From: Candidatus Bathyarchaeota archaeon
GTDB taxonomy: Archaea > Thermoproteota > Bathyarchaeia > 40CM-2-53-6
Direction: 5' to 3'
Length of the DNA stretch: 64,000 nt
NCBI GenBank assembly: GCA_005888745.1
Contig: VBBS01000028.1
Location: 174,375-238,374, forward strand
The translations under genes and the position numbers were made by a program. Positions 1-64,000 of this stretch are shown piece by piece. Under the pieces are notes generated by a model. The model did not search any database and was not told where the DNA came from. It saw nothing but the letters and a program-made list of their open reading frames with translations. The stretch's first letter is position 1; the number at the start of each line of letters is the position of its first letter.

Positions 1-2
1 AA

Positions 3-620
3 GCGCCTGTAGCGATTCTCACGGATGTCGGTGTCATCGCAGATTCACCCTACAACTTGTTAGCTGCTGGTTGTGCCGACATTGTTGCCAAGTTCACAGC
101 CGTTAAGGACTGGCAACTCGCACACAAACTGAAGAACGAGTACTACGGTGACTACGCGGCCAACCTTGCTATGATGAGTGCTGAACTTGTTACGAAGAAC
201 GCCAGGGAGATTCTAAAGCGAAACGTCGAAGGCGTCCGAACCGTAGTGGAGGCACTCATAAGCTGCGGCGTGGCAATGAGCATAGCAGGAAGCTCCCGAC
301 CATGCAGTGGATCCGAGCACTTGTTCAGTCATGCCCTCGACATTGTGGCCGGCGAAACAAGCCTTCATGGCGAGAGAACTGGTGTTGGCGCAGTCTTGTG
401 CGCTTACCTCCAAGGAGGCAATTGGGAATCGATTCGAGCGTTTCTGAAAGAGATTGGAGCTCCTTCGACTGCTGAGGAGCTGAACGTTTCCCCTGATCAG
501 GTGGTGAGGGCCCTTACGATGGCGCATAGTCTGCGGCCCGAACGATACACAATCCTCGGAGAGACCGGAGTGGCGGAGGCCGCTGCGGAGAAGGTCGCCC
601 GGACGACGGGCGTTATTTGA
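3..620 (+). CDS. egsA: sn-glycerol-1-phosphate dehydrogenase, C-terminal part (5' end outside window)
   Basis: Reduces dihydroxyacetone phosphate to sn-glycerol-1-phosphate, the backbone of archaeal membrane lipids; cytosolic, NAD(P)H-dependent. The frame is already open at base 3, so only about the last 205 residues are present and the start lies upstream. Family marks seen are LAAGCADIVAKFTAVKDW, a metal-ligand histidine in SGSEHLFSHALD and another in SLHGERTGVG. It ends at TGA 618-620, 6 nt before the mevalonate-pathway decarboxylase, so the two are probably co-transcribed as a lipid-precursor unit. The identification is firm; substrate and cofactor preference are taken from the family. 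Confidence 0.93.
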   Translation, partial: APVAILTDVGVIADSPYNLLAAGCADIVAKFTAVKDWQLAHKLKNEYYGDYAANLAMMSAELVTKNAREILKRNVEGVRTVVEALISCGVAMSIAGSSRPCSGSEHLFSHALDIVAGETSLHGERTGVGAVLCAYLQGGNWESIRAFLKEIGAPSTAEELNVSPDQVVRALTMAHSLRPERYTILGETGVAEAAAEKVARTTGVI

Positions 621-626
621 TAGGAC

Positions 627-1595
627 ATGAAGGCTTCTGCTCGAGCCTACGCGATTCAGGGGCTCGTGAAATACCACGGTCTGCGGAACGAGAGGCTGCG
701 GTTACCATTCCACGACAGCATATCAGTCTGCATGAAAGCACTTCCAACAGTGACGACGGTCGCCTTCAACCCAGAGTTGACGGATGACCTTATCCGGATA
801 AACGGGAAGTCGCCTTCCCGCAAAGAACAGGCCAGAGTTTTGGCGGTCGTTAACCATCTCCGACAGTTGTCTCGTTTCGGGTCCAAGAAAGCAAGAATCG
901 AATCCAGGAACCCCGACGTCAAAGGGAAGGGACTGGGCTTCTCCGCCTCAGGTTTTGCTGCACTAGGACTTGCAACGGCAAGAGCGTTGGATCTCGATAC
1001 CAAGACACCTGAGTTGTCAGAGGTTGTTAGACTGGGGGCTGGTTCCGCATCTCGAAGCGTAGCCGGGGGCTTCTCCATCTGGTACGCGAACAGAAACGGT
1101 CGGTCTTATGCAGAGGAGCTTGCCTCTGCCAGCTCAATCAAACTAAGAACGATAATCGTTCCGATAGAGTCAGAGGTCAAAACAGACAGAGCTCACGCTG
1201 ACGCTGTTAAGTCTCCGTTTTTCAAGCCTAGGCTGGCTTACCTTCGAGGTATTCTTCCACGGATGAAACGGGCTATCTCACGAAGGGACGTAGAGTCGAT
1301 CGGACGGTTAGCCGAGGAAGATACACTCAACCTGCATGCAGTCACGATGACCGGTAAGGAGGGACTGGTTCTTTTCAATCCACTCTCTATCGAAATCATG
1401 AGAGAGGTACGAAGACTCCGAACCGAAGAGGACATTCCAGCCTGGTTCTCCCTGGATACTGGTCCATCGGTTTTCGTGAACACCACACGAGACGCTGCCC
1501 AGTCAGTTCGACGAAACATCAGCAAACTCGCAAACTCGCTCTTAGTCTCGGACCCAGGCGGACCCGCCGAGATTATCGACAAGCACCTTTTCTAA
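627..1595 (+). CDS. Mevalonate-pathway decarboxylase (GHMP family), probably phosphomevalonate decarboxylase
   Basis: 322 residues, normal for the diphosphomevalonate/phosphomevalonate decarboxylase family. Visible motifs are the N-terminal VKYHGLRNERLRLP followed by HDSISV, the GHMP glycine/serine loop GLGFSASGFAALGLA, GSASRSVAGGF and the catalytic Asp in SLDTGPSVF. These enzymes phosphorylate and decarboxylate a mevalonate phosphate. The window also encodes isopentenyl phosphate kinase (36269-37099), so the likely route is mevalonate-5-phosphate to isopentenyl phosphate to IPP; the product could still be IPP directly. Classical enzymes read KYWGK where this one reads KYHGL. The ATG start follows egsA by 6 nt. 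Confidence 0.88.
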   Translation: MKASARAYAIQGLVKYHGLRNERLRLPFHDSISVCMKALPTVTTVAFNPELTDDLIRINGKSPSRKEQARVLAVVNHLRQLSRFGSKKARIESRNPDVKGKGLGFSASGFAALGLATARALDLDTKTPELSEVVRLGAGSASRSVAGGFSIWYANRNGRSYAEELASASSIKLRTIIVPIESEVKTDRAHADAVKSPFFKPRLAYLRGILPRMKRAISRRDVESIGRLAEEDTLNLHAVTMTGKEGLVLFNPLSIEIMREVRRLRTEEDIPAWFSLDTGPSVFVNTTRDAAQSVRRNISKLANSLLVSDPGGPAEIIDKHLF

Positions 1596-1608
1596 CACCT
1601 CGATCGGT

Positions 1609-3156
1609 TTGGGTTCTCAAGAACTGGACACTCGAATGTCATCGCAGAAAGGATCAGCTGCTGGACCGACAGATGCTAAGGTTCTAGCTCCGCTTCCAAA
1701 CGCCGACAAGTATTCCCAGATCGTAACCCGGTTCGCCCCGAATCCCGACTTTGTGCTCCATATCGGATCTCTTCGTGCTGTGTTTCTCTCTCATGACTAT
1801 GCAAGGATGTACAAGGGCAAATTCATCCTCCGGTTTGAAGATACGGACCCTCGACTGAAGAAGTCGGTTCTCGAATATTATGGACAGATCGAGAAAGACG
1901 TGAAGTGGCTGGGGTGCCAGTGGGACGAGGAATACATCATGAGCGACAGAGTCCCAATCTATTATGAGTACGCAGAGAAAGCGCTTGGCCATGGGTTCGC
2001 GTTTGTCTGCACGTGTGAACCAGACCAGTTTAAGGCGATAATCGAGTCAGGCCGAGCCTGTCCACACAGGTCCAAGAGTCCTGCTGAAAATCTCGAACTG
2101 TGGCGCAATATGCTCAGTGGAGAACTGAAGGAAGGAGAGGCTGTCGTTCGTGTCAAGACGGAGACGACTCATCCGAATCCGGCGGTTCGAGATTGGCCAG
2201 CCTTCCGAATAATTGATCCGGAGAAGTATCCTCATCCTCGGGTCGGGTCCAAGTATCGGGTCTGGCCTCTCTACAACTTCTCCGCTGCCGTAGACGATCG
2301 TCTGATGGGTGTTACTCATATCATTCGTGGGAAGGAACATTTGACCAACGCGGTCAGACAGACCTTCCTCTACAAGCACATGGGCTGGTCATATCCTGAA
2401 GCTATCGAGTATGGACGATTGAAGATGATCGGGTTCAAGCTCAGCAAGTCAGAGATGGTGAAAGAGCTCGAGGAAGGATTGGTCGATGGATTCGACGATC
2501 CTAGAATTCCGACGATAGCGTCGCTTAGTCGGAGGGGATACTCGCCTGAGGCCTTGCGAAAGATTGTGCATGAGATGGGAGCTCGGCCTGTGGACGCGAC
2601 ATTGAGCTGGGACAATATCAACGCCGCGAATCGTAAGGAAATTGACAAGCTAGCTCACAGATACAATTTCATCCCCAATCCCGTTCCTATGGATGTGGAG
2701 CATGTTCCACACGCGTTCGAGGCGCATCTTCCGCTTCACCCGGAACTCCCATCGCTTGGAAATCGCACGTTGAAAGTTGTTCCTAGCGAGGGTACTGCCC
2801 GCATTTGGCTGTCTGGATCCGACCTTCAAGCGTTCGAGAAGGCGAAGGTTGTCCGGCTTATGGAGCTCTTCAACGTAGAAATCCATTCAACCAAACCAGA
2901 TTTGGTTAAGGCAACTTTTCACAGCCAGGAATACGCGAAGGCCAGAGAGCTCAAAGCACCTCTGATACAATGGGTTCCTGACGACCAACACATCTCCTGC
3001 GAAGTGGTTATGCCGGACGCGACAAGGACGAGAGGGTTCGGGGAGACGAACTTGATCGGTGAGAAGGTGGGAAATACTATTCAGATGGTTAGGTTCGGCT
3101 TCGGAAGAATCGACTCTAAGGAAGACCCGCTAACCGTCTACTTCGCACACAAGTAG
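1609..3156 (+). CDS. gltX: Glutamyl-tRNA synthetase, archaeal type, short N-terminus
   Basis: Charges tRNA-Glu (in many archaea also tRNA-Gln for amidation). The class I motifs are present in altered form: HIGS at residues 51-54 instead of HIGH, and KLSKS at about 277-281. FILRFEDTDPR and the archaeal/eukaryotic beta-barrel anticodon-binding C-terminus are recognisable. Archaeal GluRS usually carries roughly 70-100 residues ahead of RFAPNP; here there are only about 40, so the N-terminal helical domain is missing or reduced. The start is TTG 1609 or ATG 1636. A diverged copy of this gene's last 24 codons lies at 5386-5463. Confidence 0.93.
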   Translation: MGSQELDTRMSSQKGSAAGPTDAKVLAPLPNADKYSQIVTRFAPNPDFVLHIGSLRAVFLSHDYARMYKGKFILRFEDTDPRLKKSVLEYYGQIEKDVKWLGCQWDEEYIMSDRVPIYYEYAEKALGHGFAFVCTCEPDQFKAIIESGRACPHRSKSPAENLELWRNMLSGELKEGEAVVRVKTETTHPNPAVRDWPAFRIIDPEKYPHPRVGSKYRVWPLYNFSAAVDDRLMGVTHIIRGKEHLTNAVRQTFLYKHMGWSYPEAIEYGRLKMIGFKLSKSEMVKELEEGLVDGFDDPRIPTIASLSRRGYSPEALRKIVHEMGARPVDATLSWDNINAANRKEIDKLAHRYNFIPNPVPMDVEHVPHAFEAHLPLHPELPSLGNRTLKVVPSEGTARIWLSGSDLQAFEKAKVVRLMELFNVEIHSTKPDLVKATFHSQEYAKARELKAPLIQWVPDDQHISCEVVMPDATRTRGFGETNLIGEKVGNTIQMVRFGFGRIDSKEDPLTVYFAHK

Positions 3157-3167
3157 CTAGTTCTGAT

Positions 3168-3929
3168 CTAGTGAGCCGTGCTCCCGAATCCAATCTGAAG
3201 AACTATTGAGTAGTGGTGACCCGAGGACAGGGTTACTGTGAACGTGAAGAGGTTGCCGCGTCCCGTTACGACCTGTATTGTGTACTGGTGTCCGCTTGTG
3301 AAAGCGAATGCTGAACCATGGAGGGTGCATTGCGAACAACTCGAACCGATGCTGAATGTTGTTGTCGTAACGCTGTTCGGCGCTAGTGACGGACCACTCC
3401 AGTTCGCGAGAGCGTATTCGTTGCCGCTTGGATCTGTGACGTAGTAATTTGTTAGTGTTGCAGTTCCGGTGCCATTGTTCTGGAGATCTACGGCAACATG
3501 GGTAGAATCTTCGAACGCAACGGAAGTCGGAGCGATGTTTTCTGTGTAGGTCTCAGAACTAGCCCACCCGGTCATGATCTGGTTTCCGCAAGATGTCTTT
3601 ACTGGAATCCAGGTTTCGGAGTCTGCGTCTTGGACTGTCGTGAACGTTCCGTTTTGTCCTGCCCCGATTGCTACGTCGATGCTGTACGACTGTGTCCCAA
3701 GGATGTAAGACGTGAGCCTCACCGCCTCTGATTGTGCGTTATGGATTTTGACTGTGTAGGAATAGGGTGTGGTTTGGCTTGCTGTGAAACTTCCGACTAG
3801 AAGGTTCGAGTTTTCAGTATTGCAAGAGGACGTGGAGGTTAGCTGAGGGCTGAGTGCTCCGGTCGAGAAGAGTGCGATTGCCCCTACCGCGATTGCGCTT
3901 ACTAGTATTGCGACTACCTTGGTATTCAC
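3168..3929 (-). CDS. Secreted or membrane-anchored protein of unknown function
   Basis: 253 residues. The N-terminus is a signal/anchor (a few residues, then VVAILVSAIAVGAIALFS), followed by a Ser/Thr-rich ectodomain of predicted beta-strands with several paired cysteines (SSC, TSCG, SSCSQC). No enzyme motif was recognised. The layout resembles archaeal pilin-like or cell-surface proteins, but the function is unknown. It is convergent with gltX, with 11 nt between the stops. It sits at the gltX-proximal edge of a patch bounded on the far side by a gltX 3' relic, so it may be part of an acquired segment. Confidence 0.7.
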   Translation of the reverse strand: MNTKVVAILVSAIAVGAIALFSTGALSPQLTSTSSCNTENSNLLVGSFTASQTTPYSYTVKIHNAQSEAVRLTSYILGTQSYSIDVAIGAGQNGTFTTVQDADSETWIPVKTSCGNQIMTGWASSETYTENIAPTSVAFEDSTHVAVDLQNNGTGTATLTNYYVTDPSGNEYALANWSGPSLAPNSVTTTTFSIGSSCSQCTLHGSAFAFTSGHQYTIQVVTGRGNLFTFTVTLSSGHHYSIVLQIGFGSTAH

Positions 3930-4351
3930 CTTTCAACCTTTCCTGGCTCATGAGCCATACGTATTCAATCGTCATGTAACTGGGCACCACCACCCTGTCA
4001 ATCAAGTCTGTCAAAAAGCCCGAATCATTCGTCAACCGAAGAAGGATGAAGATTGGTGGAAAAGTGGACGTGTTTCCACAACCCAGTTGCTGCCTCGCGA
4101 ATCTCGACTTTACTCGTCACAGCTTGCATGATATGTTTCTCCATGATCCCTCATCGAGGTAAGATTTGCTGAAAGGACGATTCCTAGCTTGTCGATCAGT
4201 GCGAATTAATCACTCGCCAACATCTAACCAGCAATTCCGGGTAGAAGTCCGCGCACAGAGCAGAAGCTTCTCATATCATACAATTACTCCGTTCACAGGT
4301 CCCGATGTCCATGCTGGCTGACGCAAAGTCGCTCTTCGGAGAAATCGTCGT
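3930..4351. other. Intergenic stretch with one hairpin, no gene seen
   Basis: About 420 bases between the divergent secreted-protein gene and the epimerase pseudogene. Short open frames here have no recognisable content. A 7-bp inverted repeat, GTGGAAA at 4056-4062 pairing with TTTCCAC at 4073-4079 (10-nt loop), could be a terminator or binding site. The string gcgaattaatcac at 4201 recurs with one mismatch at 5321, on the other side of the epimerase pseudogene. Confidence 0.5.
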
Positions 4352-5277
4352 ATGACACGTCGCATCGTCCTCGCTGGCGGCAACGGCTTCATCGGTCGTT
4401 TGCTCGTTGAGAGCTTTGTCGCAGGAAACTACGAGGTTGTCATACTCACGCGCTCGCCTAGCGTAGCCGAGACGGGCATTCGCCAAGTCCGCTGGGACGG
4501 GCGCACCCTGGGAGATTGGGCCGGAGAGCTCGAAAGCGTCCACGCACTCATCAATCTCGCCGGGCGATCGGTGAATTGCCGCTACAACGCGCGCAACCGG
4601 CGCGAGATCCTTGAGTCGCGGGTTCAATCGACAAAGGTGTTGGGCGACGCCATCGCCCTCAGCCGGCAACCACCGCAGGTGTGGCTGAACGCCAGCACCG
4701 CCACTATCTACAAACACACGTTCGACCGGCAGATGGATGAGGCCACCGGTGAAATTGGCGCGACCCCGGAGGCCAAGGATGAATTCTCCATCGAAGTTGC
4801 GCGCGCCTGGGAAGAAACGCTCTTCGAGGCGCCCACCCCTGTTACGCGGAAGGTCGCGCTGCGCACGGCAATGGTCTTCGCCGCGGGCAAAGGTGGCGTT
4901 TACCGGACCCTGCGAGGGCTCGCGCGATGGGGGCTAGGAGGCACCATTGCCGGCGGGGGATTCACGAAGACGATTTTTGCCACTCCATCGAATGGTTGAT
5001 CCACCGGGACGATTTTAGTGGGCCGGTCAATGTGGCCTCGCCGAACCCGATCCCGCAACGCGAGATGATGAGAATCATCCGTCGGGAGTGCAGCGTGCCT
5101 TTCGGATTGCCCGCGACTCGCACGATGCTTGAGGTTGCGGCCTTTGTTCATAGGACCGAGGCCGAACTCATACTCAAGAGCCGCCGCGTTGTGCCAAGTC
5201 GGTTGCTGGCAGAAGGCTTCCAGTTCCGTTTCGCGCGAATGGAAGACGCGGTGCGAGAGATTGAAGACCGCTTATGA
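4352..5277 (+). pseudogene. NAD-dependent epimerase (TIGR01777/YfcH-like SDR), frameshifted
   Basis: An extended-SDR protein broken into two frames. The first part (from ATG 4352) has the Rossmann start RIVLAGGNGFIGRLL and LINLAGRSV. After GLGGTIAGGG the frame runs off to a stop near 4999. The family's next block continues in another frame as IHEDDFCHSIEWL, then GPVNVASPNPI and RVVPSRLLAEGFQFRF, to TGA at 5275-5277. At the junction (about 4955-4962) roughly six residues usually found before WIHxDD are missing, so this looks like a deletion of about 19 nt rather than a single-base error. The segment is GC-richer than its neighbours and the family is mostly bacterial, which suggests horizontal transfer followed by decay. 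Confidence 0.85.
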
Positions 5278-5385
5278 CTGGGCCGGGACTCGAACGATCG
5301 AACTAAACTCTGCGAGTAGCGCGAATTAAGCACAACCAGGCTTCGATACGGCTAGGTGGAACTCTGCATCGAATAAGTCCCATCC

Positions 5386-5463
5386 ATTCAGATGGGTAGA
5401 TTCCGCTTCGGAAGAAGCGATTCGAAAGAAGAACCACTAACTGTTTATTTTGATTACAAGTAG
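5386..5463 (+). pseudogene. Relic of a second gltX 3' end (last ~24 codons)
   Basis: Read in frame to the TAG at 5461-5463, this gives IQMGRFRFGRSD followed by SKEEPLTVYFDYK. The intact gltX ends IQMVRFGFGRID then SKEDPLTVYFAHK. Over 78 bases the two agree at about 62 positions, and most differences are third-codon positions, so both copies evolved as coding sequence before this one was lost. An in-frame TAA at 5374-5376 closes the frame upstream, and no further gltX sequence is visible. With the intact gltX end at 3156 it brackets the secreted-protein/epimerase patch. Confidence 0.82.
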
Positions 5464-5655
5464 TCCCCGCACTAATCATCACACCTACTGGGCATGGGTC
5501 GGAGAAATCGGTCTTACAATTTACCTATGGGTTTTTTCGCTACCTTCTTGGGAATCCATCTCAGTGATTGGTCTGACCTACAGAAGAGCCAAACAGTCTT
5601 TGATTACACACAACTACGCTTCGATGCCGGCAGTCAGTACCTAAGCTGAATCTCT

Positions 5656-6534
5656 CTATCTCTGATTTTCAGATCCCATCTTGGCGCGCTTGCGAGAAGT
5701 ACTAGTGGAAGGCTTCTTTGTAGATGCTTCTTTCTTCTTTGCCGGTGATCTCGGTTTCTTAGGGGCCGACATGGGTGCTTCTGCCTTCTCCTCTTTCTCT
5801 GGAGAAACATCTGCCGGCTTCGCTGCAGTAGCGGGCAATTCTGGCTTTGGCTCAGACCTCTTGAAGACTTCTTGGAAGGCTACCGTGTCTATGTCTGGGA
5901 AGAATTTTTGCAGGTCTGATGTGACAGCCTTCTTGGCTACCTGTAGTCCGCTGAGATAGAAGGCCTCCTCGGGCACTTCTATAGTGAGATCGGTCTGATG
6001 CTTCTTTAGGGCGAATTTTTCCTTCGGGACCTCAGGGATTCGTAGCGCGATTAGGCTGAGAATCTTCTCGTTCTCGTTTTCCAATACTTTGTCGATGGAC
6101 ACGTCATAGACGAGAGTCCGACCGGCGAGCGGATGATTGTAATCGACTTGGACTCGACCTGCACCGACTGCACGGACAACGGCGGGCCTTCCATCAAATT
6201 CGACTTGTTGGCCGGGAGTCGGGTATTCTTTGTCTCTGAACCGTCGTAGCGGGACTAGCCGCATTTTTCCCGGGTCTCGATTGCCAAAACCCTTCTCAGG
6301 TGACAGCTCAACTGTCTTGTTTGTTCCAGGGTCTAGTCCGACGAGAGATTCTTCTAGTCCTTTGGGTAGCCATCCTTCTCCTAGGATGATGAATTTTGGA
6401 CCAAATGTTGAGTCTTCTCGATGGATGTGGGCATCCTTGGCCACGGAATCGAAGGTGGTGTCAACCGTCTCTCCACTCTCTTTCACTTTTAGGGTGTAGT
6501 TGACTAGTAGGAAGTCTCCTGGTTTGACTGCCAT
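5656..6534 (-). CDS. FKBP-type peptidyl-prolyl cis-trans isomerase with basic tail
   Basis: 292 residues. The first ~160 match the archaeal SlyD-like FKBP fold with an insert-in-flap domain: VKPGDFLLVNYTLKV, GEGWLPKGLEESLVGL, SPEKGFGNRDP, and a flap ending in VQVDYNHPLAGRTLVYDV. A conserved helical region follows to about 215, then a ~75-residue Lys/Pro/Ser/Ala-rich disordered tail that may bind RNA or ribosomes. The role is proline isomerisation and chaperone activity in the cytosol. The ATG lies 5 nt after the aminotransferase stop, so it is cotranscribed downstream of that gene. Confidence 0.9.
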   Translation of the reverse strand: MAVKPGDFLLVNYTLKVKESGETVDTTFDSVAKDAHIHREDSTFGPKFIILGEGWLPKGLEESLVGLDPGTNKTVELSPEKGFGNRDPGKMRLVPLRRFRDKEYPTPGQQVEFDGRPAVVRAVGAGRVQVDYNHPLAGRTLVYDVSIDKVLENENEKILSLIALRIPEVPKEKFALKKHQTDLTIEVPEEAFYLSGLQVAKKAVTSDLQKFFPDIDTVAFQEVFKRSEPKPELPATAAKPADVSPEKEEKAEAPMSAPKKPRSPAKKKEASTKKPSTSTSRKRAKMGSENQR

Positions 6535-6539
6535 GGTTC

Positions 6540-7709
6540 TCAGTTCACCTTTCCGGGTAGTCTTGATAGGGTTTCTCTCGCTGCTTCTAACCCTTCGTCA
6601 ACCTTGGCATTGAAACCCAGTTCTGATGTCGCGGATCCTATGGCGCCGACCGTTGTCATTATGTCGGCGGATCCTACGTTGCCCATGATTCCGACTCTGA
6701 ACATTTTTCCTTTTGCTTTCCCGAGGCTTCCCCCGAAGTCTATTCCATACTTCGTTCTTATCAGTTCCCTCACTTTCCCCTCATCCATCCCCATAGGACT
6801 GTTCACTGCAGCAACTGTGTGGGATCGGGATTCCTTCTCTGCGTAAAGCCCGAGTCCCATGGCTTCCATCCCGTTATAGACCGCCTCCGCACAAATCCTG
6901 TGTCGCTCATAGCGTGCAGGCAACCCCTCTTCGAGAATCATGTCGCAAGCCTCGTTCAACGCGTAGAGAAGACTGACAGCTGGTGTGAATGGCGTATAGC
7001 CGTCTTGGATGTACTTCTGATACATTAGGAGGTCAAGGTAGTAAGACCGATTGACTTTCTTCGACTTGATCCTCGTCCACGCCTTGTCGCTGACTGAGAT
7101 AAACGCCAACCCAGGCGGGGTCATCAAACACTTCTGGCTCGCAGTCACGCAGATATCGATGTTCCAATCATCCACAGGCAACTTATCGCCGCCCAGAATT
7201 GAGATCGCGTCTACCATCAATAGCATGTCATGGTCAGCGCACATCTCCCCAAGCCGCTCAAGCGCCCTGACTGTTACGCCGGTAGAGGTTTCATTGTGGA
7301 CGACCGCAAGCGCTCTAGCGTCAGGGTTTGCTTTAACAATCTTCTCAAAATCCTCAACTCGAGGAGCTTTGCCCCACTCTGAACCCAAAACGACAGGTTT
7401 TCCACCGTAGGCTTTGATCGCTTCGCCCAGCCTCTCGCTGAAAAAGCCGTTTACATTAACAATTATCTTGTCGCCATCATCTACTATGTTCTGGAGAGCA
7501 GCCTCGGTGGCTCCCGTGCCTGAGGAAGTAAGAATGAACATGTCACCTTTCGTCTCGAAGACTTTCTTGGTCTTGCCTAGAAGTTTGTTGAAGAGTTCCT
7601 TGAACTCGGGGCCCCTGTGACCGATAAGCGGCTTCAACATCGCCCTCATCACCCGAGGTGGAACGTTGGTGGGACCGGGTAACATCAGAAGTCTCTGGGT
7701 CTCACTCAC
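6540..7709 (-). CDS. Class V aminotransferase (serine/alanine-glyoxylate type)
   Basis: PLP-dependent transaminase, 389 residues, full length. Motifs are LLMLPGPTNVPPRVM at the N-terminus, TSSGTGATEAA for phosphate binding, LMVDAISILGG (Asp to the PLP ring) and the Schiff-base lysine in VTASQKCLMTPPG. Relatives transfer the amino group of serine, alanine or aspartate to glyoxylate or pyruvate; the donor cannot be read from sequence. It is the first gene of a two-gene unit with the FKBP. On its strand a TTAAAAG element near 7754-7760 is a candidate TATA box for a leadered transcript. Confidence 0.9.
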   Translation of the reverse strand: MSETQRLLMLPGPTNVPPRVMRAMLKPLIGHRGPEFKELFNKLLGKTKKVFETKGDMFILTSSGTGATEAALQNIVDDGDKIIVNVNGFFSERLGEAIKAYGGKPVVLGSEWGKAPRVEDFEKIVKANPDARALAVVHNETSTGVTVRALERLGEMCADHDMLLMVDAISILGGDKLPVDDWNIDICVTASQKCLMTPPGLAFISVSDKAWTRIKSKKVNRSYYLDLLMYQKYIQDGYTPFTPAVSLLYALNEACDMILEEGLPARYERHRICAEAVYNGMEAMGLGLYAEKESRSHTVAAVNSPMGMDEGKVRELIRTKYGIDFGGSLGKAKGKMFRVGIMGNVGSADIMTTVGAIGSATSELGFNAKVDEGLEAARETLSRLPGKVN

Positions 7710-7811
7710 AAGGCAACCCTACAGCTAGTGTTTCGCGAAACGAAGCCGTGATTCTTTTAAGTCTTACATTGACAATTGAACAGAGTGCATATCATGAGGA
7801 AGTGCAGACAC

Positions 7812-8743
7812 TCATTTCGCAATCTTCATCGCCGATTCGTCCTTCTGTACTAGTCGACTTCTGAGGAGTATCGCTAGGGCTAGAGTCGAGATGAAGATCA
7901 TCGTGTATATTGCCGAAATGGCCGTCGTCTCGTATATGTCGCTAGTCTGCCAGATGTGTCCGACTGCATCTGTTATGGCGGTGTTGGTGGGCCTAAACGG
8001 GTAGTTGAGGACAAACCCGACCCCTGTCCACAGGTAGACTAGAATAATCTGGAGATAGTGGGTTATTGGTACGGCCGGTGGGTTGGTCGGCCCGCGCTTC
8101 CGGAGGTACAGAGCGAAGAGCTGGAAGAAGATGTACACGGTCAGTGACCAGCCGAGGAAGTTGGAGATTGGTACTCCGAAGTATCCTCCTCCCTGTGTCC
8201 AGATCCATGTCTGGTTGATGGTGGAGGCAATTGGGTCGAGGGAAAGGTCCCAGGCAACCATCATGAACGATGCGACCAATGGAACGGCGACCGTGGTGAA
8301 GATAGTTGAGCCTCGGCGGACTCCGCCTAAAATAAGATTGATAGAACCCAGGCAAGGTAGCCGAATGCAATGTAGGATGGAAATATCAGAATCGGTACGA
8401 GGGAGACTTTAGGTCCCAGCGCGTCGGTGTAGTAGTAGTGCCCGAACGGAAAGCCGGTCAGGATGCCTAGGTTTTCCATGATGCCGCTGATGATGAGCGT
8501 GATGACGACGAAGATTGCAATGCCCTTCCACGGGTATCTCTTCATTCCGTGAATCAGTGTGAAGGGAAATAGGAGGAGAATTGTAGGGAAGGTGTTGAGG
8601 TTAGGAAGTATTGCTCTAAGTATGATGGAAACAACATACGCCATTGCGAGACCCCAGAGAACGAGGTTCGTCAGCCTATCATTGCGAGTAGGACTCGCGT
8701 CGGTCAAGTGCGTTCCCTTTTCGACACCCATTCCCGAAACCAT
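7812..8743 (-). pseudogene. Carotenoid biosynthesis membrane protein (DUF422/CruF-like), one frameshift
   Basis: Polytopic membrane protein resembling carotenoid 1,2-hydratases (CruF, bisanhydrobacterioruberin hydratase). The N-terminal part (ATG 8743) contains GFPFGHYYYTDALGPK; the C-terminal part contains SFMMVAWDLSLDP, TWIWTQGGGYFGVP and NFLGWSLTVYI. The two are in different frames. Adding one base to the A4 run at 8329-8332 (a T run on the coding strand) restores a single frame of about 310 residues, normal for the family. This is either a real frameshift or a homopolymer error. A TATA-like TTTAAATAAA at 8767-8776 suits a leaderless transcript, and the TetR operator lies just upstream of it. 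Confidence 0.8.
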
Positions 8744-8773
8744 CTGCAGAGTGGTCCTTGGTGGCGTTTATTT

Positions 8774-8795
8774 AAAGTTACTCGTGAGTAACTTT
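8774..8795. promoter_or_regulatory. Perfect palindromic operator between divergent cruF-like and tetR genes
   Basis: The 10-bp half-site AAAGTTACTC at 8774-8783, a 2-base spacer, and its exact reverse complement at 8786-8795. It lies between two TATA-like elements: TTTAAATAAA (8767-8776, minus-strand gene) and CTTTAAGTAA (8811-8820, plus-strand tetR). Each is 25-33 nt from its start codon. Position and symmetry fit a TetR dimer controlling both promoters. Confidence 0.75.
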
Positions 8796-8840
8796 CCGGA
8801 CTCGCGTTCACTTTAAGTAATCGCAAACTAGAATCTAACC

Positions 8841-9397
8841 ATGCCCAAGGTCACATCGGAGTACAAGGAACTCGTCAGGACAAGAATCCTTGAATCCGCT
8901 CACCGCGTCTTCTCACAGAAGGGCTACCGAGAAGCGACAATGGACGAGATCGCGGAAGGACTAGGGCTCACCAAGCCAGCACTCTACCGATACTACAAGA
9001 GCAAAGAGGAACTCTTCAGAGAGATATTCAGACTCTTCAATCAAGCAGCCTTGACGGCGAGACATTCTTCGCTCTAATAGACAAGTGGGGATGGACGCCC
9101 AACCTCTTCCTATCCGCAGCCTCAGAAGCGCCGAGAAATCCCAAGCTAAAGAAAATTCTCGCAGACGGATACAAAACAGGGGTCGACATGGTTGGAACTT
9201 TTATCGAGGAGCTAAAAACTCGAGGAATTCTCAAGAAAGAAGCAAATCCTCGACTGACCGCAATGGGGGTAATAGCAGTCCATGACGGACTCTTGATCTG
9301 GGAAGTGGCAGGTATGAACAGGCAAGAACCCAGAAAAGCGTTCGTCGAGATCATTCAAACAATGTTCTCCTCCCTACTCGTGCACCCAGTTAGCTGA
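8841..9397 (+). pseudogene. TetR-family transcriptional regulator, one frameshift
   Basis: From ATG 8841 the N-terminal DNA-binding domain is intact: ILESAHRVFSQKGYREATMD, EIAEGLGLTKPALYRYYKSK, EELFREIF. The frame stops at 9077, but the ligand-binding half continues in another frame (FFALIDKWGWTPNLFL through GVDMVGTFIEEL) to the TGA at 9395-9397. A one-base deletion near 9058-9066 explains this; the repaired protein would be about 185 residues, normal for TetR. It probably represses itself and the divergent carotenoid gene through the palindrome at 8774-8795. Both genes of the pair are frameshifted, so either the unit is decaying or the sequence has indel errors here. Confidence 0.8.
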
Positions 9398-9399
9398 AA

Positions 9400-10209
9400 T
9401 TGGAGGTCGCATGTTCGTTGACCGTCGTGACTCTTCTCTCAGACTTCGGGTTAAGAGATGGCTACGTTGCGCAGATGAAGGGAACAATTCTCGACCTTCG
9501 CTCGAATGCTGTCATCACGGACATTTCCCATGATGTCGAACGACACAATATTCCGATGGGATCATTCATCCTTGAAACGACTACCCCTTACTTTCCAAAG
9601 GGCACGATCCACGTGGCTGTCGTCGATCCCGGAGTTGGAAACGCTAGGAAGGCGATTGTTATCGAATGCAGCACGGGATTATTCATTGGACCTGACAACG
9701 GGCTAATGGCCCGGGCAAGCGAAAAGCTAGGCTTGAAGTCGATTTATCAGATCCGGAATCAGGAGTTTCAAAGAAGACCGCCGTCGGCCACTTTTCACGG
9801 GAGAGACATATTCGCATACGTTGCCGGGCTCATAGCATCAGGGCGAAGACCCGAGGAAGTGGGACCCAAACTCTCCAAACTCGAAAAACTCGATCTGGCT
9901 CAGCCCAAGCTCTCCGGGAAAAATCTCAGCTGCCAGGTGTTGCACGTAGACGTCTTTGGAAACATTATCACCGACGTTGATGAAAATATGGTCCGAAAAA
10001 TACCTGCAAGCGTTGGAGAAGGCATCGAAATCCGATCACCAACCCGAACGCTCCAAGCCCAATATGCAAGATTCTACTCTGAAGTCGATGATGGTGCTAC
10101 TGCGGTTTTGCTTGGCAGCCAGGGATTCCTGGAAATCGCGGTTAGAGAGGGGAACGCGAGAGACAAGCTCGGCGTGAGGGCGTTGGACAAGCTGGAGCTT
10201 CGGTTCTAG
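9400..10209 (+). CDS. SAM hydroxide adenosyltransferase (DUF62, chlorinase/fluorinase-like)
   Basis: 269 residues of the family that attacks SAM with hydroxide to give adenosine and methionine. Marks are TLLSDFGLRDGYVAQMKG at the N-terminus, VVDPGVG, FIGPDNGL and the R-D-H-type segment TFHGRDIFAYVAG; the C-terminal beta-barrel includes HVDVFGNIITD. The halogenase variants are rare and mainly bacterial, so the hydroxide enzyme is the default reading. The TTG start at 9400 lies 2 nt after the tetR stop; a TTG at 9418 is an alternative. It is convergent with nadM, overlapping by 4 nt. Confidence 0.9.
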   Translation: MEVACSLTVVTLLSDFGLRDGYVAQMKGTILDLRSNAVITDISHDVERHNIPMGSFILETTTPYFPKGTIHVAVVDPGVGNARKAIVIECSTGLFIGPDNGLMARASEKLGLKSIYQIRNQEFQRRPPSATFHGRDIFAYVAGLIASGRRPEEVGPKLSKLEKLDLAQPKLSGKNLSCQVLHVDVFGNIITDVDENMVRKIPASVGEGIEIRSPTRTLQAQYARFYSEVDDGATAVLLGSQGFLEIAVREGNARDKLGVRALDKLELRF

Positions 10210-10730
10210 TTTGCTTTGTCAGTTTGGGAGATTTCTCTCATTCTCTCTTCTCCTTTGATCTGTTTCACGTAGGCGGCAACAGATTTCGGTAAGAGTTCTT
10301 CCCAGTTTTTTCCTTCTATGATTCTCTTTCTCACCTCTGTTGCCGTAAATGCGGTTCGGTTGAACATGGGGATCTTCTCTACTCGCATTCCTGCCTCTTT
10401 GAGAAGTCTACCTGTCAGAGGTTCGTTTGTGAAAACTAGGTCAAAGCTGGGTGTTTGGGAGAGAAGGTGTGAGACCCATACCTTGTGGAACTCGGCATCA
10501 GGAAGAGGCAGCACTGTGTATCGGTTCGCATCTATCTTCGTCTCCTTTAGAGCCAGCCGGATCATTGTAATCCGTTCGCCGGCGGTAAACGGGTTGTCAA
10601 CAGTATGGCTGTCATGCGCGCTTCCCACGACTATGACCAGCTCGTCCACTTTGTTTAGGATGTGTTTTACTGCTTCAAGGTGCCCGAGGTGGAATGGCTG
10701 GAACCGGCCCACATAGAGGCCAGTCGTCAA
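10206..10730 (-). CDS. nadM: Nicotinamide-nucleotide adenylyltransferase, archaeal
   Basis: 174 residues. Joins NMN and ATP to form NAD+. GLYVGRFQPFHLGHLEAV contains the HxGH nucleotidyltransferase motif, and TATEVRKRI supplies the C-terminal basic ISTxxxR-like motif. It is encoded directly downstream of the ogt-like gene (3 nt between stop and ATG), so the two are cotranscribed. Length and order are typical of the archaeal family. Confidence 0.95.
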   Translation of the reverse strand: MTTGLYVGRFQPFHLGHLEAVKHILNKVDELVIVVGSAHDSHTVDNPFTAGERITMIRLALKETKIDANRYTVLPLPDAEFHKVWVSHLLSQTPSFDLVFTNEPLTGRLLKEAGMRVEKIPMFNRTAFTATEVRKRIIEGKNWEELLPKSVAAYVKQIKGEERMREISQTDKAN

Positions 10731-10733
10731 CTC

Positions 10734-11330
10734 TCAGGCTCCGGTCGGGACCCAGAGAGCACTCGGAGCAACTTTATCGCCTTCGATCAATACGCCCTCT
10801 CGCTCCAGAAGCTCCCGCTTAACCGCACAACCATAATCAGAAAGTGCCCCGCCAATAGAGTAGTTGCCAATCTCCAGGTTTGCTGGGACTACTCGATGAC
10901 ATGGGACGAACAGGGGCCACGGATTTCTAGCGACACCGGTCCCGACTGCCCTTGGGCCCGAATGGATACGTTTGGCTAGCATTCCATAACTCGCGACTTT
11001 TCCCTTTGGAATCTGATTCATGGCCTGACAGACGCTCTTCTCGAATTCTGACACACCTTCCCAGTCAAGACGAACACGGTTGGTAGTCCGTCTTCCCTCA
11101 TAGAGGTCGATCATCTCGTTCAGCGCGACGTTCGACTCGTTTGTGAACCTCTCAATCAGCTTTCCGGGGGAGTCCGCACGAAGGTGGCTTACGAGGTTTT
11201 TCTGTGATTTTGAGAATGATGAGGCGACCAATCTGTTCTGATTACCGATCAACACGCCAAACCAGGTTCCGCCATGCTCTTTGGTTGAGAGAGTCAGCTT
11301 CTCCATCTGTTGCTCCCGCTCTTCCCTCAA
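10734..11330 (-). CDS. ogt: Methylated-DNA--protein-cysteine S-methyltransferase
   Basis: 198 residues. Suicidal repair of O6-alkylguanine. The acceptor cysteine is in PCHRVVPA; MNQIPKGKVASYGMLAK is the DNA-recognition helix region and RAVGTGVARNPWPLFVP precedes the active site. The N-terminal ~95 residues form the usual less conserved domain. It is followed after 3 nt by nadM. The ATG at 11330 is used; a later ATG eight codons in is possible. Confidence 0.94.
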   Translation of the reverse strand: MREEREQQMEKLTLSTKEHGGTWFGVLIGNQNRLVASSFSKSQKNLVSHLRADSPGKLIERFTNESNVALNEMIDLYEGRRTTNRVRLDWEGVSEFEKSVCQAMNQIPKGKVASYGMLAKRIHSGPRAVGTGVARNPWPLFVPCHRVVPANLEIGNYSIGGALSDYGCAVKRELLEREGVLIEGDKVAPSALWVPTGA

Positions 11331-11395
11331 CGACTGCTCTCCTTAAAGAATAGTCTTGCGAGGTTTCGCTGCTGGTCCTGCTATGCGTATCCGGG

Positions 11396-11725
11396 CTAGA
11401 TCCCCAATTCTGCCCTGAGAAAATCCTTGACCCCATCCCTTCCACTTACTCTTAGCCAGATGGGTCCTTGATCATGTTGCGATTCTATGGTGAGAGTAAG
11501 GAAGGGGCAGCAGAGTTGTTCCAGAGTGGCCCACTCCGATAATGCGGTGAAGAGCGAGCGGTCGTTTGGGAAGCGAAGTCCATAGCCATCTGCCAGCTCC
11601 TCAATTTCAACATGTTTCGCCAACAGGTTTCTTGTTAGGATGTCGTGCCGCTTTCTTTGATCTTGGTCTAGCGCTGACATGTTGCAATAAAAGGGAGGGT
11701 CATTTCTCGTCTGTTGGTTGCTCAT
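11396..11725 (-). CDS. Uncharacterised small protein with CCPF motif
   Basis: 109 residues. The central block YGLRFPNDRSLFTALSEW, then LEQLCCPFLTLTIE and GPIWLRVSGRDGVKDFL, matches a conserved hypothetical family seen mainly in bacteria, where the paired cysteines are invariant. No function is known; a metal- or redox-linked role is a guess. It sits 65 nt upstream of ogt on the same strand. A short inverted repeat (TACTT, 5-nt gap, AAGTA near 11752-11766) precedes it. Its origin may be lateral. Confidence 0.7.
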   Translation of the reverse strand: MSNQQTRNDPPFYCNMSALDQDQRKRHDILTRNLLAKHVEIEELADGYGLRFPNDRSLFTALSEWATLEQLCCPFLTLTIESQHDQGPIWLRVSGRDGVKDFLRAELGI

Positions 11726-11822
11726 CGTCTACTGCACCTGACATAGTCAGTTACTTTTCTGAAGTAGTTAAACAGCGAAGTTGCTGCGCGGTAACTTGGT
11801 TACGCCACAGTTAGGATATTCG

Positions 11823-12938
11823 ATGGCTCGTAATCCGCCGACCCGACGAAGACTTAACAGAGCATCCTCGGACGCTCAGCGAAAGATGATCGAAGTAGAC
11901 GGGAGCTACGGCGAAGGAGGAGGACAAGTTCTCCGAACAGCAGTTGCCCTCGCAGCAGTATTATCGAAAGAGATCCATGTCTTCAACATCCGCGCAGGCA
12001 GAGCCGAACCAGGATTAAGACCACAACACATGACTGGAGTCAAGGCAGCAGCCGAGCTTTGTTCTGCTAATTTGCAAGGGTTGGAGGTTGGCGCTACGGA
12101 CTTTGTTTTCAAGCCTGGAAAACTAAGAGCGGGGACTTTCCGATTTGATGTGGGCACCGCGGGAAGCGTCACCCTCGTCCTTCAAACGCTCATGCCCATC
12201 ATTGCGTTTGCGCCCGGAACAGTACAACTAGAGATTACGGGCGGAACCGATGTGAAGTGGAGTCCACCTATCGATTATCTTCGCCTTGTTACGTTGCCAA
12301 TCCTCAAGAAAATCGGCTACCGTGGTAGTCTGGAGATTGTGCGGAGGGGACACTACCCGAAGGGAGGAGGACTCGTCAAGTTCTCATCTGGAGGCGCTTC
12401 AAATCTGCAGGCAGCGAACTACGAGAAACCTGGCTTAATCTCGAAGATCTATGGGATAAGCCATGCTACAGCTCTACCCCGACATGTCGCGGAGCGACAG
12501 GTCGCAGCTGCCAGAAAGAACCTCGAAGAAGCAAAGCTGCCATCCCCCTCAATAGACGTTGAGGTTGTAGATGATAAGAGGCAGCTCGGGCCCGGCAGTG
12601 GAATAGTGCTATCTGCCGAAATGCAGAACGGGATCATTCTGGGATCAGACGCTCTTGGGGAAAGAGGAAGACCCGCGGAAGAAGTAGGCTCGACTGCTGG
12701 GAGAATCCTCGTCGAAGAGGTCGAGTCGGGAGCGACGCTGGATCGCCATATGGGAGATATGATTATTCCATATCTCGCGCTGTCAAAAGGGGCATCCGAA
12801 GTCTCAATATCGCGAATCACACAGCACACACGAACGAATGTCAAAGTCGCGGAATGGTTTACGGGAGGGAGGCTCGATCTCGACGGAGAACTTGATCATC
12901 CCGGTAGGTTACGGGTCGAAGGACTTAGGCCTATCTGA
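11823..12938 (+). CDS. rtcA: RNA 3'-terminal phosphate cyclase
   Basis: Converts RNA 3'-phosphate to a 2',3'-cyclic phosphate via an RNA-adenylate intermediate. DGSYGEGGGQVLRTAVALA and AGRAEPGLRPQHMTG are the N-terminal signatures; PKGGGLVKF and the histidine nucleophile region LDRHMGDMIIPYLAL are present. From ATG 11823 it has 371 residues; a later ATG at 11886 would give about 350, closer to the usual length, so the first ~20 residues may be untranslated. The 3' end overlaps the convergent membrane-protein gene by 8 nt. Confidence 0.93.
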   Translation: MARNPPTRRRLNRASSDAQRKMIEVDGSYGEGGGQVLRTAVALAAVLSKEIHVFNIRAGRAEPGLRPQHMTGVKAAAELCSANLQGLEVGATDFVFKPGKLRAGTFRFDVGTAGSVTLVLQTLMPIIAFAPGTVQLEITGGTDVKWSPPIDYLRLVTLPILKKIGYRGSLEIVRRGHYPKGGGLVKFSSGGASNLQAANYEKPGLISKIYGISHATALPRHVAERQVAAARKNLEEAKLPSPSIDVEVVDDKRQLGPGSGIVLSAEMQNGIILGSDALGERGRPAEEVGSTAGRILVEEVESGATLDRHMGDMIIPYLALSKGASEVSISRITQHTRTNVKVAEWFTGGRLDLDGELDHPGRLRVEGLRPI

Positions 12939-13611
12939 TTGCTAGCTGTTCTTCGTTTAGAGTTTTCCACTTTCCTCGTGCAATTCCAGTTCCGAAAAGG
13001 AGTATTCCACCCAATAGCCAAAGAACAGGAACGTAATGCGGAATCCAGTTCAAGGGAGCGGAAAGAGCATAAGCGAAAGCAGACCATTTCGGGAACTTGC
13101 CGGATCGCCAAATGGCGACCGAGAAGAGAATTGCCCCAAGAACCGAAGATAGGACAGAAACGCCGCCGAAAGCAAGTGCGGCAGGGTTCGATATACCTGT
13201 TGATTCCGAGATTATGCTGGCGGCCTTGAGATCCCCGCCTAGATAGAATTTCCCCGCGACAGGTCCAGCAAAGGCAAAGATCCCCAAAAACGAGAAGAAC
13301 GCGCAGAGACCGATCACGCTAAGAACCATGCCCGCAAATGCCCACCTATCGATAGAATTTCTTTCCAGAAACGCGTGCAAGGCTTGGAAACTGAACAGCA
13401 AAAGGACCAAACTAACTAGGCCGGCTAGGTTAGCCAGGCCCACATAATTTGCTGCTTGGGCGAAACCGGCAGGGTCAACAGCAGGGTTGACGCCGATGCC
13501 CGGGACTAGCGCTGCCGAAGCTGCAACGAGACCGGAGATTGGAAAACCCAGAGCGCCAATGCGAGTTCGATTCCCGCGCGATACGTCCAAGGGCGATTTA
13601 GCTGTCACCAA
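12931..13611 (-). CDS. Integral membrane protein of unknown function
   Basis: 226 residues with about six predicted membrane segments, e.g. LANLAGLVSLVLLLFSFQAL, FAGMVLSVIGLCAFFSFLGIF and VLWLLGGILLFGTGIA. The spacing resembles DUF4386-type small membrane proteins, but no catalytic motif was recognised and the assignment is open. It is convergent with rtcA (8-nt overlap) and 30 nt downstream of the GlmU-like gene on the same strand, so it may be the distal gene of that unit. Confidence 0.75.
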   Translation of the reverse strand: MVTAKSPLDVSRGNRTRIGALGFPISGLVAASAALVPGIGVNPAVDPAGFAQAANYVGLANLAGLVSLVLLLFSFQALHAFLERNSIDRWAFAGMVLSVIGLCAFFSFLGIFAFAGPVAGKFYLGGDLKAASIISESTGISNPAALAFGGVSVLSSVLGAILFSVAIWRSGKFPKWSAFAYALSAPLNWIPHYVPVLWLLGGILLFGTGIARGKWKTLNEEQLAIR

Positions 13612-13641
13612 TGGAACGCCCGAAACGTTTCTCCTGACGGA

Positions 13642-14889
13642 TTAATTGATCCTATGACTTACTCTGACTTCTGATGGGACGTCCGCTCTGACTATCGCTC
13701 CGGGGCCTATCCACGCGTCTGCGCCAATCTTGACTCCAGGGAAGATTGAGACATTGATCCCCGTCTTTACTCCATCGCCGAGAATTGCGCCCAGTTTTCG
13801 TTGTCCACTGTCCGTCAGCCGCCCCCTTACCCTTGATTCTACGTTGGAATCGTTGAACTTGAGATTAGCAGTTATCGTCCCAGCTCCTAGCGATACGCCC
13901 GTGCCAAGTACGCTGTTTCCGACATAGCATAGATGGGGAATCTTAGCTTCGTCCATGACGATACTGTTCTTGACTTCGCAGCCTGCGCCGACCTTTGTTC
14001 CCTTTCCGAGCGCTGTTCCTGGTCGGAGGTATGCGTTAGGGCCAACCACTGCACCCTCGCCGACGTAGACGGGACCCTCGATGTAGGAACCAGACTTTAC
14101 ACGTGATCCTTTGGATAAGCTGACACTGCCCTTGAGATGCACGCCAGGCTCCGTCTCTCCGTCGCGAACCTCTTCGTCAGTATCCAGTGCCGACCGGTTC
14201 GCCTCCAGGAGGTCCCAAGGATAGCTAATCCCCACCCATTCTCTCTTGCCGAAGGGAATCGTCCGAATTCGTCTCCCCTCGCCCATCAGCGAGCTAAGCG
14301 AATCTGTGAGCTCGAACTCTCCCCGTCTGGATTTGCGCGTCTTTTTTGTTGCGGCGAAGATGGAATTGTCGAGAACGTAGATCCCCGCGTTGACCATTCC
14401 GATATTGCCGCTAGCCACCTTCTCACGGATCGAGACAATATTTCCCCTCTTGACCTCCAACGTGCCAAACCTCGAAGGGTCTTTGACCTCCGCCGCACCC
14501 ATTAGGAGATCTTTAGAGTCTGGCGACTTGACGAATTTGTTGAGAGCTGTCCGATCGTAGTAGTTGTCGCCGTAAATGATTAGGAACCGGTTTTCTCCTC
14601 GCAGTTCGGTCTCGCAAGTCCTCACTGCGTCGGCGGTTCCTCCGAGCCTCTTTTGTTTCACGTATCTGATCTTGCAACCAAGTCGTTGACCATCTCCAAA
14701 GAAGTTCTTGATCTTCTCCGCCTCAAACTGTACTACCATGACGATCTCGCGGACTCCAGCCTGGACAAGCCCTCTGACTGTTCTCTGTAGGAGAGGCTCG
14801 CCACCGATTGGAAGTAGATGCTTAGGATTCTTCTCGGCAAGCGGCCAGAGACGTTCTCCTCTACCCGCGGCGAGGATCGCTGCTTTCAA
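13642..14889 (-). CDS. Bifunctional sugar-1-phosphate nucleotidylyltransferase/acetyltransferase (GlmU-like)
   Basis: 415 residues. The N-terminal nucleotidyltransferase domain starts AAILAAGRGERLWPLAEKNP, with the IYGDNYYD metal site and AGIYVLDN. From about residue 250 the protein is a left-handed beta-helix of hexapeptide repeats (GSRVKSGSYIEGPVYVGEGA and onward). In archaea this architecture makes UDP-GlcNAc from GlcN-1-P, or activates glucose-1-P with dTTP or UTP. Seven bases separate it from the upstream phosphohexomutase, so together they plausibly supply UDP-GlcNAc for glycans. Confidence 0.9.
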   Translation of the reverse strand: MKAAILAAGRGERLWPLAEKNPKHLLPIGGEPLLQRTVRGLVQAGVREIVMVVQFEAEKIKNFFGDGQRLGCKIRYVKQKRLGGTADAVRTCETELRGENRFLIIYGDNYYDRTALNKFVKSPDSKDLLMGAAEVKDPSRFGTLEVKRGNIVSIREKVASGNIGMVNAGIYVLDNSIFAATKKTRKSRRGEFELTDSLSSLMGEGRRIRTIPFGKREWVGISYPWDLLEANRSALDTDEEVRDGETEPGVHLKGSVSLSKGSRVKSGSYIEGPVYVGEGAVVGPNAYLRPGTALGKGTKVGAGCEVKNSIVMDEAKIPHLCYVGNSVLGTGVSLGAGTITANLKFNDSNVESRVRGRLTDSGQRKLGAILGDGVKTGINVSIFPGVKIGADAWIGPGAIVRADVPSEVRVSHRIN

Positions 14890-14895
14890 TGGGTT

Positions 14896-16227
14896 TTACC
14901 GTCCCTTCAGGACTTGTCTCAAGAGTCGAAGCGTTTCTCTCATCACTCTCGTTGCCTCGGATCTATCTTTCGATTCGCCGGTCACGCGTATCACGGGCTC
15001 TGTTCCGCTGTCCCGGACGAGAACCCAGGCGCGATCAGTGTTTACCCTCAGCCCGAGCTTTGTCTCAACCGACGAATTTTTCCCAAGGATCCTTTTCAAA
15101 CCGTTAGCCATTTTGGAGAATTTGCGTTGGGAGAGCTTTCCAGTATATCTCATCCCTTCTCTGATCATATGGTATTCCGGAACATCCCTTACCATTTCTG
15201 AAACACTAAGACCAAGGGTTTCTGCCGCTTTGAGAAACAGCAGTCCAGACAAAGGTCCGTCTGGACAGTTGTTGTATTCTCGGTGAATCCATGCCCCGGA
15301 CGGCTCTCCGGCGAAGTTCGCATTCAACCTCTTCGCCTCCCGTAGAAGCTTAGCATCGCCCACCGGGCCTCGAACCAGCCTCGCGCCTGTTTTCTCGGCT
15401 ATCTCATCTACGACCATGGAGGCATCGAGCGGGACCACGAAGGGACCCTTGGATTTTTTCGCAAGAAAGGCGATGTAGGATGCGAGTATTCTATCTTGCA
15501 AGGGGCAAACTCCCTTATCATCAACAATATACATTCGATCCGCATCACCGTCAAACGCGATACCAGCATCAAAATGAATCTCCCCTACCATGCTACCGAG
15601 AGTTTGCACGCTTTTCCGTGTGGGTTCGGAGCCTCGGCCGGGAAATCCTCCATCAGGGTACGAGTTGATCGTCGTAACTTTGTCCAGTCTATCTCGATAG
15701 ATTGCAGGAGCGAGTTGTGAGGCTGCACCGTTACCGCAGTCGAGTACAACCTTCCATTTCTTCTTGAAGACGACCCTGGAGAGCAGTTCCTTGTACTCCC
15801 TTGGGTCCGCAGGCTCAAGGCTAGAAGCCCTGCCATCGTAAGTAAGCTTTTTCGGATTTTTCAAGCTCAGTCTCGTCTCGTCGTCGAGAGCCTCCCCGGA
15901 CTTGTTGAACACCTTGAACCCGTTATACTCCGGCGGGTTGTGGCTGGCAGTGATCATGATTCCAGCTGATCGTCCCAGAGACTTTGTCTGGTAAGCGAGT
16001 GCCGGTGTCGGGATCAACCCATAATCTAGAACTTTCGCCCTGTTTTCCAAAGCAGCCGCAAGAAAAGACGCTTTTAGAACGGGGCCAGAGTATCGTGGGT
16101 CGTTTCCAAGCGCCAGCTCTTCACCCATAATCCTCGGAATGAGCCTCCCTAGCTCAAAGGCAACTGACGAATTTACTGTTTCAGGATATTTGCCCCGGAT
16201 TCCGGAACTGCCGAATTGCAGGTTCAA
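14896..16227 (-). CDS. glmM: Phosphoglucosamine/phosphomanno-mutase
   Basis: 443 residues of the alpha-D-phosphohexomutase family. The phosphoserine loop is IMITASHNPPEYNGFKVF, the metal loop is DGDADRMYIVDD, and the C-terminal phosphate-binding loop is VRDSGTEPVIRVTGE. The likely reaction is glucosamine-6-P to glucosamine-1-P, given the GlmU-like gene immediately downstream. The N-terminus NLQFGSSGIRG is standard, and ATG 16227 lies 12 nt after the eS1 stop. Mannose or glucose phosphate could also be substrates. Confidence 0.92.
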   Translation of the reverse strand: MNLQFGSSGIRGKYPETVNSSVAFELGRLIPRIMGEELALGNDPRYSGPVLKASFLAAALENRAKVLDYGLIPTPALAYQTKSLGRSAGIMITASHNPPEYNGFKVFNKSGEALDDETRLSLKNPKKLTYDGRASSLEPADPREYKELLSRVVFKKKWKVVLDCGNGAASQLAPAIYRDRLDKVTTINSYPDGGFPGRGSEPTRKSVQTLGSMVGEIHFDAGIAFDGDADRMYIVDDKGVCPLQDRILASYIAFLAKKSKGPFVVPLDASMVVDEIAEKTGARLVRGPVGDAKLLREAKRLNANFAGEPSGAWIHREYNNCPDGPLSGLLFLKAAETLGLSVSEMVRDVPEYHMIREGMRYTGKLSQRKFSKMANGLKRILGKNSSVETKLGLRVNTDRAWVLVRDSGTEPVIRVTGESKDRSEATRVMRETLRLLRQVLKGR

Positions 16228-16239
16228 AAGCGGGCAGCG

Positions 16240-16917
16240 CTAAGCTGCTGGCTCAGCGATAGGCACGGTGATTTCAGGAGTAGTTTCGATGACTTCCTTG
16301 GAGACCTTTCCTTTGGGCATTGCATCTTCTAGGCTCAGTGGCATGGAGAGCAGTTTTGATTTGCGCACGCCGATGTGGCGGAGGGGGCAGACTTTCTTGG
16401 CTTCGTTGTAGACGTCTGATCCCATCTTTCCGAGAACCATTTCGTGGCAGAGTTGCGAGTACGTTAGCTTGGATGCTTTCTCTGCAACGATCTTGCCCAT
16501 GACCTGTCGTATCCCATGTTCCTGGGACCCGTTTATCCTGCCGTGGCTGAATCCTACGATGTAGACTCGCGTGAGATAGTTGTCAACTGTTCGACCGGTA
16601 AAAATCCCGTCGATACGAGTACTTCCTCGCCTGACAAGGCTTCTGAGATAGTCAGTGGAGTATTCGTGGCTCTTGAGGATTGTATCTGCTCGATCGCCTG
16701 TGATGGAGGTGACTAGGAAGTATAGTTTGATGGACTGGTGCGAGAAATCATTGGTAATATCATAAAGTGTCGTTTCGACGACTCGGCCGATAAGCTTCTT
16801 CGGATCCTCGCAAGGTATCCCGGCAACGTTCTGTTCTCCAAAGTAGGCGGGGGTGTATACGGAGTACCATTCCTTGGTTCTCCACTTGTCCCGCACTTTC
16901 TTGGTGGTCTTTGACAC
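16240..16917 (-). CDS. rps3ae: Ribosomal protein eS1 (S3Ae)
   Basis: 225 residues, full length. KDKWRTKEWYSVYTP-like start (here VRDKWRTKEWYSVYTPAYFG), FSHQSIKLYFLVT, VRRGSTRIDGIFTGRTVDNY and GKMGSDVYNEAKKVCPLRHI are characteristic. It is a small-subunit protein near the mRNA exit. The order RecJ-like, Pcc1, eS1 is common in archaea. The last ~25 residues are an acidic/Ala-Pro extension. Confidence 0.97.
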   Translation of the reverse strand: MSKTTKKVRDKWRTKEWYSVYTPAYFGEQNVAGIPCEDPKKLIGRVVETTLYDITNDFSHQSIKLYFLVTSITGDRADTILKSHEYSTDYLRSLVRRGSTRIDGIFTGRTVDNYLTRVYIVGFSHGRINGSQEHGIRQVMGKIVAEKASKLTYSQLCHEMVLGKMGSDVYNEAKKVCPLRHIGVRKSKLLSMPLSLEDAMPKGKVSKEVIETTPEITVPIAEPAA

Positions 16918-16935
16918 AGTCTCTAATCCATTCTT

Positions 16936-17178
16936 CTAATTTGATACTTTTTCTAGCGTCTCCTTTGCTGCTTGAAGGCAGCGGAGGAGGTCGTCCAAGG
17001 TGGATATGAATGTTTCAATCTTTCCACCGAATTCGAGACTAAAAAACGCGGTCCGGTCCAGCGCTTTTCCCTTCACATTGAGACCTTTCATGTTTAGGTT
17101 ATCAGGTTGGACCGATGCGACAAGCGACCTGGACGTTGCCCTGTTCGGTGTCGAGATTTTGATCTGCGCTCTTATCAT
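16936..17178 (-). CDS. KEOPS complex subunit Pcc1
   Basis: 80 residues; the dimerising KEOPS subunit that stimulates Kae1 in tRNA t6A37 formation. The pattern is family-like: an N-terminal beta-strand, SLVASVQPDNLNM, FFSLEFGGKIETFISTLDDL and a C-terminal helix ending LEKVSN. ATG 17178 overlaps the RecJ-like stop (ATGA). A second Pcc1-like gene lies at 48983-49324, and Kae1 and Bud32 are at 23.6-25.2 kb. Confidence 0.85.
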   Translation of the reverse strand: MIRAQIKISTPNRATSRSLVASVQPDNLNMKGLNVKGKALDRTAFFSLEFGGKIETFISTLDDLLRCLQAAKETLEKVSN

Positions 17179-18623
17179 TTGATTGTCGACTCGACGGTCC
17201 TTTCAAACTGGGTGAGAAACGGTTCTAAGCTCTGACGTTGTACGGTAGCGCCTGCTGCTATCGCATGGCCCCCTCCATATCCACCGTACTTGGGCGACAA
17301 GTCCTGAAGAATCTTCCCGAGATTCAGTCCTTTCTCGATCAGCTGATCGGTTCCACGTGCAGAGACTTTTGATTCACCCTCTTTTGTCGCGGTCACCACC
17401 AACGTTACCTTTGATCCGCCGAAAAGGTTCGAGGAGGAGAGTATGGAAGAGACGGCTCCGGTCATGTTTTCATCGATCACTCCCTCTCCCCTAACTATGA
17501 CCAAGTGTCCCTTCTGAACCAGTGACGCTGGGTCAGAGGTTATCCAGTTCATGTATTTTGACAGGAATTTTCGGTATTCTGAGTAGACCTCTTGGGCTTC
17601 CTCAAAGGATGCCCCGCGGTCGCCCAAGCTCAAAGCTACTCCAAGGCCCGGTTTGCCCATGCGTCCGCAAGCGTTCAGGAGAGATCCGTATTCTCTGGCG
17701 TCGCGGAGTGGGGTTGAAGGTTCTTCCTTGCTCAGCGTGTAAACGGAACCTATCAATTCAAGGGCGACTTCTCCACTGAGCTTCAGCGAGATCATATGTC
17801 GAATGATCTTGTCGACAAGTCGTTTCTTCTCTTCAAGCGAGAGATCAGAGATAGTTCTCCAACGGTCATCTACTTTCGTGGGAATGTTCACAGAGTCAAG
17901 CAGCGCTAGACATCGGTCCTCTTCGCCGCTTAGGCCTGGGAGAAATGGTGTTGTCGTCGATGCTATCGCCCTGTGGATTGGCCTGGTTTGTCTTCCAAAC
18001 AGGACCAGGTCCTGCGTGACCTCAACCAGTTTAGCTTTGACCGCGTCATCAAGAATCTCCGTGTTGAGCCCGATTAGAGATCTCTTGGGACCCTTATCCT
18101 GCTGGTCACCAAGACATCCCACTATGGCGAGTGCGGAGAGGTCCACGTTCTTCGGATCGATCGCCTTTGCGAGAAGATAGGCTGTTCCCGCCCCGCTGAT
18201 CTCTTCAGAGCCGTTGAAACCCATCAGATGGGTGTTGAAGTGATGGAGATTCGGCTGAGCCTCGCCCAGTACTTGGTGATGGTCGGCAATAACGATCTCG
18301 CGATTCTTGAGCCCCTTGGATATAATGTCGAGATAACCGCTGCCTATGTCTGAGAAAATGATGAAGTCAGCGTCAATGGCTCCGATCTCCTCGATCGTTT
18401 TCTCGCTGAGATTTTCCACGATTCGTAGATGAACAATAATATTGAGACGTTTTACAGCTTCAAACGCTATTGCACCGGCGGTTAGACCATCGGCGTCGAA
18501 ATGCGTTACTGTCAGAATCGTTGATTCTTTCGAAGCTGCTTCTCTGATTATCGCCGCGGTTTCGTCGGCGGTTCGCTGGAGCTCCAGTCGACGATCGTTG
18601 GGGCTAGTCGAGTGAGGCTGCAA
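17175..18623 (-). CDS. RecJ-like DHH-family exonuclease/phosphoesterase
   Basis: About 480 residues. Motifs in order are THFDADGLTAGA, FIIFSDIGSG, VIADHHQ, VGCLGDQQD and the C-terminal DHHA1 glycine motif GGYGGGHAIAAG. In archaea such RecJ/Cdc45-superfamily proteins (GAN) act with GINS at the replication fork or degrade single-stranded nucleic acid. The frame extends to ATG 18680 inside rps15; TTG 18623 gives a 20-nt overlap and a more usual N-terminus, so I use it. It ends in an ATGA overlap with Pcc1. Confidence 0.9.
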   Translation of the reverse strand: MQPHSTSPNDRRLELQRTADETAAIIREAASKESTILTVTHFDADGLTAGAIAFEAVKRLNIIVHLRIVENLSEKTIEEIGAIDADFIIFSDIGSGYLDIISKGLKNREIVIADHHQVLGEAQPNLHHFNTHLMGFNGSEEISGAGTAYLLAKAIDPKNVDLSALAIVGCLGDQQDKGPKRSLIGLNTEILDDAVKAKLVEVTQDLVLFGRQTRPIHRAIASTTTPFLPGLSGEEDRCLALLDSVNIPTKVDDRWRTISDLSLEEKKRLVDKIIRHMISLKLSGEVALELIGSVYTLSKEEPSTPLRDAREYGSLLNACGRMGKPGLGVALSLGDRGASFEEAQEVYSEYRKFLSKYMNWITSDPASLVQKGHLVIVRGEGVIDENMTGAVSSILSSSNLFGGSKVTLVVTATKEGESKVSARGTDQLIEKGLNLGKILQDLSPKYGGYGGGHAIAAGATVQRQSLEPFLTQFERTVESTIK

Positions 18624-19050
18624 CTGGCTTGTATACCCAATCCTTAGGAATTCTCCCAATCTTTCGATAATAAAATACAAGCCGATGAATCTTCGACTCG
18701 ATCAAAGCCAAATCCCTCTTGTTCGGATAGTCCTTCCGATTCTTCTCAAGATGTCTCGTTGCACTCGTCGCCTTCCTCAACAAGTTCTCAAGATCCTCAG
18801 GAAGCTTCGTGCGACTCTCTTCCGGGATAATCTTCTCAAGACGTCGACCGGCAACCTGCGACACCAAGGGAATGCCATACCTGTCACGGAGAATCTGTCC
18901 GATGAGGCTCGGCGTGTTCCCTTCTTTGGACAGTTTCAGAACAAGGGCGTCTACCTCTTCAGGCTCGTACTTGAACCAGGCGGGCGGACGTCTACTAACC
19001 GGTCTAGTCGATCCTGAACTTCCTCTCTTACCCGAGTAGAGTCTTGCCAA
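18604..19050 (-). CDS. rps15: Ribosomal protein uS15
   Basis: 148 residues of the archaeal/eukaryotic form (yeast S13 type) with an N-terminal extension. ARLYSGKRGSSGSTRPVSRR, EEVDALVLKLSKEGNTPSLI and GQILRDRYGIP are typical, and the bacterial-like S15 core follows (NKRDLALIESKIHRLVFYYR). Start is TTG 19050, at the family's usual MARL position. First gene of the uS15-RecJ-Pcc1-eS1 run. Confidence 0.97.
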   Translation of the reverse strand: MARLYSGKRGSSGSTRPVSRRPPAWFKYEPEEVDALVLKLSKEGNTPSLIGQILRDRYGIPLVSQVAGRRLEKIIPEESRTKLPEDLENLLRKATSATRHLEKNRKDYPNKRDLALIESKIHRLVFYYRKIGRIPKDWVYKPVAASLD

Positions 19051-19094
19051 ATCGTTGGTCCCTTGTTACACCGCGGTTCCTCGCTGGGCGTTAT

Positions 19095-19529
19095 TTAAGT
19101 CGAACTGGGAGAAACCTTGTGTGAGATCAGCAATCCACGACGACGCATCGGATAGATCACGGATAACCCGAGCCGGGCTAGAGCGGCTCTCAATTTTCGG
19201 TCAACGGTTGCGATTGCCAATGGCTCGTTCTTAGCCAATGAGAAAGAAAGTATCGCAGCGTCTGTATCTGAGGCTTCAATTCCGGATGGTAGTATCGAGT
19301 ATTTTCTTGATTTCAAGAGTTCCAGAGCAGCATTCGCGAGACCGCCAGTTTTCGAGGATCGAGTTCTTCCGAGGCGTTGGAGTTCGCGTTCTACCCTGTC
19401 GAGGGTAGCGACTCGGACTGGACCTTGGATGAGGTCTTGTAGTTCTTCATCGATGTCTCTTCTTTGCTCTAGCATCATCAGTAGGAAGCTAGTATCGAGG
19501 AGGACGGTAAGAGATCGGCCTGTTTTCAT
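19095..19529 (-). CDS. PIN-domain ribonuclease (FCF1/VapC9-like)
   Basis: About 144 residues from ATG 19529. The acidic PIN residues are visible: VLLDTSFLLMM, the Glu in DRVERELQRL, ASDTDAAILSF and AIATVDRKL. In archaea a PIN protein of this type is often encoded next to aIF2-gamma and is thought to act in rRNA processing. In-frame starts back to 19580 are possible, but the domain begins right after MKTGRSLTV. Confidence 0.85.
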   Translation of the reverse strand: MKTGRSLTVLLDTSFLLMMLEQRRDIDEELQDLIQGPVRVATLDRVERELQRLGRTRSSKTGGLANAALELLKSRKYSILPSGIEASDTDAAILSFSLAKNEPLAIATVDRKLRAALARLGLSVIYPMRRRGLLISHKVSPSST

Positions 19530-19704
19530 CTGTTTGATCCGAATCATGGCTATTGTCTCACAGAGTTGGATCATTGGCACGCGCAGTTGTCATATTTGTA
19601 GAAGTGTTGAGTCACTCGGACAGCGAGACTTGGGAAGAAGATTACTCTATCGAGTGGATCGTGTTCTCGATCTCAGCCCAGTATTGCGAGAACTACCCCT
19701 GCGA

Positions 19705-19920
19705 CTATTGAGACTGTTCCCCAGAGCTCTTCCATCTTCCCATGCTGAGAGTGGCGCCCTCGCGTTGAGGGCAAGGGATTCCTTGGACCCTACAAGCGTA
19801 AGATGCCCCGCCCAGCGTCATCTCACTAGTCAAGTAAGCTATGATCCCAGCAGCTAGAAGACCTGTCCCGACAGCCAGAATTGCGATTTTCGAGCCCGAA
19901 GCCTCTTTCAATCCTTCCAA
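19705..19920 (-). CDS. Small membrane protein, possibly frameshifted
   Basis: 71 residues; a transmembrane segment at 11-31 (KIAILAVGTGLLAAGIIAYL) and a short loop with two cysteines (YACRVQGIPC). The tail is polar in this frame, but shortly upstream of its stop another frame encodes EELWGTVSIVAGVVLAILG, a plausible second membrane helix ending at 19673-19675. A two-helix protein broken by an indel is therefore possible. Function unknown. It lies between aIF2-gamma and the PIN gene on their strand. Confidence 0.35.
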   Translation of the reverse strand: MEGLKEASGSKIAILAVGTGLLAAGIIAYLTSEMTLGGASYACRVQGIPCPQREGATLSMGRWKSSGEQSQ

Positions 19921-19971
19921 GTAGGTTGGTCCTATTTTGTTTTTTGCTTGGACTTTGAAACGCTTCGAATC

Positions 19972-21192
19972 CTATCTTATCGTTCCGAATCCTATGAGGC
20001 GCCAGCTTTCCCCGATTCTCCGGCTTAGGGCGACTTTTGAGCCTGGGTCAGCACAGATAGGTTTCTTTAGCTGTACATCTGCAATGTCTTCCCTTGCGGA
20101 TACGACCAATCCAGAAGTAACCGCGGTTCCCGCGTTGAGCACTAGCGGCTCATTCATCTTGATCTTCTGTACTGGGACAAGCTGTTCAGTCCCGACAGCT
20201 CTTTCGAATAGATCAACATCGAGGCTGACCTTTTCCAAAATATCGGGGAGAGTGCCAGATCTTCCCAGGACATTTCCCACCAACCCGTCAGACTTTGTTA
20301 TCGACGGATCCAGATCGGTTCCCACAGCAACCAATCCGCCTGGCATCGCCTGTTTCACTTCTCCGTCACCTGCTTGCAAGGTCTCCACGTTCGCGACGAG
20401 TCTTTCGTAGGTGACCCTGTTTGACTCGCCTACCTTTATGCCCGGTTTGATCTCTATCTCTTCTCCTCTCTTGAAAACCCCCTGGACAACTGACCCTCCA
20501 ACAACTCCTCCCAGAATATCCTCCACTTCTGTACCGGGCTTGTTGACATCAAATGATCGGAGGATCGACATTCTCGGCGCAACCGAGGAGTCGCGTTTGG
20601 GAGTTGGAATCTTCTCCTGGATCGCAGCGATCAAGACATCCATGTTCAGTTTATGCTGGGCTGAAACCGGTATCACCGGCGCATCTCCAGCAACAGTGTC
20701 CTTTGTAAATTCACGAATCTCCTGATAGTTCACTTTAGCCCTGGCTCGGTCTACCACGTCTATCTTGTTCTGCACCACAACCATCTTGCGCAGCCCGACC
20801 ATTTGCGCAGCCAGCATATGTTCACGGTCCTGGGCTTGCGGACACTTGACGTTCGCAGAGATGACAAATAGCGATCCGTCCATGATCGCGGCCCCGGACA
20901 GCATTGTGACCATGAGGCTGTGGTGACCCGGACAGTCGACGAAACTCACGGATCTCAGGAACTTGGTCTCGCTCTTACAATTCGGACAGATCTTGCTCGT
21001 TGAATAGTTGTATGGAGGCTCGCAGGACGGGCACTCGTAGAATGAAGCGTCAGCATACCCGATACGGATCGTGATTCCTCTACGAAGCTCTTCCGAATGT
21101 CTAGCCGTCCAAACCCCTGTCAGCGCTTGGACAATGGTGCTCTTCCCATTGTCGACATGACCGAGAGTGCCTATGTTGATCTCAGGCTGCAG
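19972..21192 (-). CDS. Translation initiation factor aIF2 subunit gamma, CTG start inferred
   Basis: GTPase subunit that delivers initiator tRNA. NIGTLGHVDNGKST (P-loop, Asn replacing the usual second His), GITIRIGYADAS (switch I), a four-cysteine zinc knuckle (YECPSC and ICPNC), VDCPGHH (G3) and NKID (G4) are all present. In frame there is no ATG, GTG or TTG between the upstream TGA (21262-21264) and a GTG at 20949, which is past the zinc knuckle. CTG 21192-21190 stands where family members have Met just before QPEINIG, 7 nt after AGGTGA at 21205-21200. From there it is 406 residues, the normal length. An ATA at 21207 is the only rival. Confidence 0.95.
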   Translation of the reverse strand: MQPEINIGTLGHVDNGKSTIVQALTGVWTARHSEELRRGITIRIGYADASFYECPSCEPPYNYSTSKICPNCKSETKFLRSVSFVDCPGHHSLMVTMLSGAAIMDGSLFVISANVKCPQAQDREHMLAAQMVGLRKMVVVQNKIDVVDRARAKVNYQEIREFTKDTVAGDAPVIPVSAQHKLNMDVLIAAIQEKIPTPKRDSSVAPRMSILRSFDVNKPGTEVEDILGGVVGGSVVQGVFKRGEEIEIKPGIKVGESNRVTYERLVANVETLQAGDGEVKQAMPGGLVAVGTDLDPSITKSDGLVGNVLGRSGTLPDILEKVSLDVDLFERAVGTEQLVPVQKIKMNEPLVLNAGTAVTSGLVVSAREDIADVQLKKPICADPGSKVALSRRIGESWRLIGFGTIR

Positions 21193-21261
21193 GCTAACGT
21201 CACCTATGAGTAGAAGGTCCTCTGGAAGGATATACAGGCTTGCTTTCTGGAGACCACTGCT

Positions 21262-21906
21262 TCATGCTTTTGAGGACTGGAGCTCTCTTGTTTGATTACT
21301 CAAGTCAAAGCTTCCTGCTCTGATCTCTCCGTCTCGCCGATAGGTGGCTACGATAACGCCTGTGGTTGAGGTCTTACTTTCAAGAAGTTTGAAAGAGGCC
21401 GGTATGGTGTCGGCGCCAAAGAGTCGCTTTCCATTTCCTATGGTGACAGGATATATTTTCAACCAGAACTCATCAACGAGATCGTGTTTTAGAAGAGTTT
21501 GGATAAGATCGGAACTACCGTGAACCTGCAATTCAGGCCCGTCCTGTCTCTTAAGTTTCCTAATCTCTTCTGGGACGTTACCTTTGACGAGGACTGAATT
21601 CTCCCAGTCAAGTTCCCCAAGGGTTTTCGAGACGACGTATTTCTTAGCCTTGTTTAGTTTGTCCGCGAACGGGTCGTTTTTTGCTTTCGGCCAATACCCT
21701 GCGAATATCTCGTAGGTCTTTCGGCCAAGCAAGAGGTCGTATGGATGTCCCATCTGTCCACCCATGACCTTTTCCATAACACCATCCCAGTAGCCGACAG
21801 ACCATCCTCCATGCTTGAAATTGCCGCTCGTATCCTCCTCGGGTCCGCCTGGAGCCTGCATAACTCCATCAAGCGTTACAAATGATAATACGACTAATTT
21901 TCTGAT
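21262..21906 (-). CDS. DHFR/RibD C-terminal-family reductase, ATC start inferred
   Basis: About 214 residues. The core strand RKLVVLSFVTLDGVMQAPGG, then LLLGRKTYEIFAGYWP, LQVHGSSDLIQTLLKHDLVD and EFWLKIYPVTIGNGKRLF, are typical of YyaP/RibD_C reductases of unknown substrate. The first ATG in frame (21861) would delete the strand before MQAPGG. An ATC at 21906-21904 sits exactly where relatives have the Met of MRKLV, 8 nt after GGAGG (21919-21915), with TGA two codons upstream. Relatives are mostly bacterial, which suggests transfer. Confidence 0.85.
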   Translation of the reverse strand: MRKLVVLSFVTLDGVMQAPGGPEEDTSGNFKHGGWSVGYWDGVMEKVMGGQMGHPYDLLLGRKTYEIFAGYWPKAKNDPFADKLNKAKKYVVSKTLGELDWENSVLVKGNVPEEIRKLKRQDGPELQVHGSSDLIQTLLKHDLVDEFWLKIYPVTIGNGKRLFGADTIPASFKLLESKTSTTGVIVATYRRDGEIRAGSFDLSNQTRELQSSKA

Positions 21907-21983
21907 GGTTCATTCCTCCTATATCTGGAGACTCGAACAGTCCTACGGGCAAAATTTAACCTTTGCAATATCACTAGGAGAAA

Positions 21984-22589
21984 TTGTCTCGGTCAGCGTG
22001 TAGAGACGAATTGAAAGAAACTATACTTCGAAGGTGTCAGTGGGCAACTATGGGCAACAGCCCACTCATGGTTGAGTACCACGATAAAGAATGGGGTGTC
22101 CCGGTGCACGATGACAGGACCTTGTTCGAATTTCTCGTACTGGAAGGCGCACAAGCAGGACTCAGCTGGCAGACCGTTCTGAACAAACGCGAAAACTACC
22201 GCAAAGCAATCCATGCCTTTGACCCTGCGAAAATCGCCCGTTACAACAACAAGGACGTCCGACGTCTTCTCCGGGATCCTGGAATCATACGTAACCGTCT
22301 CAAGATCGAAGCCACGATCAACAACGCAAAACAAATCCTAGAAATTCAGAAGGAATTCGATTCTTTTGACAAATACATCTGGGGATTTGTGAGTGGCAAA
22401 CCAATCAAACACAGATTCGAGTCGCTCAGCGAGATTCCTGCGACGACCAATGAATCTGACGCTATGAGCAAAGAACTACGCAAAAAGGGCCTACGGTTCG
22501 TCGGCCCGACAATCTGCTACGCGTTCATGCAGGCGGTTGGAATGGTGAACGATCACACTACAAAATGCTTCAGGTATAGCACGGTCTAG
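21984..22589 (+). CDS. tag: DNA-3-methyladenine glycosylase I
   Basis: Removes 3-methyladenine from DNA. RRCQWATMGNSPLMVEYHDK then EWGVPVHDD holds the zinc Cys and His; DHTTKCFRY supplies the C-terminal His and Cys ligands. LEGAQAGLSWQTVLNKRENY is the substrate-binding helix region. The family begins around the CQW motif, so TTG 22011 is as likely a start as TTG 21984. It is a mainly bacterial enzyme, with other bacterial-type genes on both sides. Confidence 0.93.
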   Translation: MSRSACRDELKETILRRCQWATMGNSPLMVEYHDKEWGVPVHDDRTLFEFLVLEGAQAGLSWQTVLNKRENYRKAIHAFDPAKIARYNNKDVRRLLRDPGIIRNRLKIEATINNAKQILEIQKEFDSFDKYIWGFVSGKPIKHRFESLSEIPATTNESDAMSKELRKKGLRFVGPTICYAFMQAVGMVNDHTTKCFRYSTV

Positions 22590-22659
22590 TCTGAGACTCT
22601 GAACGGAGCTACCTGTATCCCCGCCAGGCGAGGAAGGTTCGGAAACCGTTGGAAATCAC

Positions 22660-22675
22660 TTAACTAAAAGGTTAA
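22660..22675. promoter_or_regulatory. Candidate ArsR operator and core promoter
   Basis: TTAAC at 22660-22664 and its complement GTTAA at 22671-22675, separated by six bases. It abuts the TATA-like TTAAATAAT at 22672-22680, which is about 26 nt upstream of the ATG at 22704 and so fits a leaderless transcript. Binding of the ArsR protein here would block the promoter. The symmetry is short. Confidence 0.5.
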
Positions 22676-22703
22676 ATAATCTCCGAGCGCATTCCTCTGC
22701 TAG

Positions 22704-23039
22704 ATGGTTAGTCAAGCCAAGGTCGTCCTCGACCTGGACCAGGTCTTCGGGGCACTGGCCCACCCTATACGGCGGGCCATCCTTGAGGAGCTGTCGGCCG
22801 GCGACGCCACAGTCAGCGAACTGGCAGAACCCTACAAGGTAAGCCTGCCCGCGATATCGAAGCACCTGCGGGTCCTGGAAGATGCGGGACTATTGCGGGT
22901 CGAGCCGGAAGGACGGGTACGCCGCTGCCAGATCGACGCGGCACCGCTAAGCGTGGCGTTTGGCTGGCTGACGCGATACCGGGTCCTGTGGGAGGACCGC
23001 CTCACCCGACTAGCCAAACACCTAGAGGAAAAAGAATGA
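22704..23039 (+). CDS. ArsR-family winged-helix regulator
   Basis: 111 residues: LDQVFGALAHPIRRAILEEL, DATVSELAEPYKVSLPAISK and HLRVLEDAGLLRVEPEGRVR form the HTH and wing. No metal-site cysteines are evident. It overlaps the next gene as ATGA (23036-23039), the classic ArsR-SRPBCC pair in which the regulator controls both genes. The region is GC-richer than its surroundings and bacterial in character. Confidence 0.92.
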   Translation: MVSQAKVVLDLDQVFGALAHPIRRAILEELSAGDATVSELAEPYKVSLPAISKHLRVLEDAGLLRVEPEGRVRRCQIDAAPLSVAFGWLTRYRVLWEDRLTRLAKHLEEKE

Positions 23040-23539
23040 CAAGCAGAACAGAAGAAATGAGTCAAACCAGAAACAGGAACGAGCTAACAATCGTACGAGT
23101 GTTCGATGCACCATGCGAGGCTGTGTGGAAGGCATGGACAGATCCCGAACGAGCAAAGCGATGGTGGGGACCAGAAGGCTTCACAGCACCATTCATCAAG
23201 ATCGACCTCCGCGTAGGCGGCAAGTACCTCTTCTGCATGCGGTCCCCAGACGGCAAGGACTATTGGAGCACAGGCGTCTATCGAGAAATCATTCCATTGC
23301 AGCGGATTGTCTCCACAGACAGTTTCTCGGACGAGAAGGGGAACGTGGTTCCGGCCTCTCATTACGGGATGCCTTCCGACGTCCCAATGGAAATGCTGGT
23401 GACGGTAACGTTTGAAGAGCTTGGTGGAAAGACCCGGATGACGTTGAAGCACGTTGGCATTCCAGAGGGCGAGCAGAGCAAGATGGCTGAAATGGGCTGG
23501 AACACATCGTTCGACAAACTCGCCAAAGCCCTCAAGTAA
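23036..23539 (+). CDS. SRPBCC (AHSA1-like) ligand-binding protein
   Basis: About 167 residues from ATG 23036, in an ATGA overlap with the ArsR gene; the frame also extends upstream into that gene. RVFDAPCEAVWKAWTDPERA, KRWWGPEGFT, RVGGKYLFCMRSPDG, TRMTLKHVGIPEG and a C-terminal helix are typical of the START-like fold. It binds an unknown hydrophobic ligand and is probably translationally coupled to the regulator. Confidence 0.9.
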   Translation: MTSRTEEMSQTRNRNELTIVRVFDAPCEAVWKAWTDPERAKRWWGPEGFTAPFIKIDLRVGGKYLFCMRSPDGKDYWSTGVYREIIPLQRIVSTDSFSDEKGNVVPASHYGMPSDVPMEMLVTVTFEELGGKTRMTLKHVGIPEGEQSKMAEMGWNTSFDKLAKALK

Positions 23540-23554
23540 CACAAAGACGCAGCA

Positions 23555-23581
23555 CCCTGACACAACGCAGTTGCGTCAGGG
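23555..23581 (+). terminator. Hairpin after the ArsR-SRPBCC operon
   Basis: CCCTGACACAAC (23555-23566), three-base loop, GTTGCGTCAGGG (23570-23581): a 12-bp stem with a single A-C mismatch, starting 15 bases after the SRPBCC stop. No T-tract follows, so it may act as an RNA 3' end or attenuate read-through into kae1. Confidence 0.55.
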
Positions 23582-23617
23582 GATAATCCAGTGAGGCAAA
23601 GCACCCGAGTAGAACCC

Positions 23618-24607
23618 ATGCTTTTCCTAGGAATCGAATCGACTGCTCACACCTTTGGGGCGAGTATGATCGACGATCAGGGTAGGATACTCACTAACGT
23701 GAATTCTACGTACCGGCCCCCGACCGGGATCGGAATCCATCCCCGAAAAGCGGCCGAGCACCACAACGAGGTCTCAGGCGGTGTAATAGCGAATGCCCTC
23801 CAAGGCGTTGGAAATGGAATCTCCCCAGATGCAGTCTGTTATTCTGCAGGGCCGGGTCTGGGACCCTGTCTTAGGATAGGAGCAACGATTTCCAGAGCCC
23901 TGGCACTTTACTTGGACAAGCCTCTCGTCCCAGTGCACCATGGTGTTGCTCACTTGGACTTGGCCATGGCCGCTGGACGTTCACGTGATCCCTTAGCAGT
24001 CCTCGTCTCTGGAGGACACACTGCAATCGCCGTTCATCTGAACAAGCGATGGCGGATATACGGTGAAACCGAGGACATAACCTTGGGAAACCTCCTTGAC
24101 ATGTTCGCGAGGGAAGCGGCACTCCCGTCACCGGGAGGAGTCGCCGTTGAGTCAAAAGCGAAAGAAGGTCGGACCCTTCTTCCTCTACCCTACACTGTAA
24201 AAGGAAATGATGTCGCATATTCGGGGTTGCTAACTGCTGCAATTCGACTTCTAAACGAGGGTCGTTCTCTAGCAGACATCTGTTTCTCCATCCAAGAGGT
24301 TTCCTTCGCAATGCTTGCAGAGGCAGTTGAGCGGAGCTTGGTTCAGACAAGGAAGGAGGAGGTCCTGCTTGCTGGAGGAGTCGCTGCTAATCAAAGCCTT
24401 CGACAAATGATTCAATTGGTTGCAGAGGATCACGGTGCGACGTTTCACCCTATCCCGATCCAGTACTCTGGAGATTGCGGGGCTCAGATCGCTTGCTCGG
24501 GAAGACTCGCCTTCGAATCCGGTATCAGCGTTCCTGTTCCAGAAAGCTTTGTCAATCCACGATGGCGTCTAGACGAGATTGATGTTCCATGGATTCCTCG
24601 ACCTTAG
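23618..24607 (+). CDS. kae1: KEOPS catalytic subunit Kae1 (t6A threonylcarbamoyltransferase)
   Basis: Transfers threonylcarbamoyl to A37 of ANN-decoding tRNAs. ASKHA-fold marks are LGIESTAHTFG, IHPRKAAEHH, the metal histidines in VHHGVAHLD, LVSGGHTAI, and the metal Asp in YSGDCGAQIACSG (relatives usually read DNGA). ATG 23618 gives 329 residues, the usual size; the frame extends ten codons further up. It overlaps bud32 by 19 nt. Confidence 0.96.
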   Translation: MLFLGIESTAHTFGASMIDDQGRILTNVNSTYRPPTGIGIHPRKAAEHHNEVSGGVIANALQGVGNGISPDAVCYSAGPGLGPCLRIGATISRALALYLDKPLVPVHHGVAHLDLAMAAGRSRDPLAVLVSGGHTAIAVHLNKRWRIYGETEDITLGNLLDMFAREAALPSPGGVAVESKAKEGRTLLPLPYTVKGNDVAYSGLLTAAIRLLNEGRSLADICFSIQEVSFAMLAEAVERSLVQTRKEEVLLAGGVAANQSLRQMIQLVAEDHGATFHPIPIQYSGDCGAQIACSGRLAFESGISVPVPESFVNPRWRLDEIDVPWIPRP

Positions 24608-25245
24608 ACCTTCAACCACTACATCGCGGTGCCGAGGCTGATCTCTTTCTCTCGCAGCTGCCCCCCTGGAAAGTTGTTGTGAAGAGAAGAGTTCGAAAAG
24701 CCTACCGGCACGAACAGCTTGACGCCAGTATCAGAAAGGAGAGGACCGTCAAGGAATCGTCCGCGATCCGGGATGGCAAGATAGCGGGAGCTAGGCTTCC
24801 GAGCATTCTCGGCTTGGACATCGAACGGTCAACCATTATCATGACGTTCATAGACGGACTGCTCGCCAGAGACACAATTGATACGATGAGTAACGCTTGC
24901 CGGGTTTCTCTTCTCGAAGAGTTGGGCAGACAGGTTGGCTTCCTCCACTCAGCCGGAATAACACATGGTGACCTGACAACATCAAACATCATCGTGCCAG
25001 CTGACGAAAAACCGTTCATGATCGACTTCGGAATGGCCCGCAAATCAGTGGATCATGAAGATCATGGAAGCGATCTTCACTTACTCCAAAGGTCGCTTAT
25101 CGCCACTCATGCCCTAGACGCCACGAGTTCTCTCAAGAGGGTCACGAAGGGGTATCGTGAGGTTGTAGGAGCGGAGATGGCTAAGTCGAGTCTTCGGAAA
25201 GCCGCGGAAATTGCACGGAGAGGCAGATACTTCGCCATCCGATAA
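24589..25245 (+). CDS. bud32: KEOPS kinase/ATPase Bud32
   Basis: 218 residues of the small RIO-like kinase fold. RGAEADLF is the glycine-poor loop, KVVVKRRVRKAYRH the Lys region, GITHGDLTTSNII the catalytic loop and MIDFGMA the metal Asp. It acts as an ATPase that supports Kae1. It overlaps kae1 upstream and the HAM1 gene downstream (35 nt), giving the classic archaeal kae1-bud32-HAM1 order. Some archaea fuse the first two; here they are separate. Confidence 0.95.
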   Translation: MDSSTLDLQPLHRGAEADLFLSQLPPWKVVVKRRVRKAYRHEQLDASIRKERTVKESSAIRDGKIAGARLPSILGLDIERSTIIMTFIDGLLARDTIDTMSNACRVSLLEELGRQVGFLHSAGITHGDLTTSNIIVPADEKPFMIDFGMARKSVDHEDHGSDLHLLQRSLIATHALDATSSLKRVTKGYREVVGAEMAKSSLRKAAEIARRGRYFAIR

Positions 25246-25807
25246 GCGAACATTATGGTTCGTAACCCAGAACCATCACAAGTACCAGGAAGCCCGCAGA
25301 GCCCTCGACCCATTTGGAATAACGATCCTTATGCTCTCTTCTCCGAAAACCGAGATTCAGAGCACCAGTCTTGGTGAAATCGCGAGGTTCGCAGCTGAAG
25401 AAGCGGCCAAGAAACACAACCGAACGGTCTTGGTGGAGGACTCAGGGCTCTTCGTCAAAGCTCTGAACGGTTTTCCAGGATCCTTCTCGTCTTACGTCTA
25501 CGCAACCATTGGCGTTGGAGGACTCTTGCGCTTGATGGGTAGACAAACACGGCGAGAAGCATATTTTCAGGCCTCCTTGGCTCTCGTGTCTCCCCGGGGT
25601 TCGTCCGTGGAGTTCTCGGGAAAAGTGCATGGGACGTTATCGCACAAGTCTGCTGGAGTTCAAGGCTTTGGGTTTGACCCAATATTCGTTCCAAGAGGCG
25701 CTCGGAAAACGTTTGCCCAAGGCGGAGCCGAATTCAAGGACAAGTATTCGCACCGAGCTATTGCCTTCCGGAAGCTAGCTCTCTGGTATATCGGAACCAA
25801 GATCTAA
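25211..25807 (+). CDS. XTP/dITP diphosphatase (RdgB/HAM1)
   Basis: Hydrolyses non-canonical purine triphosphates. FVTQNHHKYQEARRAL, LVEDSGLFVKALNGFPG and GFGFDPIFVPRG are the family blocks, and SHRAIAFRKL is the C-terminal signature. The TTG at 25211 lies inside bud32 and adds about 12 residues before RTLWFVTQN; no other canonical start is closer to that motif. Length 198. Confidence 0.93.
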   Translation: MHGEADTSPSDKRTLWFVTQNHHKYQEARRALDPFGITILMLSSPKTEIQSTSLGEIARFAAEEAAKKHNRTVLVEDSGLFVKALNGFPGSFSSYVYATIGVGGLLRLMGRQTRREAYFQASLALVSPRGSSVEFSGKVHGTLSHKSAGVQGFGFDPIFVPRGARKTFAQGGAEFKDKYSHRAIAFRKLALWYIGTKI

Positions 25808-25866
25808 ACCTCGATCAGGTCCTCGCGCCAAGCGGAGCCCTAAAATAACGCGTTCAGCCGCCTTCC

Positions 25867-26451
25867 GTGAATATGTTCCGAATAGTGACAGTCGAGGACG
25901 TCGTACGGATTCCGCCGGTGAAGTTCGGGCAACCTATCGATGAAGTTGCCCGCGAGCAGATCAAGCTCAAGTATGAGAATTATGTGGACGAGGAACTCGG
26001 CTACGTCATCCTGGTCACGGATGTTGACGTGGAGACAACCGGGAAAATTCTTCCGGGCGACGGCTCGACCCATCACAAATCGGTCTTCAAACTGCTCACC
26101 TTCTTCCCAGAACTCCACGAAGTTGTGGAGGGAGAGATCGTAGAAGTTACAGACTTCGGAGCATTCGTTAGAATAGGCCCTGAAGACGCCCTCTTACACG
26201 TGTCCCAGATCATGGACGATTTCATAACCTACGATGAGAAGCACGGTGTACTCGCCGGACGAGAGAGTCACCGAAACCTAGGAAAAGGAAACATGGTCAG
26301 AGGACGAATAATCGCCGTCAGCTTCCCCCGAGGCGGCTCGGGAGGAAAAATCGGCATCACGCTACGCCAACCGTTTCTGGGCAGAATAGAATGGATCGAA
26401 GAGGATCTCAAAGGGAAACCTTCGAAGCTGGAGCGTAAAGCAGCAGCTTGA
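25867..26451 (+). CDS. rpo7: RNA polymerase subunit Rpo7 (RpoE')
   Basis: 194 residues. N-terminal tip domain (FRIVTVEDVVRIPPVKFGQP, YENYVDEELGYVI) and a C-terminal S1 OB-fold (VEGEIVEVTDFGAFVRIGPE, LLHVSQIMDD). It forms the polymerase stalk with Rpo4. The start is GTG 25867 or ATG 25873. It is followed by Spt4 through a TTGA overlap, a conserved archaeal pair. Confidence 0.96.
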   Translation: MNMFRIVTVEDVVRIPPVKFGQPIDEVAREQIKLKYENYVDEELGYVILVTDVDVETTGKILPGDGSTHHKSVFKLLTFFPELHEVVEGEIVEVTDFGAFVRIGPEDALLHVSQIMDDFITYDEKHGVLAGRESHRNLGKGNMVRGRIIAVSFPRGGSGGKIGITLRQPFLGRIEWIEEDLKGKPSKLERKAAA

Positions 26452-26633
26452 CAGACAAAGCATGCAAGAACTGCCGTATGATCAGTGCGGGTCCCGTGTG
26501 CCCAAACTGCAAGTCCACCAATTTGAGTGATGACTGGACTGGCTTCGTCGTTGTGCTCGAACCCGCAAACTCTGAAGTCGCCCATCTGATGCAGATCAAG
26601 GTTCCGGGAAAGTTCGCTATCAGAGTAAGATAG
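26448..26633 (+). CDS. spt4: Transcription elongation factor Spt4 (RpoE'')
   Basis: 61 residues with a zinc ribbon of two CxxC pairs (CKNCRMIS and CPNCKST), and the sheet segment DWTGFVVVLEPANSEVAHLM that pairs with Spt5. Start TTG 26448 overlaps the rpo7 stop (TTGA). It supports processive elongation. Confidence 0.95.
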   Translation: MTDKACKNCRMISAGPVCPNCKSTNLSDDWTGFVVVLEPANSEVAHLMQIKVPGKFAIRVR

Positions 26634-26686
26634 ACTCGGCTAAGAATGAGAGTTCTAGCAGCACAAGCAGAGTGAGAGAAAGCGAC

Positions 26687-26911
26687 CTATTTGGGCCCAT
26701 AGTCGGTAAAGCTGCAAGCTCCGCAAACCCATCTCTGGGTCGGCTGTTTGTGGGAAGCCATAACAGAGCCACACCGCGGACACTTCCTATTCTTCAGTTT
26801 GGTAGTTGAGCCAGAGATCTCGTATAGCTCGCTCCGCATGCGCAGTTTCTTCTGTTTTGGCTTTGCCGCGGCTGGTGCTGGTGACTTTGGTTGTGCCGGT
26901 GCTTGCGACAT
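26687..26911 (-). CDS. rps27ae: Ribosomal protein eS31 (S27ae)
   Basis: 74 residues. A C4 zinc ribbon, KCPRCGSVM then WVCGACSFTDYG, preceded by SELYEISGSTTKLKNRK, and an N-terminal Pro/Ala/Lys tail. It is the only minus-strand gene in this block; in many archaea it follows S24e, which here lies 3.6 kb away on the plus strand. Confidence 0.93.
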   Translation of the reverse strand: MSQAPAQPKSPAPAAAKPKQKKLRMRSELYEISGSTTKLKNRKCPRCGSVMASHKQPTQRWVCGACSFTDYGPK

Positions 26912-27021
26912 ATCTTCGACGCATCAGGCTCTGCGCCATATTTAGTGTTGTTTCCATCGCCGTCGAAACGTTCATAAAAGCCGGGCATCGCCCAGCCTCC
27001 TGCCGATGAGAGTGAGTCTGG

Positions 27022-27411
27022 ATGGCACAAAAATCCGTTTACGTACGATTCCAAGTTCCCAAAGAAGCTGTTGACAAGGCCTATCAACTTCTACAAGTCG
27101 CGAAAGACACCGGAAAACTTCGAAAAGGTACAAACGAGTCAACAAAGGCAATCGAGCGAGGAATCGCCAAACTAGTCGTCATCGCAGAGGATGTTGAGCC
27201 CCCGCAAGTAGTGGCCCATTTACCAATCCTATGCGAAGAGAGAAAGATCTCATACCTCTACGTTCCCAGCAAGCTTGAGCTAGGTAAGGCCGCCGGACTA
27301 GACGTTGGCTCCGCTGCAATCTCGGTTGTCGAGCCCGGTGATGGCGCCCAGTCTCTCAAGGATATCCTGAAGATAGTTGAGAATATCAAGAAGACCGGCG
27401 CGGGCAAGTGA
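27022..27411 (+). CDS. rpl7ae: Ribosomal protein L7Ae (eL8)
   Basis: 129 residues. Binds kink-turns in 23S rRNA and is also the core protein of box C/D and H/ACA sRNPs and RNase [40 protein letters not shown] and [19 protein letters not shown] are typical. It overlaps rps28e by a GTGA, giving the widespread L7Ae-S28e-L24e-NDK-aIF5B order. Confidence 0.97.
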
Positions 27412-27632
27412 GCAAGTCAAAAGACAGGTCCGACGAACCACTCATCCCGGCCGAGGTCACCCAGGTCATCGGTCGGACCGGGGTTACAGGAGAAGTCATC
27501 CAGGTTCGAGTCAGAGTCTTAGAGGGCCGTGATAAGGGACGAATTATTACGAGAAACGTCAAAGGGCCCATTCGGCTTAATGATGTTCTCATGCTTCGAG
27601 AGACTGAGAGAGAAGCGAAAAAGATCAGGTAG
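27408..27632 (+). CDS. rps28e: Ribosomal protein eS28
   Basis: 74 residues with an OB fold: [15 protein letters not shown]-like block (here [15 protein letters not shown]), [20 protein letters not shown] and the invariant C-terminus [17 protein letters not shown] start 27408 is in a GTGA overlap with rpl7ae. Confidence 0.97.
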
Positions 27633-27642
27633 GGCGTAAGCG

Positions 27643-27837
27643 ACGCCAAAGACGTTCAAATGTTCTTTCTGCGGAAAGAACTTTCCCAACTCCACGGGCA
27701 TAATGCACGTGAAGAACGATGGGACGATACTCTACTTCTGCTCGCGCCGCTGTAGAGTCAGCACTTTGTCCTTCAAGAGAGATTCTCGTAAGCTAAAGTG
27801 GACTGCTTACTACGGGAAGAGAGAGAAAGGACGCTGA
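27643..27837 (+). CDS. rpl24e: Ribosomal protein eL24, ACG start inferred
   Basis: 64 residues: PKTFKCSFCGKNFPNSTGIM, a second zinc pair in LYFCSRRCRV, and RKLKWTAYYGK. The frame has a TAA at 27637-27639, and its only ATG is internal, past the first zinc pair. An ACG at 27643-27645 falls exactly where relatives have the Met of MPKT/MPRT, about 8 nt after TAGGG. The gene sits in its canonical place between S28e and NDK. It is too short and too startless for standard gene finders. Confidence 0.92.
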   Translation, partial: TPKTFKCSFCGKNFPNSTGIMHVKNDGTILYFCSRRCRVSTLSFKRDSRKLKWTAYYGKREKGR

Positions 27838-28256
27838 GCAGCCACTCCAACAACAGGACATTCGCCTTCCTCAAACCCGAAGCCCTACAATCGAGGGTCG
27901 CAGGGAAAGTTCTGTCGAGATTAGAGCGGAAAGGATTCCTAATCAAACAGTTGCGCCTTCACAACATGTCTAGAAAGGAAGCAGAGACGCTTTATGCCGT
28001 TCATAAAGGAAAACCCTTCTTCCAAGAACTCGTGGATCATGTGACATCCGGGCCTATCGTGCTCATGATTCTTGAGGGTTCGAACGCTGTTGACGTGCTG
28101 CGTAAGGTCGTGGGTGCTACAAATCCGCAGACAGCTGAGCCTGGCACGATAAGAGGCGACCTATCGCTGTCCATGACCGCCAACATCATTCACGCATCTG
28201 ATAGTCTCGAAAATGCGAGGAAAGAATCCTCAATATTCTTCCATGACGGAATCTAG
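27834..28256 (+). CDS. ndk: Nucleoside diphosphate kinase, probable CTG start
   Basis: About 140 residues. RTFAFLKPEALQSRVAGKVL is the N-terminal signature and NIIHASDSLENARKE contains the phosphohistidine. Balances NTP pools using ATP. The CTG at 27834 overlaps the L24e stop as CTGA, mirroring the ATGA, GTGA and TTGA junctions elsewhere here, and puts the start 8 codons before RTFAFLKP. The alternative is GTG 27798, inside L24e, adding 12 residues that relatives lack. Confidence 0.93.
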   Translation: MSSHSNNRTFAFLKPEALQSRVAGKVLSRLERKGFLIKQLRLHNMSRKEAETLYAVHKGKPFFQELVDHVTSGPIVLMILEGSNAVDVLRKVVGATNPQTAEPGTIRGDLSLSMTANIIHASDSLENARKESSIFFHDGI

Positions 28257-28335
28257 CGGAAAAGCTTCTTCGAAGAAAATCATGCTTTTAATACAGAGGT
28301 AGGAAAATGAAGGGCAATGTGGAGCCTTCCCAGGT

Positions 28336-30114
28336 ATGGCAATTCGTTCACCAATCGCAGTCGTCCTCGGACACGTGGACCATGGGAAGACCACGCTCCT
28401 CGACAAGATTAGAGGCACCTCGGTAGCCGCCCGAGAACCAGGCCTGATCACTCAGTGGATCGGCGCCAGCCTCATCCCCGCTCAAACTATAACAAAGATC
28501 TGCGGGCCCCTTCTAGCCAGGTTTAATCTCAAGATCGAAGTTCCTGGAATACTCTTTATCGACACTCCCGGCCACGAAACGTTCAGCAACCTGCGTAAGC
28601 GGGGAGGATCCGCGGCCGACGTTGCCGTCCTCGTAATCGATCTCACAAAAGGATTCGAACCCCAAACCGTCGAATCCCTCAACATCCTCAAAGCCCGCAA
28701 AACGCCTTTCTTGGTATGCTGCAATAAGATCGACGCGATACCGGGATGGAAGTCATCACCTGACGGCTCATTCCTCGCTAACACAGAACACCAAAGACCC
28801 GAAGTATTGACGGATCTAGATAACAGAATCTACACGATGATGGGAACCCTGTCCCGATACGGCTTCCGAGCCGATCGGTTCGACAGAATCAAAGACTTCT
28901 CCAAGACCATCGCCCTCGTACCCTCGAGCGCCAAAACAGGAGAAGGACTGCCTGAACTGATGGCCATGCTAGTCGGACTCACCCAGATCTATATGAAAGG
29001 AGAACTAACAACCAGCGCGGGTCCCGCGGAAGGCACCGTTCTAGAGGTGAAAGAGGAACCTGGCCTCGGAGTTACCATAGACGCCATGATCTATGACGGG
29101 ACGATCAAAGTAGATGATGAAATGGTACTCGCTGGACGGAATGGGATCCTGCGAACCCGGGTCCGGGCCCTACTCGTGCCAAAGCCTCTTGACGAGATCC
29201 GCGATCCCCGGGATAAGTTCAGCCATGTCGAACATGTCGACGCGGCAGCGGGAATCAAGATCGCAGCTCAAGGTCTAGATGGCGCAATCGCAGGTTCTCC
29301 CATCTACGGCGTAGCTGACCCGTCGAAGCGAGCGGAACTCGAGAAGAGAGTACTCAGCGAGATAGAATCGGTGAAGGTCAGTACCGATCGAACCGGAGTC
29401 ATCGTGAAAGCTGATGCCCTTGGCTCGCTAGAAGCGCTCACAACCTCGCTGTCAGTTTCCAAGGTGCCAGTGCGTCTCGCGGACGTAGGCGAAATATCTA
29501 GGCGTGACGTTGTTGAGGCTGACGTCGTTCGGGCAAAGGACCCCTACTTGGCCGCGATCCTCGGGTTCAACGTCAAGCTCTTGCCTGACGCTGAGCAAGA
29601 GATCAAAGAGACAGGAATACCAGTATTCAGAGGCGACATCATCTATCGCGTCCTGGAAGACTACTCAAGATGGGTCGAGGCTCAGAGGACCGCCGGCGTC
29701 AAGGCAGAGATGGAGCTGCTAATCCGCCCTGGCAAGATGAGGATCCTCAAAGGATTCGTCTTCCGCAGAAACGATCCCGCAATAGTTGGCGTCGAGGTGC
29801 TCGAGGGTATTATCAAACCGAAATATCCAGTGATCAACAGCAGCGGGAAGCGTATCGGCGTAGTCCTAAGAGTCCAAGATCAGGGCAAAGACGTACCAGA
29901 AGTCGGAGCGGGGAAACAAGTAGCCGTTTCCATCGACAAGCCAATCGTCGGCAGGCACATTTTCGAAGGAGACGTTCTTTATGTCGATGTTCCCGCAAAA
30001 CACGCAAGAACGCTCTCTTCAAAGTTCAGAGACCACCTCTCGCCAGGAGAGATCGCGCTACTTGACGAGCTAGCTAGTATCTCGGCAAGAAATGCCCTGG
30101 GAGTAGTATCATGA
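28336..30114 (+). CDS. infB: Translation initiation factor aIF5B
   Basis: 592 residues; GTPase for subunit joining. VVLGHVDHGKTTLLDKIRGT (G1), FIDTPGHETF (G3) and CCNKIDAIPGW (G4); domain II, the alpha/beta/alpha domain III (EIESVKVSTDRTGVIVKADA) and a C-terminal barrel follow. The length is typical of the archaeal short form. A TATA-like GCTTTTAATA at 28283-28292 indicates its own promoter after ndk. Confidence 0.97.
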   Translation: MAIRSPIAVVLGHVDHGKTTLLDKIRGTSVAAREPGLITQWIGASLIPAQTITKICGPLLARFNLKIEVPGILFIDTPGHETFSNLRKRGGSAADVAVLVIDLTKGFEPQTVESLNILKARKTPFLVCCNKIDAIPGWKSSPDGSFLANTEHQRPEVLTDLDNRIYTMMGTLSRYGFRADRFDRIKDFSKTIALVPSSAKTGEGLPELMAMLVGLTQIYMKGELTTSAGPAEGTVLEVKEEPGLGVTIDAMIYDGTIKVDDEMVLAGRNGILRTRVRALLVPKPLDEIRDPRDKFSHVEHVDAAAGIKIAAQGLDGAIAGSPIYGVADPSKRAELEKRVLSEIESVKVSTDRTGVIVKADALGSLEALTTSLSVSKVPVRLADVGEISRRDVVEADVVRAKDPYLAAILGFNVKLLPDAEQEIKETGIPVFRGDIIYRVLEDYSRWVEAQRTAGVKAEMELLIRPGKMRILKGFVFRRNDPAIVGVEVLEGIIKPKYPVINSSGKRIGVVLRVQDQGKDVPEVGAGKQVAVSIDKPIVGRHIFEGDVLYVDVPAKHARTLSSKFRDHLSPGEIALLDELASISARNALGVVS

Positions 30115-30179
30115 CTCGAACGACGTTTATTAACGGCCTCAAGGGAACTCGCGTTCGATCGGGAGCCCGTTAAAACATC

Positions 30180-30557
30180 ATGGCAAAATTCCAGCTCATA
30201 GTATCGGATCCTGTGAGCAAGACCTCGAAAGCCGCCACTATCGAAGGAGCGAAGGCGCAGGCACTTCTCGGGAAATCTATTGGAGATGAGGTCGATGGTA
30301 AGCTTCTCGGGATTGGAAACATGAAACTCAAGATCACGGGTGGCACTGACAAGGATGGTATTCCGATGCGTTTCGATATTCAGGGAGGGGCCAAGAAGAG
30401 AGCCCTTCTATCGGGGGGAGTGGGGTTCAAGCCGAATGATCGTGGGGAAAGGAGGAGGAAGCTTGTTCGTGGGCGCGTAGTGGGAGAAGATACCCTTCAA
30501 GTCAACAGCGTAGTTATGGGAGACGCGGCTCAGAAGCCGATGGAGGCTAAGAGTTGA
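30180..30557 (+). CDS. rps6e: Ribosomal protein eS6
   Basis: 125 residues. AKFQLIVSDPVSKTSKAATI, LGKSIGDEVDG, LKITGGTDKDGIPMRFDIQG and the RRKLVRG block are conserved. The TATA-like TTTATTAA at 30125-30132 lies about 50 nt upstream. Its stop overlaps the S24e start (TTGA). Confidence 0.96.
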   Translation: MAKFQLIVSDPVSKTSKAATIEGAKAQALLGKSIGDEVDGKLLGIGNMKLKITGGTDKDGIPMRFDIQGGAKKRALLSGGVGFKPNDRGERRRKLVRGRVVGEDTLQVNSVVMGDAAQKPMEAKS

Positions 30558-31069
30558 GCGTCGAGATAGTCTCTGAACATGTTAACCCGCTTCTGGGAAG
30601 AAAAGAGGCGAAGCTGATCGTTCACCATGAGGGTAGTGGGACTCCCGACCGTTTGGCCATTCGAAAGATCGCCTCTGATCACTTTAACACTCAACAGGAC
30701 AAGGTGTACGTTCGAAGCGTCCAGACCAGGACAGGGGGGTCATCGGCCGTCTGCCAGGTCGAAATATACGGTGATTCGAAACTTGCCGACGAGATCGTTC
30801 CAGCTTACATAAAGAATCGGAATCTTCCGAAGGAACAAAGAGTCTCGAGGAAGAAGGGCGCAGAGGAAGAGAAGCCTGTCCCTTCAGCCCCCAAGGCTCC
30901 AGCTCCGGAGAAGAAAGCTGAGCCAGGTAAACCAGCTGCCAAGGAGTCAAAACCTGCGCCTGCTAGGGAGTCAAAGCAGGCCCCAGCCGAAACGAAAACA
31001 CCCGCCAAGCCGGAAGCAAAACCCGCTGCTAAACCTCCTGCAAAGCCAGACACCAAACCGAAAGCCTAG
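30554..31069 (+). CDS. rps24e: Ribosomal protein eS24 with long Lys/Pro/Ala tail
   Basis: 171 residues. The first ~95 match eS24 (NPLLGRKEAKLIVHHEGSGT, KVYVRSVQTRTGG, ADEIVPAYIKNRN). The remaining ~75 are a low-complexity tail of KPA/KPAP repeats without aromatic residues, surely disordered. Most archaeal eS24 proteins lack such a tail. TTG 30554 is in a TTGA overlap with eS6. Confidence 0.94.
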   Translation: MSVEIVSEHVNPLLGRKEAKLIVHHEGSGTPDRLAIRKIASDHFNTQQDKVYVRSVQTRTGGSSAVCQVEIYGDSKLADEIVPAYIKNRNLPKEQRVSRKKGAEEEKPVPSAPKAPAPEKKAEPGKPAAKESKPAPARESKQAPAETKTPAKPEAKPAAKPPAKPDTKPKA

Positions 31070-31089
31070 ACAACTGCGTTCGGAGAAGA

Positions 31090-31332
31090 CTATCTCCGGC
31101 GATCGCCCTCATTATCAGCCCCTGATCTTGATTCTAGAAGCCGTTCCTTATACTGCCTTGCAAATCGTTCTTGACGCCTCGACAAAACGCCATGCCATCC
31201 AAGCCTAGACTGGGCCCTGAATCGCTTGTCTCGCCAGTAATCACTGCCAGACAGCAAATATTCTCCCGCGGAGGAGGGGGGTTTAAGCGACTCGACCTCG
31301 CGACCCACAAGTGGGAAGTCCGGACTAGACAC
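31090..31332 (-). CDS. Small basic hypothetical protein
   Basis: 80 residues from ATG 31332; Arg-rich second half (SDYWRDKRFRAQSRLGWHGV then RRQERFARQYKERLL) that could be helical and RNA-binding. No family recognised. It lies alone between convergent rps24e and the YchF gene, 44 nt upstream of where ychF ends. Aromatic content and amphipathic character argue for coding, but it could be a chance frame. Confidence 0.4.
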   Translation of the reverse strand: MSSPDFPLVGREVESLKPPSSAGEYLLSGSDYWRDKRFRAQSRLGWHGVLSRRQERFARQYKERLLESRSGADNEGDRRR

Positions 31333-31376
31333 GGAGATTGAACCGTGCCCGGAAAAACCTCTCTATAGTTTTGGTC

Positions 31377-32579
31377 CTACGCCCTTTTTGCGGCGCTGAC
31401 TATGCTTACAACGTCTTGCGCTTTGAGTACGTAGTTGTCGGAGAGACGCATACCGTTTCGAGCGTTGACGCCGTACAGCATCTGTTCGCCTATTTCCGTA
31501 TGAATTTTCAGGGCTAGTTCCTTGAGAGTGGTTCCGTTCGGAACTAGGTATGCGTCCGGCAGAATATTCCCTGCGTGATCGCTGAACTTCTCGGGATTCT
31601 CAACCGGATATACCACGATCATATTCAGAAGGTCTAGAAAGGCCGAGTTGATGCACGCCTGAACGCCTGTCGATCCTATAGGTTTCAGGACTTTTTCTCG
31701 GATCATTTCAAGGGCAGACTTCTGCTCATTGCTAACAGGACTCTTGCTAGGAACCTGGAAATCCGGGTCTCCAGGTTTGTACTCTATCAACCGTTTTTCT
31801 GCTGCCCTTCGCAGTGCTAGCTCTGCCTCCGCGGAGACCGGTAGTGTCAGCTCGCCTGTTTGCTTCAGTCGTCTGACATTCCCGATCGATGTTGGCAAGT
31901 CAATCTTGTTGGCGGCAAGCATCAACGGTTTCGCTTCTCTCCGGATAATCTCCACAAGCTTCATGAGGTCTTCCCTGGTCCATCCGCTCGGTTTTCCGTT
32001 AAGGGCTGCTTTCTTGATCCCGTTCTCAGCCTGGCGTTTAGTGACCCCAAGCCCGCTGAGACGCTCAGAAACTAAAGACGCGGGATCCTCTCCGGCCATC
32101 TCGGTCTTTCGAGCGATCTTCTCCCAGTCTTTTCCAACTATCCGCAGCATCCACATCTTCAGCTCGGTCTCTAGAAAGGCAACGTCGTCCACGGGGTTGT
32201 GGGTTCCGGGCTGTGTGAGTTTGCCCTCGGAGTCCGTTGACCCAGAAGCATCAACCACGTGGATCAGGGCGTCTGCTTTCCTCAACTCGTCAAGAAACTG
32301 GTTTCCGAGCCCCTTTCCCTCCGATGCTCCCGGTACAAGTCCCGGGAGGTCTATGATATCTATCGGTATGAATCGTTCTCCATCGATGCATTTCGAGTTC
32401 CGGGGATTATCCTCGACTCCGAGCTCGGTGTGAACGCACTTTGTTCGGAGGTATGATATTCCGTGGTTTGGTTTGATAGTGGTGAATGGATAGTTTGCTA
32501 TCGGAACCAGTGTTAAAGTTGCGGCGCTGAAGAATGTGCTCTTTCCCGCGTTGGGCTTGCCGACGATCCCGACCTGCAC
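31377..32579 (-). CDS. ychF: YchF/OLA1-family GTPase-like ATPase
   Basis: 400 residues. VGIVGKPNAGKSTFFSAATL (P-loop), IIDLPGLVPGASEGKGLGNQ (G3) and the atypical G4 ANKIDL; a C-terminal TGS domain ends in YVLKAQDVVSIVSA. Binds ribosomes. GTG 32579 starts 13 nt after the reductase stop, so it is the last gene of a malic enzyme-reductase-ychF unit. Confidence 0.95.
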   Translation of the reverse strand: MQVGIVGKPNAGKSTFFSAATLTLVPIANYPFTTIKPNHGISYLRTKCVHTELGVEDNPRNSKCIDGERFIPIDIIDLPGLVPGASEGKGLGNQFLDELRKADALIHVVDASGSTDSEGKLTQPGTHNPVDDVAFLETELKMWMLRIVGKDWEKIARKTEMAGEDPASLVSERLSGLGVTKRQAENGIKKAALNGKPSGWTREDLMKLVEIIRREAKPLMLAANKIDLPTSIGNVRRLKQTGELTLPVSAEAELALRRAAEKRLIEYKPGDPDFQVPSKSPVSNEQKSALEMIREKVLKPIGSTGVQACINSAFLDLLNMIVVYPVENPEKFSDHAGNILPDAYLVPNGTTLKELALKIHTEIGEQMLYGVNARNGMRLSDNYVLKAQDVVSIVSAAKRA

Positions 32580-32592
32580 ACTAGACCACGAA

Positions 32593-33279
32593 TCATGAAG
32601 CGTGAGAGATACCGGTAATTCTGAGCCCGGCGTTCTTTACCTTGTATCGGATATTCAAGGATACCAGCAGCGCTGTTATCTGTTCGACGGTTCGCGAGTT
32701 TTCAAGGGCGCCCGCATCGAAGCCATGCGCTCCCTCGATGCTTTTCACAAGATCAAGAACAATTCTCTTCGCGTTATCGTCGTTAGAGCATACGAGGACA
32801 TCGCAGTCGACTCGCTTCGAGGGATCTTTGAGGAGTTCTGCGCTCACATTGTTGAAAGCTGTCACGACGCTGACCATTTTCGGTACAACCGATGCGGCGA
32901 GTTCTCCGGCCGACCCCGCCCATACTCCGACTGTTCTAGTCGCGCGTCCCCCGACTGCGGTCTCTAGTGGTACCGACACGTTCACCAATACCTGGCCAGG
33001 CTTGAAACTCGGTTTGACTGTTTTTAGAGTCTCGAGTAAGGCTGTGAAAGGCACCGTTAACACCACTACATCTGCTTGTGAGACAGCGTTCTCGTTGGTC
33101 AGGCCTGACACGCGAACCGGGCGACCAGCGGTTTGAGCGATCATCTTCGCAGCCTCCACCGCTCTATCCAGGCTTCTAGAACCTACGATTACCTGGTGTC
33201 CTGCCATCGCCCATCGAAGGGCAAGACCAAACCCCTCTTCACCGGCTCCGCCGAGTACTGCTATTTTGCGATTCTCCGT
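32593..33279 (-). CDS. NADPH-dependent F420 reductase-like protein, ACG start inferred
   Basis: About 228 residues. The Rossmann motif KIAVLGGAGEEGFGLALRWA, HQVIVGSRS and VVVLTVPFTALLETL match F420H2:NADP oxidoreductases, which move hydride between F420 and NADP. The first canonical start is ATG 33207, inside the first Rossmann helix. In frame a TAG precedes ACG 33279-33277, which lies 9 nt after GAGGAG (33294-33289), so initiation at ACG is inferred. It overlaps the malic enzyme 3' end by 19 nt; sharing an operon with that NADPH producer makes sense. Confidence 0.88.
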   Translation of the reverse strand, partial: TENRKIAVLGGAGEEGFGLALRWAMAGHQVIVGSRSLDRAVEAAKMIAQTAGRPVRVSGLTNENAVSQADVVVLTVPFTALLETLKTVKPSFKPGQVLVNVSVPLETAVGGRATRTVGVWAGSAGELAASVVPKMVSVVTAFNNVSAELLKDPSKRVDCDVLVCSNDDNAKRIVLDLVKSIEGAHGFDAGALENSRTVEQITALLVSLNIRYKVKNAGLRITGISHAS

Positions 33280-34634
33280 ATGGTTCTACTCCTCGCTGAA
33301 CTATGAGGTAGAGGCTTGATGAGTCCCTTTCGCATCAGCAGTTCAGTCGATTTTCGAGCATGGCCTATGATCGTCTTCGCTTTCTCGTAGAGTTCGCTCC
33401 GGGTGGCCCTTATTCTTGCTAGGCCCTGCCTGACCGCTTCAGCTCCGACCGCGGCGGCCTCCCGCGGGAATACCTCCCAGTCGCTCATACTGGGGAGAAT
33501 CCTCTCTTCATCAATACCCGTCTCTTCTGCAATCTTAGCAAGTTCGTTGGCTGCGGCGATGCACATCTCGTCGCTAATCGCCTTAGCCCTAACGTCCAGA
33601 GTTCCTCTGAAAATCCCAGGAAACCCGAGAGAGTTGTTCACCTGGTTGGGAAAATCCGATCGCCCTGTTGCAACTATCCTTGCACCTGTCTCCTTCGCTT
33701 CCCAAGGCCAAACCTCAGGAATCGGATTGGCACACGCGAAGATAATCGAATCGTCCGCCATAGTGGAGATAAGTCCTTTCGGAACAACGCCTGGTCCTGG
33801 TGTCGACATTGCGACCAAGACATCTGCTCCTTTCACCGCTTCCCTCAAACCCCCCGTGCGTCCTTCAGAGTTTGTCTTCAAGCACATCTCCCATTTCGCG
33901 TGATACTCCTCCTCCAACTCTGTTCGCTGGCGATTGAGGATTCCTTCCCTGTCCACCATGATGATGTTCCCAGGCGTGACTCCTGCCTCCATTATGATTC
34001 GCGCGACTGCAATGTTCGCCGCCCCCGCCCCAAGCATGCAAACCGAAGCGTTTCCGATTTTCTTCCCAACAACCTTCAGCGCGTTGATGAGACCCGCGCA
34101 GACCACCGTTCCTGTTCCCTGTTGATCGTCGTGCCACACAGGAATCTGAAGGTCCACCCTCAAGGCATCAAGAATGTCAAAGCACTTCGGTTGTGAAATA
34201 TCTTCAAGATTTATCCCGCCGAAGGACGGCTGCAACCACCTGACAGCATTCTCAATTTCATCCGGTCTTTTCGTGCCTAGACAGATCGGATAAGCATCGA
34301 CACCCCCGAGATACTTGAACAGCAGGCTCTTTCCCTCCATCACAGGAAGCCCGGCCTCCGGCCCAATGTCTCCAAGCCCGAGGACCCGAGTACCGTCTGT
34401 AACTATCGCGATACTGTTCCACTTGTTGGTATAGTCGTAGACCTTCTCTGGATTTTTCTGAATCTCCTTGCAAGGATCCGCAACTCCCGGTGTATACCAG
34501 ATCGCAAAGTCATCGTACGAGTCGACTGGAACCTTTGATACAATCTCGATCTTTCCCTGATAGAAAGGATGGTACTTCATCGCAAGCTGAGCAGGAGCGT
34601 AAGCTCGTTTCAGTAGTGCTGCATCTTGAGCCAA
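33261..34634 (-). CDS. maeB: Malic enzyme (NAD(P)-dependent malate dehydrogenase, decarboxylating)
   Basis: 457 residues. DFAIWYTPGVADPCKEI, the substrate-binding IVTDGTRVLGLGDIGPEAGL, GKSLLFKYLGGVDAYPI, metal ligands in VWHDDQQGTG and the Rossmann segment MLGAGAANIAVARII are all seen. Makes pyruvate, CO2 and NAD(P)H from malate. It lacks the phosphotransacetylase domain of long bacterial MaeB. First gene of a unit with the F420/NADP reductase and ychF. Confidence 0.95.
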   Translation of the reverse strand: MAQDAALLKRAYAPAQLAMKYHPFYQGKIEIVSKVPVDSYDDFAIWYTPGVADPCKEIQKNPEKVYDYTNKWNSIAIVTDGTRVLGLGDIGPEAGLPVMEGKSLLFKYLGGVDAYPICLGTKRPDEIENAVRWLQPSFGGINLEDISQPKCFDILDALRVDLQIPVWHDDQQGTGTVVCAGLINALKVVGKKIGNASVCMLGAGAANIAVARIIMEAGVTPGNIIMVDREGILNRQRTELEEEYHAKWEMCLKTNSEGRTGGLREAVKGADVLVAMSTPGPGVVPKGLISTMADDSIIFACANPIPEVWPWEAKETGARIVATGRSDFPNQVNNSLGFPGIFRGTLDVRAKAISDEMCIAAANELAKIAEETGIDEERILPSMSDWEVFPREAAAVGAEAVRQGLARIRATRSELYEKAKTIIGHARKSTELLMRKGLIKPLPHSSARSRTIRRIAK

Positions 34635-34759
34635 CCTCGACCCGTCACTTCTTGAGAAAAGTCTGTTTGCAGACTGGCCTGATTTAACGCTGTTGAAAGC
34701 AAAGGTCCCCAGTAACCCTTATCAGGGATTCGCCAGACGAGGCGTCTGCGGAAAAGATT

Positions 34760-35254
34760 TTGTCGTATTCCCACCTAGCTGACCAATGGAGAGAGAAAAC
34801 CCCCGAGCTGAAAGAGTGGCTGCGGCTCTCGGTCGTTGGTTGGAGAAAGGAACCCGTGGTTAAGCGAATTCCTTATCCCACAAGGCTGGATCGAGCACGC
34901 CGATTGGGGTACAAAGCAAAGCAAGGGATCGTGCTTGTCAGAGTGCGAGTAAGAAGAGGCGGCGCTAGGAAACCTCGTCCAGTTTCAGGGAGACGGCAGA
35001 AGGCCATGGGTGTATCGAAATTCACTAGGAGCATCTCTCTGCAGAGAATAGCAGAAAAACGTGCCAATAGAAAGTACGTCAATCTGACACTCCTCGACTC
35101 GTACTACCTGTACTCAGACGGCATTCACCACTGGTACGAAGTGATTCTCGCCGACAAGAGTCATCCCGCGCTCGCGGAATGGTCAAAGGAAAGAAGGCAT
35201 CGAGCGCCATCACCCCCAAGGGTAGCGATCGAGAAAGTCGCCGAAACACGATAG
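34760..35254 (+). CDS. rpl15e: Ribosomal protein eL15
   Basis: 164 residues, a little shorter than the usual ~190. RLSVVGWRKEPVVKRIPYPT, RLDRARRLGYKAKQGIVLVR, RVRRGGARKPRP and the IAEKRANRKYVNLTLLDSYY block are diagnostic. TTG 34760 gives SYSHLADQW, comparable with the family N-terminus. Its 3' end runs close to the prenyl synthase. Confidence 0.95.
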   Translation: MSYSHLADQWREKTPELKEWLRLSVVGWRKEPVVKRIPYPTRLDRARRLGYKAKQGIVLVRVRVRRGGARKPRPVSGRRQKAMGVSKFTRSISLQRIAEKRANRKYVNLTLLDSYYLYSDGIHHWYEVILADKSHPALAEWSKERRHRAPSPPRVAIEKVAETR

Positions 35255-35295
35255 ACAGGGCGCCCAACTGGCCACCGTCGACGCAAGGTAAGCAG

Positions 35296-36306
35296 ATGAA
35301 TCCAGACCCGCTGACCAGAATCGTAAAGATGGGTCGCAAGGTTGATCCTATAATTTTCGAAACATTGGCTCAAGCCTCTTCCTCCAGGTTTCAATCCCCC
35401 GTAACCTACCATTTCAGAACCGGCGGCAAAAGAATGCGGGCGACACTCGTTCTCCTTGCATGCGCCGCCTGCGGCGGCAGCATCAAAGATGCAATGAATC
35501 CCGCCGCCCTAGTCGAGATGATCCACAACTATTCCTTGGTAATGGATGATTTGATTGACCGGGGGGTTGTTAGACGAGGGAAACCAACCGTGAGAGTACA
35601 ATTTGGAGACTCTATCGCCTTACTAGTTGCGATGCTGTACCGTGAAGCCTTGGACGATCTTATCGAGAAATGCATCTCTCCGAAAAAGACAAGACTATTC
35701 GCAGTGCAGGCGATGAAGGATATCATTGAAGGCGAGAGACTAGACCTCCTACTCGAACAGGCTGGCAGGGAGGATCCTTATCTCAAAAGCCAACGCATTC
35801 TCAACCCAAGCTTCTCAAGCTACGTGGAAATGATAGGAAAGAAGACCGCGGCGCTCTTCAAGGCCGCTTCCCAAATAGGGGCATATTCGGCACGAGCGAA
35901 ATTCAAGATTGTCGAGTCCTTAGGCGAATTCGGATGGAAAGCGGGACTTGCATTCCAGATAATGGACGATGTACTGGACATATGTGGGCGAGAAACAGGA
36001 AAGCAGATTGGCAAAGACATCATCGAACACAAGCTCGGAAACGCGGCAATATTAACAGCCCTCAGATACCTACCCCGAAGCAAAAAGTCCGAAGTTCTCG
36101 TCACTCTAAGATCGGAGAAACCATCGCAAGCCATGGTGATGCGTACGCGACGACTGGTTATGGAAACCCCCGCTGAGAAAGATTGCAGAGAGATTGCGGA
36201 AAGGTACCTCAACGAAGCAAAGGCTCATCTTTCCATTCTGCGAAAATCCGTTTACAGAGACGGGTTGGCTACACTTTCCGACGCGATCGTCTCGAGGACT
36301 TTCTAG
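35296..36306 (+). CDS. Polyprenyl synthetase (GGPP synthase type)
   Basis: 336 residues from ATG 35296 (the frame extends into rpl15e). Elongates IPP and allylic diphosphates toward geranylgeranyl diphosphate for lipids and carotenoids. Asp-rich motifs are MDDLID (DDxxD) and MDDVLDICGRETGKQIGKDI; YHFRTGGKRMRATLVLLACA binds diphosphate. It is convergent with isopentenyl phosphate kinase, overlapping it by 38 nt, so supplier and user of IPP are tail to tail. Confidence 0.93.
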   Translation: MNPDPLTRIVKMGRKVDPIIFETLAQASSSRFQSPVTYHFRTGGKRMRATLVLLACAACGGSIKDAMNPAALVEMIHNYSLVMDDLIDRGVVRRGKPTVRVQFGDSIALLVAMLYREALDDLIEKCISPKKTRLFAVQAMKDIIEGERLDLLLEQAGREDPYLKSQRILNPSFSSYVEMIGKKTAALFKAASQIGAYSARAKFKIVESLGEFGWKAGLAFQIMDDVLDICGRETGKQIGKDIIEHKLGNAAILTALRYLPRSKKSEVLVTLRSEKPSQAMVMRTRRLVMETPAEKDCREIAERYLNEAKAHLSILRKSVYRDGLATLSDAIVSRTF

Positions 36307-37099
36307 AGCTCCTCCAAGGGACAAATCTGGTCCCGATCATCGGGTCCCCCTCAAGGATCTTTCTAAGCGCGCTCTTTTCTTTCAAGTTGAAAATGAAGCA
36401 CTCACAACCATTCTTTGCCAGCTGAAGAGCCTGTCTAACCTTCTCCCCCATACCACCAGTAGCATCGCCAGAGGGGCCTCGTGACGCCTTCAATACCGAG
36501 CGGAAGTTCTCAGAAGTGACCTCTGTGATAAGAGTAGCACTTGGAAAAGACTTCGGATTCCGCGAGTATACCCCATCGACATCGGACCCCAGCAATACCC
36601 GGGAAGCTCCCAGTCTATTTCCAACTAGGGAAGCAAGGCGATCTCCGGAGAGAATGCCGACACCTTGCGATTCGTCAAACACCAAGTCCCCATGCAGCAA
36701 AGGGATAAGCCCGGCCTGCAGCGCTTTTCGCACGGGATCCAATAGGATTTTCTTGACCTTGTCATTGTCGAAGGTTACGAAGCTCATCGGATGAAAGAGA
36801 ACGGGGAGTTTGCCTCGCAACAGCAGAGCGGCGCAAATTATCCTCGTGAGCTGCCCCAGATAGAATTCAGTCTCTGAAATGAAACGAAGCTGAGATCCAC
36901 CGCGGAAGCCCTTCCCCAAGCCAGATTTGGCGACGAAGGGGTGAGCGTAAGAGCCACCGCCATGAATTAGGATCAAGGGGAGATCGTAATCTCTCAGTTG
37001 GTCGGTAACGCTCTGAATCGTAGGGATGTCCGGAGTGCACTCTCTAGCCTTGTCGGTAATTGCCGACCCTCCTAGCTTCAGGATGGTAAGCCGCTTCAT
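36269..37099 (-). CDS. Isopentenyl phosphate kinase
   Basis: 276 residues of the amino-acid kinase fold. ILKLGGSAITDK, IHGGGSYAHPFVAKSGLGKG with the catalytic His, LLHGDLVFDESQGVGILSGD and VLLGSDVDGVYSRNP match IPK. It phosphorylates isopentenyl phosphate to IPP, the last step of alternative mevalonate routes. The C-terminus is a short Arg/Ser/Lys run encoded inside the overlap with the prenyl synthase gene. Confidence 0.93.
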   Translation of the reverse strand: MKRLTILKLGGSAITDKARECTPDIPTIQSVTDQLRDYDLPLILIHGGGSYAHPFVAKSGLGKGFRGGSQLRFISETEFYLGQLTRIICAALLLRGKLPVLFHPMSFVTFDNDKVKKILLDPVRKALQAGLIPLLHGDLVFDESQGVGILSGDRLASLVGNRLGASRVLLGSDVDGVYSRNPKSFPSATLITEVTSENFRSVLKASRGPSGDATGGMGEKVRQALQLAKNGCECFIFNLKEKSALRKILEGDPMIGTRFVPWRSSRKSSRRSRRKV

Positions 37100-37177
37100 T
37101 CGCCGAGTTCCGGGTTAGGCTTGCTTTTAGCCGCTTCGGGGTGACTTTGATGATGATTCGAAGGTAACACCCGACTT

Positions 37178-37444
37178 ATGATTAGCACTAGTGCTGATTT
37201 GACCCGGAAGTCATTGTTGAACATTAACGATTCCTCGAATGGCACACTCCTGCTGGAAGTCATTGAGGAACGGATAATTAGTTCACTGGGCGACAAGCCA
37301 AACAGCTCAATCAGCGAAATCGCAAGAGATCTAAGAGTCAATAGGTCAACAGCGTCGAAATATCTGCATGTTCTCCGCGCAAAAGGGAAAGTCGCATTTC
37401 GACGAGTAGGACCCGTAAAGCTTTGGTCGTTGGAGGAGCAATAG
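37178..37444 (+). CDS. Winged-helix DNA-binding protein
   Basis: 88 residues. SSISEIARDLRVNRSTASKY then LHVLRAKGKVAFRRVGPVKL is an ArsR/IclR-like winged helix with a strand-rich wing. The first ~20 residues are polar. Its stop overlaps the GTG of the KaiC-like gene (TAGTG), so they are cotranscribed and probably work together. First gene of a signalling island that runs to 43.8 kb. Confidence 0.85.
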   Translation: MISTSADLTRKSLLNINDSSNGTLLLEVIEERIISSLGDKPNSSISEIARDLRVNRSTASKYLHVLRAKGKVAFRRVGPVKLWSLEEQ

Positions 37445-38184
37445 TGGAAGTCAGAAGGGCAACCGCCCCAAGTATTCAAGAGACAGACGATAGGGTGCCC
37501 ACCGGGATCCCCAGTCTAGACAAGATAATCGAAGGCGGCCTCCGACGCGGAGACTGCATTATCGTTGCCGGCCAGCCCGGAACTGGCAAGACAACTCTCG
37601 GATTACAATTTCTGTACCACGGTGCAACCCGATGCGGAGAAAATGGTGTCTACGCCTCAGTCATAGAAAGCGGGGAGAAATTGAAACGTAACGGCCTCAG
37701 GTTCGGATGGGATCTGAACCGACTCGAAGCAGAAAACAAGCTGCGCCTCGTATCTCTCCAGTCCACCATGAAAGCCGGTGTCAGCACAGCTCTTGAAACC
37801 GTTCTGGAAGCCTTGCACACTATGAACGCGAAGAGGCTAGTATTCGATTCCCTATCAGCACTAATGACTGCGTTCGAGAGTAATGCCGAGGCCAGAAGCT
37901 TTCTCCACATCATGGTCAAATTCTTAGAGGCCGCGAACTGCACAACGATGATGATAAGCGAGGTGCCTTGGGGAAAGCAACAGCTCGGAACCAACTTCGA
38001 AGAGTTCTTGGGCGACGGCCTGGTAATTTTGGACGCAAGCTTCGATAATTCGAGAGTCCGCCGGAGAGTCTACATTCCAAAGATGAGAGGAACCGAGCAC
38101 AGATTGGAAGGATACGACTACTACATAACAAGAGACGGCTTCTCCTTGGCACCAACGCCAATTCCCCCCGACAAGATACGATGA
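37444..38184 (+). CDS. KaiC-like RecA-superfamily ATPase
   Basis: 246 residues from GTG 37444. RVPTGIPSLDKIIEGGLRRG then IIVAGQPGTGKTTLGLQFL (Walker A), RLVFDSLSALM (Walker B), and a single KaiC domain ending in EGYDYYITRDGFSL. Such single-domain archaeal KaiC proteins couple ATP turnover to signalling or motility rather than to a clock. It is paired with the upstream winged-helix gene; a second KaiC-like gene follows after 67 nt. Confidence 0.9.
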   Translation: MEVRRATAPSIQETDDRVPTGIPSLDKIIEGGLRRGDCIIVAGQPGTGKTTLGLQFLYHGATRCGENGVYASVIESGEKLKRNGLRFGWDLNRLEAENKLRLVSLQSTMKAGVSTALETVLEALHTMNAKRLVFDSLSALMTAFESNAEARSFLHIMVKFLEAANCTTMMISEVPWGKQQLGTNFEEFLGDGLVILDASFDNSRVRRRVYIPKMRGTEHRLEGYDYYITRDGFSLAPTPIPPDKIR

Positions 38185-38251
38185 GTCAAACATAGGCAAC
38201 TAAAGCTACAGCGCCCTTTGTCTTATTTCCAGAACGGACGCGGACAATCAA

Positions 38252-39289
38252 ATGCCCCCGATTAAGAGCGATCTCCTTGAGAAACTCATAGGGTCGGAAA
38301 CCAAAGCCGAGCTCCTGATGTATTTTCACGACAACCCAGACACGACCGATACAGTAGAGGGAATCGCCGCAAAGATCCGACGAAGTCCCAAGGAAATCGA
38401 GCGCGATGTGTCTGATCTCGTCGAGCTAGGGTTACTTCAGGAGGTGCGAGTTATCTCCTTCAGCAAAGACCGGGATCAAGAGTTGCAGAAAGAGATCTCT
38501 CAGCGACTTGTCTCCGCTGGATCGTTCGAGGAGGCATCCGCATCCTCGAATAGGGACCTGACAGGAGTTGGGATGATTGACTCACTTTTACCCGATGGCT
38601 ATCCGTCCTCATCGGTCGTACTTGTCATGGGGGATCCAGCAACTGGCAAGACAACCCTTCTGATCCAACTTGTCGCGGAGGCTTTGAAAAAAGGCAGAAA
38701 CGTCGTCTACGCAGCCTTGGACGATTTTCCAGACAGCATTAGAGAGTCCATGAAACTAATGGGGGCTAATCCGAGAGACTATGAAGTTGAAGGGAGGAGA
38801 AAACTCGTCTTCATAGACTGTTACTCGTTCCTCGTGGGCGTAAAGAGCCAGGAACAGTATAGCGAAGATCCACAACGCCTGTCCGACCTCAGTATCGTGG
38901 TCACAAAAGCCTTGTCGGAAGCTCGCGACTCGGGCAATGTCCTGCTTGCGATGGACTCACTAACGACGCTCATCCAAAGAAGCGGAGTAAGGCCCTCATT
39001 CGATTTCTTGCATACGTTGATCGCCAAGATAAGGAGCAACCGAGCAAGTTGTGTAACGTCACTTTCGAGGAAAGCATTTCATCCGGCCATAATCGCGGCT
39101 ATACAAGACAAGGTTGATGGTGTAATTGAGATGAAGGTGGAAGACACAAAGGATGGATTGGCGCGTTTCATTAGGGTTTCTAAAATGAAGGGGGCCCAAC
39201 ATATAACCACGTGGACTCCTTACAATCGAGACCCCTCCATGGGTCTGATAGTACCCTATGAAGAATCCCGCGCGAAGAAGTCAGTATAG
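38252..39289 (+). CDS. Winged helix-KaiC fusion ATPase
   Basis: 345 residues. Residues ~1-70 are a winged helix (KAELLMYFHDNPDTTDTVEG, IERDVSDLVELGLL). Then comes a KaiC-like domain with LVMGDPATGKTTLLIQLVAE (Walker A) and VLLAMDSLTTLIQ (Walker B), and GVIEMKVEDTKDGLARFIRV near the end. One chain thus carries the arrangement that the preceding gene pair has as two proteins. It is convergent with the minus-strand KaiC-like gene, with 5 nt between stops. Confidence 0.88.
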   Translation: MPPIKSDLLEKLIGSETKAELLMYFHDNPDTTDTVEGIAAKIRRSPKEIERDVSDLVELGLLQEVRVISFSKDRDQELQKEISQRLVSAGSFEEASASSNRDLTGVGMIDSLLPDGYPSSSVVLVMGDPATGKTTLLIQLVAEALKKGRNVVYAALDDFPDSIRESMKLMGANPRDYEVEGRRKLVFIDCYSFLVGVKSQEQYSEDPQRLSDLSIVVTKALSEARDSGNVLLAMDSLTTLIQRSGVRPSFDFLHTLIAKIRSNRASCVTSLSRKAFHPAIIAAIQDKVDGVIEMKVEDTKDGLARFIRVSKMKGAQHITTWTPYNRDPSMGLIVPYEESRAKKSV

Positions 39290-39294
39290 TTCTC

Positions 39295-40059
39295 TCATAG
39301 AACGCTTTCGCGTGGAAAGACTTCGATTCCAGTATCGGTAATTCGGTACGGCCTGGGTTGGTTGTCTAAGGGGGTTTTGCGCATTTTCTCGACCTGGATA
39401 ACGCGTAGAAGCGATTTACCGACTTGCAGTTGTTGTAGCAGTATCACTCCATGAGCGAGATATTCTTCGTAGTCGATGCTTCTTTCGAAGCCTGGCCTTC
39501 GAAGCTCGGTTGTAATCAAGCATGTTGCGCCAGTATCGGCGAGAGCTTCCATAAGTTCAACCAGGGCGTTTCGTTGGGCAGCCAATCCTTCGTATTGGAA
39601 TACCAGTGTGGTCACTGGGTCGACAACTATCCTCTTGGCCCCGATCTCTCGAACGCTTGTCTTAATCATCTCGATCAATGTCGCCATAGAGAACTCCTTT
39701 CGGCCGACGGTCAATTTTCCAACCTTTATCTCGGCAGGAAGGTATCTGATCGGCGAAGCCTCCAGGAATATCAGCTTCTTATTGTTCTCAAGGTCCGCAA
39801 AGTCCCAACCAAAGTCGAGCATTTCCTCGAAGATGTGTTGTTTGTTTTCATCGAGACTGACATAGACACCACTTTCTTCATAGTCCAAGATCCCATTCAC
39901 AAGGTACTGAGAAGACAGTATTGTCTTGCCAGTCCCAGGCCCTCCGGAGAGGAGAATGGTCCGATTTTTAGGCAAACCTCCAGTAAGCAACTTGTCTAGA
40001 CCCGGGATTCCCGTGGGAGTTCTAGAACTAGCGTTCGTATTGCCGGAGGAGTCAGCCAA
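39295..40059 (-). CDS. KaiC-like RecA-superfamily ATPase
   Basis: 254 residues. RTPTGIPGLDKLLTGGLPKN, TILLSGGPGTGKTILSSQYL (Walker A), RIVVDPVTTLVFQ (Walker B), and LITTELRRPGFERSIDYEEY with LLRVIQVEKMRKTP late in the domain. It is the third single-domain KaiC homologue within 2.6 kb and the only one on the minus strand. It is divergent from the TackOD1-like gene, with about 150 nt between starts. Confidence 0.9.
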   Translation of the reverse strand: MADSSGNTNASSRTPTGIPGLDKLLTGGLPKNRTILLSGGPGTGKTILSSQYLVNGILDYEESGVYVSLDENKQHIFEEMLDFGWDFADLENNKKLIFLEASPIRYLPAEIKVGKLTVGRKEFSMATLIEMIKTSVREIGAKRIVVDPVTTLVFQYEGLAAQRNALVELMEALADTGATCLITTELRRPGFERSIDYEEYLAHGVILLQQLQVGKSLLRVIQVEKMRKTPLDNQPRPYRITDTGIEVFPRESVL

Positions 40060-40210
40060 TAGTCTTCAAAAACGGGTTGAGTCAACTCGCAAACCATATT
40101 CGTTCTGATACGTCCCGTGTCTCGAACTAGATACAACTCCCGAATATCCATCAACGCGCGTTTCGCCTGCGAGTAGTCAGAGGCACCTAGGAGGGGTAGA
40201 GTCAATAGGA

Positions 40211-41221
40211 ATGACATCTAGAGATAGGCTTACCCTATACCAGGATCAAGGTGTCCAGCTACTGCTGGGCAGATTTGTCAAAGGGGAAATCGTTGAACTC
40301 GTGCCCAGCTTTGATCTCGGCCAAACTGCTAGATATCCAGAAGTGGAGGAAGTCGTTGATGGTGATACGGCTGCTGCGAAGCAACTGGTTGAGAAACTTT
40401 GGGACGTGGGAATATTCAAACGGAAGTTCCATGAAAAAATCCTGGTTTGTCCGAGTTGCTTGTCTGCAAATGTCAGTAATGATTACGTCTGCCCCAATTG
40501 CAATTCCATTGACATAGAGCGCAAGACTCTTCTAGAACACACTGCTTGCGGGACAATAGACAGCGTAGACAACTTTCTGGTCGAAGGGGGCCTCTACTGT
40601 CCCAAGTGCAACAAGGAGCTGATCGAAGCTGGGGTGGACTATCAGAAGCTTGGAGCCTGGTTTCAATGCTCTCAATGTGGAAAAAGGTCGGATTTGCCGA
40701 GTCCGATTCACAGATGCAGAAGTTGCGGACATATTTTTACGATCAAAGACACAGGGTTCGTGAACGTCTACAGCTACCGTATCAGCGCTGATGCAGAGGA
40801 AGAATTCAAGCGGACCTTCCTCGTGATGAAGCCCATTGGCGCAATGCTCGAGGATTTCCAGTACAAAGTCGAGATGCCAGGTCAGGTCTCGGGCCGCTCC
40901 GGGGCCCTCCATAGATTTGACGCAGTTGCCTCAAAGGGCTCATCGGAGTTGGTTGTTCTCGACGTAATCGCCAGTGAACGGGAGATCGAAGAGACCCCAA
41001 TTGCATCGCTCTACGCCAAAGTGTTTGACGTAGGTCCCACTCAAACAATCCTTGTGGCAATTCCAGGGCTAACGGAGAAAGCAAAGAAGCTATCCTCTCT
41101 ATACAGAATCCATGTTATCGAAGCCAGCGACTCGCAGCAGGCCGCAGATCTCCTAAAAGGGCATTTCGGTTGGACCGGCTTGTCGGGTAACGAAGAGTCG
41201 ATAGATGACCTGCAATTGTAA
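40211..41221 (+). CDS. TackOD1-like zinc-ribbon signalling protein
   Basis: 336 residues. Three or more zinc clusters lie in the middle: ILVCPSCLSANVSNDYVCPN, the TackOD1-type block LLEHTACGTIDSVDNFLVEG with YCPKCNKEL, WFQCSQCGKRSD and CRSCGHIF. The C-terminal ~120 residues (LHRFDAVASKGSSELVVLDV) are an alpha/beta domain that resembles a restriction-endonuclease-like fold, without a confident catalytic set. TackOD1 is described as an output domain of TACK signalling proteins; the family role here is inference. The stop codon lies inside an inverted repeat. Confidence 0.75.
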   Translation: MTSRDRLTLYQDQGVQLLLGRFVKGEIVELVPSFDLGQTARYPEVEEVVDGDTAAAKQLVEKLWDVGIFKRKFHEKILVCPSCLSANVSNDYVCPNCNSIDIERKTLLEHTACGTIDSVDNFLVEGGLYCPKCNKELIEAGVDYQKLGAWFQCSQCGKRSDLPSPIHRCRSCGHIFTIKDTGFVNVYSYRISADAEEEFKRTFLVMKPIGAMLEDFQYKVEMPGQVSGRSGALHRFDAVASKGSSELVVLDVIASEREIEETPIASLYAKVFDVGPTQTILVAIPGLTEKAKKLSSLYRIHVIEASDSQQAADLLKGHFGWTGLSGNEESIDDLQL

Positions 41222-41246
41222 CCTAGTCACTACTAGCTAGGTTACA
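41217..41246. repeat. Inverted repeat at the end of the TackOD1-like gene
   Basis: TGTAACCTAG at 41217-41226 pairs perfectly with CTAGGTTACA at 41237-41246 (10-nt loop). It contains the upstream stop codon and lies about 50 nt ahead of the AbrB-like gene. It could be a terminator, or an operator for the AbrB-like protein. Confidence 0.6.
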
Positions 41247-41263
41247 CCAGTCTCAAGCCAAAC

Positions 41264-41281
41264 AGCCACTTTGCGGTGGCT
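41264..41281. repeat. Second short inverted repeat upstream of the AbrB-like gene
   Basis: AGCCAC (41264-41269) and GTGGCT (41276-41281) with a six-base loop, 14 nt before the GTG at 41295. With the repeat at 41217-41246 it makes two adjacent hairpins in a 70-nt intergenic gap, a candidate RNA or DNA regulatory site. Confidence 0.45.
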
Positions 41282-41294
41282 AAGTTGACACCTT

Positions 41295-41507
41295 GTGCCA
41301 CTGAAGGTCAAACCTGTCAAGCTTAGAGACAGTCTTTACTTACTAATCCCTGTGAATATCGCAAGACTGCTAGGAGTCGCGGCTTCGTCCCATTTTCAGC
41401 TAAGTTTGAACGAGAGTCAAGAATCTGTCAGGCTCGTCTATGAGATGCGGAAAGACGAATCGCCGAAAGAAGTCATTACCAAAGACGAGCGAGGCGGTGA
41501 AAATTAG
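41295..41507 (+). CDS. Small AbrB/SpoVT-like DNA-binding protein
   Basis: 70 residues from GTG 41295. VKPVKLRDSLYLLIPVNIAR then LLGVAASSHFQLSL has the swapped-hairpin AbrB pattern (strand, IP-x-x-ARLLG helix, strand). The C-terminus is charged. It ends 11 nt before the membrane protein and may regulate this island. The match is to the fold pattern, not to a named subfamily. Confidence 0.7.
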   Translation: MPLKVKPVKLRDSLYLLIPVNIARLLGVAASSHFQLSLNESQESVRLVYEMRKDESPKEVITKDERGGEN

Positions 41508-41518
41508 TTCATCAGATC

Positions 41519-43381
41519 TTGGACCTGCTAGCGCTCGGCGCTTCGTTCATGGCATTGCTCTTCACGATTCGAGCCAAGAAAACCTATTTTCTGGATTCGG
41601 TTTTCTTCATCGTCGCGGCAAACATTGGCTTCCTTCTGTTTCTTTCTGATACTACGTCTTCAGACCTTCTTAACAGGCCTCCCAACCCGTACCTCGACAC
41701 CATTTTCATAGCTTTGACTGCAATTTCGATCGGTTTCGCAAGTTACCTTTTGAAGGAGAGCGGAGGGAAAGGAGGACTCACAGAGTTTACCACGTTTCTC
41801 AAGAGGCTTCCGAGGGCATTACTCGCGTTTCTCTTCATCTCAGTTGGCTGGGCAACGACTACTCTGATTTGGCGGCCGTTTACCATGAACAGCTTGATGG
41901 CCAACGGAGAATCGATCTACTACTTTTCTTATGATAGCTGGTACATACTGGTTAGCTCCTTGTTATTGGCCTCGTTCATCGCACTTCCCGTACTGGCCTT
42001 TTACAACCAGTCGAGACGAGTGCAGGATCCCAAGGCTTCGAGCTCGATTAGACTAATTAGCATCTGTTGGGCTTGTTTTGGTCTCATCACGTTCTTTCAG
42101 CAAGCATTTTCTGGAGCTTTCGCAAGCTTGGTCAAGAGTTTCAGTATCGTGGCAGACGGGGCACTGTTCGTTCTCGTGTCCTTTGCTCTTAGAGAGCCCA
42201 CGATCCTGAGTAGAATCGTCACTGGCGGTGAGATGATCTTCCAAGCCGTAAGTTCGAGCACTGAAGAGGACACGGTGGTGCTGTACAACACGGAATCTGA
42301 CAGGAAAAGGCTCGTCGAAAGGTTCGTGGAAGATGGACTAGCGACTGGACAAGAGTTGGTCTTCTACGCCATCAAGTCAGAAGTCCCTTTTTACCGTGCA
42401 ATCCTTAAGGGAACTACAACGGATCATTCGCGACAAAGGAGTCCACAAATGCTGATTCAGTCCATTGATTTCGGAATCGGGGAAGCACTAAGTGATCTCA
42501 CTGTGCCTCCCGGATTTCATCGGACCAAGAGGGAACTGGTCGACCTTGGGGAGTTGAGCCTGGACCAATGCAATCTGATAATATCCAAGGTCAAGTCCCT
42601 CGACAGTCTTCCCGGTCCTCGGCGGAGGCCGCGGATTTGGGCTCTCAATGTTGAAGAGGCGCAATCTGGTACCCTTGAGGCCTTGCGTGAAGCGAACCCT
42701 AAGGCTCGAGTTCGCGACCTTGCACTCCAGCAAGACAGTTTTTCGAAACTGCTCAATACAAAGCATCAGGCACTTTCAAAAAGTAGAATTCTCCTAGAAT
42801 ACGATCCTACCAGCAACTATGAAGATGCAATCCAGAAATTTGCCCGAGAATTCCAGGCGAACGTTGAGCCAATTGCAATATTCACAAGCATGGGGAGTCC
42901 AACGTATCGACAGTTTAGCGGGCAACATAACTTGCGATTGTTCACTTTCAGTGCAAAAACATCGACTCCCTCAAAGGTTTCTGAGGAACATGTTCTGCTG
43001 CCAGAAAGGGATACCTCCTTGCTCCTCGATGCAGTCGACAAGCTGCTGCAGGCGAACCATGGCCGTTTGGTCGGAATGGTCTTTGACGTATTCACCGACT
43101 TGATCCTTTTTCAGGGATTCGAAAAGGGATATGGTGTATTGTCGTCTGTTGTTGAGATGTCCGAGTCAGAAGCCGCTTCAACACTTGTGTTGATTAACTT
43201 CACGGCTCTCGATGAGAGGTCTCTAAATGGACTAAGAGGCCTTTTCAGATCGCAGGCGAAGTACGACTTGGGCGGATTCAGAATGGTTCGCTCGGAGAGT
43301 ACGGGATTTTCAGCATTTGAAGGCAAGAAACCGAATTTCGAAGACGAGAGTCATGGTTCGGAGGGAAGGTTGTCAAATTGA
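41519..43381 (+). CDS. Membrane sensor with MEDS-like and DUF835-like domains
   Basis: 620 residues from TTG 41519. The N-terminal ~240 residues hold about seven membrane helices (FLDSVFFIVAANIGFLLFL, ALLAFLFISVGWATTTLIW and others). Next is a MEDS/DcmR-type domain, a KaiC relative without Walker A (EEDTVVLYNTESDRKRLVER, GQELVFYAIKSEVPFYRAIL). The last ~200 residues resemble DUF835 (RILLEYDPTSNYEDAIQKFA, GRLVGMVFDVFTDLILFQGF). The layout suggests a membrane receptor with two degenerate KaiC-like sensor or output modules. Its stop overlaps the next start (TTGA). Confidence 0.8.
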   Translation: MDLLALGASFMALLFTIRAKKTYFLDSVFFIVAANIGFLLFLSDTTSSDLLNRPPNPYLDTIFIALTAISIGFASYLLKESGGKGGLTEFTTFLKRLPRALLAFLFISVGWATTTLIWRPFTMNSLMANGESIYYFSYDSWYILVSSLLLASFIALPVLAFYNQSRRVQDPKASSSIRLISICWACFGLITFFQQAFSGAFASLVKSFSIVADGALFVLVSFALREPTILSRIVTGGEMIFQAVSSSTEEDTVVLYNTESDRKRLVERFVEDGLATGQELVFYAIKSEVPFYRAILKGTTTDHSRQRSPQMLIQSIDFGIGEALSDLTVPPGFHRTKRELVDLGELSLDQCNLIISKVKSLDSLPGPRRRPRIWALNVEEAQSGTLEALREANPKARVRDLALQQDSFSKLLNTKHQALSKSRILLEYDPTSNYEDAIQKFAREFQANVEPIAIFTSMGSPTYRQFSGQHNLRLFTFSAKTSTPSKVSEEHVLLPERDTSLLLDAVDKLLQANHGRLVGMVFDVFTDLILFQGFEKGYGVLSSVVEMSESEAASTLVLINFTALDERSLNGLRGLFRSQAKYDLGGFRMVRSESTGFSAFEGKKPNFEDESHGSEGRLSN

Positions 43382-43755
43382 GCAGATCCCCGTCTTTCAG
43401 TCAGGTACTTCTTGACTGTGTAGACGAGGGACTGGGCGTTCTCGGAAATGAGCCTAGGCAGGCCATCTACCAGTACCTTTCTACAATTCATTCGCTCGAC
43501 CGGGAGCAGATTCCTGACAAAGTCGATGAGTTCGCAAGCGGCCTGAAAAAGGCGTTGGGTAGTGCATCAAGAGTGATCGAGAGACTCATCCTGAAGAAAC
43601 TGTTTCAGAGGATAGGATCTACGTTCCGTGAGACCCCGGAACTGGAGTTCGCAGATTATGTGCGGGACGCTAAGCGCCGGTTTGATATTACTCCAACGAA
43701 ACACAGCGATCCTTTAGAAGGCCTTCGGTCAAAGAAGGGTCAGGTTACCGGTTAG
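43378..43755 (+). CDS. NitrOD5-like signalling output protein
   Basis: 125 residues. VLLDCVDEGLGVLGNEPRQA, IYQYLSTIHSLDREQIPDKV, and FASGLKKALGSASRVIERLI match the NitrOD5 type of thaumarchaeal output domain (a helical bundle ending IERxIxKxLxxxIG). TTG 43378 is in a TTGA overlap with the membrane sensor, so the two probably form a receptor-output pair. It is convergent with pth2, overlapping by 27 nt. Confidence 0.75.
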   Translation: MSRSPSFSQVLLDCVDEGLGVLGNEPRQAIYQYLSTIHSLDREQIPDKVDEFASGLKKALGSASRVIERLILKKLFQRIGSTFRETPELEFADYVRDAKRRFDITPTKHSDPLEGLRSKKGQVTG

Positions 43756-44094
43756 AGAGTCGAGCAGATCGGCGGGAGCCGGGCCGAGCCCCAAACAAGT
43801 AATTGTTCCTGGTGGGACTTGTGTTAGTCCTCTATCCCTGACCAAGTGGACCGGGATCCCTTTGGATCTACCCTTTCTCTCTAGCTCTAGAACACTGTCG
43901 AGGTCGGGAACTTTCAATGCGACCTTCATTTGCCCCTCCTCCATCCACAACTTCCACCAATCATGCAGATGGGTGCGTGCCTCTTCCGCAGCGGATACTG
44001 CAGCGTGTGCACACTGGACGGCCGCCTTTCCTCGTCCCATATCCAGATCCAATCTGACAATGAGCACCTGTTTGAAACGAAAACTCTCTGACAT
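43729..44094 (-). CDS. pth2: Peptidyl-tRNA hydrolase, Pth2 family
   Basis: 121 residues. Releases peptides from stalled peptidyl-tRNA. VLIVRLDLDMGRGKAAVQCA with HAAVSA, and LVRDRGLTQVPPGTITCLGL, are the Pth2 signatures including the catalytic Lys and Asp. Length is typical. Its start faces the COG1325-type gene on the other strand. Confidence 0.95.
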   Translation of the reverse strand: MSESFRFKQVLIVRLDLDMGRGKAAVQCAHAAVSAAEEARTHLHDWWKLWMEEGQMKVALKVPDLDSVLELERKGRSKGIPVHLVRDRGLTQVPPGTITCLGLGPAPADLLDSLTGNLTLL

Positions 44095-44161
44095 GACCCA
44101 GACAGAGCAGGCATGTCATGGTATTTTAACGCGAAGCGGCGAACTCTACCAGTGGACTGGA

Positions 44162-44617
44162 ATGGATTCGTCAGTGCTGGCTTTTTCGGCCAAGATCTCC
44201 ACGATTATCCATGCAACCGAAGACCCCGAAAAAGTTGCCAAAGCAATACGAAACCTCTCGCTTGGCGAGATGCCGTTGGGCTCAACGGTGAACCGAGCGA
44301 AGGGTCATCACGGCAATGAAATCGTGACCGTGGTATTCACGATAAGAAACGCGAAGAACGTCGAAGGCTTTCTCCGAAACATTTGGAACGGTCTGTCCCA
44401 GTTGGATCGAACTGAGGTACACTCCAGTTTGACCTCGAGAATTGATAATGCGGGCACTCTCTTCCTACGGATTGACAAACAAGATGCGCTGAGGGGAAAA
44501 ATTCGTCTACAGGACACAGACCCTATCAAAATCGCGATCTCCTTCAGGGCAATTTCGCCGAAGGGTGGTGGGTTCGTGGACAACGTTCAGAAATGGCTAG
44601 AAGCGATTCAATCCTAG
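44162..44617 (+). CDS. RNA-binding protein of the COG1325/PF01877 type
   Basis: 151 residues from ATG 44162 (the frame extends upstream, with ATG at 44093 also possible). FSAKISTIIHATEDPEKVAK, GHHGNEIVTVVFTIRNAKNV and LFLRIDKQDALRGKIRLQDT with PIKIAISF match the archaeal dsRBD-like proteins annotated as exosome-associated RNA-binding protein. It lies about 210 nt upstream of the proteasome-exosome operon, consistent with RNA metabolism. Confidence 0.82.
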   Translation: MDSSVLAFSAKISTIIHATEDPEKVAKAIRNLSLGEMPLGSTVNRAKGHHGNEIVTVVFTIRNAKNVEGFLRNIWNGLSQLDRTEVHSSLTSRIDNAGTLFLRIDKQDALRGKIRLQDTDPIKIAISFRAISPKGGGFVDNVQKWLEAIQS

Positions 44618-44829
44618 GATAGGCCTTATGTCGAGACCCACACCCTATTATTCAGGCGCCTAGAATTGTGGTTCGGGGAATGACGAAGCCAGTCCCAGCT
44701 TGACCAAAAGGATGATGTCCTCAGCGACGGGCCGACCCCAAAACATATCGCAACTTCGAAACATGGCCGCGAGAAAGGTTTTAGTACGCAGTCGCCCGTG
44801 TCACCGCGATTTCATCTAGGTGCAATAGT

Positions 44830-45579
44830 TTGTCTATGTTTGCAGTTCCCGGGGCTTACGACCGGGCCATAACCGTGTTCTCTCCAGACGGGAGATTATT
44901 CCAAGTTGAGTACGCGAGCGAAACCGTGAAGCGGGGTGCAACAGTCCTAGGCATAGCATCACCTGAAGGAGTCATTCTCGCCGCCGAAGAACGGGCGGGC
45001 TCCAAACTTCAGGATCTATCTTTCATGTGGAAGATCTTCCAAATTGATGATCACGTTGGAACCGCTGTCGCTGGTTTGAGTTGCGATGCCCATATTCTCG
45101 TCGACCAAGCCAGGATTTACGCGCAAAGTAACAAGCTGATGTATGACGAACCGATTGACATTGAGATACTGACTCGGCGCATCGGAGAAATTAAGCAACT
45201 TTACACCCAGCATGCGGGGGTCCGGCCGTTCGGGATTTCAATGCTCTTTGGAGGAGTCGACAAGAAGGGCAGTAGATTATTCTGGACTGATCCCAGCGGG
45301 GCGTTCTTCGCCTACAGGGCTTGGGCAATCGGAGCTGGGGGAGATGCGGCTAACGAGATACTTGAAGCAGAATATCGAGACAACCTGACGATGGACGAGG
45401 CATTATTGCTGGGAATGAAATGCATGACAAAGGTCTTGGAGGGGAAGGCTGAACCCCAAAAAATACGAGTCGCCATTATCCCGAGGGAGACGGGAAAATT
45501 CCAGAAACTCCCCGTTGAAGAGGTCGACAAGTACCTCCGAAAGCTGGATGCTGGTAAAAAGGCACCGGCTGGCAAATGA
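44830..45579 (+). CDS. psmA: Proteasome subunit alpha
   Basis: 249 residues. AYDRAITVFSPDGRLFQVEY is the alpha signature that forms the gate; GATVLGIASPEGVILAAEER and PFGISMLFGGVDKKGSRLFW follow. Start is TTG 44830 or ATG 44836. First gene of the conserved archaeal order psmA-SBDS-rrp4-rrp41-rrp42-rpl37ae-pcc1-prefoldin; it overlaps SBDS as ATGA. Confidence 0.96.
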   Translation: MSMFAVPGAYDRAITVFSPDGRLFQVEYASETVKRGATVLGIASPEGVILAAEERAGSKLQDLSFMWKIFQIDDHVGTAVAGLSCDAHILVDQARIYAQSNKLMYDEPIDIEILTRRIGEIKQLYTQHAGVRPFGISMLFGGVDKKGSRLFWTDPSGAFFAYRAWAIGAGGDAANEILEAEYRDNLTMDEALLLGMKCMTKVLEGKAEPQKIRVAIIPRETGKFQKLPVEEVDKYLRKLDAGKKAPAGK

Positions 45580-46265
45580 GTGACAAGTTCACAACGGCAC
45601 GCCTATCCAAAGGCCAGGACCGTTTCGAGATCCTAGTAAAACCTCAACCCGCTCTCGACTACAAACTCGGAAAGCCTATTCCTATTTCTCAAGTACTAAT
45701 GATCGAGGAAGTATACTCGGACTCGGGCAAAGGAACGAGGGCGTCAGAGGAGAAATTGCAGAAGCATTTCGGTACCGTAGACACGGTCAAGGTAGCGGAA
45801 GAAATCATGAAATCCGGTGAGCTTCAGCTCACCACCGAGCAGCGTCGCCAGCTGATTGACGAGAAGAGACGCCAAATAATATCGATAATCTCGCGGAATG
45901 CTATCGACCCGCGAAGTGGAGCACCCCATCCCCCTCTTAGAATCGAGCAGGCTCTTGAACAGATTCGCATCTCGATTGACCCCTACAAGAGCGCCGAAGA
46001 ACAGGCAAAGCAGGTCATAGAAGATCTTAGGCCGGTACTTCCCATCAAGATGGAGCAGATGCGAATAGCCGTGAAGGTCTTCCCCGAGCACGCCGCAAGA
46101 GCCTACAATGCATTCAAGAGCTTCGGCACAGTTACCCGTGAAGAATGGCAGACGGACGGCGCCCTAGTAGCAGTTATAGAGATGCCCGCAGGCATGTACG
46201 GGTCGTTCACGGATAGAGTCAGCAAGATGACACAGGGAACTATTCAGATGAAGGTTCTGAACTAG
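45576..46265 (+). CDS. SBDS/Sdo1 ribosome maturation protein
   Basis: 229 residues with three domains. FTTARLSKGQDRFEILVKPQ, RRQIISIISRNAIDPRSGAP and HPPLRIEQALEQIRISIDPY are diagnostic. Acts in release of the anti-association factor aIF6 from the large subunit. Its start is in an ATGA overlap with psmA. Confidence 0.96.
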   Translation: MSDKFTTARLSKGQDRFEILVKPQPALDYKLGKPIPISQVLMIEEVYSDSGKGTRASEEKLQKHFGTVDTVKVAEEIMKSGELQLTTEQRRQLIDEKRRQIISIISRNAIDPRSGAPHPPLRIEQALEQIRISIDPYKSAEEQAKQVIEDLRPVLPIKMEQMRIAVKVFPEHAARAYNAFKSFGTVTREEWQTDGALVAVIEMPAGMYGSFTDRVSKMTQGTIQMKVLN

Positions 46266-46276
46266 AGGAAAACACG

Positions 46277-46990
46277 ATGGTAATTGTGGCAGAACCAAAG
46301 CAAGTAGTGGCACCCGGTGAACTCCTCGCCGAAGGGGACCATCTACTCGGCGACAACTCGTTCAAGGTAGGGACTCGGATATATTCGGCCTGCATAGGAA
46401 TCTTTGAAGTTGATGGTACCAGAGTCACCGTCGTCCCTCTCAAGGGCGGGTATTTTCCGCGGGTTGGAGACCTCGTCGGCGGCAGAATTGTAGATGTAGG
46501 GCTGTCCGGTTGGACCGTAGACATACGCGCTCCGTACGAAGCCATGCTTCCCGCATCCGAGACTCCGGGTCCGAGAGGACCTCGGCGAAGAGATCTTTCT
46601 GAGTCATTCGATGTCGGAGACATGGTGCTGTCTCAAGTCCTCGCGTTCGATAGGACGAGGGACCCTCTTCTCACCGTGAAGGGTCCTGGGCTGGGCAAGA
46701 TCTCCAATGGTAGAGTGGTGGAAATATCCGCTGCCAAGATACCCCGTCTGATAGGGAGGAAAGGCTCGATGATCAGCATGCTGAAGCGAGAAACGGGCTG
46801 CCAGATAACGGTGGGACAAAACGGCGTGGTTATGGTCTGGGGCAAGTCTCCCGAGAACGAAAGGGTCGCAGTAGAAGCCATATACATGGTCGAACGTGAA
46901 GCCCATACCAGAGGATTAACAGACAGGATAAGAGAAATGATCGCAAAATCAAACGTGGTAGGAGAAGTTGCCAGAACCCAAGCAGCCTGA
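46277..46990 (+). CDS. rrp4: Exosome RNA-binding subunit Rrp4
   Basis: 237 residues: an N-terminal domain ([17 protein letters not shown]), an S1 domain ([20 protein letters not shown]) and a KH domain ([20 protein letters not shown]). Forms the cap over the Rrp41/42 ring and binds RNA. Overlaps rrp41 by 23 nt. Confidence 0.96.
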
Positions 46991-47735
46991 AAAACTGATA
47001 GACGACAAGGGCATCAGGATAGACGGTCGTCGTCTTGATCAGCTCCGACCCATAAAACTCGAAGTAGGAATTCTAGACAAGGCCGACGGGTCGGCCTACA
47101 TCGAACAGGGAAAGAACAAGATTCTGGTCGGAGTCTACGGCCCTAGAGAAGCACACCCGAAACACATCGCACTTCCAGATCGTGCAGTCTTGAGATGCAG
47201 ATACCGCATGGCCCCGTTCTCCGTGGATGAACGAAAGAATCCTGCGCCCTCCAGAAGAGAGATGGAGCTCTCCAAGGTAATTCGAGAATCACTGGAGTCC
47301 GTGGTTCTGACAGATCTCTACCCCAGAACAACTATCGACGTTTTCATCGAGGTACTGCAGTCCGACGGTGGGTCTCGCTGCGCTGGAATTACCGCAGCGT
47401 CCCTGGCATTGGCCGATGCAGGAATACCGATGAGAGAACTGGTCGCCGCGTGCGCAGTCGGCAAGATTCAGGGACATATGGCACTGGACTTATCCGATGC
47501 GGAAGACAAGTACGGTGAAGCAGACCTTCCGGTAGCATGGGTCCCCAACGCGAACCTAGTCACTCTCCTCCAGATGGACGGAATACTCACAACCAACGAG
47601 TTCGAAAAAGGTCTCACGATGGCGCTAGACGCGTGCAAGACCATACATGGCATGCAACAAGAAGCACTGAAGAAGAAATATCTAGTTATCAAGGAAGTCG
47701 CTGAAGAAAGAGAAGAGACCGAGGTAGTAGCCTAG
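46968..47735 (+). CDS. rrp41: Exosome catalytic subunit Rrp41
   Basis: 255 residues of the RNase PH fold. [60 protein letters not shown] and the catalytic Asp region [20 protein letters not shown] are present. Phosphorolytic 3'-5' RNA degradation. TTG start; its stop overlaps the rrp42 GTG (TAGTG). Confidence 0.96.
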
Positions 47736-48553
47736 TGTCATTCACCCCCCAGCTTCCACCCGTCGCGAAACTTGAACAAAAAACCGTGGTCGACCTTGTC
47801 GCAAACGGAAAGAGGATAGACGATAGAGCCGCAGACAGCTACAGACCATTACACATACAAGTTGGTCTGATAGAGAAAGCCAACGGCTCAGCGCAAGTAC
47901 ACCTCGGCAAGTCGAAAGTTCTAGTCGGAGTCAAAGTAGAAACAGGAACACCCTTCCCGGACACACCAGACGAAGGAGTCCTAACTGTAAACGCCGAACT
48001 AGGCCCTCTAGCATCCCCCCTTTTCGAAACAGGACCCCCCAGTGAACAGGCCATAGAACTAGCACGCGTCATCGACAGAGGAATCAGAGAGTCGAAGGCC
48101 GTGGACATGAAATCGCTCGTCCTACTGAAAGGCAAAAAAGTCCAGGTGGTCTTCGTCGACATCTACATTCTGGATCACGACGGCAACCTCATCGACGCAG
48201 CATCTATTGCGGCTCTGGCGGCCCTCGCGAGCGCCAAACTGTTGAAAGCGGAGCTCAAGGGTGACGAGGTCGTATACAAGCCTGGGCTTCATCCCCTACC
48301 TCTCAACAACCATCCTGTTGCAGTCACCTTCGCCAAGGTTGGCAAGACTATCGTTGTAGATCCCGTACTCGAGGAAGAGCAGGTTATGAACGCGAGGCTG
48401 ACAGTCACCATCGATAAGAACGGCAACATTTGCGCCATGCAGAAAGGAGGTCTATCAGGCTTCACACAAGACGAACTGAAAACGATAGTGCATTTGGCGG
48501 TACAGAAGGCCGCTGAGAATCGGGCGAAGATATTGGCCGCGGCGAAGGGCTGA
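47735..48553 (+). CDS. rrp42: Exosome structural subunit Rrp42
   Basis: 272 residues of the RNase PH fold without the full catalytic set. GKRIDDRAADSYRPLHIQVG, GSAQVHLGKSKVLVGVKVET and SLVLLKGKKVQVVFVDIYIL are typical. Pairs with Rrp41 in the hexameric ring. Stop and the next ATG overlap as TGATG. Confidence 0.96.
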   Translation: MSFTPQLPPVAKLEQKTVVDLVANGKRIDDRAADSYRPLHIQVGLIEKANGSAQVHLGKSKVLVGVKVETGTPFPDTPDEGVLTVNAELGPLASPLFETGPPSEQAIELARVIDRGIRESKAVDMKSLVLLKGKKVQVVFVDIYILDHDGNLIDAASIAALAALASAKLLKAELKGDEVVYKPGLHPLPLNNHPVAVTFAKVGKTIVVDPVLEEEQVMNARLTVTIDKNGNICAMQKGGLSGFTQDELKTIVHLAVQKAAENRAKILAAAKG

Positions 48554-49020
48554 TGGGAAAGAAGATAGGGCTCGCCGGGGGCTTCAGCGCTCGGTACGGA
48601 ACAGTCACCCGTCGACAGTACGTAGAGATAGTTACTGGGCTTAGAGGAAAGCACGAATGTCCGAGATGCATGTTCAGGACCGTTAAGAGATGGAGCGTGG
48701 GCGTTTGGCACTGCAGAAAATGCGGATACAAGTTCGCTGGAGGAGCCTACACACCACGGACGAAGCTCGGCGAGATCGCGGCAAGAGCCACAAGAGGTCT
48801 CATGAGCCCCTCAACACTGTCAACAGAACTCGACAGCCTCCGCGCAGGCGCCAAAGTAGCTGTTACGATAGTACCCACGGTCAAAAAGACGCGGACTCGG
48901 AGAAAGAAGGTAGTGGCACCTGAGGCCGACAAGAAATCTGAGGAAGGCCAGATTGAAGACCCCCAGCCAGCCCCGATTGCCGATGCTGAGGCAGCGGATC
49001 AGCCCGTCGAAAACGCGTAA
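48553..49020 (+). CDS. rpl37ae: Ribosomal protein eL43 (L37Ae) with extended tail
   Basis: 155 residues, where relatives have 60-95. The core KKIGLAGGFSARYGTVTRRQ, HECPRCMFRTVKRWSVGVWH and CRKCGYKFAGGAYTP forms the zinc-bound domain. After about residue 85 comes a helical and then acidic/Ala-Pro-rich tail of about 65 residues of unknown use. The RNA polymerase subunit gene rpoP that often follows in archaea is not seen here. Confidence 0.95.
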   Translation: MGKKIGLAGGFSARYGTVTRRQYVEIVTGLRGKHECPRCMFRTVKRWSVGVWHCRKCGYKFAGGAYTPRTKLGEIAARATRGLMSPSTLSTELDSLRAGAKVAVTIVPTVKKTRTRRKKVVAPEADKKSEEGQIEDPQPAPIADAEAADQPVENA

Positions 49021-49324
49021 AGAATCGGAAATCCTACTATCCATAGATTTTCCCTCAACAAGGATTGCACGAACGATTTTCTCCTCGGTGGCTCCCGAAA
49101 CACAACAGACTCCAGGCTATCGATCGTCCACCAAACTAGAGACTAGCGGACGTGCGCTGAGAATGCGTATTCAGGCGCAGGATCTGGTTGCGCTGCGCGC
49201 TGCGTCCAACTCCTTCCTGCGGTTCATCGCAGCTAGTTTTAGAGCGATCGAAGTTGTTGCACCCTTTTATATGACGCGCCAGGTTCCCGATCGCCTGGCG
49301 CACAAACTTGAGCGAAGAAGTTGA
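48983..49324 (+). CDS. Second Pcc1-like protein (KEOPS Pcc1 family)
   Basis: About 113 residues from ATG 48983, overlapping rpl37ae by 38 nt. The domain EILLSIDFPSTRIARTIFSS, VAPETQQTPGYRSSTKLETS and LVALRAASNSFLRFIAASFR has the Pcc1 pattern (strand, helix, long loop, ALRASNS-like helix). A Pcc1 gene in this place, before prefoldin beta, is common in archaea, and it is the second Pcc1 in the window. The first ~14 residues encoded within rpl37ae may not be translated; an ACG at 49013 and an ATC at 49031 are nearer to the domain. Confidence 0.8.
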   Translation: MLRQRISPSKTRKESEILLSIDFPSTRIARTIFSSVAPETQQTPGYRSSTKLETSGRALRMRIQAQDLVALRAASNSFLRFIAASFRAIEVVAPFYMTRQVPDRLAHKLERRS

Positions 49325-49676
49325 ACTTCCACCGCAGTTGCAAGAACAGCTGGCCAGATTGCAGCAGCTTCAACAGACGCTACAGGCGGTAACCTCGCAG
49401 AAACAGCAGCTCGAGATAGAGCTTTCGGAGACAGATCGGGCGCTCGGCGAACTTGACAAGATCAATGATCAGACCCCCGTTTACAAGAGTGTGGGCAGCC
49501 TTCTATTGAAATCCGAGAGACAGACGGTTCTTTCCGAACTGAAAGAGAGGAAGGAATTGCTAGGAACCCGAATAACGGTCCTTGGAAGACAGGAAGAACG
49601 CACGAGAGAAAGGATGAAAGAGCTTCAAACCAAACTCCAGGAGAAGCTCCGACCTGCAAGCGCCGCGGCTAGCTGA
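49308..49676 (+). CDS. pfdB: Prefoldin subunit beta
   Basis: 122 residues; two long coiled-coil arms (QEQLARLQQLQQTLQAVTSQ and RQEERTRERMKELQTKLQEK) linked by the hairpin TPVYKSVGSLLLKS. Holds unfolded protein for the thermosome. TTG 49308 overlaps the Pcc1-like gene by 17 nt. Confidence 0.95.
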   Translation: MSEEVELPPQLQEQLARLQQLQQTLQAVTSQKQQLEIELSETDRALGELDKINDQTPVYKSVGSLLLKSERQTVLSELKERKELLGTRITVLGRQEERTRERMKELQTKLQEKLRPASAAAS

Positions 49677-49686
49677 AAGCCGGCCC

Positions 49687-50718
49687 GTGCCGACGATTCC
49701 CCTTAAGACAAAGACGATCTGGAAGGGATTTCTCCAGTCGCTGTTAACCTCTGCTCGTCTGGCAGACCACATCGTTCTCTTGTGCCATCAGAACGCAGAT
49801 CCAGATGCGGTCTGCTCGGCCTTCGCTCTACAGACGCTTCTGCACAAACTTGCGCCAGGAACTAAGGCAACGATAGCGTGTCCTGAAGGAATCAGTGCTC
49901 CGACAAGGCAGTTAATGGAAAACCTGGGCATATCCACACCTGATCAGAAGATTCCGGTCGATGCTGACTTGGCGGTGCTTGTTGACACGAACTCGCTTGA
50001 TCAGCTTGGACGAGTGTCCAGCACTCTACTGAAAATGGAACGTGGTCTGATAGTTGTTGACCATCACCATCCGCATCCTGATACTGTGAGGCTGGCGAGC
50101 CATATGATTGTTGACGAGTCCGCTGCTGCCGCCGCGGAAGTTGTCTTCCGGTTGTTCGAAGCATCTAGTGAAGAACCGGAAAGAATGGAGGCGACTGCTT
50201 TGATGGCTGCGATTTTTGTGGAAACAAAACATTTCCTGCTCGCGAGAGAATCCACATTTGAGGTTGCGGCAAAGCTTGTGAAAGCCGGGGCGGATCCGCG
50301 ACGGCTCTCCGGAATGTTGAGTTCGCCGATGAATCGTTCCGAGAGGGTTGCTCGCCTTAGGGCGGCAGAGCGATCGAGTGTCGCCATGCTCGGGAACTGG
50401 ATCGTCGTTACATCGCAACTTGGCTCGTACCAGTCTTCAGCCGCACGGGCTTTTCTGTCGTTGGGAGCGCACGTGGCGTTTGTTGCGGGAGACGTGAAAG
50501 ATAAGATACGGGTCAACATGCGGGCAACGGAAGATTTCTATGAAAAAACTGGCGCACATTTGGCGAGAGATGTAGCAATTCCCTTGGGGAAGTTGTTGGG
50601 TGGAGTTGGCGGGGGGCATCCGACTGCTGCAGGTTTAACCGCCTCGGGAGCGGTGGACGATGTCTTGATGGCGTGTGTGAGGCGTCTTAGGGAGGCTGTC
50701 GGTTCGCTCCAGACCTAA
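49687..50718 (+). CDS. DHH-family phosphoesterase (NrnA-like)
   Basis: 343 residues. DHH motifs are LLCHQNADPDAVCSAFAL, LAVLVDTNSLDQLG, LIVVDHHHPHPD and AIFVETKHF, with the C-terminal DHHA1 motif GGVGGGHPTAAG. Likely substrates are short oligonucleotides, pAp or cyclic dinucleotide products. It follows prefoldin beta after 10 nt, at the distal end of the exosome run. GTG start. Confidence 0.9.
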   Translation: MPTIPLKTKTIWKGFLQSLLTSARLADHIVLLCHQNADPDAVCSAFALQTLLHKLAPGTKATIACPEGISAPTRQLMENLGISTPDQKIPVDADLAVLVDTNSLDQLGRVSSTLLKMERGLIVVDHHHPHPDTVRLASHMIVDESAAAAAEVVFRLFEASSEEPERMEATALMAAIFVETKHFLLARESTFEVAAKLVKAGADPRRLSGMLSSPMNRSERVARLRAAERSSVAMLGNWIVVTSQLGSYQSSAARAFLSLGAHVAFVAGDVKDKIRVNMRATEDFYEKTGAHLARDVAIPLGKLLGGVGGGHPTAAGLTASGAVDDVLMACVRRLREAVGSLQT

Positions 50719-50777
50719 AATAGCGCGGACACTCATCATACCATTATAGAGTAATAACTCAGGAGTGAGTAGGAGAC

Positions 50778-51644
50778 TTGGCCGGGACTCAAGGGGAGAT
50801 CGTTGCCGCTCATAGCCTGGGGTTCCAATACGCCGGTTCTACCTCTAAGGCTCTTGACGATGTCAATATTGTTATTCGTCAGGGAGAGTTCCTACTCCTT
50901 ACGGGTCCGAGTGGTTGTGGAAAGACAACTCTTTGCCGATGTCTCAACGGTCTTATTCCCAACTTCCACCCTGGAGATATGTCTGGGGAGCTCTTGGTCG
51001 ATGGGGTCAGTGTCGCTGCCGAGACGACCAGTGAGCTTTCGCGGAGAGTTGGCTATGTCTTCCAGAATCCGGAGAACCAACTTTTCGCATTGACGGTTGA
51101 GAAGGATGTGGCTTTTGGACCTGAGAACCTGGGCTTGACAAGGGAGGAAATTAGGGGTCGGGTTGACTGGGCCATGGATGCGGCTGGGACGGTTGCGCTG
51201 AAGGATCTCGCGCCTTACGAGCTGTCGGGGGGACAGCAGCAGAGGGTTGCCTTGGCCGGGGTCTTAGCGATGAAGCCGAGCGTGATCGTCTTGGACGAGC
51301 CAACGTCGTTCCTGGACCCGCGTACCGCTGAGGAGGTAATGGCTGCGGTTGATAGTCTCCGGAGAGAGAATGGAATCACGGTTATCGTCGTTGAGCACCG
51401 GTTAGATCTCGTGGGGAGGTATGCGGAGCGTATCGTGGTAATGGATCGCGGGAGGATTGTGGCGGATGGAAAGCTTGAGGATGTTCTCGATTCGGAGTTT
51501 GACCGTTTGAGCGGGTTGGGGATTGGTCTGCCTAAGGTGAGCCTTCTCTGGTCGTTGCTTAGGAGAGATGGGCTGGTCTCCGAACGTCTTCCAACTCACG
51601 TAGAGTCTGCTGTCAAGATCTTGTCCGAGAGGCTCCGCAACTGA
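50778..51644 (+). CDS. ecfA1: ECF transporter ATPase EcfA1
   Basis: 288 residues. Walker A LLTGPSGCGKTTLCRCLNG, Q-loop FQNPENQLFALTV, signature LSGGQQQRVALAG, Walker B VIVLDEPTSFLDP and switch His in VVEHRLDLV. Energises vitamin or metal uptake with EcfA2 and EcfT. TTG start at 50778. A potential promoter lies in the 59-nt gap after the DHH gene. Its TGA overlaps the EcfA2 CTG. Confidence 0.93.
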   Translation: MAGTQGEIVAAHSLGFQYAGSTSKALDDVNIVIRQGEFLLLTGPSGCGKTTLCRCLNGLIPNFHPGDMSGELLVDGVSVAAETTSELSRRVGYVFQNPENQLFALTVEKDVAFGPENLGLTREEIRGRVDWAMDAAGTVALKDLAPYELSGGQQQRVALAGVLAMKPSVIVLDEPTSFLDPRTAEEVMAAVDSLRRENGITVIVVEHRLDLVGRYAERIVVMDRGRIVADGKLEDVLDSEFDRLSGLGIGLPKVSLLWSLLRRDGLVSERLPTHVESAVKILSERLRN

Positions 51645-52483
51645 TCACCGTCGAGAAGGTCTCGTTCACATATCCTTCTGGTCAACTGGCACTCAACGCT
51701 GTCGATCTACAAATCGACAGCGGCGACTTTCTCGCTATCATGGGAGAGAACGGTGCTGGGAAGACAACGCTGGCGAAGCAGTTGAATGGTTTGTTGAAGC
51801 CGTCTCTGGGGAGGGTTACGGTAGATGGAGATGACACTGCCAAGAAGAGTGTTGCTCAGCTCTCTAGAAAAGTTGGCATTGTGTTTCAGAATCCTGATCA
51901 TCTCCTTTTCTCGGAAACTGTCAGGGAGGAGGTTGGGTTTGCATTGAAGAACTTCGGCTTTGAGCCCGGCGTCGTCTTGAAACAGGTAGAACGGACCCTC
52001 GAGGCCCTAGATCTGGCTCATTACGCGGACACGTCTCCTTTCTTGTTGAGTGGCGGGGAGAGGAAGAGGGTAGCCTTGGCCGCGGTCTTAGCTTGGCAGC
52101 CTGACTATCTGATCCTGGACGAGCCTACGATCGGGCAGGATTACCAGCAGAAGGAGCGCCTGCGAAACTTCATCCTGCAACTCAACTCTCAGGGGAAGGC
52201 CGTGGTTATGGTGACTCATGATGTGGAGTTTGTGGCAGAGTGCAACCCGAAGGTTGTCCTCATGTCCAAAGGGCAGATTGTAGCACAAGGGCAGGCGGAC
52301 GAGGTCTTGTCTGATGATGGTCTGATCGAGAAAGCGTCCCTAGTTAAGCCCCAGATGGCCAAGCTGTTCAGCCAGTTGTCGGAGTATGGTTTTCCACGGG
52401 ATGTCGTTGACGTTCACAGAGCGAAAATGCTGTTGGAGGAGAAGTTGACGGAGGTGAGGGTTCGTGTCGCTCAGAGTTCTTAA
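51641..52483 (+). CDS. ecfA2: ECF transporter ATPase EcfA2, CTG start inferred
   Basis: 280 residues from CTG 51641, which overlaps the ecfA1 stop as CTGA. The N-terminal strand [20 protein letters not shown] directly follows, just as ATPases of this family begin MITVENVSFTYP. The first canonical start (ATG 51740) is inside the strand before Walker A and would remove the nucleotide-stacking aromatic. GAGAGG lies 8 nt before the CTG. Walker [19 protein letters not shown], signature [13 protein letters not shown], Walker [13 protein letters not shown] and VTHDVEF are intact. Confidence 0.94.
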
Positions 52484-53240
52484 TGGATTCAAGTTCTCAA
52501 GCCTCAAGACCCCGGTTCACCGGCTCGACCCAAGGGCAAAATTCCTACTAGTAATCGGAATCATCGTGCCCTCGCTCCTGTTCACCAACATCTACCTGTT
52601 GGCAGGCCTATTGATTGTGCAGGTTCCGCTGTTCATGGTTGGCCGAGTGACTAAGAGATGGCTCCAATCTCTCAGGGCAGGCCTGTTCCTCTCTGCCTTG
52701 ATCTTTGTCGTGAACTTCTTCACGGGACCCCTTGTGAACGCTGTGGCGTTGACCCTCAGGTTTCTTCTTTTGATGACGACTTTCAGTTTCTTTTTCATGA
52801 CCACCTCCCCCGACGATCTCGGGTTGGCGATTGACAAGGTCGGGTTCATCCGATGGCTCTCCCGTCGTTGGCTAGGCTATCCAAACGCCCTATCCTTCAC
52901 CTTCACGACCGCCGTACGGCTAGTGCCCACAATGGCAGTGGACGCGCAGACAGTCGTAGATGCGCAGAGGTCAAGGGGGCTGGAGCTGGACAAGGGAAAC
53001 CTGTTGAAGCGGGTAAGGAACTATATTCCGATATTGATTCCCCTCCTGTTGATCGCCATCAGGAGAAGTCTCGAGCTGGCAGAAGCGCTTGAGGCGCGTG
53101 GGTTCCCCGGAAAGGAAGGACGGACCTCGCTTTTCGAACTTCGATTCAAACCTGTTGATTACCTTCTCCTAGGAATATCCCTAGCAGGGATTATCCTATC
53201 TTTCTGGGTCTTCCTCTACTATAGGGTCCCGACGATCTAG
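52464..53240 (+). CDS. ecfT: ECF transporter transmembrane subunit EcfT
   Basis: 258 residues, about five membrane helices ([36 protein letters not shown] and others). The coupling motifs are AQRSRGLE and EALEARGF (Ala-Arg-Gly), which contact EcfA1 and EcfA2. GTG start, overlapping ecfA2 by 20 nt. No substrate-binding S component is encoded in the window, so this is a shared (group II) energising module. Confidence 0.93.
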
Positions 53241-53298
53241 AGAACATGGAAGCACCGTTCCATGGCGTTGCGATGAAGGGCGGGGCGCGGGAAAAATC

Positions 53299-53314
53299 GA
53301 CCCCCCAAGGGGTC
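53299..53314. terminator. GC-rich hairpin between convergent ecfT and oppF
   Basis: GACCCC (53299-53304) and GGGGTC (53309-53314) with a four-base loop, 59 nt after the ecfT stop in the 268-nt gap between convergent genes; a possible bidirectional terminator. I see no gene in the rest of the gap. Confidence 0.45.
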
Positions 53315-53508
53315 ACGATGAAAAAGAATGCTTAGACAATTGTAAACGAAAAGAGAGCTACGACTCGAACCCGACCGTCCCAGCCAACTCTTCACGTGTA
53401 TGTTTGGAATCGAGAGGGCACCTTTACGGTCGACTGATTCATGCGGACAGTTTCTTCTTTGACCGAGGCGGATAGCTAGGCGTGAACGATCAGGGCTTTC
53501 ATTAAGGG

Positions 53509-54525
53509 CTAAGATGCGAGCCTTTTGGAAGGCCACGGGTTATGGCAAGCTAGCCAGTGGCCCGGTCGAACTTCCAGCAGCGGTGGCTCTACCTTCGAAC
53601 AAATGTCAATCCGCCTTGGGCAGCGAGGATGAAACCTGCAAGCAGGGGGCGGATTAACGGGGCTAGGGACTTCTCCGGGTAGAATAATTCTGTGCGTCTT
53701 TTTCCTAGGGTCGGGTACCGGAATCGCGGACAGAAGGGCCACAGTATACGGGTGTAGAGGGTTTTCGAAGAGCTCGTCCGTCTCGGCTATCTCGACTATC
53801 TTTCCGAGATACATGACCGCCACTCTGTGACAGATATGTCTGACAGTACTAAGATCGTGTGAGATGTAGAGGTACGTTATACCGAGTTTTTGCTGAAGTT
53901 CCTGAAGAAGGTTGAGAATCTGTGCCCGAACAGAGACATCGAGAGACGCAACCGGCTCGTCCGCTGCAATAAATTGGGGGTCCACTGCCAGCGCTCGCGC
54001 TATGCAGACTCTCTGTCTCTGGCCCCCACTGAACTCATGCGGATATCTCTCTGCGTGGTAGTCTTCTAGTCCCACCATCCTCAGGAGTTCGTACATCCTA
54101 TTCTGCCATTGGCTACGGGGAATATGCTTGTGTACTTCCAATGGTTCCATGATGATGTCCGCAACCGTCATTCGCGGGTCAAGAGAAGAGTATGGGTTCT
54201 GGAATATGTACTGCATCTGGCGTCTAAGAGCGAGGACAAGATCTTTCTTACCCTCCTTGAAAATCTCGGTGATATTTTTCCCGTTGAAGAATATTTTCCC
54301 TGACGTTGGAGGCTCTAAGTATAGCACGCATTTCGCAATCGTGGTCTTCCCACAGCCACTCTCTCCGACCAGGCCAAAAGTCTCATTCTTCCTTATGCCG
54401 AAGGAAACCTCGTCGACTGCATGAACATCTCCGAGCTTCCGTCTAAGAATCACGCCTCTCTCATAAACCGGGAAATGTTTCGTAAGTTCCTTGACTTCGA
54501 GAACCGTTTCAGGCGTTAGGGTCAA
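53509..54525 (-). CDS. oppF: Peptide/nickel ABC transporter ATPase (OppF/DppF type)
   Basis: 338 residues. Walker A VGESGCGKTTIAKCVLYL, FQNPYSSLDPRMTVADII, signature FSGGQRQRVCIARAL, Walker B FIAADEPVASLDVS; a C-terminal Cys-rich region (ACRFHPRCPRRIDICSKV) typical of the OppDF family and able to hold an iron-sulfur cluster. Start TTG 54525 overlaps the oppD stop (TTGA). Confidence 0.94.
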   Translation of the reverse strand: MTLTPETVLEVKELTKHFPVYERGVILRRKLGDVHAVDEVSFGIRKNETFGLVGESGCGKTTIAKCVLYLEPPTSGKIFFNGKNITEIFKEGKKDLVLALRRQMQYIFQNPYSSLDPRMTVADIIMEPLEVHKHIPRSQWQNRMYELLRMVGLEDYHAERYPHEFSGGQRQRVCIARALAVDPQFIAADEPVASLDVSVRAQILNLLQELQQKLGITYLYISHDLSTVRHICHRVAVMYLGKIVEIAETDELFENPLHPYTVALLSAIPVPDPRKKTHRIILPGEVPSPVNPPPACRFHPRCPRRIDICSKVEPPLLEVRPGHWLACHNPWPSKRLAS

Positions 54526-55559
54526 CTCGCAACCGGGGATTTCAGATCAAGCTCTTTCCATCTATGACAGTGAACCGATCTTCCTTCTCCTATCGGTTCG
54601 AGCTCAGGCACTTTGTCGATGCAGATTTGCTGGGCATAGGGGCACCGAGGGTTGAACCTACATCCCGAAGGTGGCTCGATCAGGTTGGGAACGTTTCCTG
54701 GAATGACTGACAGTTTTTCCTTTCTTAGGGCAAGGTTCGGAACAGAGGTCAGCAAAGCTTGAGTGTAGGGATGTTTCGGTTTCTCGAACACTTGTTCAAC
54801 AGTCCCCGATTCACACACTTGTCCTGCGTATAGAACAGTTACTCTGTCGCACACGTCTGCGACTATTCCCATGTCGTGAGTAATGAGAATCATCGCCACA
54901 TTCAACCTGTTCTTCAGCTCCTTGAGAAGGTCGAGGATTTGGGCCTGGATTGTCACATCCAGCGCGGTTGTGGGCTCATCAGCTATGATTAGTACAGGGT
55001 CACCTGCAAGAGCTCTTGCAATCGCTATTCGTTGTTTTGTTCCGCCGCTCAGCTCGTGCGGATACTGGCTAATCCTGATTTCTGGGTCGGGGATCTCGAC
55101 ACTTCGAAGAAGATCTGTGGCTTTAGCAAGAGCATCTTTCCTGGAAATAACATGATGTCGCATTATTACTTCGGATAACTGTTCCCCTACCCTGTAGACG
55201 GGGTCAAGCGTGGAGGTAGGATCCTGAGGAACGTACGCAATATCTTTGCCCCGGATTCTCTGCATATCTTTTTCCCGCAGCTTCATTAGGCTCTTTCCCT
55301 CGAACTCTATTGTTCCATCAACAATCTTTCCCGGCGATGGGACAATTCTCAAGATCGATTGGGCAGTAACGGTCTTTCCGGAACCAGATTCTCCGACCAC
55401 ACCCAATGTCTCTCCCTTGCTAACGTCGAGGCTGATGTCGTCCACCGCCTTGACGATCCCTGCGTAGGTGAAGAAATACGTCCTCAGGTTTTGAACATGC
55501 AAGAGAGGGTCGGGCAATGCGGAGACCTCGCTACTCCCTGAGCCGAGGATCCAAGGCAT
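54522..55559 (-). CDS. oppD: Peptide/nickel ABC transporter ATPase (OppD/DppD type)
   Basis: 345 residues. VVGESGSGKTVTAQSILRIV, YVPQDPTSTLDPVYRVGEQL, ELSGGTKQRIAIARALAG, IIADEPTTALDVT, and a C-terminal CRFNPRCPYAQQIC cysteine cluster. ATG 55559 overlaps oppC by 29 nt; the ABC domain proper begins around PDPLLHVQNL, so a later start is possible. Confidence 0.94.
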   Translation of the reverse strand: MPWILGSGSSEVSALPDPLLHVQNLRTYFFTYAGIVKAVDDISLDVSKGETLGVVGESGSGKTVTAQSILRIVPSPGKIVDGTIEFEGKSLMKLREKDMQRIRGKDIAYVPQDPTSTLDPVYRVGEQLSEVIMRHHVISRKDALAKATDLLRSVEIPDPEIRISQYPHELSGGTKQRIAIARALAGDPVLIIADEPTTALDVTIQAQILDLLKELKNRLNVAMILITHDMGIVADVCDRVTVLYAGQVCESGTVEQVFEKPKHPYTQALLTSVPNLALRKEKLSVIPGNVPNLIEPPSGCRFNPRCPYAQQICIDKVPELEPIGEGRSVHCHRWKELDLKSPVAS

Positions 55560-56481
55560 CTCTCAGACCATTGCCAAGAAGGTTGAAGCCCATCACCATC
55601 AATGTAACGAACACCGCTGGGAACAGAGTTCCCCACCATGCTTGTTCAACGTAGTTGGCAGAGTTGTACATTTGTTGTCCCCATGTGTTCGAGCCGGGGG
55701 CACCGAAGCCCAGAAAACTTACCGCGGCCTCCGTGAGGATCGAAGCCGCAATCTGCAATGTAGCGAGCACGATTATGATGTGTAACACGTTCGGGAATAG
55801 GTGCCGGAACAGTATCCTGTAGGAAGAGGCGCCAATCTGGCGTGAGGCCGCTATGAACTCAAACTCACGAACTCTCAGGACTTCTCCGCGAATTATTCTA
55901 GCCGCTCCAGGCCATGAGAAAGCTCCGATCACGAATACTACAAGCCAGATGCTGCCAGTGTTTGCAGGGGCAAGTTTGATTGTGACTTGAAGGAATACTA
56001 AGAGGAGTAGGAAAAAAGGAATTACTAGAAATACTTCTGTAAGCCGCATTAGGAGATTGTCCATCCACCCTCCAAAATAGCCTGCTGCGAGCCCTATAAC
56101 GACCGCGATGAGCATTGTTAGTCCCGTAGCCCCTACGCCAATCAGGAAGGCAGCGCGTGTTCCGTATACAATCTCACTGTAGACATCGTATCCAGTTATG
56201 TCGGTGCCCAAGGGATAGGCTAGACCCGGAGGGCTGTTGGAATGCAATCGTCCATCCAACTGACATGCCGGGCTTACCCCTAGAATGCATTTCGGAGGAT
56301 ACAACGCGACGAGTCGGTCGAAAGCAGCCATCACAATGAAAATTCCGACGATTCCAAGACCGGCGATAGCCACTTTGTTCTTCTTCAGTCGTCGCCAAGC
56401 AAGCGCCCACTGGCTAACTCTATGACCACCTGCGGGTCTCTGTTCCAGTGTGGTTTGAGCCATTTTTCGGTCGCTAGTCAT
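55531..56481 (-). CDS. oppC: Peptide/nickel ABC transporter permease (OppC/DppC type)
   Basis: 316 residues with about six membrane helices. The N-terminal WRRLKKNKVAIAGLGIVGIF and PLGTDITGYDVYSEIVYGTR are OppC signatures, and the EAA-like loop is EFIAASRQIGASSYRILFRH. Heterodimerises with OppB. It lies 13 nt after oppB. Confidence 0.94.
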   Translation of the reverse strand: MTSDRKMAQTTLEQRPAGGHRVSQWALAWRRLKKNKVAIAGLGIVGIFIVMAAFDRLVALYPPKCILGVSPACQLDGRLHSNSPPGLAYPLGTDITGYDVYSEIVYGTRAAFLIGVGATGLTMLIAVVIGLAAGYFGGWMDNLLMRLTEVFLVIPFFLLLLVFLQVTIKLAPANTGSIWLVVFVIGAFSWPGAARIIRGEVLRVREFEFIAASRQIGASSYRILFRHLFPNVLHIIIVLATLQIAASILTEAAVSFLGFGAPGSNTWGQQMYNSANYVEQAWWGTLFPAVFVTLMVMGFNLLGNGLRDALDPRLRE

Positions 56482-56494
56482 CCTGAAACGAATA

Positions 56495-57466
56495 CTATTC
56501 CAGCCTTATCCGCGGATCAATGTAGGCATATGTTACATCGGTCACAAGATTTGCAACTAAAGTCATCAGCGTGATTATCACGACTACTGCTTGGATGACC
56601 GGAAAATCCAGCTGGGTGGTATAGTCAACAAAGAGTTTCCCGACTCCGGGCCAGTTGAATACGGTCTCTGTAACAGGTGCACCGGCGAGTAATCCTCCGA
56701 AGTATAGCCCTACGTATGTAACGATCGGGATCAGAGCATTCCGTAGTCCATGCTTATACATCACAGATCGTTCGCTGAGACCGCTGGCTCTACCTGCAAG
56801 AATGTAGTCCTGCCTCAAGACCTCAAGCATGCTTGATCTCACGAGCAACACAACAGGGGCAAGAATCGCGAATGTATAGACTGTGGCTGGAAGAAAGAGA
56901 TGCCAGGCTTGATCCAGAAGAAGGTTGTGATACAGGTACCTTGAAGGGTCCGAAGACTGGAATCCGCCGGAAGGAAACCAGTGAAGATTGTATCCGAAGA
57001 TTAGAATCGCTGCGACGCCAAGGAAGAAAATCGGGATTGAAGTTCCAACGAGTGATGAGCTGGTAATTGTAACGTCCAGGACAGAATACCTCTTTCTAGC
57101 TGAGAGTATGCCAATAGGAATTGCGATAATCAGAGAAAGCGTAAGTCCAATGAGTTGCAACTCTAAGGTTGCCCATAGTCTTTGTGAAATGAGCACCGCA
57201 ACCGAGCCCCCGCTGTACGAAAAGCCTAGATTCAGACTAAGAAGGTCGGAAAGCCAACTAAGATATTGAATGTGTATCGGCTGATCCAAGTGTAAAGATT
57301 GGCGGAGAAGCTGTCTTTGCGCCTCGTTTATGTGAGGATTCAGGGCGGTGTATAGCTGGACAGGGTCGCCTGCCAACCGTTCGATGCTGAAAACCAGCAG
57401 GGTGATTCCAAAAAATACGGGTACGAGAAACAATGAACGTCTTACCACATATTTGATAATTGACAC
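56495..57466 (-). CDS. oppB: Peptide/nickel ABC transporter permease (OppB/DppB type)
   Basis: 323 residues. YVVRRSLFLVPVFFGITLLV is the first helix; LRQSLHLDQPIHIQYLSWLS and the loop DYILAGRASGLSERSVMYKH are characteristic, and LPATVYTFAILAPVVLLVRS lies in a later helix. First gene of the oppBCDF operon, divergent from the binding-protein gene with 199 nt between starts. Confidence 0.94.
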   Translation of the reverse strand: MSIIKYVVRRSLFLVPVFFGITLLVFSIERLAGDPVQLYTALNPHINEAQRQLLRQSLHLDQPIHIQYLSWLSDLLSLNLGFSYSGGSVAVLISQRLWATLELQLIGLTLSLIIAIPIGILSARKRYSVLDVTITSSSLVGTSIPIFFLGVAAILIFGYNLHWFPSGGFQSSDPSRYLYHNLLLDQAWHLFLPATVYTFAILAPVVLLVRSSMLEVLRQDYILAGRASGLSERSVMYKHGLRNALIPIVTYVGLYFGGLLAGAPVTETVFNWPGVGKLFVDYTTQLDFPVIQAVVVIITLMTLVANLVTDVTYAYIDPRIRLE

Positions 57467-57665
57467 CCTGGATCAACCTCCGCAGGATGGACTTGTCTTC
57501 CTCATATCATCAAACACTGGGCATCTTTTCGTTATTAGGAATATCCTATTGCGCACATCCGGTCACTTTTGATCGTGGGCCTTAAAAAAGGACGAAATTG
57601 CGCCAGATTTTCGGATTATTGCTGACGCCATAATCAATATACGTTCGACTGTTGCCTCTTTTAGG
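57467..57665. promoter_or_regulatory. Divergent promoter region of the peptide transporter
   Basis: 199 nt between oppB and the binding-protein gene. A TATA-like CAATATAC at about 57639-57646 is 20-27 nt before the ATG at 57666, fitting a leaderless transcript. TAGGA and TCCTA (57537-57549, three-base gap) form a small symmetric element in the middle that could bind a regulator. Confidence 0.4.
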
Positions 57666-59702
57666 ATGCAAATGTCGTTCAGAGTGAAGAGCCTCGGCCG
57701 AGTAGGAGTAATACTAGCAATTTCGATCTTGATGGTTTTAGTTCCCTCAAGCGTAGTTAACGTTCAAGGAGCTAATTGCGCGGGTGGACTTAGCCCTAAA
57801 CTCCACCTTACCCTGCTCGTTCCGACATCGAACCCTGCCAGGCGTGCATATGCGGCAATCATACAGAACAGTCTTCAATGCTTGGGCATGGATGTCTCCA
57901 GAGTTGAGCTCCCGTTCAGCCCGAATATCTATGACAGGGCCCTAACTCCACCCACGAGTAATGTCGGTTTCACATTTGATCAAGGGGGGTTTGACATATT
58001 ATTCGTCGGCCAGAACCTAGGAATCGATCCTGATCCCTGGTCGTTATATCACAGCAGCCAATTTGCGCCGACCGGACAAAACTACTACCTTTTCAACAAT
58101 CCCCAGAATGACAATCTAACAAACCTCATCAAGACTACACTGGATCGTACGACACGTCTGAACTACGTACAGCAGTGGCAAGTCCTAGCATACAATGAAC
58201 AACCATCAATCCCAATATTCTATGATAAGGAGGTGCTCGCGTTCGGCAGCGGATATCCTAATGCCCACAGCACGTTCACAACGTATCATTATCCTGCATG
58301 GCCACCGATAGAACATCTTAACACCACAAAGTCAACGCCCTCGTTCACGCTTGCTGAGACCGGTCAAGCGCCAGGACAAGGAGTCATACCCGAACTAAGC
58401 ACATCATACTATGACCTGGCCATTTCAGGTGAAATCTTCAACTCACTAGCCTTGAGGAACGACACCCTCACCAAGACCATGATTCCTGCCCTCGCCTCTG
58501 GCGTGCCACAGTCGCCCGGATGGACTTCAAGTCCTGACGGCAAGACATGGGATGTTACACTTCGCCCAAGCGTAACCTGGACTGACGGATTGCCGTTCAC
58601 TTCGACAGACGTAAAATTCACATTTGACTTGTATCAAGACAGCAAGTTCGCTTCACCAACCGGAGCATTCGTCTCCGGAATTGTCGGAGGAAAGAACAAT
58701 GTAACAATTACTGGACCTTTATCTGTTCGTTTCACCCTTCCCGCTCCCTACGCATACTTTGTACAGAATATTCTCGGCGCCGCCCCAATACTCCCTGCGC
58801 ATATTCTGAATTCTACCACATTCTACCCAGGTGCGACAATAGACTATTCAAAAATCAAAGACAGCAAATTCAACAGGCCTGATACAGGGACATATGGGTC
58901 GACTCCGATTGGAACAGGACCGTACAAATGGGTAGGTTACGACTCTGCAGCAACTACATCTCACTTGACCCGAAATGACAACTACTTCAGTTTCACTGAT
59001 TGGGGCAAGACCGACCTGCTTGCGAAGCAAGAGTTTGGAATCAAAGACTACTATGTACGTACCATCGTTGGCGGCGACCAGGCGATAACCGCACTGAAGA
59101 ACAACGAGGTCGACTTTCTTGACAGCCAGTACCATCTGGAGACACAGCCGAGCTTCCTAAGCAGCTGGGGTGCAAATCTGCAAACATCCTACGTCGCATT
59201 CGGCGTTCAAGAAATGGGTGTGAACATGCGCCATCCAATAATCGGAACCGGAACCGACACACCATATGCACAGCAACATCAAGGCAATGCAACCGCAGCA
59301 GCGACCGCCGCTAGATGGATTCGACAAGCCATCAGCCACGCAGTTCCCAGGAACCAGATCATAAACAGCCTACTGAACGGATACGGTAGTCCTGCAATTA
59401 CGATGCCCATCGTCGGAGACTACGCGACGAAGACCGCCGTAACAGATGGCTTCAACACCAACCTTGCACCTTACGATTACAACCTAACAACTGCCGGCCA
59501 GTTGTTACAGTCTGCGGGATATACTCCTACTGCTGGCACATCCAGCTTCATCGATCAATATGGATCGTACCTCATCGGAATAGTCGCAGTCGCAGCGGTG
59601 GCGATCGCAGCTGTCTTCATACTAAGAGCACGCCGAAAACCCCTCGCAGGCCCTGGTAACCCAGTAACTTCAACCACGCCTTCAACTCCAACGTCCCCTT
59701 AG
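57666..59702 (+). CDS. Family-5 extracellular solute-binding protein, apparently circularly permuted
   Basis: 678 residues: signal peptide (VGVILAISILMVLVPSS), extracellular region, a C-terminal membrane anchor (YLIGIVAVAAVAIAAVFIL) and a Thr/Pro/Ser tail. Residues ~45-225 (LHLTLLVPTSNPARRAYAAI, FDILFVGQNLGIDPDPWSLY, EQPSIPIFYDKEVLAF) look like the segment that ends normal family-5 proteins. The usual N-terminal part (SPDGKTWDVTLRPSVTWTDG, LPFTSTDVKFTFDL) comes after it, then ARWIRQAISHAVPRNQIINS and YDYNLTTAGQLLQSAGYTPT, where the protein stops. Probably binds peptides for oppBCDF. Confidence 0.88.
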   Translation: MQMSFRVKSLGRVGVILAISILMVLVPSSVVNVQGANCAGGLSPKLHLTLLVPTSNPARRAYAAIIQNSLQCLGMDVSRVELPFSPNIYDRALTPPTSNVGFTFDQGGFDILFVGQNLGIDPDPWSLYHSSQFAPTGQNYYLFNNPQNDNLTNLIKTTLDRTTRLNYVQQWQVLAYNEQPSIPIFYDKEVLAFGSGYPNAHSTFTTYHYPAWPPIEHLNTTKSTPSFTLAETGQAPGQGVIPELSTSYYDLAISGEIFNSLALRNDTLTKTMIPALASGVPQSPGWTSSPDGKTWDVTLRPSVTWTDGLPFTSTDVKFTFDLYQDSKFASPTGAFVSGIVGGKNNVTITGPLSVRFTLPAPYAYFVQNILGAAPILPAHILNSTTFYPGATIDYSKIKDSKFNRPDTGTYGSTPIGTGPYKWVGYDSAATTSHLTRNDNYFSFTDWGKTDLLAKQEFGIKDYYVRTIVGGDQAITALKNNEVDFLDSQYHLETQPSFLSSWGANLQTSYVAFGVQEMGVNMRHPIIGTGTDTPYAQQHQGNATAAATAARWIRQAISHAVPRNQIINSLLNGYGSPAITMPIVGDYATKTAVTDGFNTNLAPYDYNLTTAGQLLQSAGYTPTAGTSSFIDQYGSYLIGIVAVAAVAIAAVFILRARRKPLAGPGNPVTSTTPSTPTSP

Positions 59703-59726
59703 TCCGTGAACTTACCCTTCCCGTTA

Positions 59727-60113
59727 CTAGAGAGCAGAAATAAGGAACGCGACCGCAACTAGGATGACCGAGGCAACCATCCACTTAGACCCAATTTTTT
59801 CAGCATGTTTCTCAGAGTCTCTCGACCAGGGAGCTGCCCCCATCGTCAGTTCGCCAAGCTTTGCTATTGATGGGGCCGAGGAGAGCGCGATTATTACTCC
59901 TACGATGAGCCCGATGCCTCCCTCAAGAAACAATATGAGGACCAAAGTAGTTCTCGGAACCGATCCGACCCCGATAATCAAAGCTAGCAGATCGGAGAGA
60001 GCGATGGTCGTTGCAGCAAGCAAGGGTTGTTTCAAGTACAGTAGTAGTTTGCCGGTGCTGGCATGAGAAATAGTATTAGTCGAGGTATTGACACCTAGCT
60101 CCTGTCCACGCAT
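59727..60113 (-). CDS. Small integral membrane protein of unknown function
   Basis: 128 residues, three predicted membrane helices (PLLAATTIALSDLLALIIGV, LVLILFLEGGIGLIVGVIIA and MVASVILVAVAFLISAL) separated by a charged loop. No family recognised. It starts 6 nt after the stop of the presenilin-like gene on the same strand, so it is probably cotranscribed and may be a partner or substrate. Confidence 0.7.
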   Translation of the reverse strand: MRGQELGVNTSTNTISHASTGKLLLYLKQPLLAATTIALSDLLALIIGVGSVPRTTLVLILFLEGGIGLIVGVIIALSSAPSIAKLGELTMGAAPWSRDSEKHAEKIGSKWMVASVILVAVAFLISAL

Positions 60114-60119
60114 CCTTGC

Positions 60120-60947
60120 TCAGGTAAAAAACGGTCCTAGAATCATAGGGAGCAATCCGAGTCCAATCGGGATCAAGAGTCCAGGGGCTCTTGTTCGTCG
60201 TCTTGTAATCTCGAACGTTGCCAGGGCCCCGATGAGTACAAGAATCCCAGCTTCAACTGCGCCATATACGCCCAGGATTTTCAGCGAAGCGGTTACTAAG
60301 ATTGCATAGGCCAAGAAATCCCCCAGCCCGACAAGATATTCCTCCATTGGAAGGGTTGCGACTGAGACCATTTTCTCGTAACTAATCTTTCCCACAACGC
60401 TTGTCAAGATATTTGTTTCGACGACAAATACATCTACCACTGTTAGCATTATGAGAAAAACCATAGAATACAAAGTTGGGAATGCCGTGCCCATAAGTGA
60501 TCCTAATAGCGTGGCCGATCCAATCATCAGTATGTTCGTTTTCCTTTGCGAAAGATTACCAAAGTATCCGCGGAAAGACCAGTTGAGACCCAGATAGCCC
60601 AACGGCAGGGCTGCAAGGAAGAGGATTGGGGTTGTCCGAGAGGCTTGAAGCCATACCTTCAGTAGGACTAGGCCTGAAATTGTCCCGGCTACGGTTACAC
60701 CGGCAACAATGACTCGTGCGGCCTTCTCTGGATGCCGTTTCAAACCGTAGAACAACAATGCCAGCAGCGCCAAGGTAAAGAGTCCAGCCGTTAGGACGTC
60801 AAAATCTCCGGTCTCTGGTCCGGTCGAGAAGCCGGCCGCACGCCCATATAACGCGGCCATTCCCGAAATAATCGCTAACGCAAGGGGTACCGTTAAGAAC
60901 GCAACGTCTCTCGCGCTGATAAATCGTTTCTTAGAGCCTTCGTTCAT
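60120..60947 (-). CDS. Presenilin/signal-peptide-peptidase-like intramembrane aspartyl protease
   Basis: 275 residues, about nine membrane helices. The two catalytic aspartates are recognisable: D172 in LTVVDVFVVETN and D210 in YLVGLGDFLAYA (the GLGD motif). The PAL motif is represented by APGLLIP near 254-260, so it is altered. Archaeal homologues cleave membrane-embedded helices. It precedes a small membrane protein in an apparent operon, and a site-2-type protease gene lies 1.2 kb away. Confidence 0.8.
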   Translation of the reverse strand: MNEGSKKRFISARDVAFLTVPLALAIISGMAALYGRAAGFSTGPETGDFDVLTAGLFTLALLALLFYGLKRHPEKAARVIVAGVTVAGTISGLVLLKVWLQASRTTPILFLAALPLGYLGLNWSFRGYFGNLSQRKTNILMIGSATLLGSLMGTAFPTLYSMVFLIMLTVVDVFVVETNILTSVVGKISYEKMVSVATLPMEEYLVGLGDFLAYAILVTASLKILGVYGAVEAGILVLIGALATFEITRRRTRAPGLLIPIGLGLLPMILGPFFT

Positions 60948-61094
60948 TTATCCCGGAAATCTAGATGGTAGGTTTCCAGCTCATAAAGACAGAGGTCGTA
61001 AAAGGAAAGTTGAGCCTTCCACGAACCTTATGATGTCGAATAGGACAGTTTTGTAAAGACGAACGTAAGGAGGTAGTTTTGGACTAGCAGCGGC

Positions 61095-61628
61095 CTACGG
61101 TACTTTCCAAGTCACATCGAGACCTTCCACATTGGTCGCCACGTACGAGGAAGATCCAGCGGCCTTGACGGAGGCATGGATATCGATCGTCAAGTGGTAT
61201 ATCCCAGAAGCGCGCACCCCTTGGTCAACGGACAAGTAAAGAGTATGTGTTCTGTTTCCTACGGCGACTACGGTTAATTGTTGCATTGGTAAGTCTTGAC
61301 TTCCACTTGGACCGGTTAGCCTGAAGGTGAAGTTGAGATCGACTGTTCCTTGGCTTGCATTGACCGCGTTGTCCGTGGTCCTGAACCATCCTGCAGGTCT
61401 AGTGCTGAAGTAATACTCGTAGACTGATATCGATGAGGTAGAATTCGTTGTAATAGGGTGGTCGTCGCTCTGTCTGGCTATTGAAAGCGATGAAGAGTCT
61501 GACGCCTCATTGAACGTAATTTTCGTGACAGGAACTGTAACATTGCCCGCGAGGGCAACGGGTGTTATCAGTATAGCGGCTGCAGCGATTACAATTACGG
61601 TTATTACCGCCAACATTACTCTCTTCAT
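61095..61628 (-). CDS. Secreted or anchored protein of unknown function
   Basis: 177 residues. N-terminal signal/anchor VMLAVITVIVIAAAAILIT, then a single beta-rich extracellular domain (VPVTKITFNEASDSSSLSIA, GTVDLNFTFRLTGPSG, IYHLTIDIHASVKAAG) ending LDVTWKVP. No cysteines and no enzyme motif; it resembles a small immunoglobulin-like surface domain. It stands alone, 147 nt from the presenilin-like gene. Confidence 0.7.
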   Translation of the reverse strand: MKRVMLAVITVIVIAAAAILITPVALAGNVTVPVTKITFNEASDSSSLSIARQSDDHPITTNSTSSISVYEYYFSTRPAGWFRTTDNAVNASQGTVDLNFTFRLTGPSGSQDLPMQQLTVVAVGNRTHTLYLSVDQGVRASGIYHLTIDIHASVKAAGSSSYVATNVEGLDVTWKVP

Positions 61629-62125
61629 ATTGTACCTACACGCCTCCGAACATGTATTCTTGGGTACCGCCTTCGAGGCTATAGGGTTTGCTCACATAGC
61701 CGAACGACATCTAATCAGAACTTAGCCAGGCCGAGGGAAAAGCAGGACTAAGATCTCAGAAGGAACTCCCCTTCGTACCCGGTGTACTGCCCTTTTCCTG
61801 GGGCGTTCAAATATCTCTTCGACATTGAGGCAGCACTCTCAAGAATATCCCTTTTTCGCTCCTGGTCTGCTGTTTGGGATCCAAAAGAAACGAAGTTCCC
61901 GACCTATTTCTCGAAACCGAGGGTTGAGAGACCCCGATTAGCCCTTTGAAACGGTTCTTCCCTTGGATCGTTCATACGTGACACTTGGCCGTATGCTAGC
62001 GCTGAAAGGAACGAGTTCACGACAGACGAATCGTGGCACTTTAGTCAACATTGCTTGTTCGAGCTTGGGAGGCAGCCCGCCGACCTCTCTAGAGAAGCAA
62101 AACGAAATATCGAGATCGAAGTCTC
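61629..62125. other. Intergenic stretch, no gene seen
   Basis: About 500 bases between the divergent secreted protein and the M50 protease. A frame at 61963-62265 is low in hydrophobic content, runs into the protease gene and has no recognisable domain. I find no tRNA cloverleaf or clear SRP/RNase P signature. The stretch near 61795-61860 is pyrimidine-rich. Confidence 0.4.
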
Positions 62126-62788
62126 TTGATTATGGTCCCCAAGACAGTGTCGTCTCATTTCAGTCCTGGAGAAGTCCTTTCCATCATCGTTGCGTGGTTG
62201 GTCCTCTCAGCTTCAATCACATACAAGAACCTTGTAGGACTCGTGATAGGAACGGGCAGTCTTGATGTTGTGATCGCCGGCTTCGTCGCCACCGCGACTG
62301 GATTCATCCTCCACGAGATAGGACACAAGTTTGTCGCGGTAAGACGAGGATATCTCGCCCATTTCCGTCTCTGGATTTGGGGACTCGTACTCACCATATC
62401 GATCGTAACCCTCTCGGGCGGAGGACTCGTCTTCGGCGCTCCCGGGGCCGTTTACATTTCCCCTTCTGCAGCAAGCTTCTACGGGTTCGATTCGACTCGA
62501 CGAAGTAGTGATACCGAAGAGGACAATATGATAATCTCAGCAGCGGGGCCGAGCATCAATCTCGCTTTCGCCATTGGTTTCTTGGTTCTGCTATTTTCCG
62601 TTCCAGCCGGTTTCTTCAATACGGTTGCCTTTTTCGGGCTCTTGCTTAATGTGGGACTTGGATCCTTTAACATGCTTCCTGTTCCTCCACTGGATGGCTC
62701 CAAGATATTCCGCGAGAGCATTCCAATTGCGCTAGCGATAGCGCTTCCTCTATGGGCGATGTTCATAACCTTCAAGTTTATCATATAG
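62126..62788 (+). CDS. Site-2-protease-type zinc metallopeptidase (M50)
   Basis: 220 residues, five to six membrane helices. The zinc site is ILHEIGHKFVAVRRG (HExxH) and the third ligand is in FNMLPVPPLDGSK (NxxPxPPLDG). Cleaves membrane proteins within the bilayer, often to release regulators. No PDZ or CBS domain is fused. TTG 62126 or ATG 62132 start. It is convergent with the acetyl-CoA synthetase gene (20 nt apart). Confidence 0.92.
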   Translation: MIMVPKTVSSHFSPGEVLSIIVAWLVLSASITYKNLVGLVIGTGSLDVVIAGFVATATGFILHEIGHKFVAVRRGYLAHFRLWIWGLVLTISIVTLSGGGLVFGAPGAVYISPSAASFYGFDSTRRSSDTEEDNMIISAAGPSINLAFAIGFLVLLFSVPAGFFNTVAFFGLLLNVGLGSFNMLPVPPLDGSKIFRESIPIALAIALPLWAMFITFKFII

Positions 62789-62808
62789 CTCTCGCCTCAA
62801 AAACCTCG

Positions 62809-64000
62809 TTAGGAGGACTTGGTCGACTTCTCCGCAACCCGAAGAGCCTCGATAGCCTCCCGGATTTCGTCCACTGAGGCGCCATCCTCAAGCGTCGAGA
62901 GGTCCCCGATCGGACCTCCCGCGGCGACGGCTTTGATGACTCGTCGCATGATCTTGCCGCTCCTCGTCTTTGGGAGCAGCCGAGCGAAGTAGATAGATTC
63001 GGGGGTTGCGATGGGACCGATCATCCTCCGGACATGTTGCTTCAGTTCCTCAGAGAGATGGTTGGAGGGGTTAGCCACCTTTCTTAGGGTCACAAAGGCA
63101 ACGATGGTTTCGCCTTTCACCGGATCCGGTTTGCCCGCGACTGCCGCCTCGGCCACGGATGGATGGCTGACAAGCGCGTCTTCCACCTCTCTTGTTCCAA
63201 GCCGATGACCAGCCACCTTGATTACTTCGTCCGCTCGTCCTAGAAGCCAGAAGTAGCCTTCCGCATCACGTAGTGCGTAGTCCCCTGGATAATAGAACCC
63301 CGGAAATCGTGTCCAGTAGACCTCACGATATCGCTCCGAGTCATTGTAGAGCGTCATGAACATACCAGGCCAAGGTCTCTTGATGACTAGGAATCCCTTC
63401 TCGCTAGGTGGTAGGGGGTTGCCCTTCTCATCGACGACATCCGCCTCTATACCGGGCAGCGGAAACGTGGCAGAGCCAGCCTTCAACGGAACCAGCCCCA
63501 GACGAGGGCTCGGCGAGATCATGATCCCGCCAGTCTCAGTCTGCCACCAAGTATCAACGATGGGACAGCGGCCCTGGCCTATCACATCAAAGTACCATTG
63601 CCAGGCAGCGGGATTGATAGGTTCGCCGACCGACCCTAGCAGGCGCAAGCTATCAAGATCATGTTGCCCGGGGAGCTTGTCTCCATATCGCATCAGCGAA
63701 CGGATTGCAGTTGGTGCAGTGTAAAGAATCGAAACCCTGTAACGTTCCACTATGTCCCACCATCTATCGGGTTCCGGATAATCCAGCGCCCCTTCGTACA
63801 TCACTGAAGTGAGACCATGCATCAACGGAGCAAACACAACGTACGTGTGCCCCGTGACCCATCCTATGTCAGCAGTGCACCAGTAAATGTCATCATCTTT
63901 CGCATCGAACACCCATTCCTGGGTGGCATACGCGAACACAAGATAGCCGGCGGTGCTGTGAGCAACGCCTTTCGGCTTACCCGTCGTCCCTGAAGTGTAG
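62809..64000 (-). CDS. acs: Acetyl-CoA synthetase, C-terminal part (5' end outside window)
   Basis: Makes acetyl-CoA from acetate, ATP and CoA. The window ends inside the P-loop-like [12 protein letters not shown] motif, so about 397 C-terminal residues are present. [56 protein letters not shown] and the catalytic-lysine motif [13 protein letters not shown] are clear. The lysine is the usual site of acetylation control. Full length would be about 630-650. Confidence 0.95.

Follow-up and report, generated by a model that had tools for sequence, protein, structure and literature searches.

Makarova, Galperin, and Koonin reportedly described (mBio, 2017) an archaeal network with KaiC at its hub, made up of KaiC ATPases, inactivated MEDS/DUF835 domains, HTH partners, and Death-domain-like proteins. 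To our knowledge, the role of archaeal KaiC as a signaling hub has been predicted but has little backing from experiments, and few pairs of receptor and ATPase have been defined. In type IV pilus (T4P) subclade 4B, the KaiC arCOG01174 is paired with the DEATH-like arCOG03758 (PMC4858521). Archaea also encode HisKA_7TM histidine kinases, as well as histidine kinases or response regulators with MEDS/DUF835 domains (PMC5847659). Here, we analyzed a 6.6 kb island (positions 37178-43755) of eight genes (wH1, K1, wHK2, K3, TackOD1, AbrB, Mem, and OD5) in a Candidatus Bathyarchaeota contig; the window is the whole stretch of 64,000 nucleotides that was examined. The original prediction held that the island could be a membrane-to-DNA signaling system built on KaiC-type ATPases.

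Gene content and synteny of the island

All eight open reading frames were found at the expected positions (Table 1), and their orthologs keep the same order within a family of soil Bathyarchaeia. Since overlaps and gene order are both seen again in relatives, chance is excluded as the source of either. Two winged-helix/KaiC units had been proposed and both were recovered, one as a gene pair (wH1/K1) and one as a fusion (wHK2, in which the N-terminal winged helix was assigned by sequence only). The wH1 protein matched HTH_5 (3.5e-5), with HTH_5/IclR-type HTH above the Pfam cut-off, and its DNA-binding half is conserved in 11 sequences. K1 most likely starts at the GTG codon at 37444, which is ATG in relatives and shares one base with the stop codon of wH1 (TAGTG). 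K1, K3, and wHK2 scored 188, 218, and 93 bits against PF06745 (cut-off 26.6) and keep the Walker A motif GxPxTGKT (GQPGTGKT, intact, in K1; GGPGTGKT in K3; GDPATGKT in wHK2, altered in several order-level relatives), which also confirmed K3 as the third KaiC-like ATPase. As predicted, searches of the whole window with models of Bathyarchaeial histidine kinases and response regulators detected neither, i.e., the window lacks the combination of histidine kinase and receiver domain that defines two-component systems. RNA families and tRNAs were likewise absent from the window.

Table 1 Features of the island, with positions in the window
Feature	Position	Strand	Description
wH1	37178..37444	+	Winged-helix DNA-binding protein, 88 aa; gene pair with K1
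K1	37444..38184	+	Single-domain KaiC-family ATPase; PF06745 2.1e-55
wHK2	38252..39289	+	Winged-helix/KaiC fusion, 345 aa; PF06745 2.3e-26
K3	39295..40059	-	Single-domain KaiC-family ATPase; PF06745 1.7e-64
K3/TackOD1 divergent intergenic region	40060..40210	.	Conserved blocks in relatives
TackOD1 protein	40211..41221	+	Zinc-ribbon TackOD1 domain (residues 34-191) and C-terminal domain
AbrB-like	41295..41507	+	70-aa swapped-hairpin DNA-binding candidate, based on family profile
Mem	41519-43381	+	Whole gene; 7TM part and two cytoplasmic domains
Mem N-terminal part	41519..42223	+	Seven TM helices, residues 1-235 (hydropathy and AlphaFold)
Mem first cytoplasmic domain	42266..42718	+	MEDS-like degenerate KaiC fold, approximately residues 250-400
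Mem second cytoplasmic domain	42776..43288	+	DUF835-like degenerate KaiC fold, approximately residues 420-590, without Walker motif
OD5	43378..43755	+	125-aa all-helical NitrOD5-type adaptor

Cyanobacterial KaiC proteins are the closest solved sequences to K3, and Makarova et al. 2016 (PMC4858521) suggested that KaiB may be replaced by a DEATH-like protein encoded beside KaiC, so that the island could be read as a timing device, i.e., a KaiC oscillator in which OD5 would stand in for KaiB. However, none of the island proteins matched KaiA or KaiB, the island ATPases are single-domain whereas the KaiABC clock has a two-domain KaiC, and known clocks include no membrane receptor. In addition, the catalytic acidic pair that follows Walker A appears to be changed in K1 (IES) and wHK2 (DDF) and kept in K3 (DEN). 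An oscillator is thus extremely improbable.

The island is flanked by housekeeping genes (malic enzyme, L15e, GPPS, and IPK; PTH2, psmA, SBDS, rrp4, and rrp41) that are as syntenic as the island itself. Synteny within the family is therefore little proof of function and was dropped as an argument. Across genera, K1 and K3 are conserved at 84-86%, about level with exosome subunits. The equal synteny of the flanks would also be expected if the eight genes were neighbors by history alone, i.e., several unrelated regulators on a slowly rearranging stretch of chromosome. This explanation also draws on the location of TackOD1 elsewhere in other families and on a genus-level rearrangement that splits the gene set in one genome (G020), where the break lies between wHK2 and K3 and the two halves are on different contigs. 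Within the window, K1 and Mem/OD5 belong to separate transcription units, with K3 on the opposite strand between them. The complete eight-gene set was found in the soil Bathyarchaeia family only, and a single eight-gene system is not supported outside of it.

Recurrence of K1, Mem, and OD5 in distant relatives

Direct Pfam/NCBIfam searches gave nothing significant for Mem, AbrB, and OD5, which were therefore assigned through chains of homologs. Hydropathy and AlphaFold agreed on the seven helices predicted for Mem. The two degenerate KaiC-like domains were recovered in its homologs and in its fold, but not in direct profile matches of the window protein. MEDS (PF14417) was insignificant on the window Mem (0.28, 11.4 bits versus a cut-off of 29.8), weak in 11 of 16 orthologs, and above the cut-off in a homolog from a distant family (L225; 1.2e-15, 58.1 bits over the aligned region). 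DUF835 (PF05763) was not detected in the window Mem; it matched 8 of 16 orthologs weakly (best 3.4e-4) and exceeded its cut-off of 33.1 bits in two homologs (L214, 45.4; L280, 41.6). Foldseek searches with the AlphaFold model, which has a modest pTM of 0.41, retrieved two-domain KaiCs as the best PDB matches, and also PH0250. The first cytoplasmic domain is absent from one relative (L049). Three groups of Mem paralogs occur in the family genomes with no KaiC or OD5 nearby, and were rejected as supporting evidence.

The start of OD5 overlaps the stop of Mem by 4 nt (TTGA, 43378-43381), as originally described. The assignment of OD5 as NitrOD5-like is borne out by fold and profile, but not by PF11537 (NitrOD5) itself, which did not match the window protein in a direct HMM search and matched 7 of 24 homologs (best 7.6e-4), below the cut-off where scores were shown. 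PH0832 (2p9x), which we take to be the PF11537/NitrOD5 representative, was the first match both of the OD5 AlphaFold model (pLDDT 83; Foldseek probability 1.00, TM 0.82) and in a profile search (4.7e-4). Across 62 sampled OD5-like loci, the genes directly adjoining on the same strand encoded KaiC/GvpD ATPases (15), histidine kinases (21), and response regulators (at least 4), a pattern that, as expected, would fit a signaling adaptor.

The core of the island was found again far from the soil family. In a distant family of the same class (f23, locus L225), an operon encodes a K1-like KaiC, Mem (632 aa), and OD5, with the same 4 nt overlap between the last two; outside the soil Bathyarchaeia family, this is the only complete locus with all three. 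Two further loci are partial, one with a K1-like gene followed by Mem (L276) and one with Mem followed by OD5 (L243). Five or more further families have a KaiC of the K1 clade together with a 7TM/DUF835-type membrane protein, in one case as a translationally coupled operon that includes OD5. Family f31 has an HTH gene and a KaiC gene that overlap, as in wH1/K1, followed by a 7TM-DUF835-type protein that matched HisKA_7TM (L278, 1.8e-5). In the KaiC tree, K1 and the KaiCs that adjoin full-length or 7TM/DUF835 proteins form one supported clade (99/96). Of 17 Mem-like loci outside the island, 14 have a KaiC gene at a distance of at most 3 kb, whereas approximately 8% would be expected per locus (p ~1e-13); counted by family, 7 of 9 do (p ~5e-7). 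These p-values assume a single KaiC density and independent loci. As the wider loci were drawn through Mem or OD5 matches, the neighbor counts are conditional on such matches. The TackOD1 loci, used as a control, had no KaiC within 500 bp.

The linkage of Mem-like genes to KaiC, far in excess of chance, and the reappearance of the Mem/OD5 overlap beside a K1-like KaiC in distant families argue against neighbors by history alone, which we consider improbable. The original prediction was to be refuted by independent occurrence of the genes in relatives, which was the case for TackOD1, whereas the core withstood this test. Because the core recurs together and TackOD1 occurs independently, a partnership between Mem and a K1-type KaiC is supported, and a single eight-gene system is not. 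The proposed KaiC-type signaling system thus finds support as a KaiC-domain membrane protein partnered with KaiC, but not as one dedicated set of eight genes.

TackOD1, K3, and type IV pilus loci

The multi-zinc TackOD1-like protein proved to be a TackOD1 protein (PF18551 8.9e-36, 123.6 bits versus a cut-off of 32) with CXXC and HXXC motifs and cysteines that are invariant across 15 orthologs. Its C-terminal domain bears a weak resemblance to Mrr/restriction endonucleases, with the catalytic Lys absent; the only candidates for a known fold were weak (Mrr_cat, 0.011; DUF1829, 0.0016) and were rejected, and no convincing relative was found among solved structures. TackOD1 is present in 117 of 151 genomes of the class, mostly in pilus loci, whereas K1 and Mem, with or without OD5, stay linked in at least five further families. 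For 22 TackOD1 genes, the flanking 500 bp contained neither a KaiC nor a histidine kinase gene, and the neighbors of TackOD1 outside the family are usually pilus genes, so that TackOD1 fails there as a constant partner of KaiC. With few exceptions, the family genomes have one TackOD1 match each, that of the island, where this gene probably arrived from elsewhere. K3 and TackOD1 are divergent. The spacer between them measures approximately 150 bp in the majority of relatives, where the blocks TGATACG, GATACA, and GAATAT are conserved, and is likely a promoter region common to both genes.

These observations bear on the possibility that the island chiefly regulates type IV pili or other surface structures, with pilus-derived K3 and TackOD1 still acting there and Mem as the sensor. 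Pilus genes (T2SSE/T2SSF) adjoin TackOD1 in 14 of 20 class loci, and one locus (L117) joins a K3-like gene, T2SSE, T2SSF, and TackOD1. The nearest K3 paralog adjoins the pilus genes of the soil Bathyarchaeia family, a locus with KaiCs alongside (L303 and L304) and without TackOD1. A KaiC with a Death-domain-like partner was previously tied to T4P (PMC4858521), and the haloarchaeal KaiC CirA affects motility (PMC13286277). However, no pilus gene lies inside or adjoining the island, TackOD1 has no assigned function in PMC5847659, and the core exists without pilus genes (L225). We therefore regard pilus regulation as possible but rather doubtful.

The remaining genes have no consistent partner. 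wHK2 is also found apart from TackOD1 elsewhere in the order, and no partner gene was observed near AbrB outside the family. AbrB on its own had no Pfam matches, and its family profile matched C56 (1.1e-4) and, weakly, AbrB/MazE/SpoVT (0.18) in the PDB. The predicted gene is thus present, and its AbrB identity is that of a candidate.

A proposed KaiC-based signaling route and comparison with known systems

We are evenly balanced on whether the island is a modular KaiC-hub signaling locus built on a K1/Mem/OD5 core. As Mem, one ATPase, and the adaptor are found together again in distant relatives, this core looks like a real histidine-kinase-free route for passing a membrane signal inward, and membrane-to-DNA signaling through it is plausible. 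Mem would be the membrane receptor, with a 7TM input that may sense a membrane or extracellular signal and two KaiC-like domains that have lost catalytic function, one MEDS-like and one DUF835-like. These pseudo-KaiC domains would dock on ATP-binding K1 and alter its nucleotide or assembly state. OD5, translationally coupled to Mem, may join receptor and ATPase to output, and wH1, co-translated with K1, may convey the state of K1 to DNA. Further outputs would have been gained around the core in soil Bathyarchaeia, i.e., wHK2, AbrB, and a K3/TackOD1 pair from a type IV pilus locus. More tentatively, and with somewhat less than even confidence, we propose a class of archaeal receptors that signal via ATP-dependent KaiC assemblies rather than phosphotransfer. 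In this class, a 7TM protein with a dead two-domain KaiC as its cytoplasmic part would dock on an active KaiC, and the signal would be relayed by a Death-like adaptor of the NitrOD5 type, which may be exchanged between KaiCs and histidine kinases. Such swapping suggests an adaptor common to both signaling currencies, and K1, Mem, and OD5 offer a minimal, deeply recurring three-protein set suited to expression and testing.

Like the KaiC-hub network of 2017, the island contains KaiC-family ATPases, dead KaiC domains, HTH partners, and a Death-domain-like protein. To that network it adds a putative 7TM-MEDS-DUF835 receptor whose gene is translationally coupled to that of an adaptor of the NitrOD5 type and occurs in linkage with a KaiC of the K1 clade, the switching of OD5 partners between KaiC and histidine kinases, and a TackOD1 away from its usual pilus loci. 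The island resembles the arCOG01174/arCOG03758 pair (PMC4858521) in placing a KaiC gene beside that of a small helical Death-domain-like protein, a likeness by description; in contrast, the island adaptor gene overlaps that of a membrane pseudo-KaiC and lies outside a pilus locus. It shares the use of 7TM input or MEDS/DUF835 domains for signaling with the HisKA_7TM and MEDS/DUF835 proteins (PMC5847659), but has no HisKA/HATPase or receiver domain and a KaiC ATPase in the place of the partner. Finally, the island TackOD1 domain is above the Pfam cut-off, like the TackOD1 (arCOG06883) of Thaumarchaeal and Bathyarchaeal pilus loci, whereas this copy lies outside a pilus locus and is divergent from a KaiC gene, K3.

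Gene order and protein content of the island

The window genome (2.2 Mb) belongs to a soil Bathyarchaeia lineage, and its close relatives are mostly Candidatus Bathyarchaeota soil MAGs. The eight ORFs of the island appear to fall into three transcription units: wH1-K1-wHK2; K3, the sole gene of its unit and convergent to wHK2; and TackOD1-AbrB-Mem-OD5, divergent from K3 with ~150 bp between them. The overlap of wH1 and K1 reads TAGTG. The TTGA junction originally predicted for OD5 is its overlap with Mem. The predicted lack of histidine kinases and response regulators was borne out: a search of the whole window turned up neither a histidine kinase nor a receiver domain.

Features of the KaiC island and their positions in the window
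Feature	Description	Strand	Position
Island	eight ORFs		37178-43755
wH1	winged-helix protein	+	
K1	single-domain KaiC ATPase	+	
K1 best start	GTG; ATG at this site in relatives	+	37444
wHK2	winged-helix/KaiC fusion	+	
K3	single-domain KaiC ATPase	-	
TackOD1	TackOD1 protein	+	
TackOD1 C-terminal domain	conserved GKSGxHxFD...D pattern	+	40793-41218
AbrB	AbrB-like protein	+	
Mem	7TM protein with two degenerate KaiC domains	+	
Mem/OD5 overlap	TTGA	+	43378-43381
OD5	NitrOD5-type helical protein, proposed adaptor	+	

K1, wHK2 and K3 all matched PF06745 far over the cut-off and TackOD1 matched PF18551 (8.9e-36); direct family searches with Mem, AbrB and OD5 gave nothing significant. Mem has seven hydrophobic helices by hydropathy, and its AlphaFold model shows seven long helices followed by two alpha/beta domains, with two-domain KaiCs and PH0250 as best PDB matches. 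Among its homologues, MEDS was matched in L225, a locus of another family (1.2e-15), and DUF835 over the cut-off in L214 and L280. The OD5 model is helical (pLDDT 83) and PH0832 (2p9x) ranked first in both fold and profile searches. NitrOD5 (PF11537), assigned to an archaeal Death-domain-like family by Galperin et al. (PMC5847659), was matched under the cut-off by 7 of 24 OD5 homologues. The TackOD1 C-terminal domain bears a weak likeness to Mrr/restriction endonucleases, lacks the catalytic Lys, and is possibly a dead nuclease fold.

Conservation within the family

Island orthologues were present, with order kept, in nearly all family genomes searched, as were the flanking genes (malic enzyme, L15e, GPPS and IPK on one side; PTH2, psmA, SBDS, rrp4 and rrp41 on the other). 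Identity to another genus (L049) was 86% for K3 and 84% for K1, comparable to Rrp4 and Rrp41 (86%); Mem and OD5 diverged more (42-55%). The Mem orthologue of that genus (L049:9317-10795) retains the 7TM part and DUF835-like domain, with most of the MEDS-like middle domain missing in frame. In genus G020 the island is broken at the wHK2/K3 junction, with unrelated genes past K3, and with K1/wHK2 on a separate contig. Matches to TackOD1, K1 and full-length Mem were all absent from genus G019 (genome 67% complete). Across wHK2 orthologues (L179-L186) the Walker A motif is altered or gone in several families of the order (e.g., GDPGSGRE, SDPGAGGE, ADPAAGKD) and intact in the island family (f1) and f4.

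Partners of the island genes across Bathyarchaeia

The original prediction of a single signalling system held in part: in distant relatives the parts separate, TackOD1 included, and a K1-like KaiC, full-length Mem and OD5 occur together in an operon of family f23 (L225; 4-nt overlap). A K1-like gene precedes Mem in L276, Mem precedes OD5 in L243, and a K1-like KaiC adjoins a membrane DUF835-type protein in L214, L217 (f9) and L280 (f47). Three f31 loci (L278, L279, L281) hold an HTH gene, a KaiC, a GH3-like enzyme and a 7TM-DUF835-type protein; L277 (f15) resembles them, but a V4R-like protein leads. In the KaiC tree, these KaiCs and K1 make up a single supported clade (99/96). The f31 operon is conserved, its HTH protein is AsnC-type, and it places a metabolic-type enzyme inside a KaiC signalling operon. 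Shorter Mem-like proteins occur with a histidine kinase and a K3-like KaiC in f3, f15 and G019. Outside the island, a KaiC lay within 3 kb of 14 of 17 Mem-like loci (p ~1e-13 at the KaiC density of the window genome) and in 7 of 9 families (p ~5e-7), values that presume independent loci and uniform density and are indicative only. KaiC and OD5 were absent from the fetched flanks of five Mem paralogues in family genomes (L199, L200, L206, L207, L208; ~19-24% identity to Mem).

OD5-like genes occurred in 85 of 151 class genomes. Within 500 bp of the 62 sampled, a KaiC was found for 15 and a histidine kinase for 21, the nearest such partner being on the same strand without exception. These KaiCs were mostly 470-530 aa, with GvpD_bR2 in all five tested; neighbours of the remaining OD5-like genes include response regulators (L229, L232, L234, L250) and Mem (L225, L243). 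The simplest reading is that OD5 is a small helical adaptor swapping histidine kinase and KaiC partners. Small multi-helix membrane proteins of one family (~260-280 aa) also adjoin OD5-like genes (L189:7102-7872, L220:4971-5804, L242:6121-6924).

TackOD1 was found in 117 of 151 class genomes. Pilus ATPase/TadC genes adjoin it in 14 of 20 loci (L099-L118, in most of which it lies near position 9500), and pilin-like proteins are further recurrent neighbours across Bathyarchaeia; none of 22 TackOD1 genes had a KaiC or histidine kinase within 500 bp. Nearly every family genome has one TackOD1 match, located in the island. The family pilus locus is without TackOD1 but is adjoined by KaiCs, including a close K3 paralogue (L303, L304), and in a sister family K3-like, T2SSE, T2SSF and TackOD1 genes share one locus (L117). 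We infer that a pilus locus was the source of the K3/TackOD1 half of the island. Outside archaea, a TackOD1-like protein (32% identity) is encoded in L068, on a contig labelled as candidate division KSB1 bacterium.

Proposed mechanism and relation to known KaiC signalling

The architecture and gene linkage of the island are observed; each interaction in the following model is a proposal. The 7TM part of Mem would sense a signal and its dead KaiC domains would dock on K1; OD5, co-translated with Mem, would provide the link to output, and wH1, co-translated with K1, would act on DNA. wHK2 and AbrB would be extra DNA outputs, and K3/TackOD1 may couple the system to pili. Signalling centred on KaiC, KaiC domains that are inactive, and the pairing of KaiC with Death-like proteins have been proposed previously (PMC5847659, PMC4858521), and a text search, with thin coverage of subscription journals, found no paper describing a Bathyarchaeia KaiC island; the island is thus a variant on the KaiC signalling already proposed.
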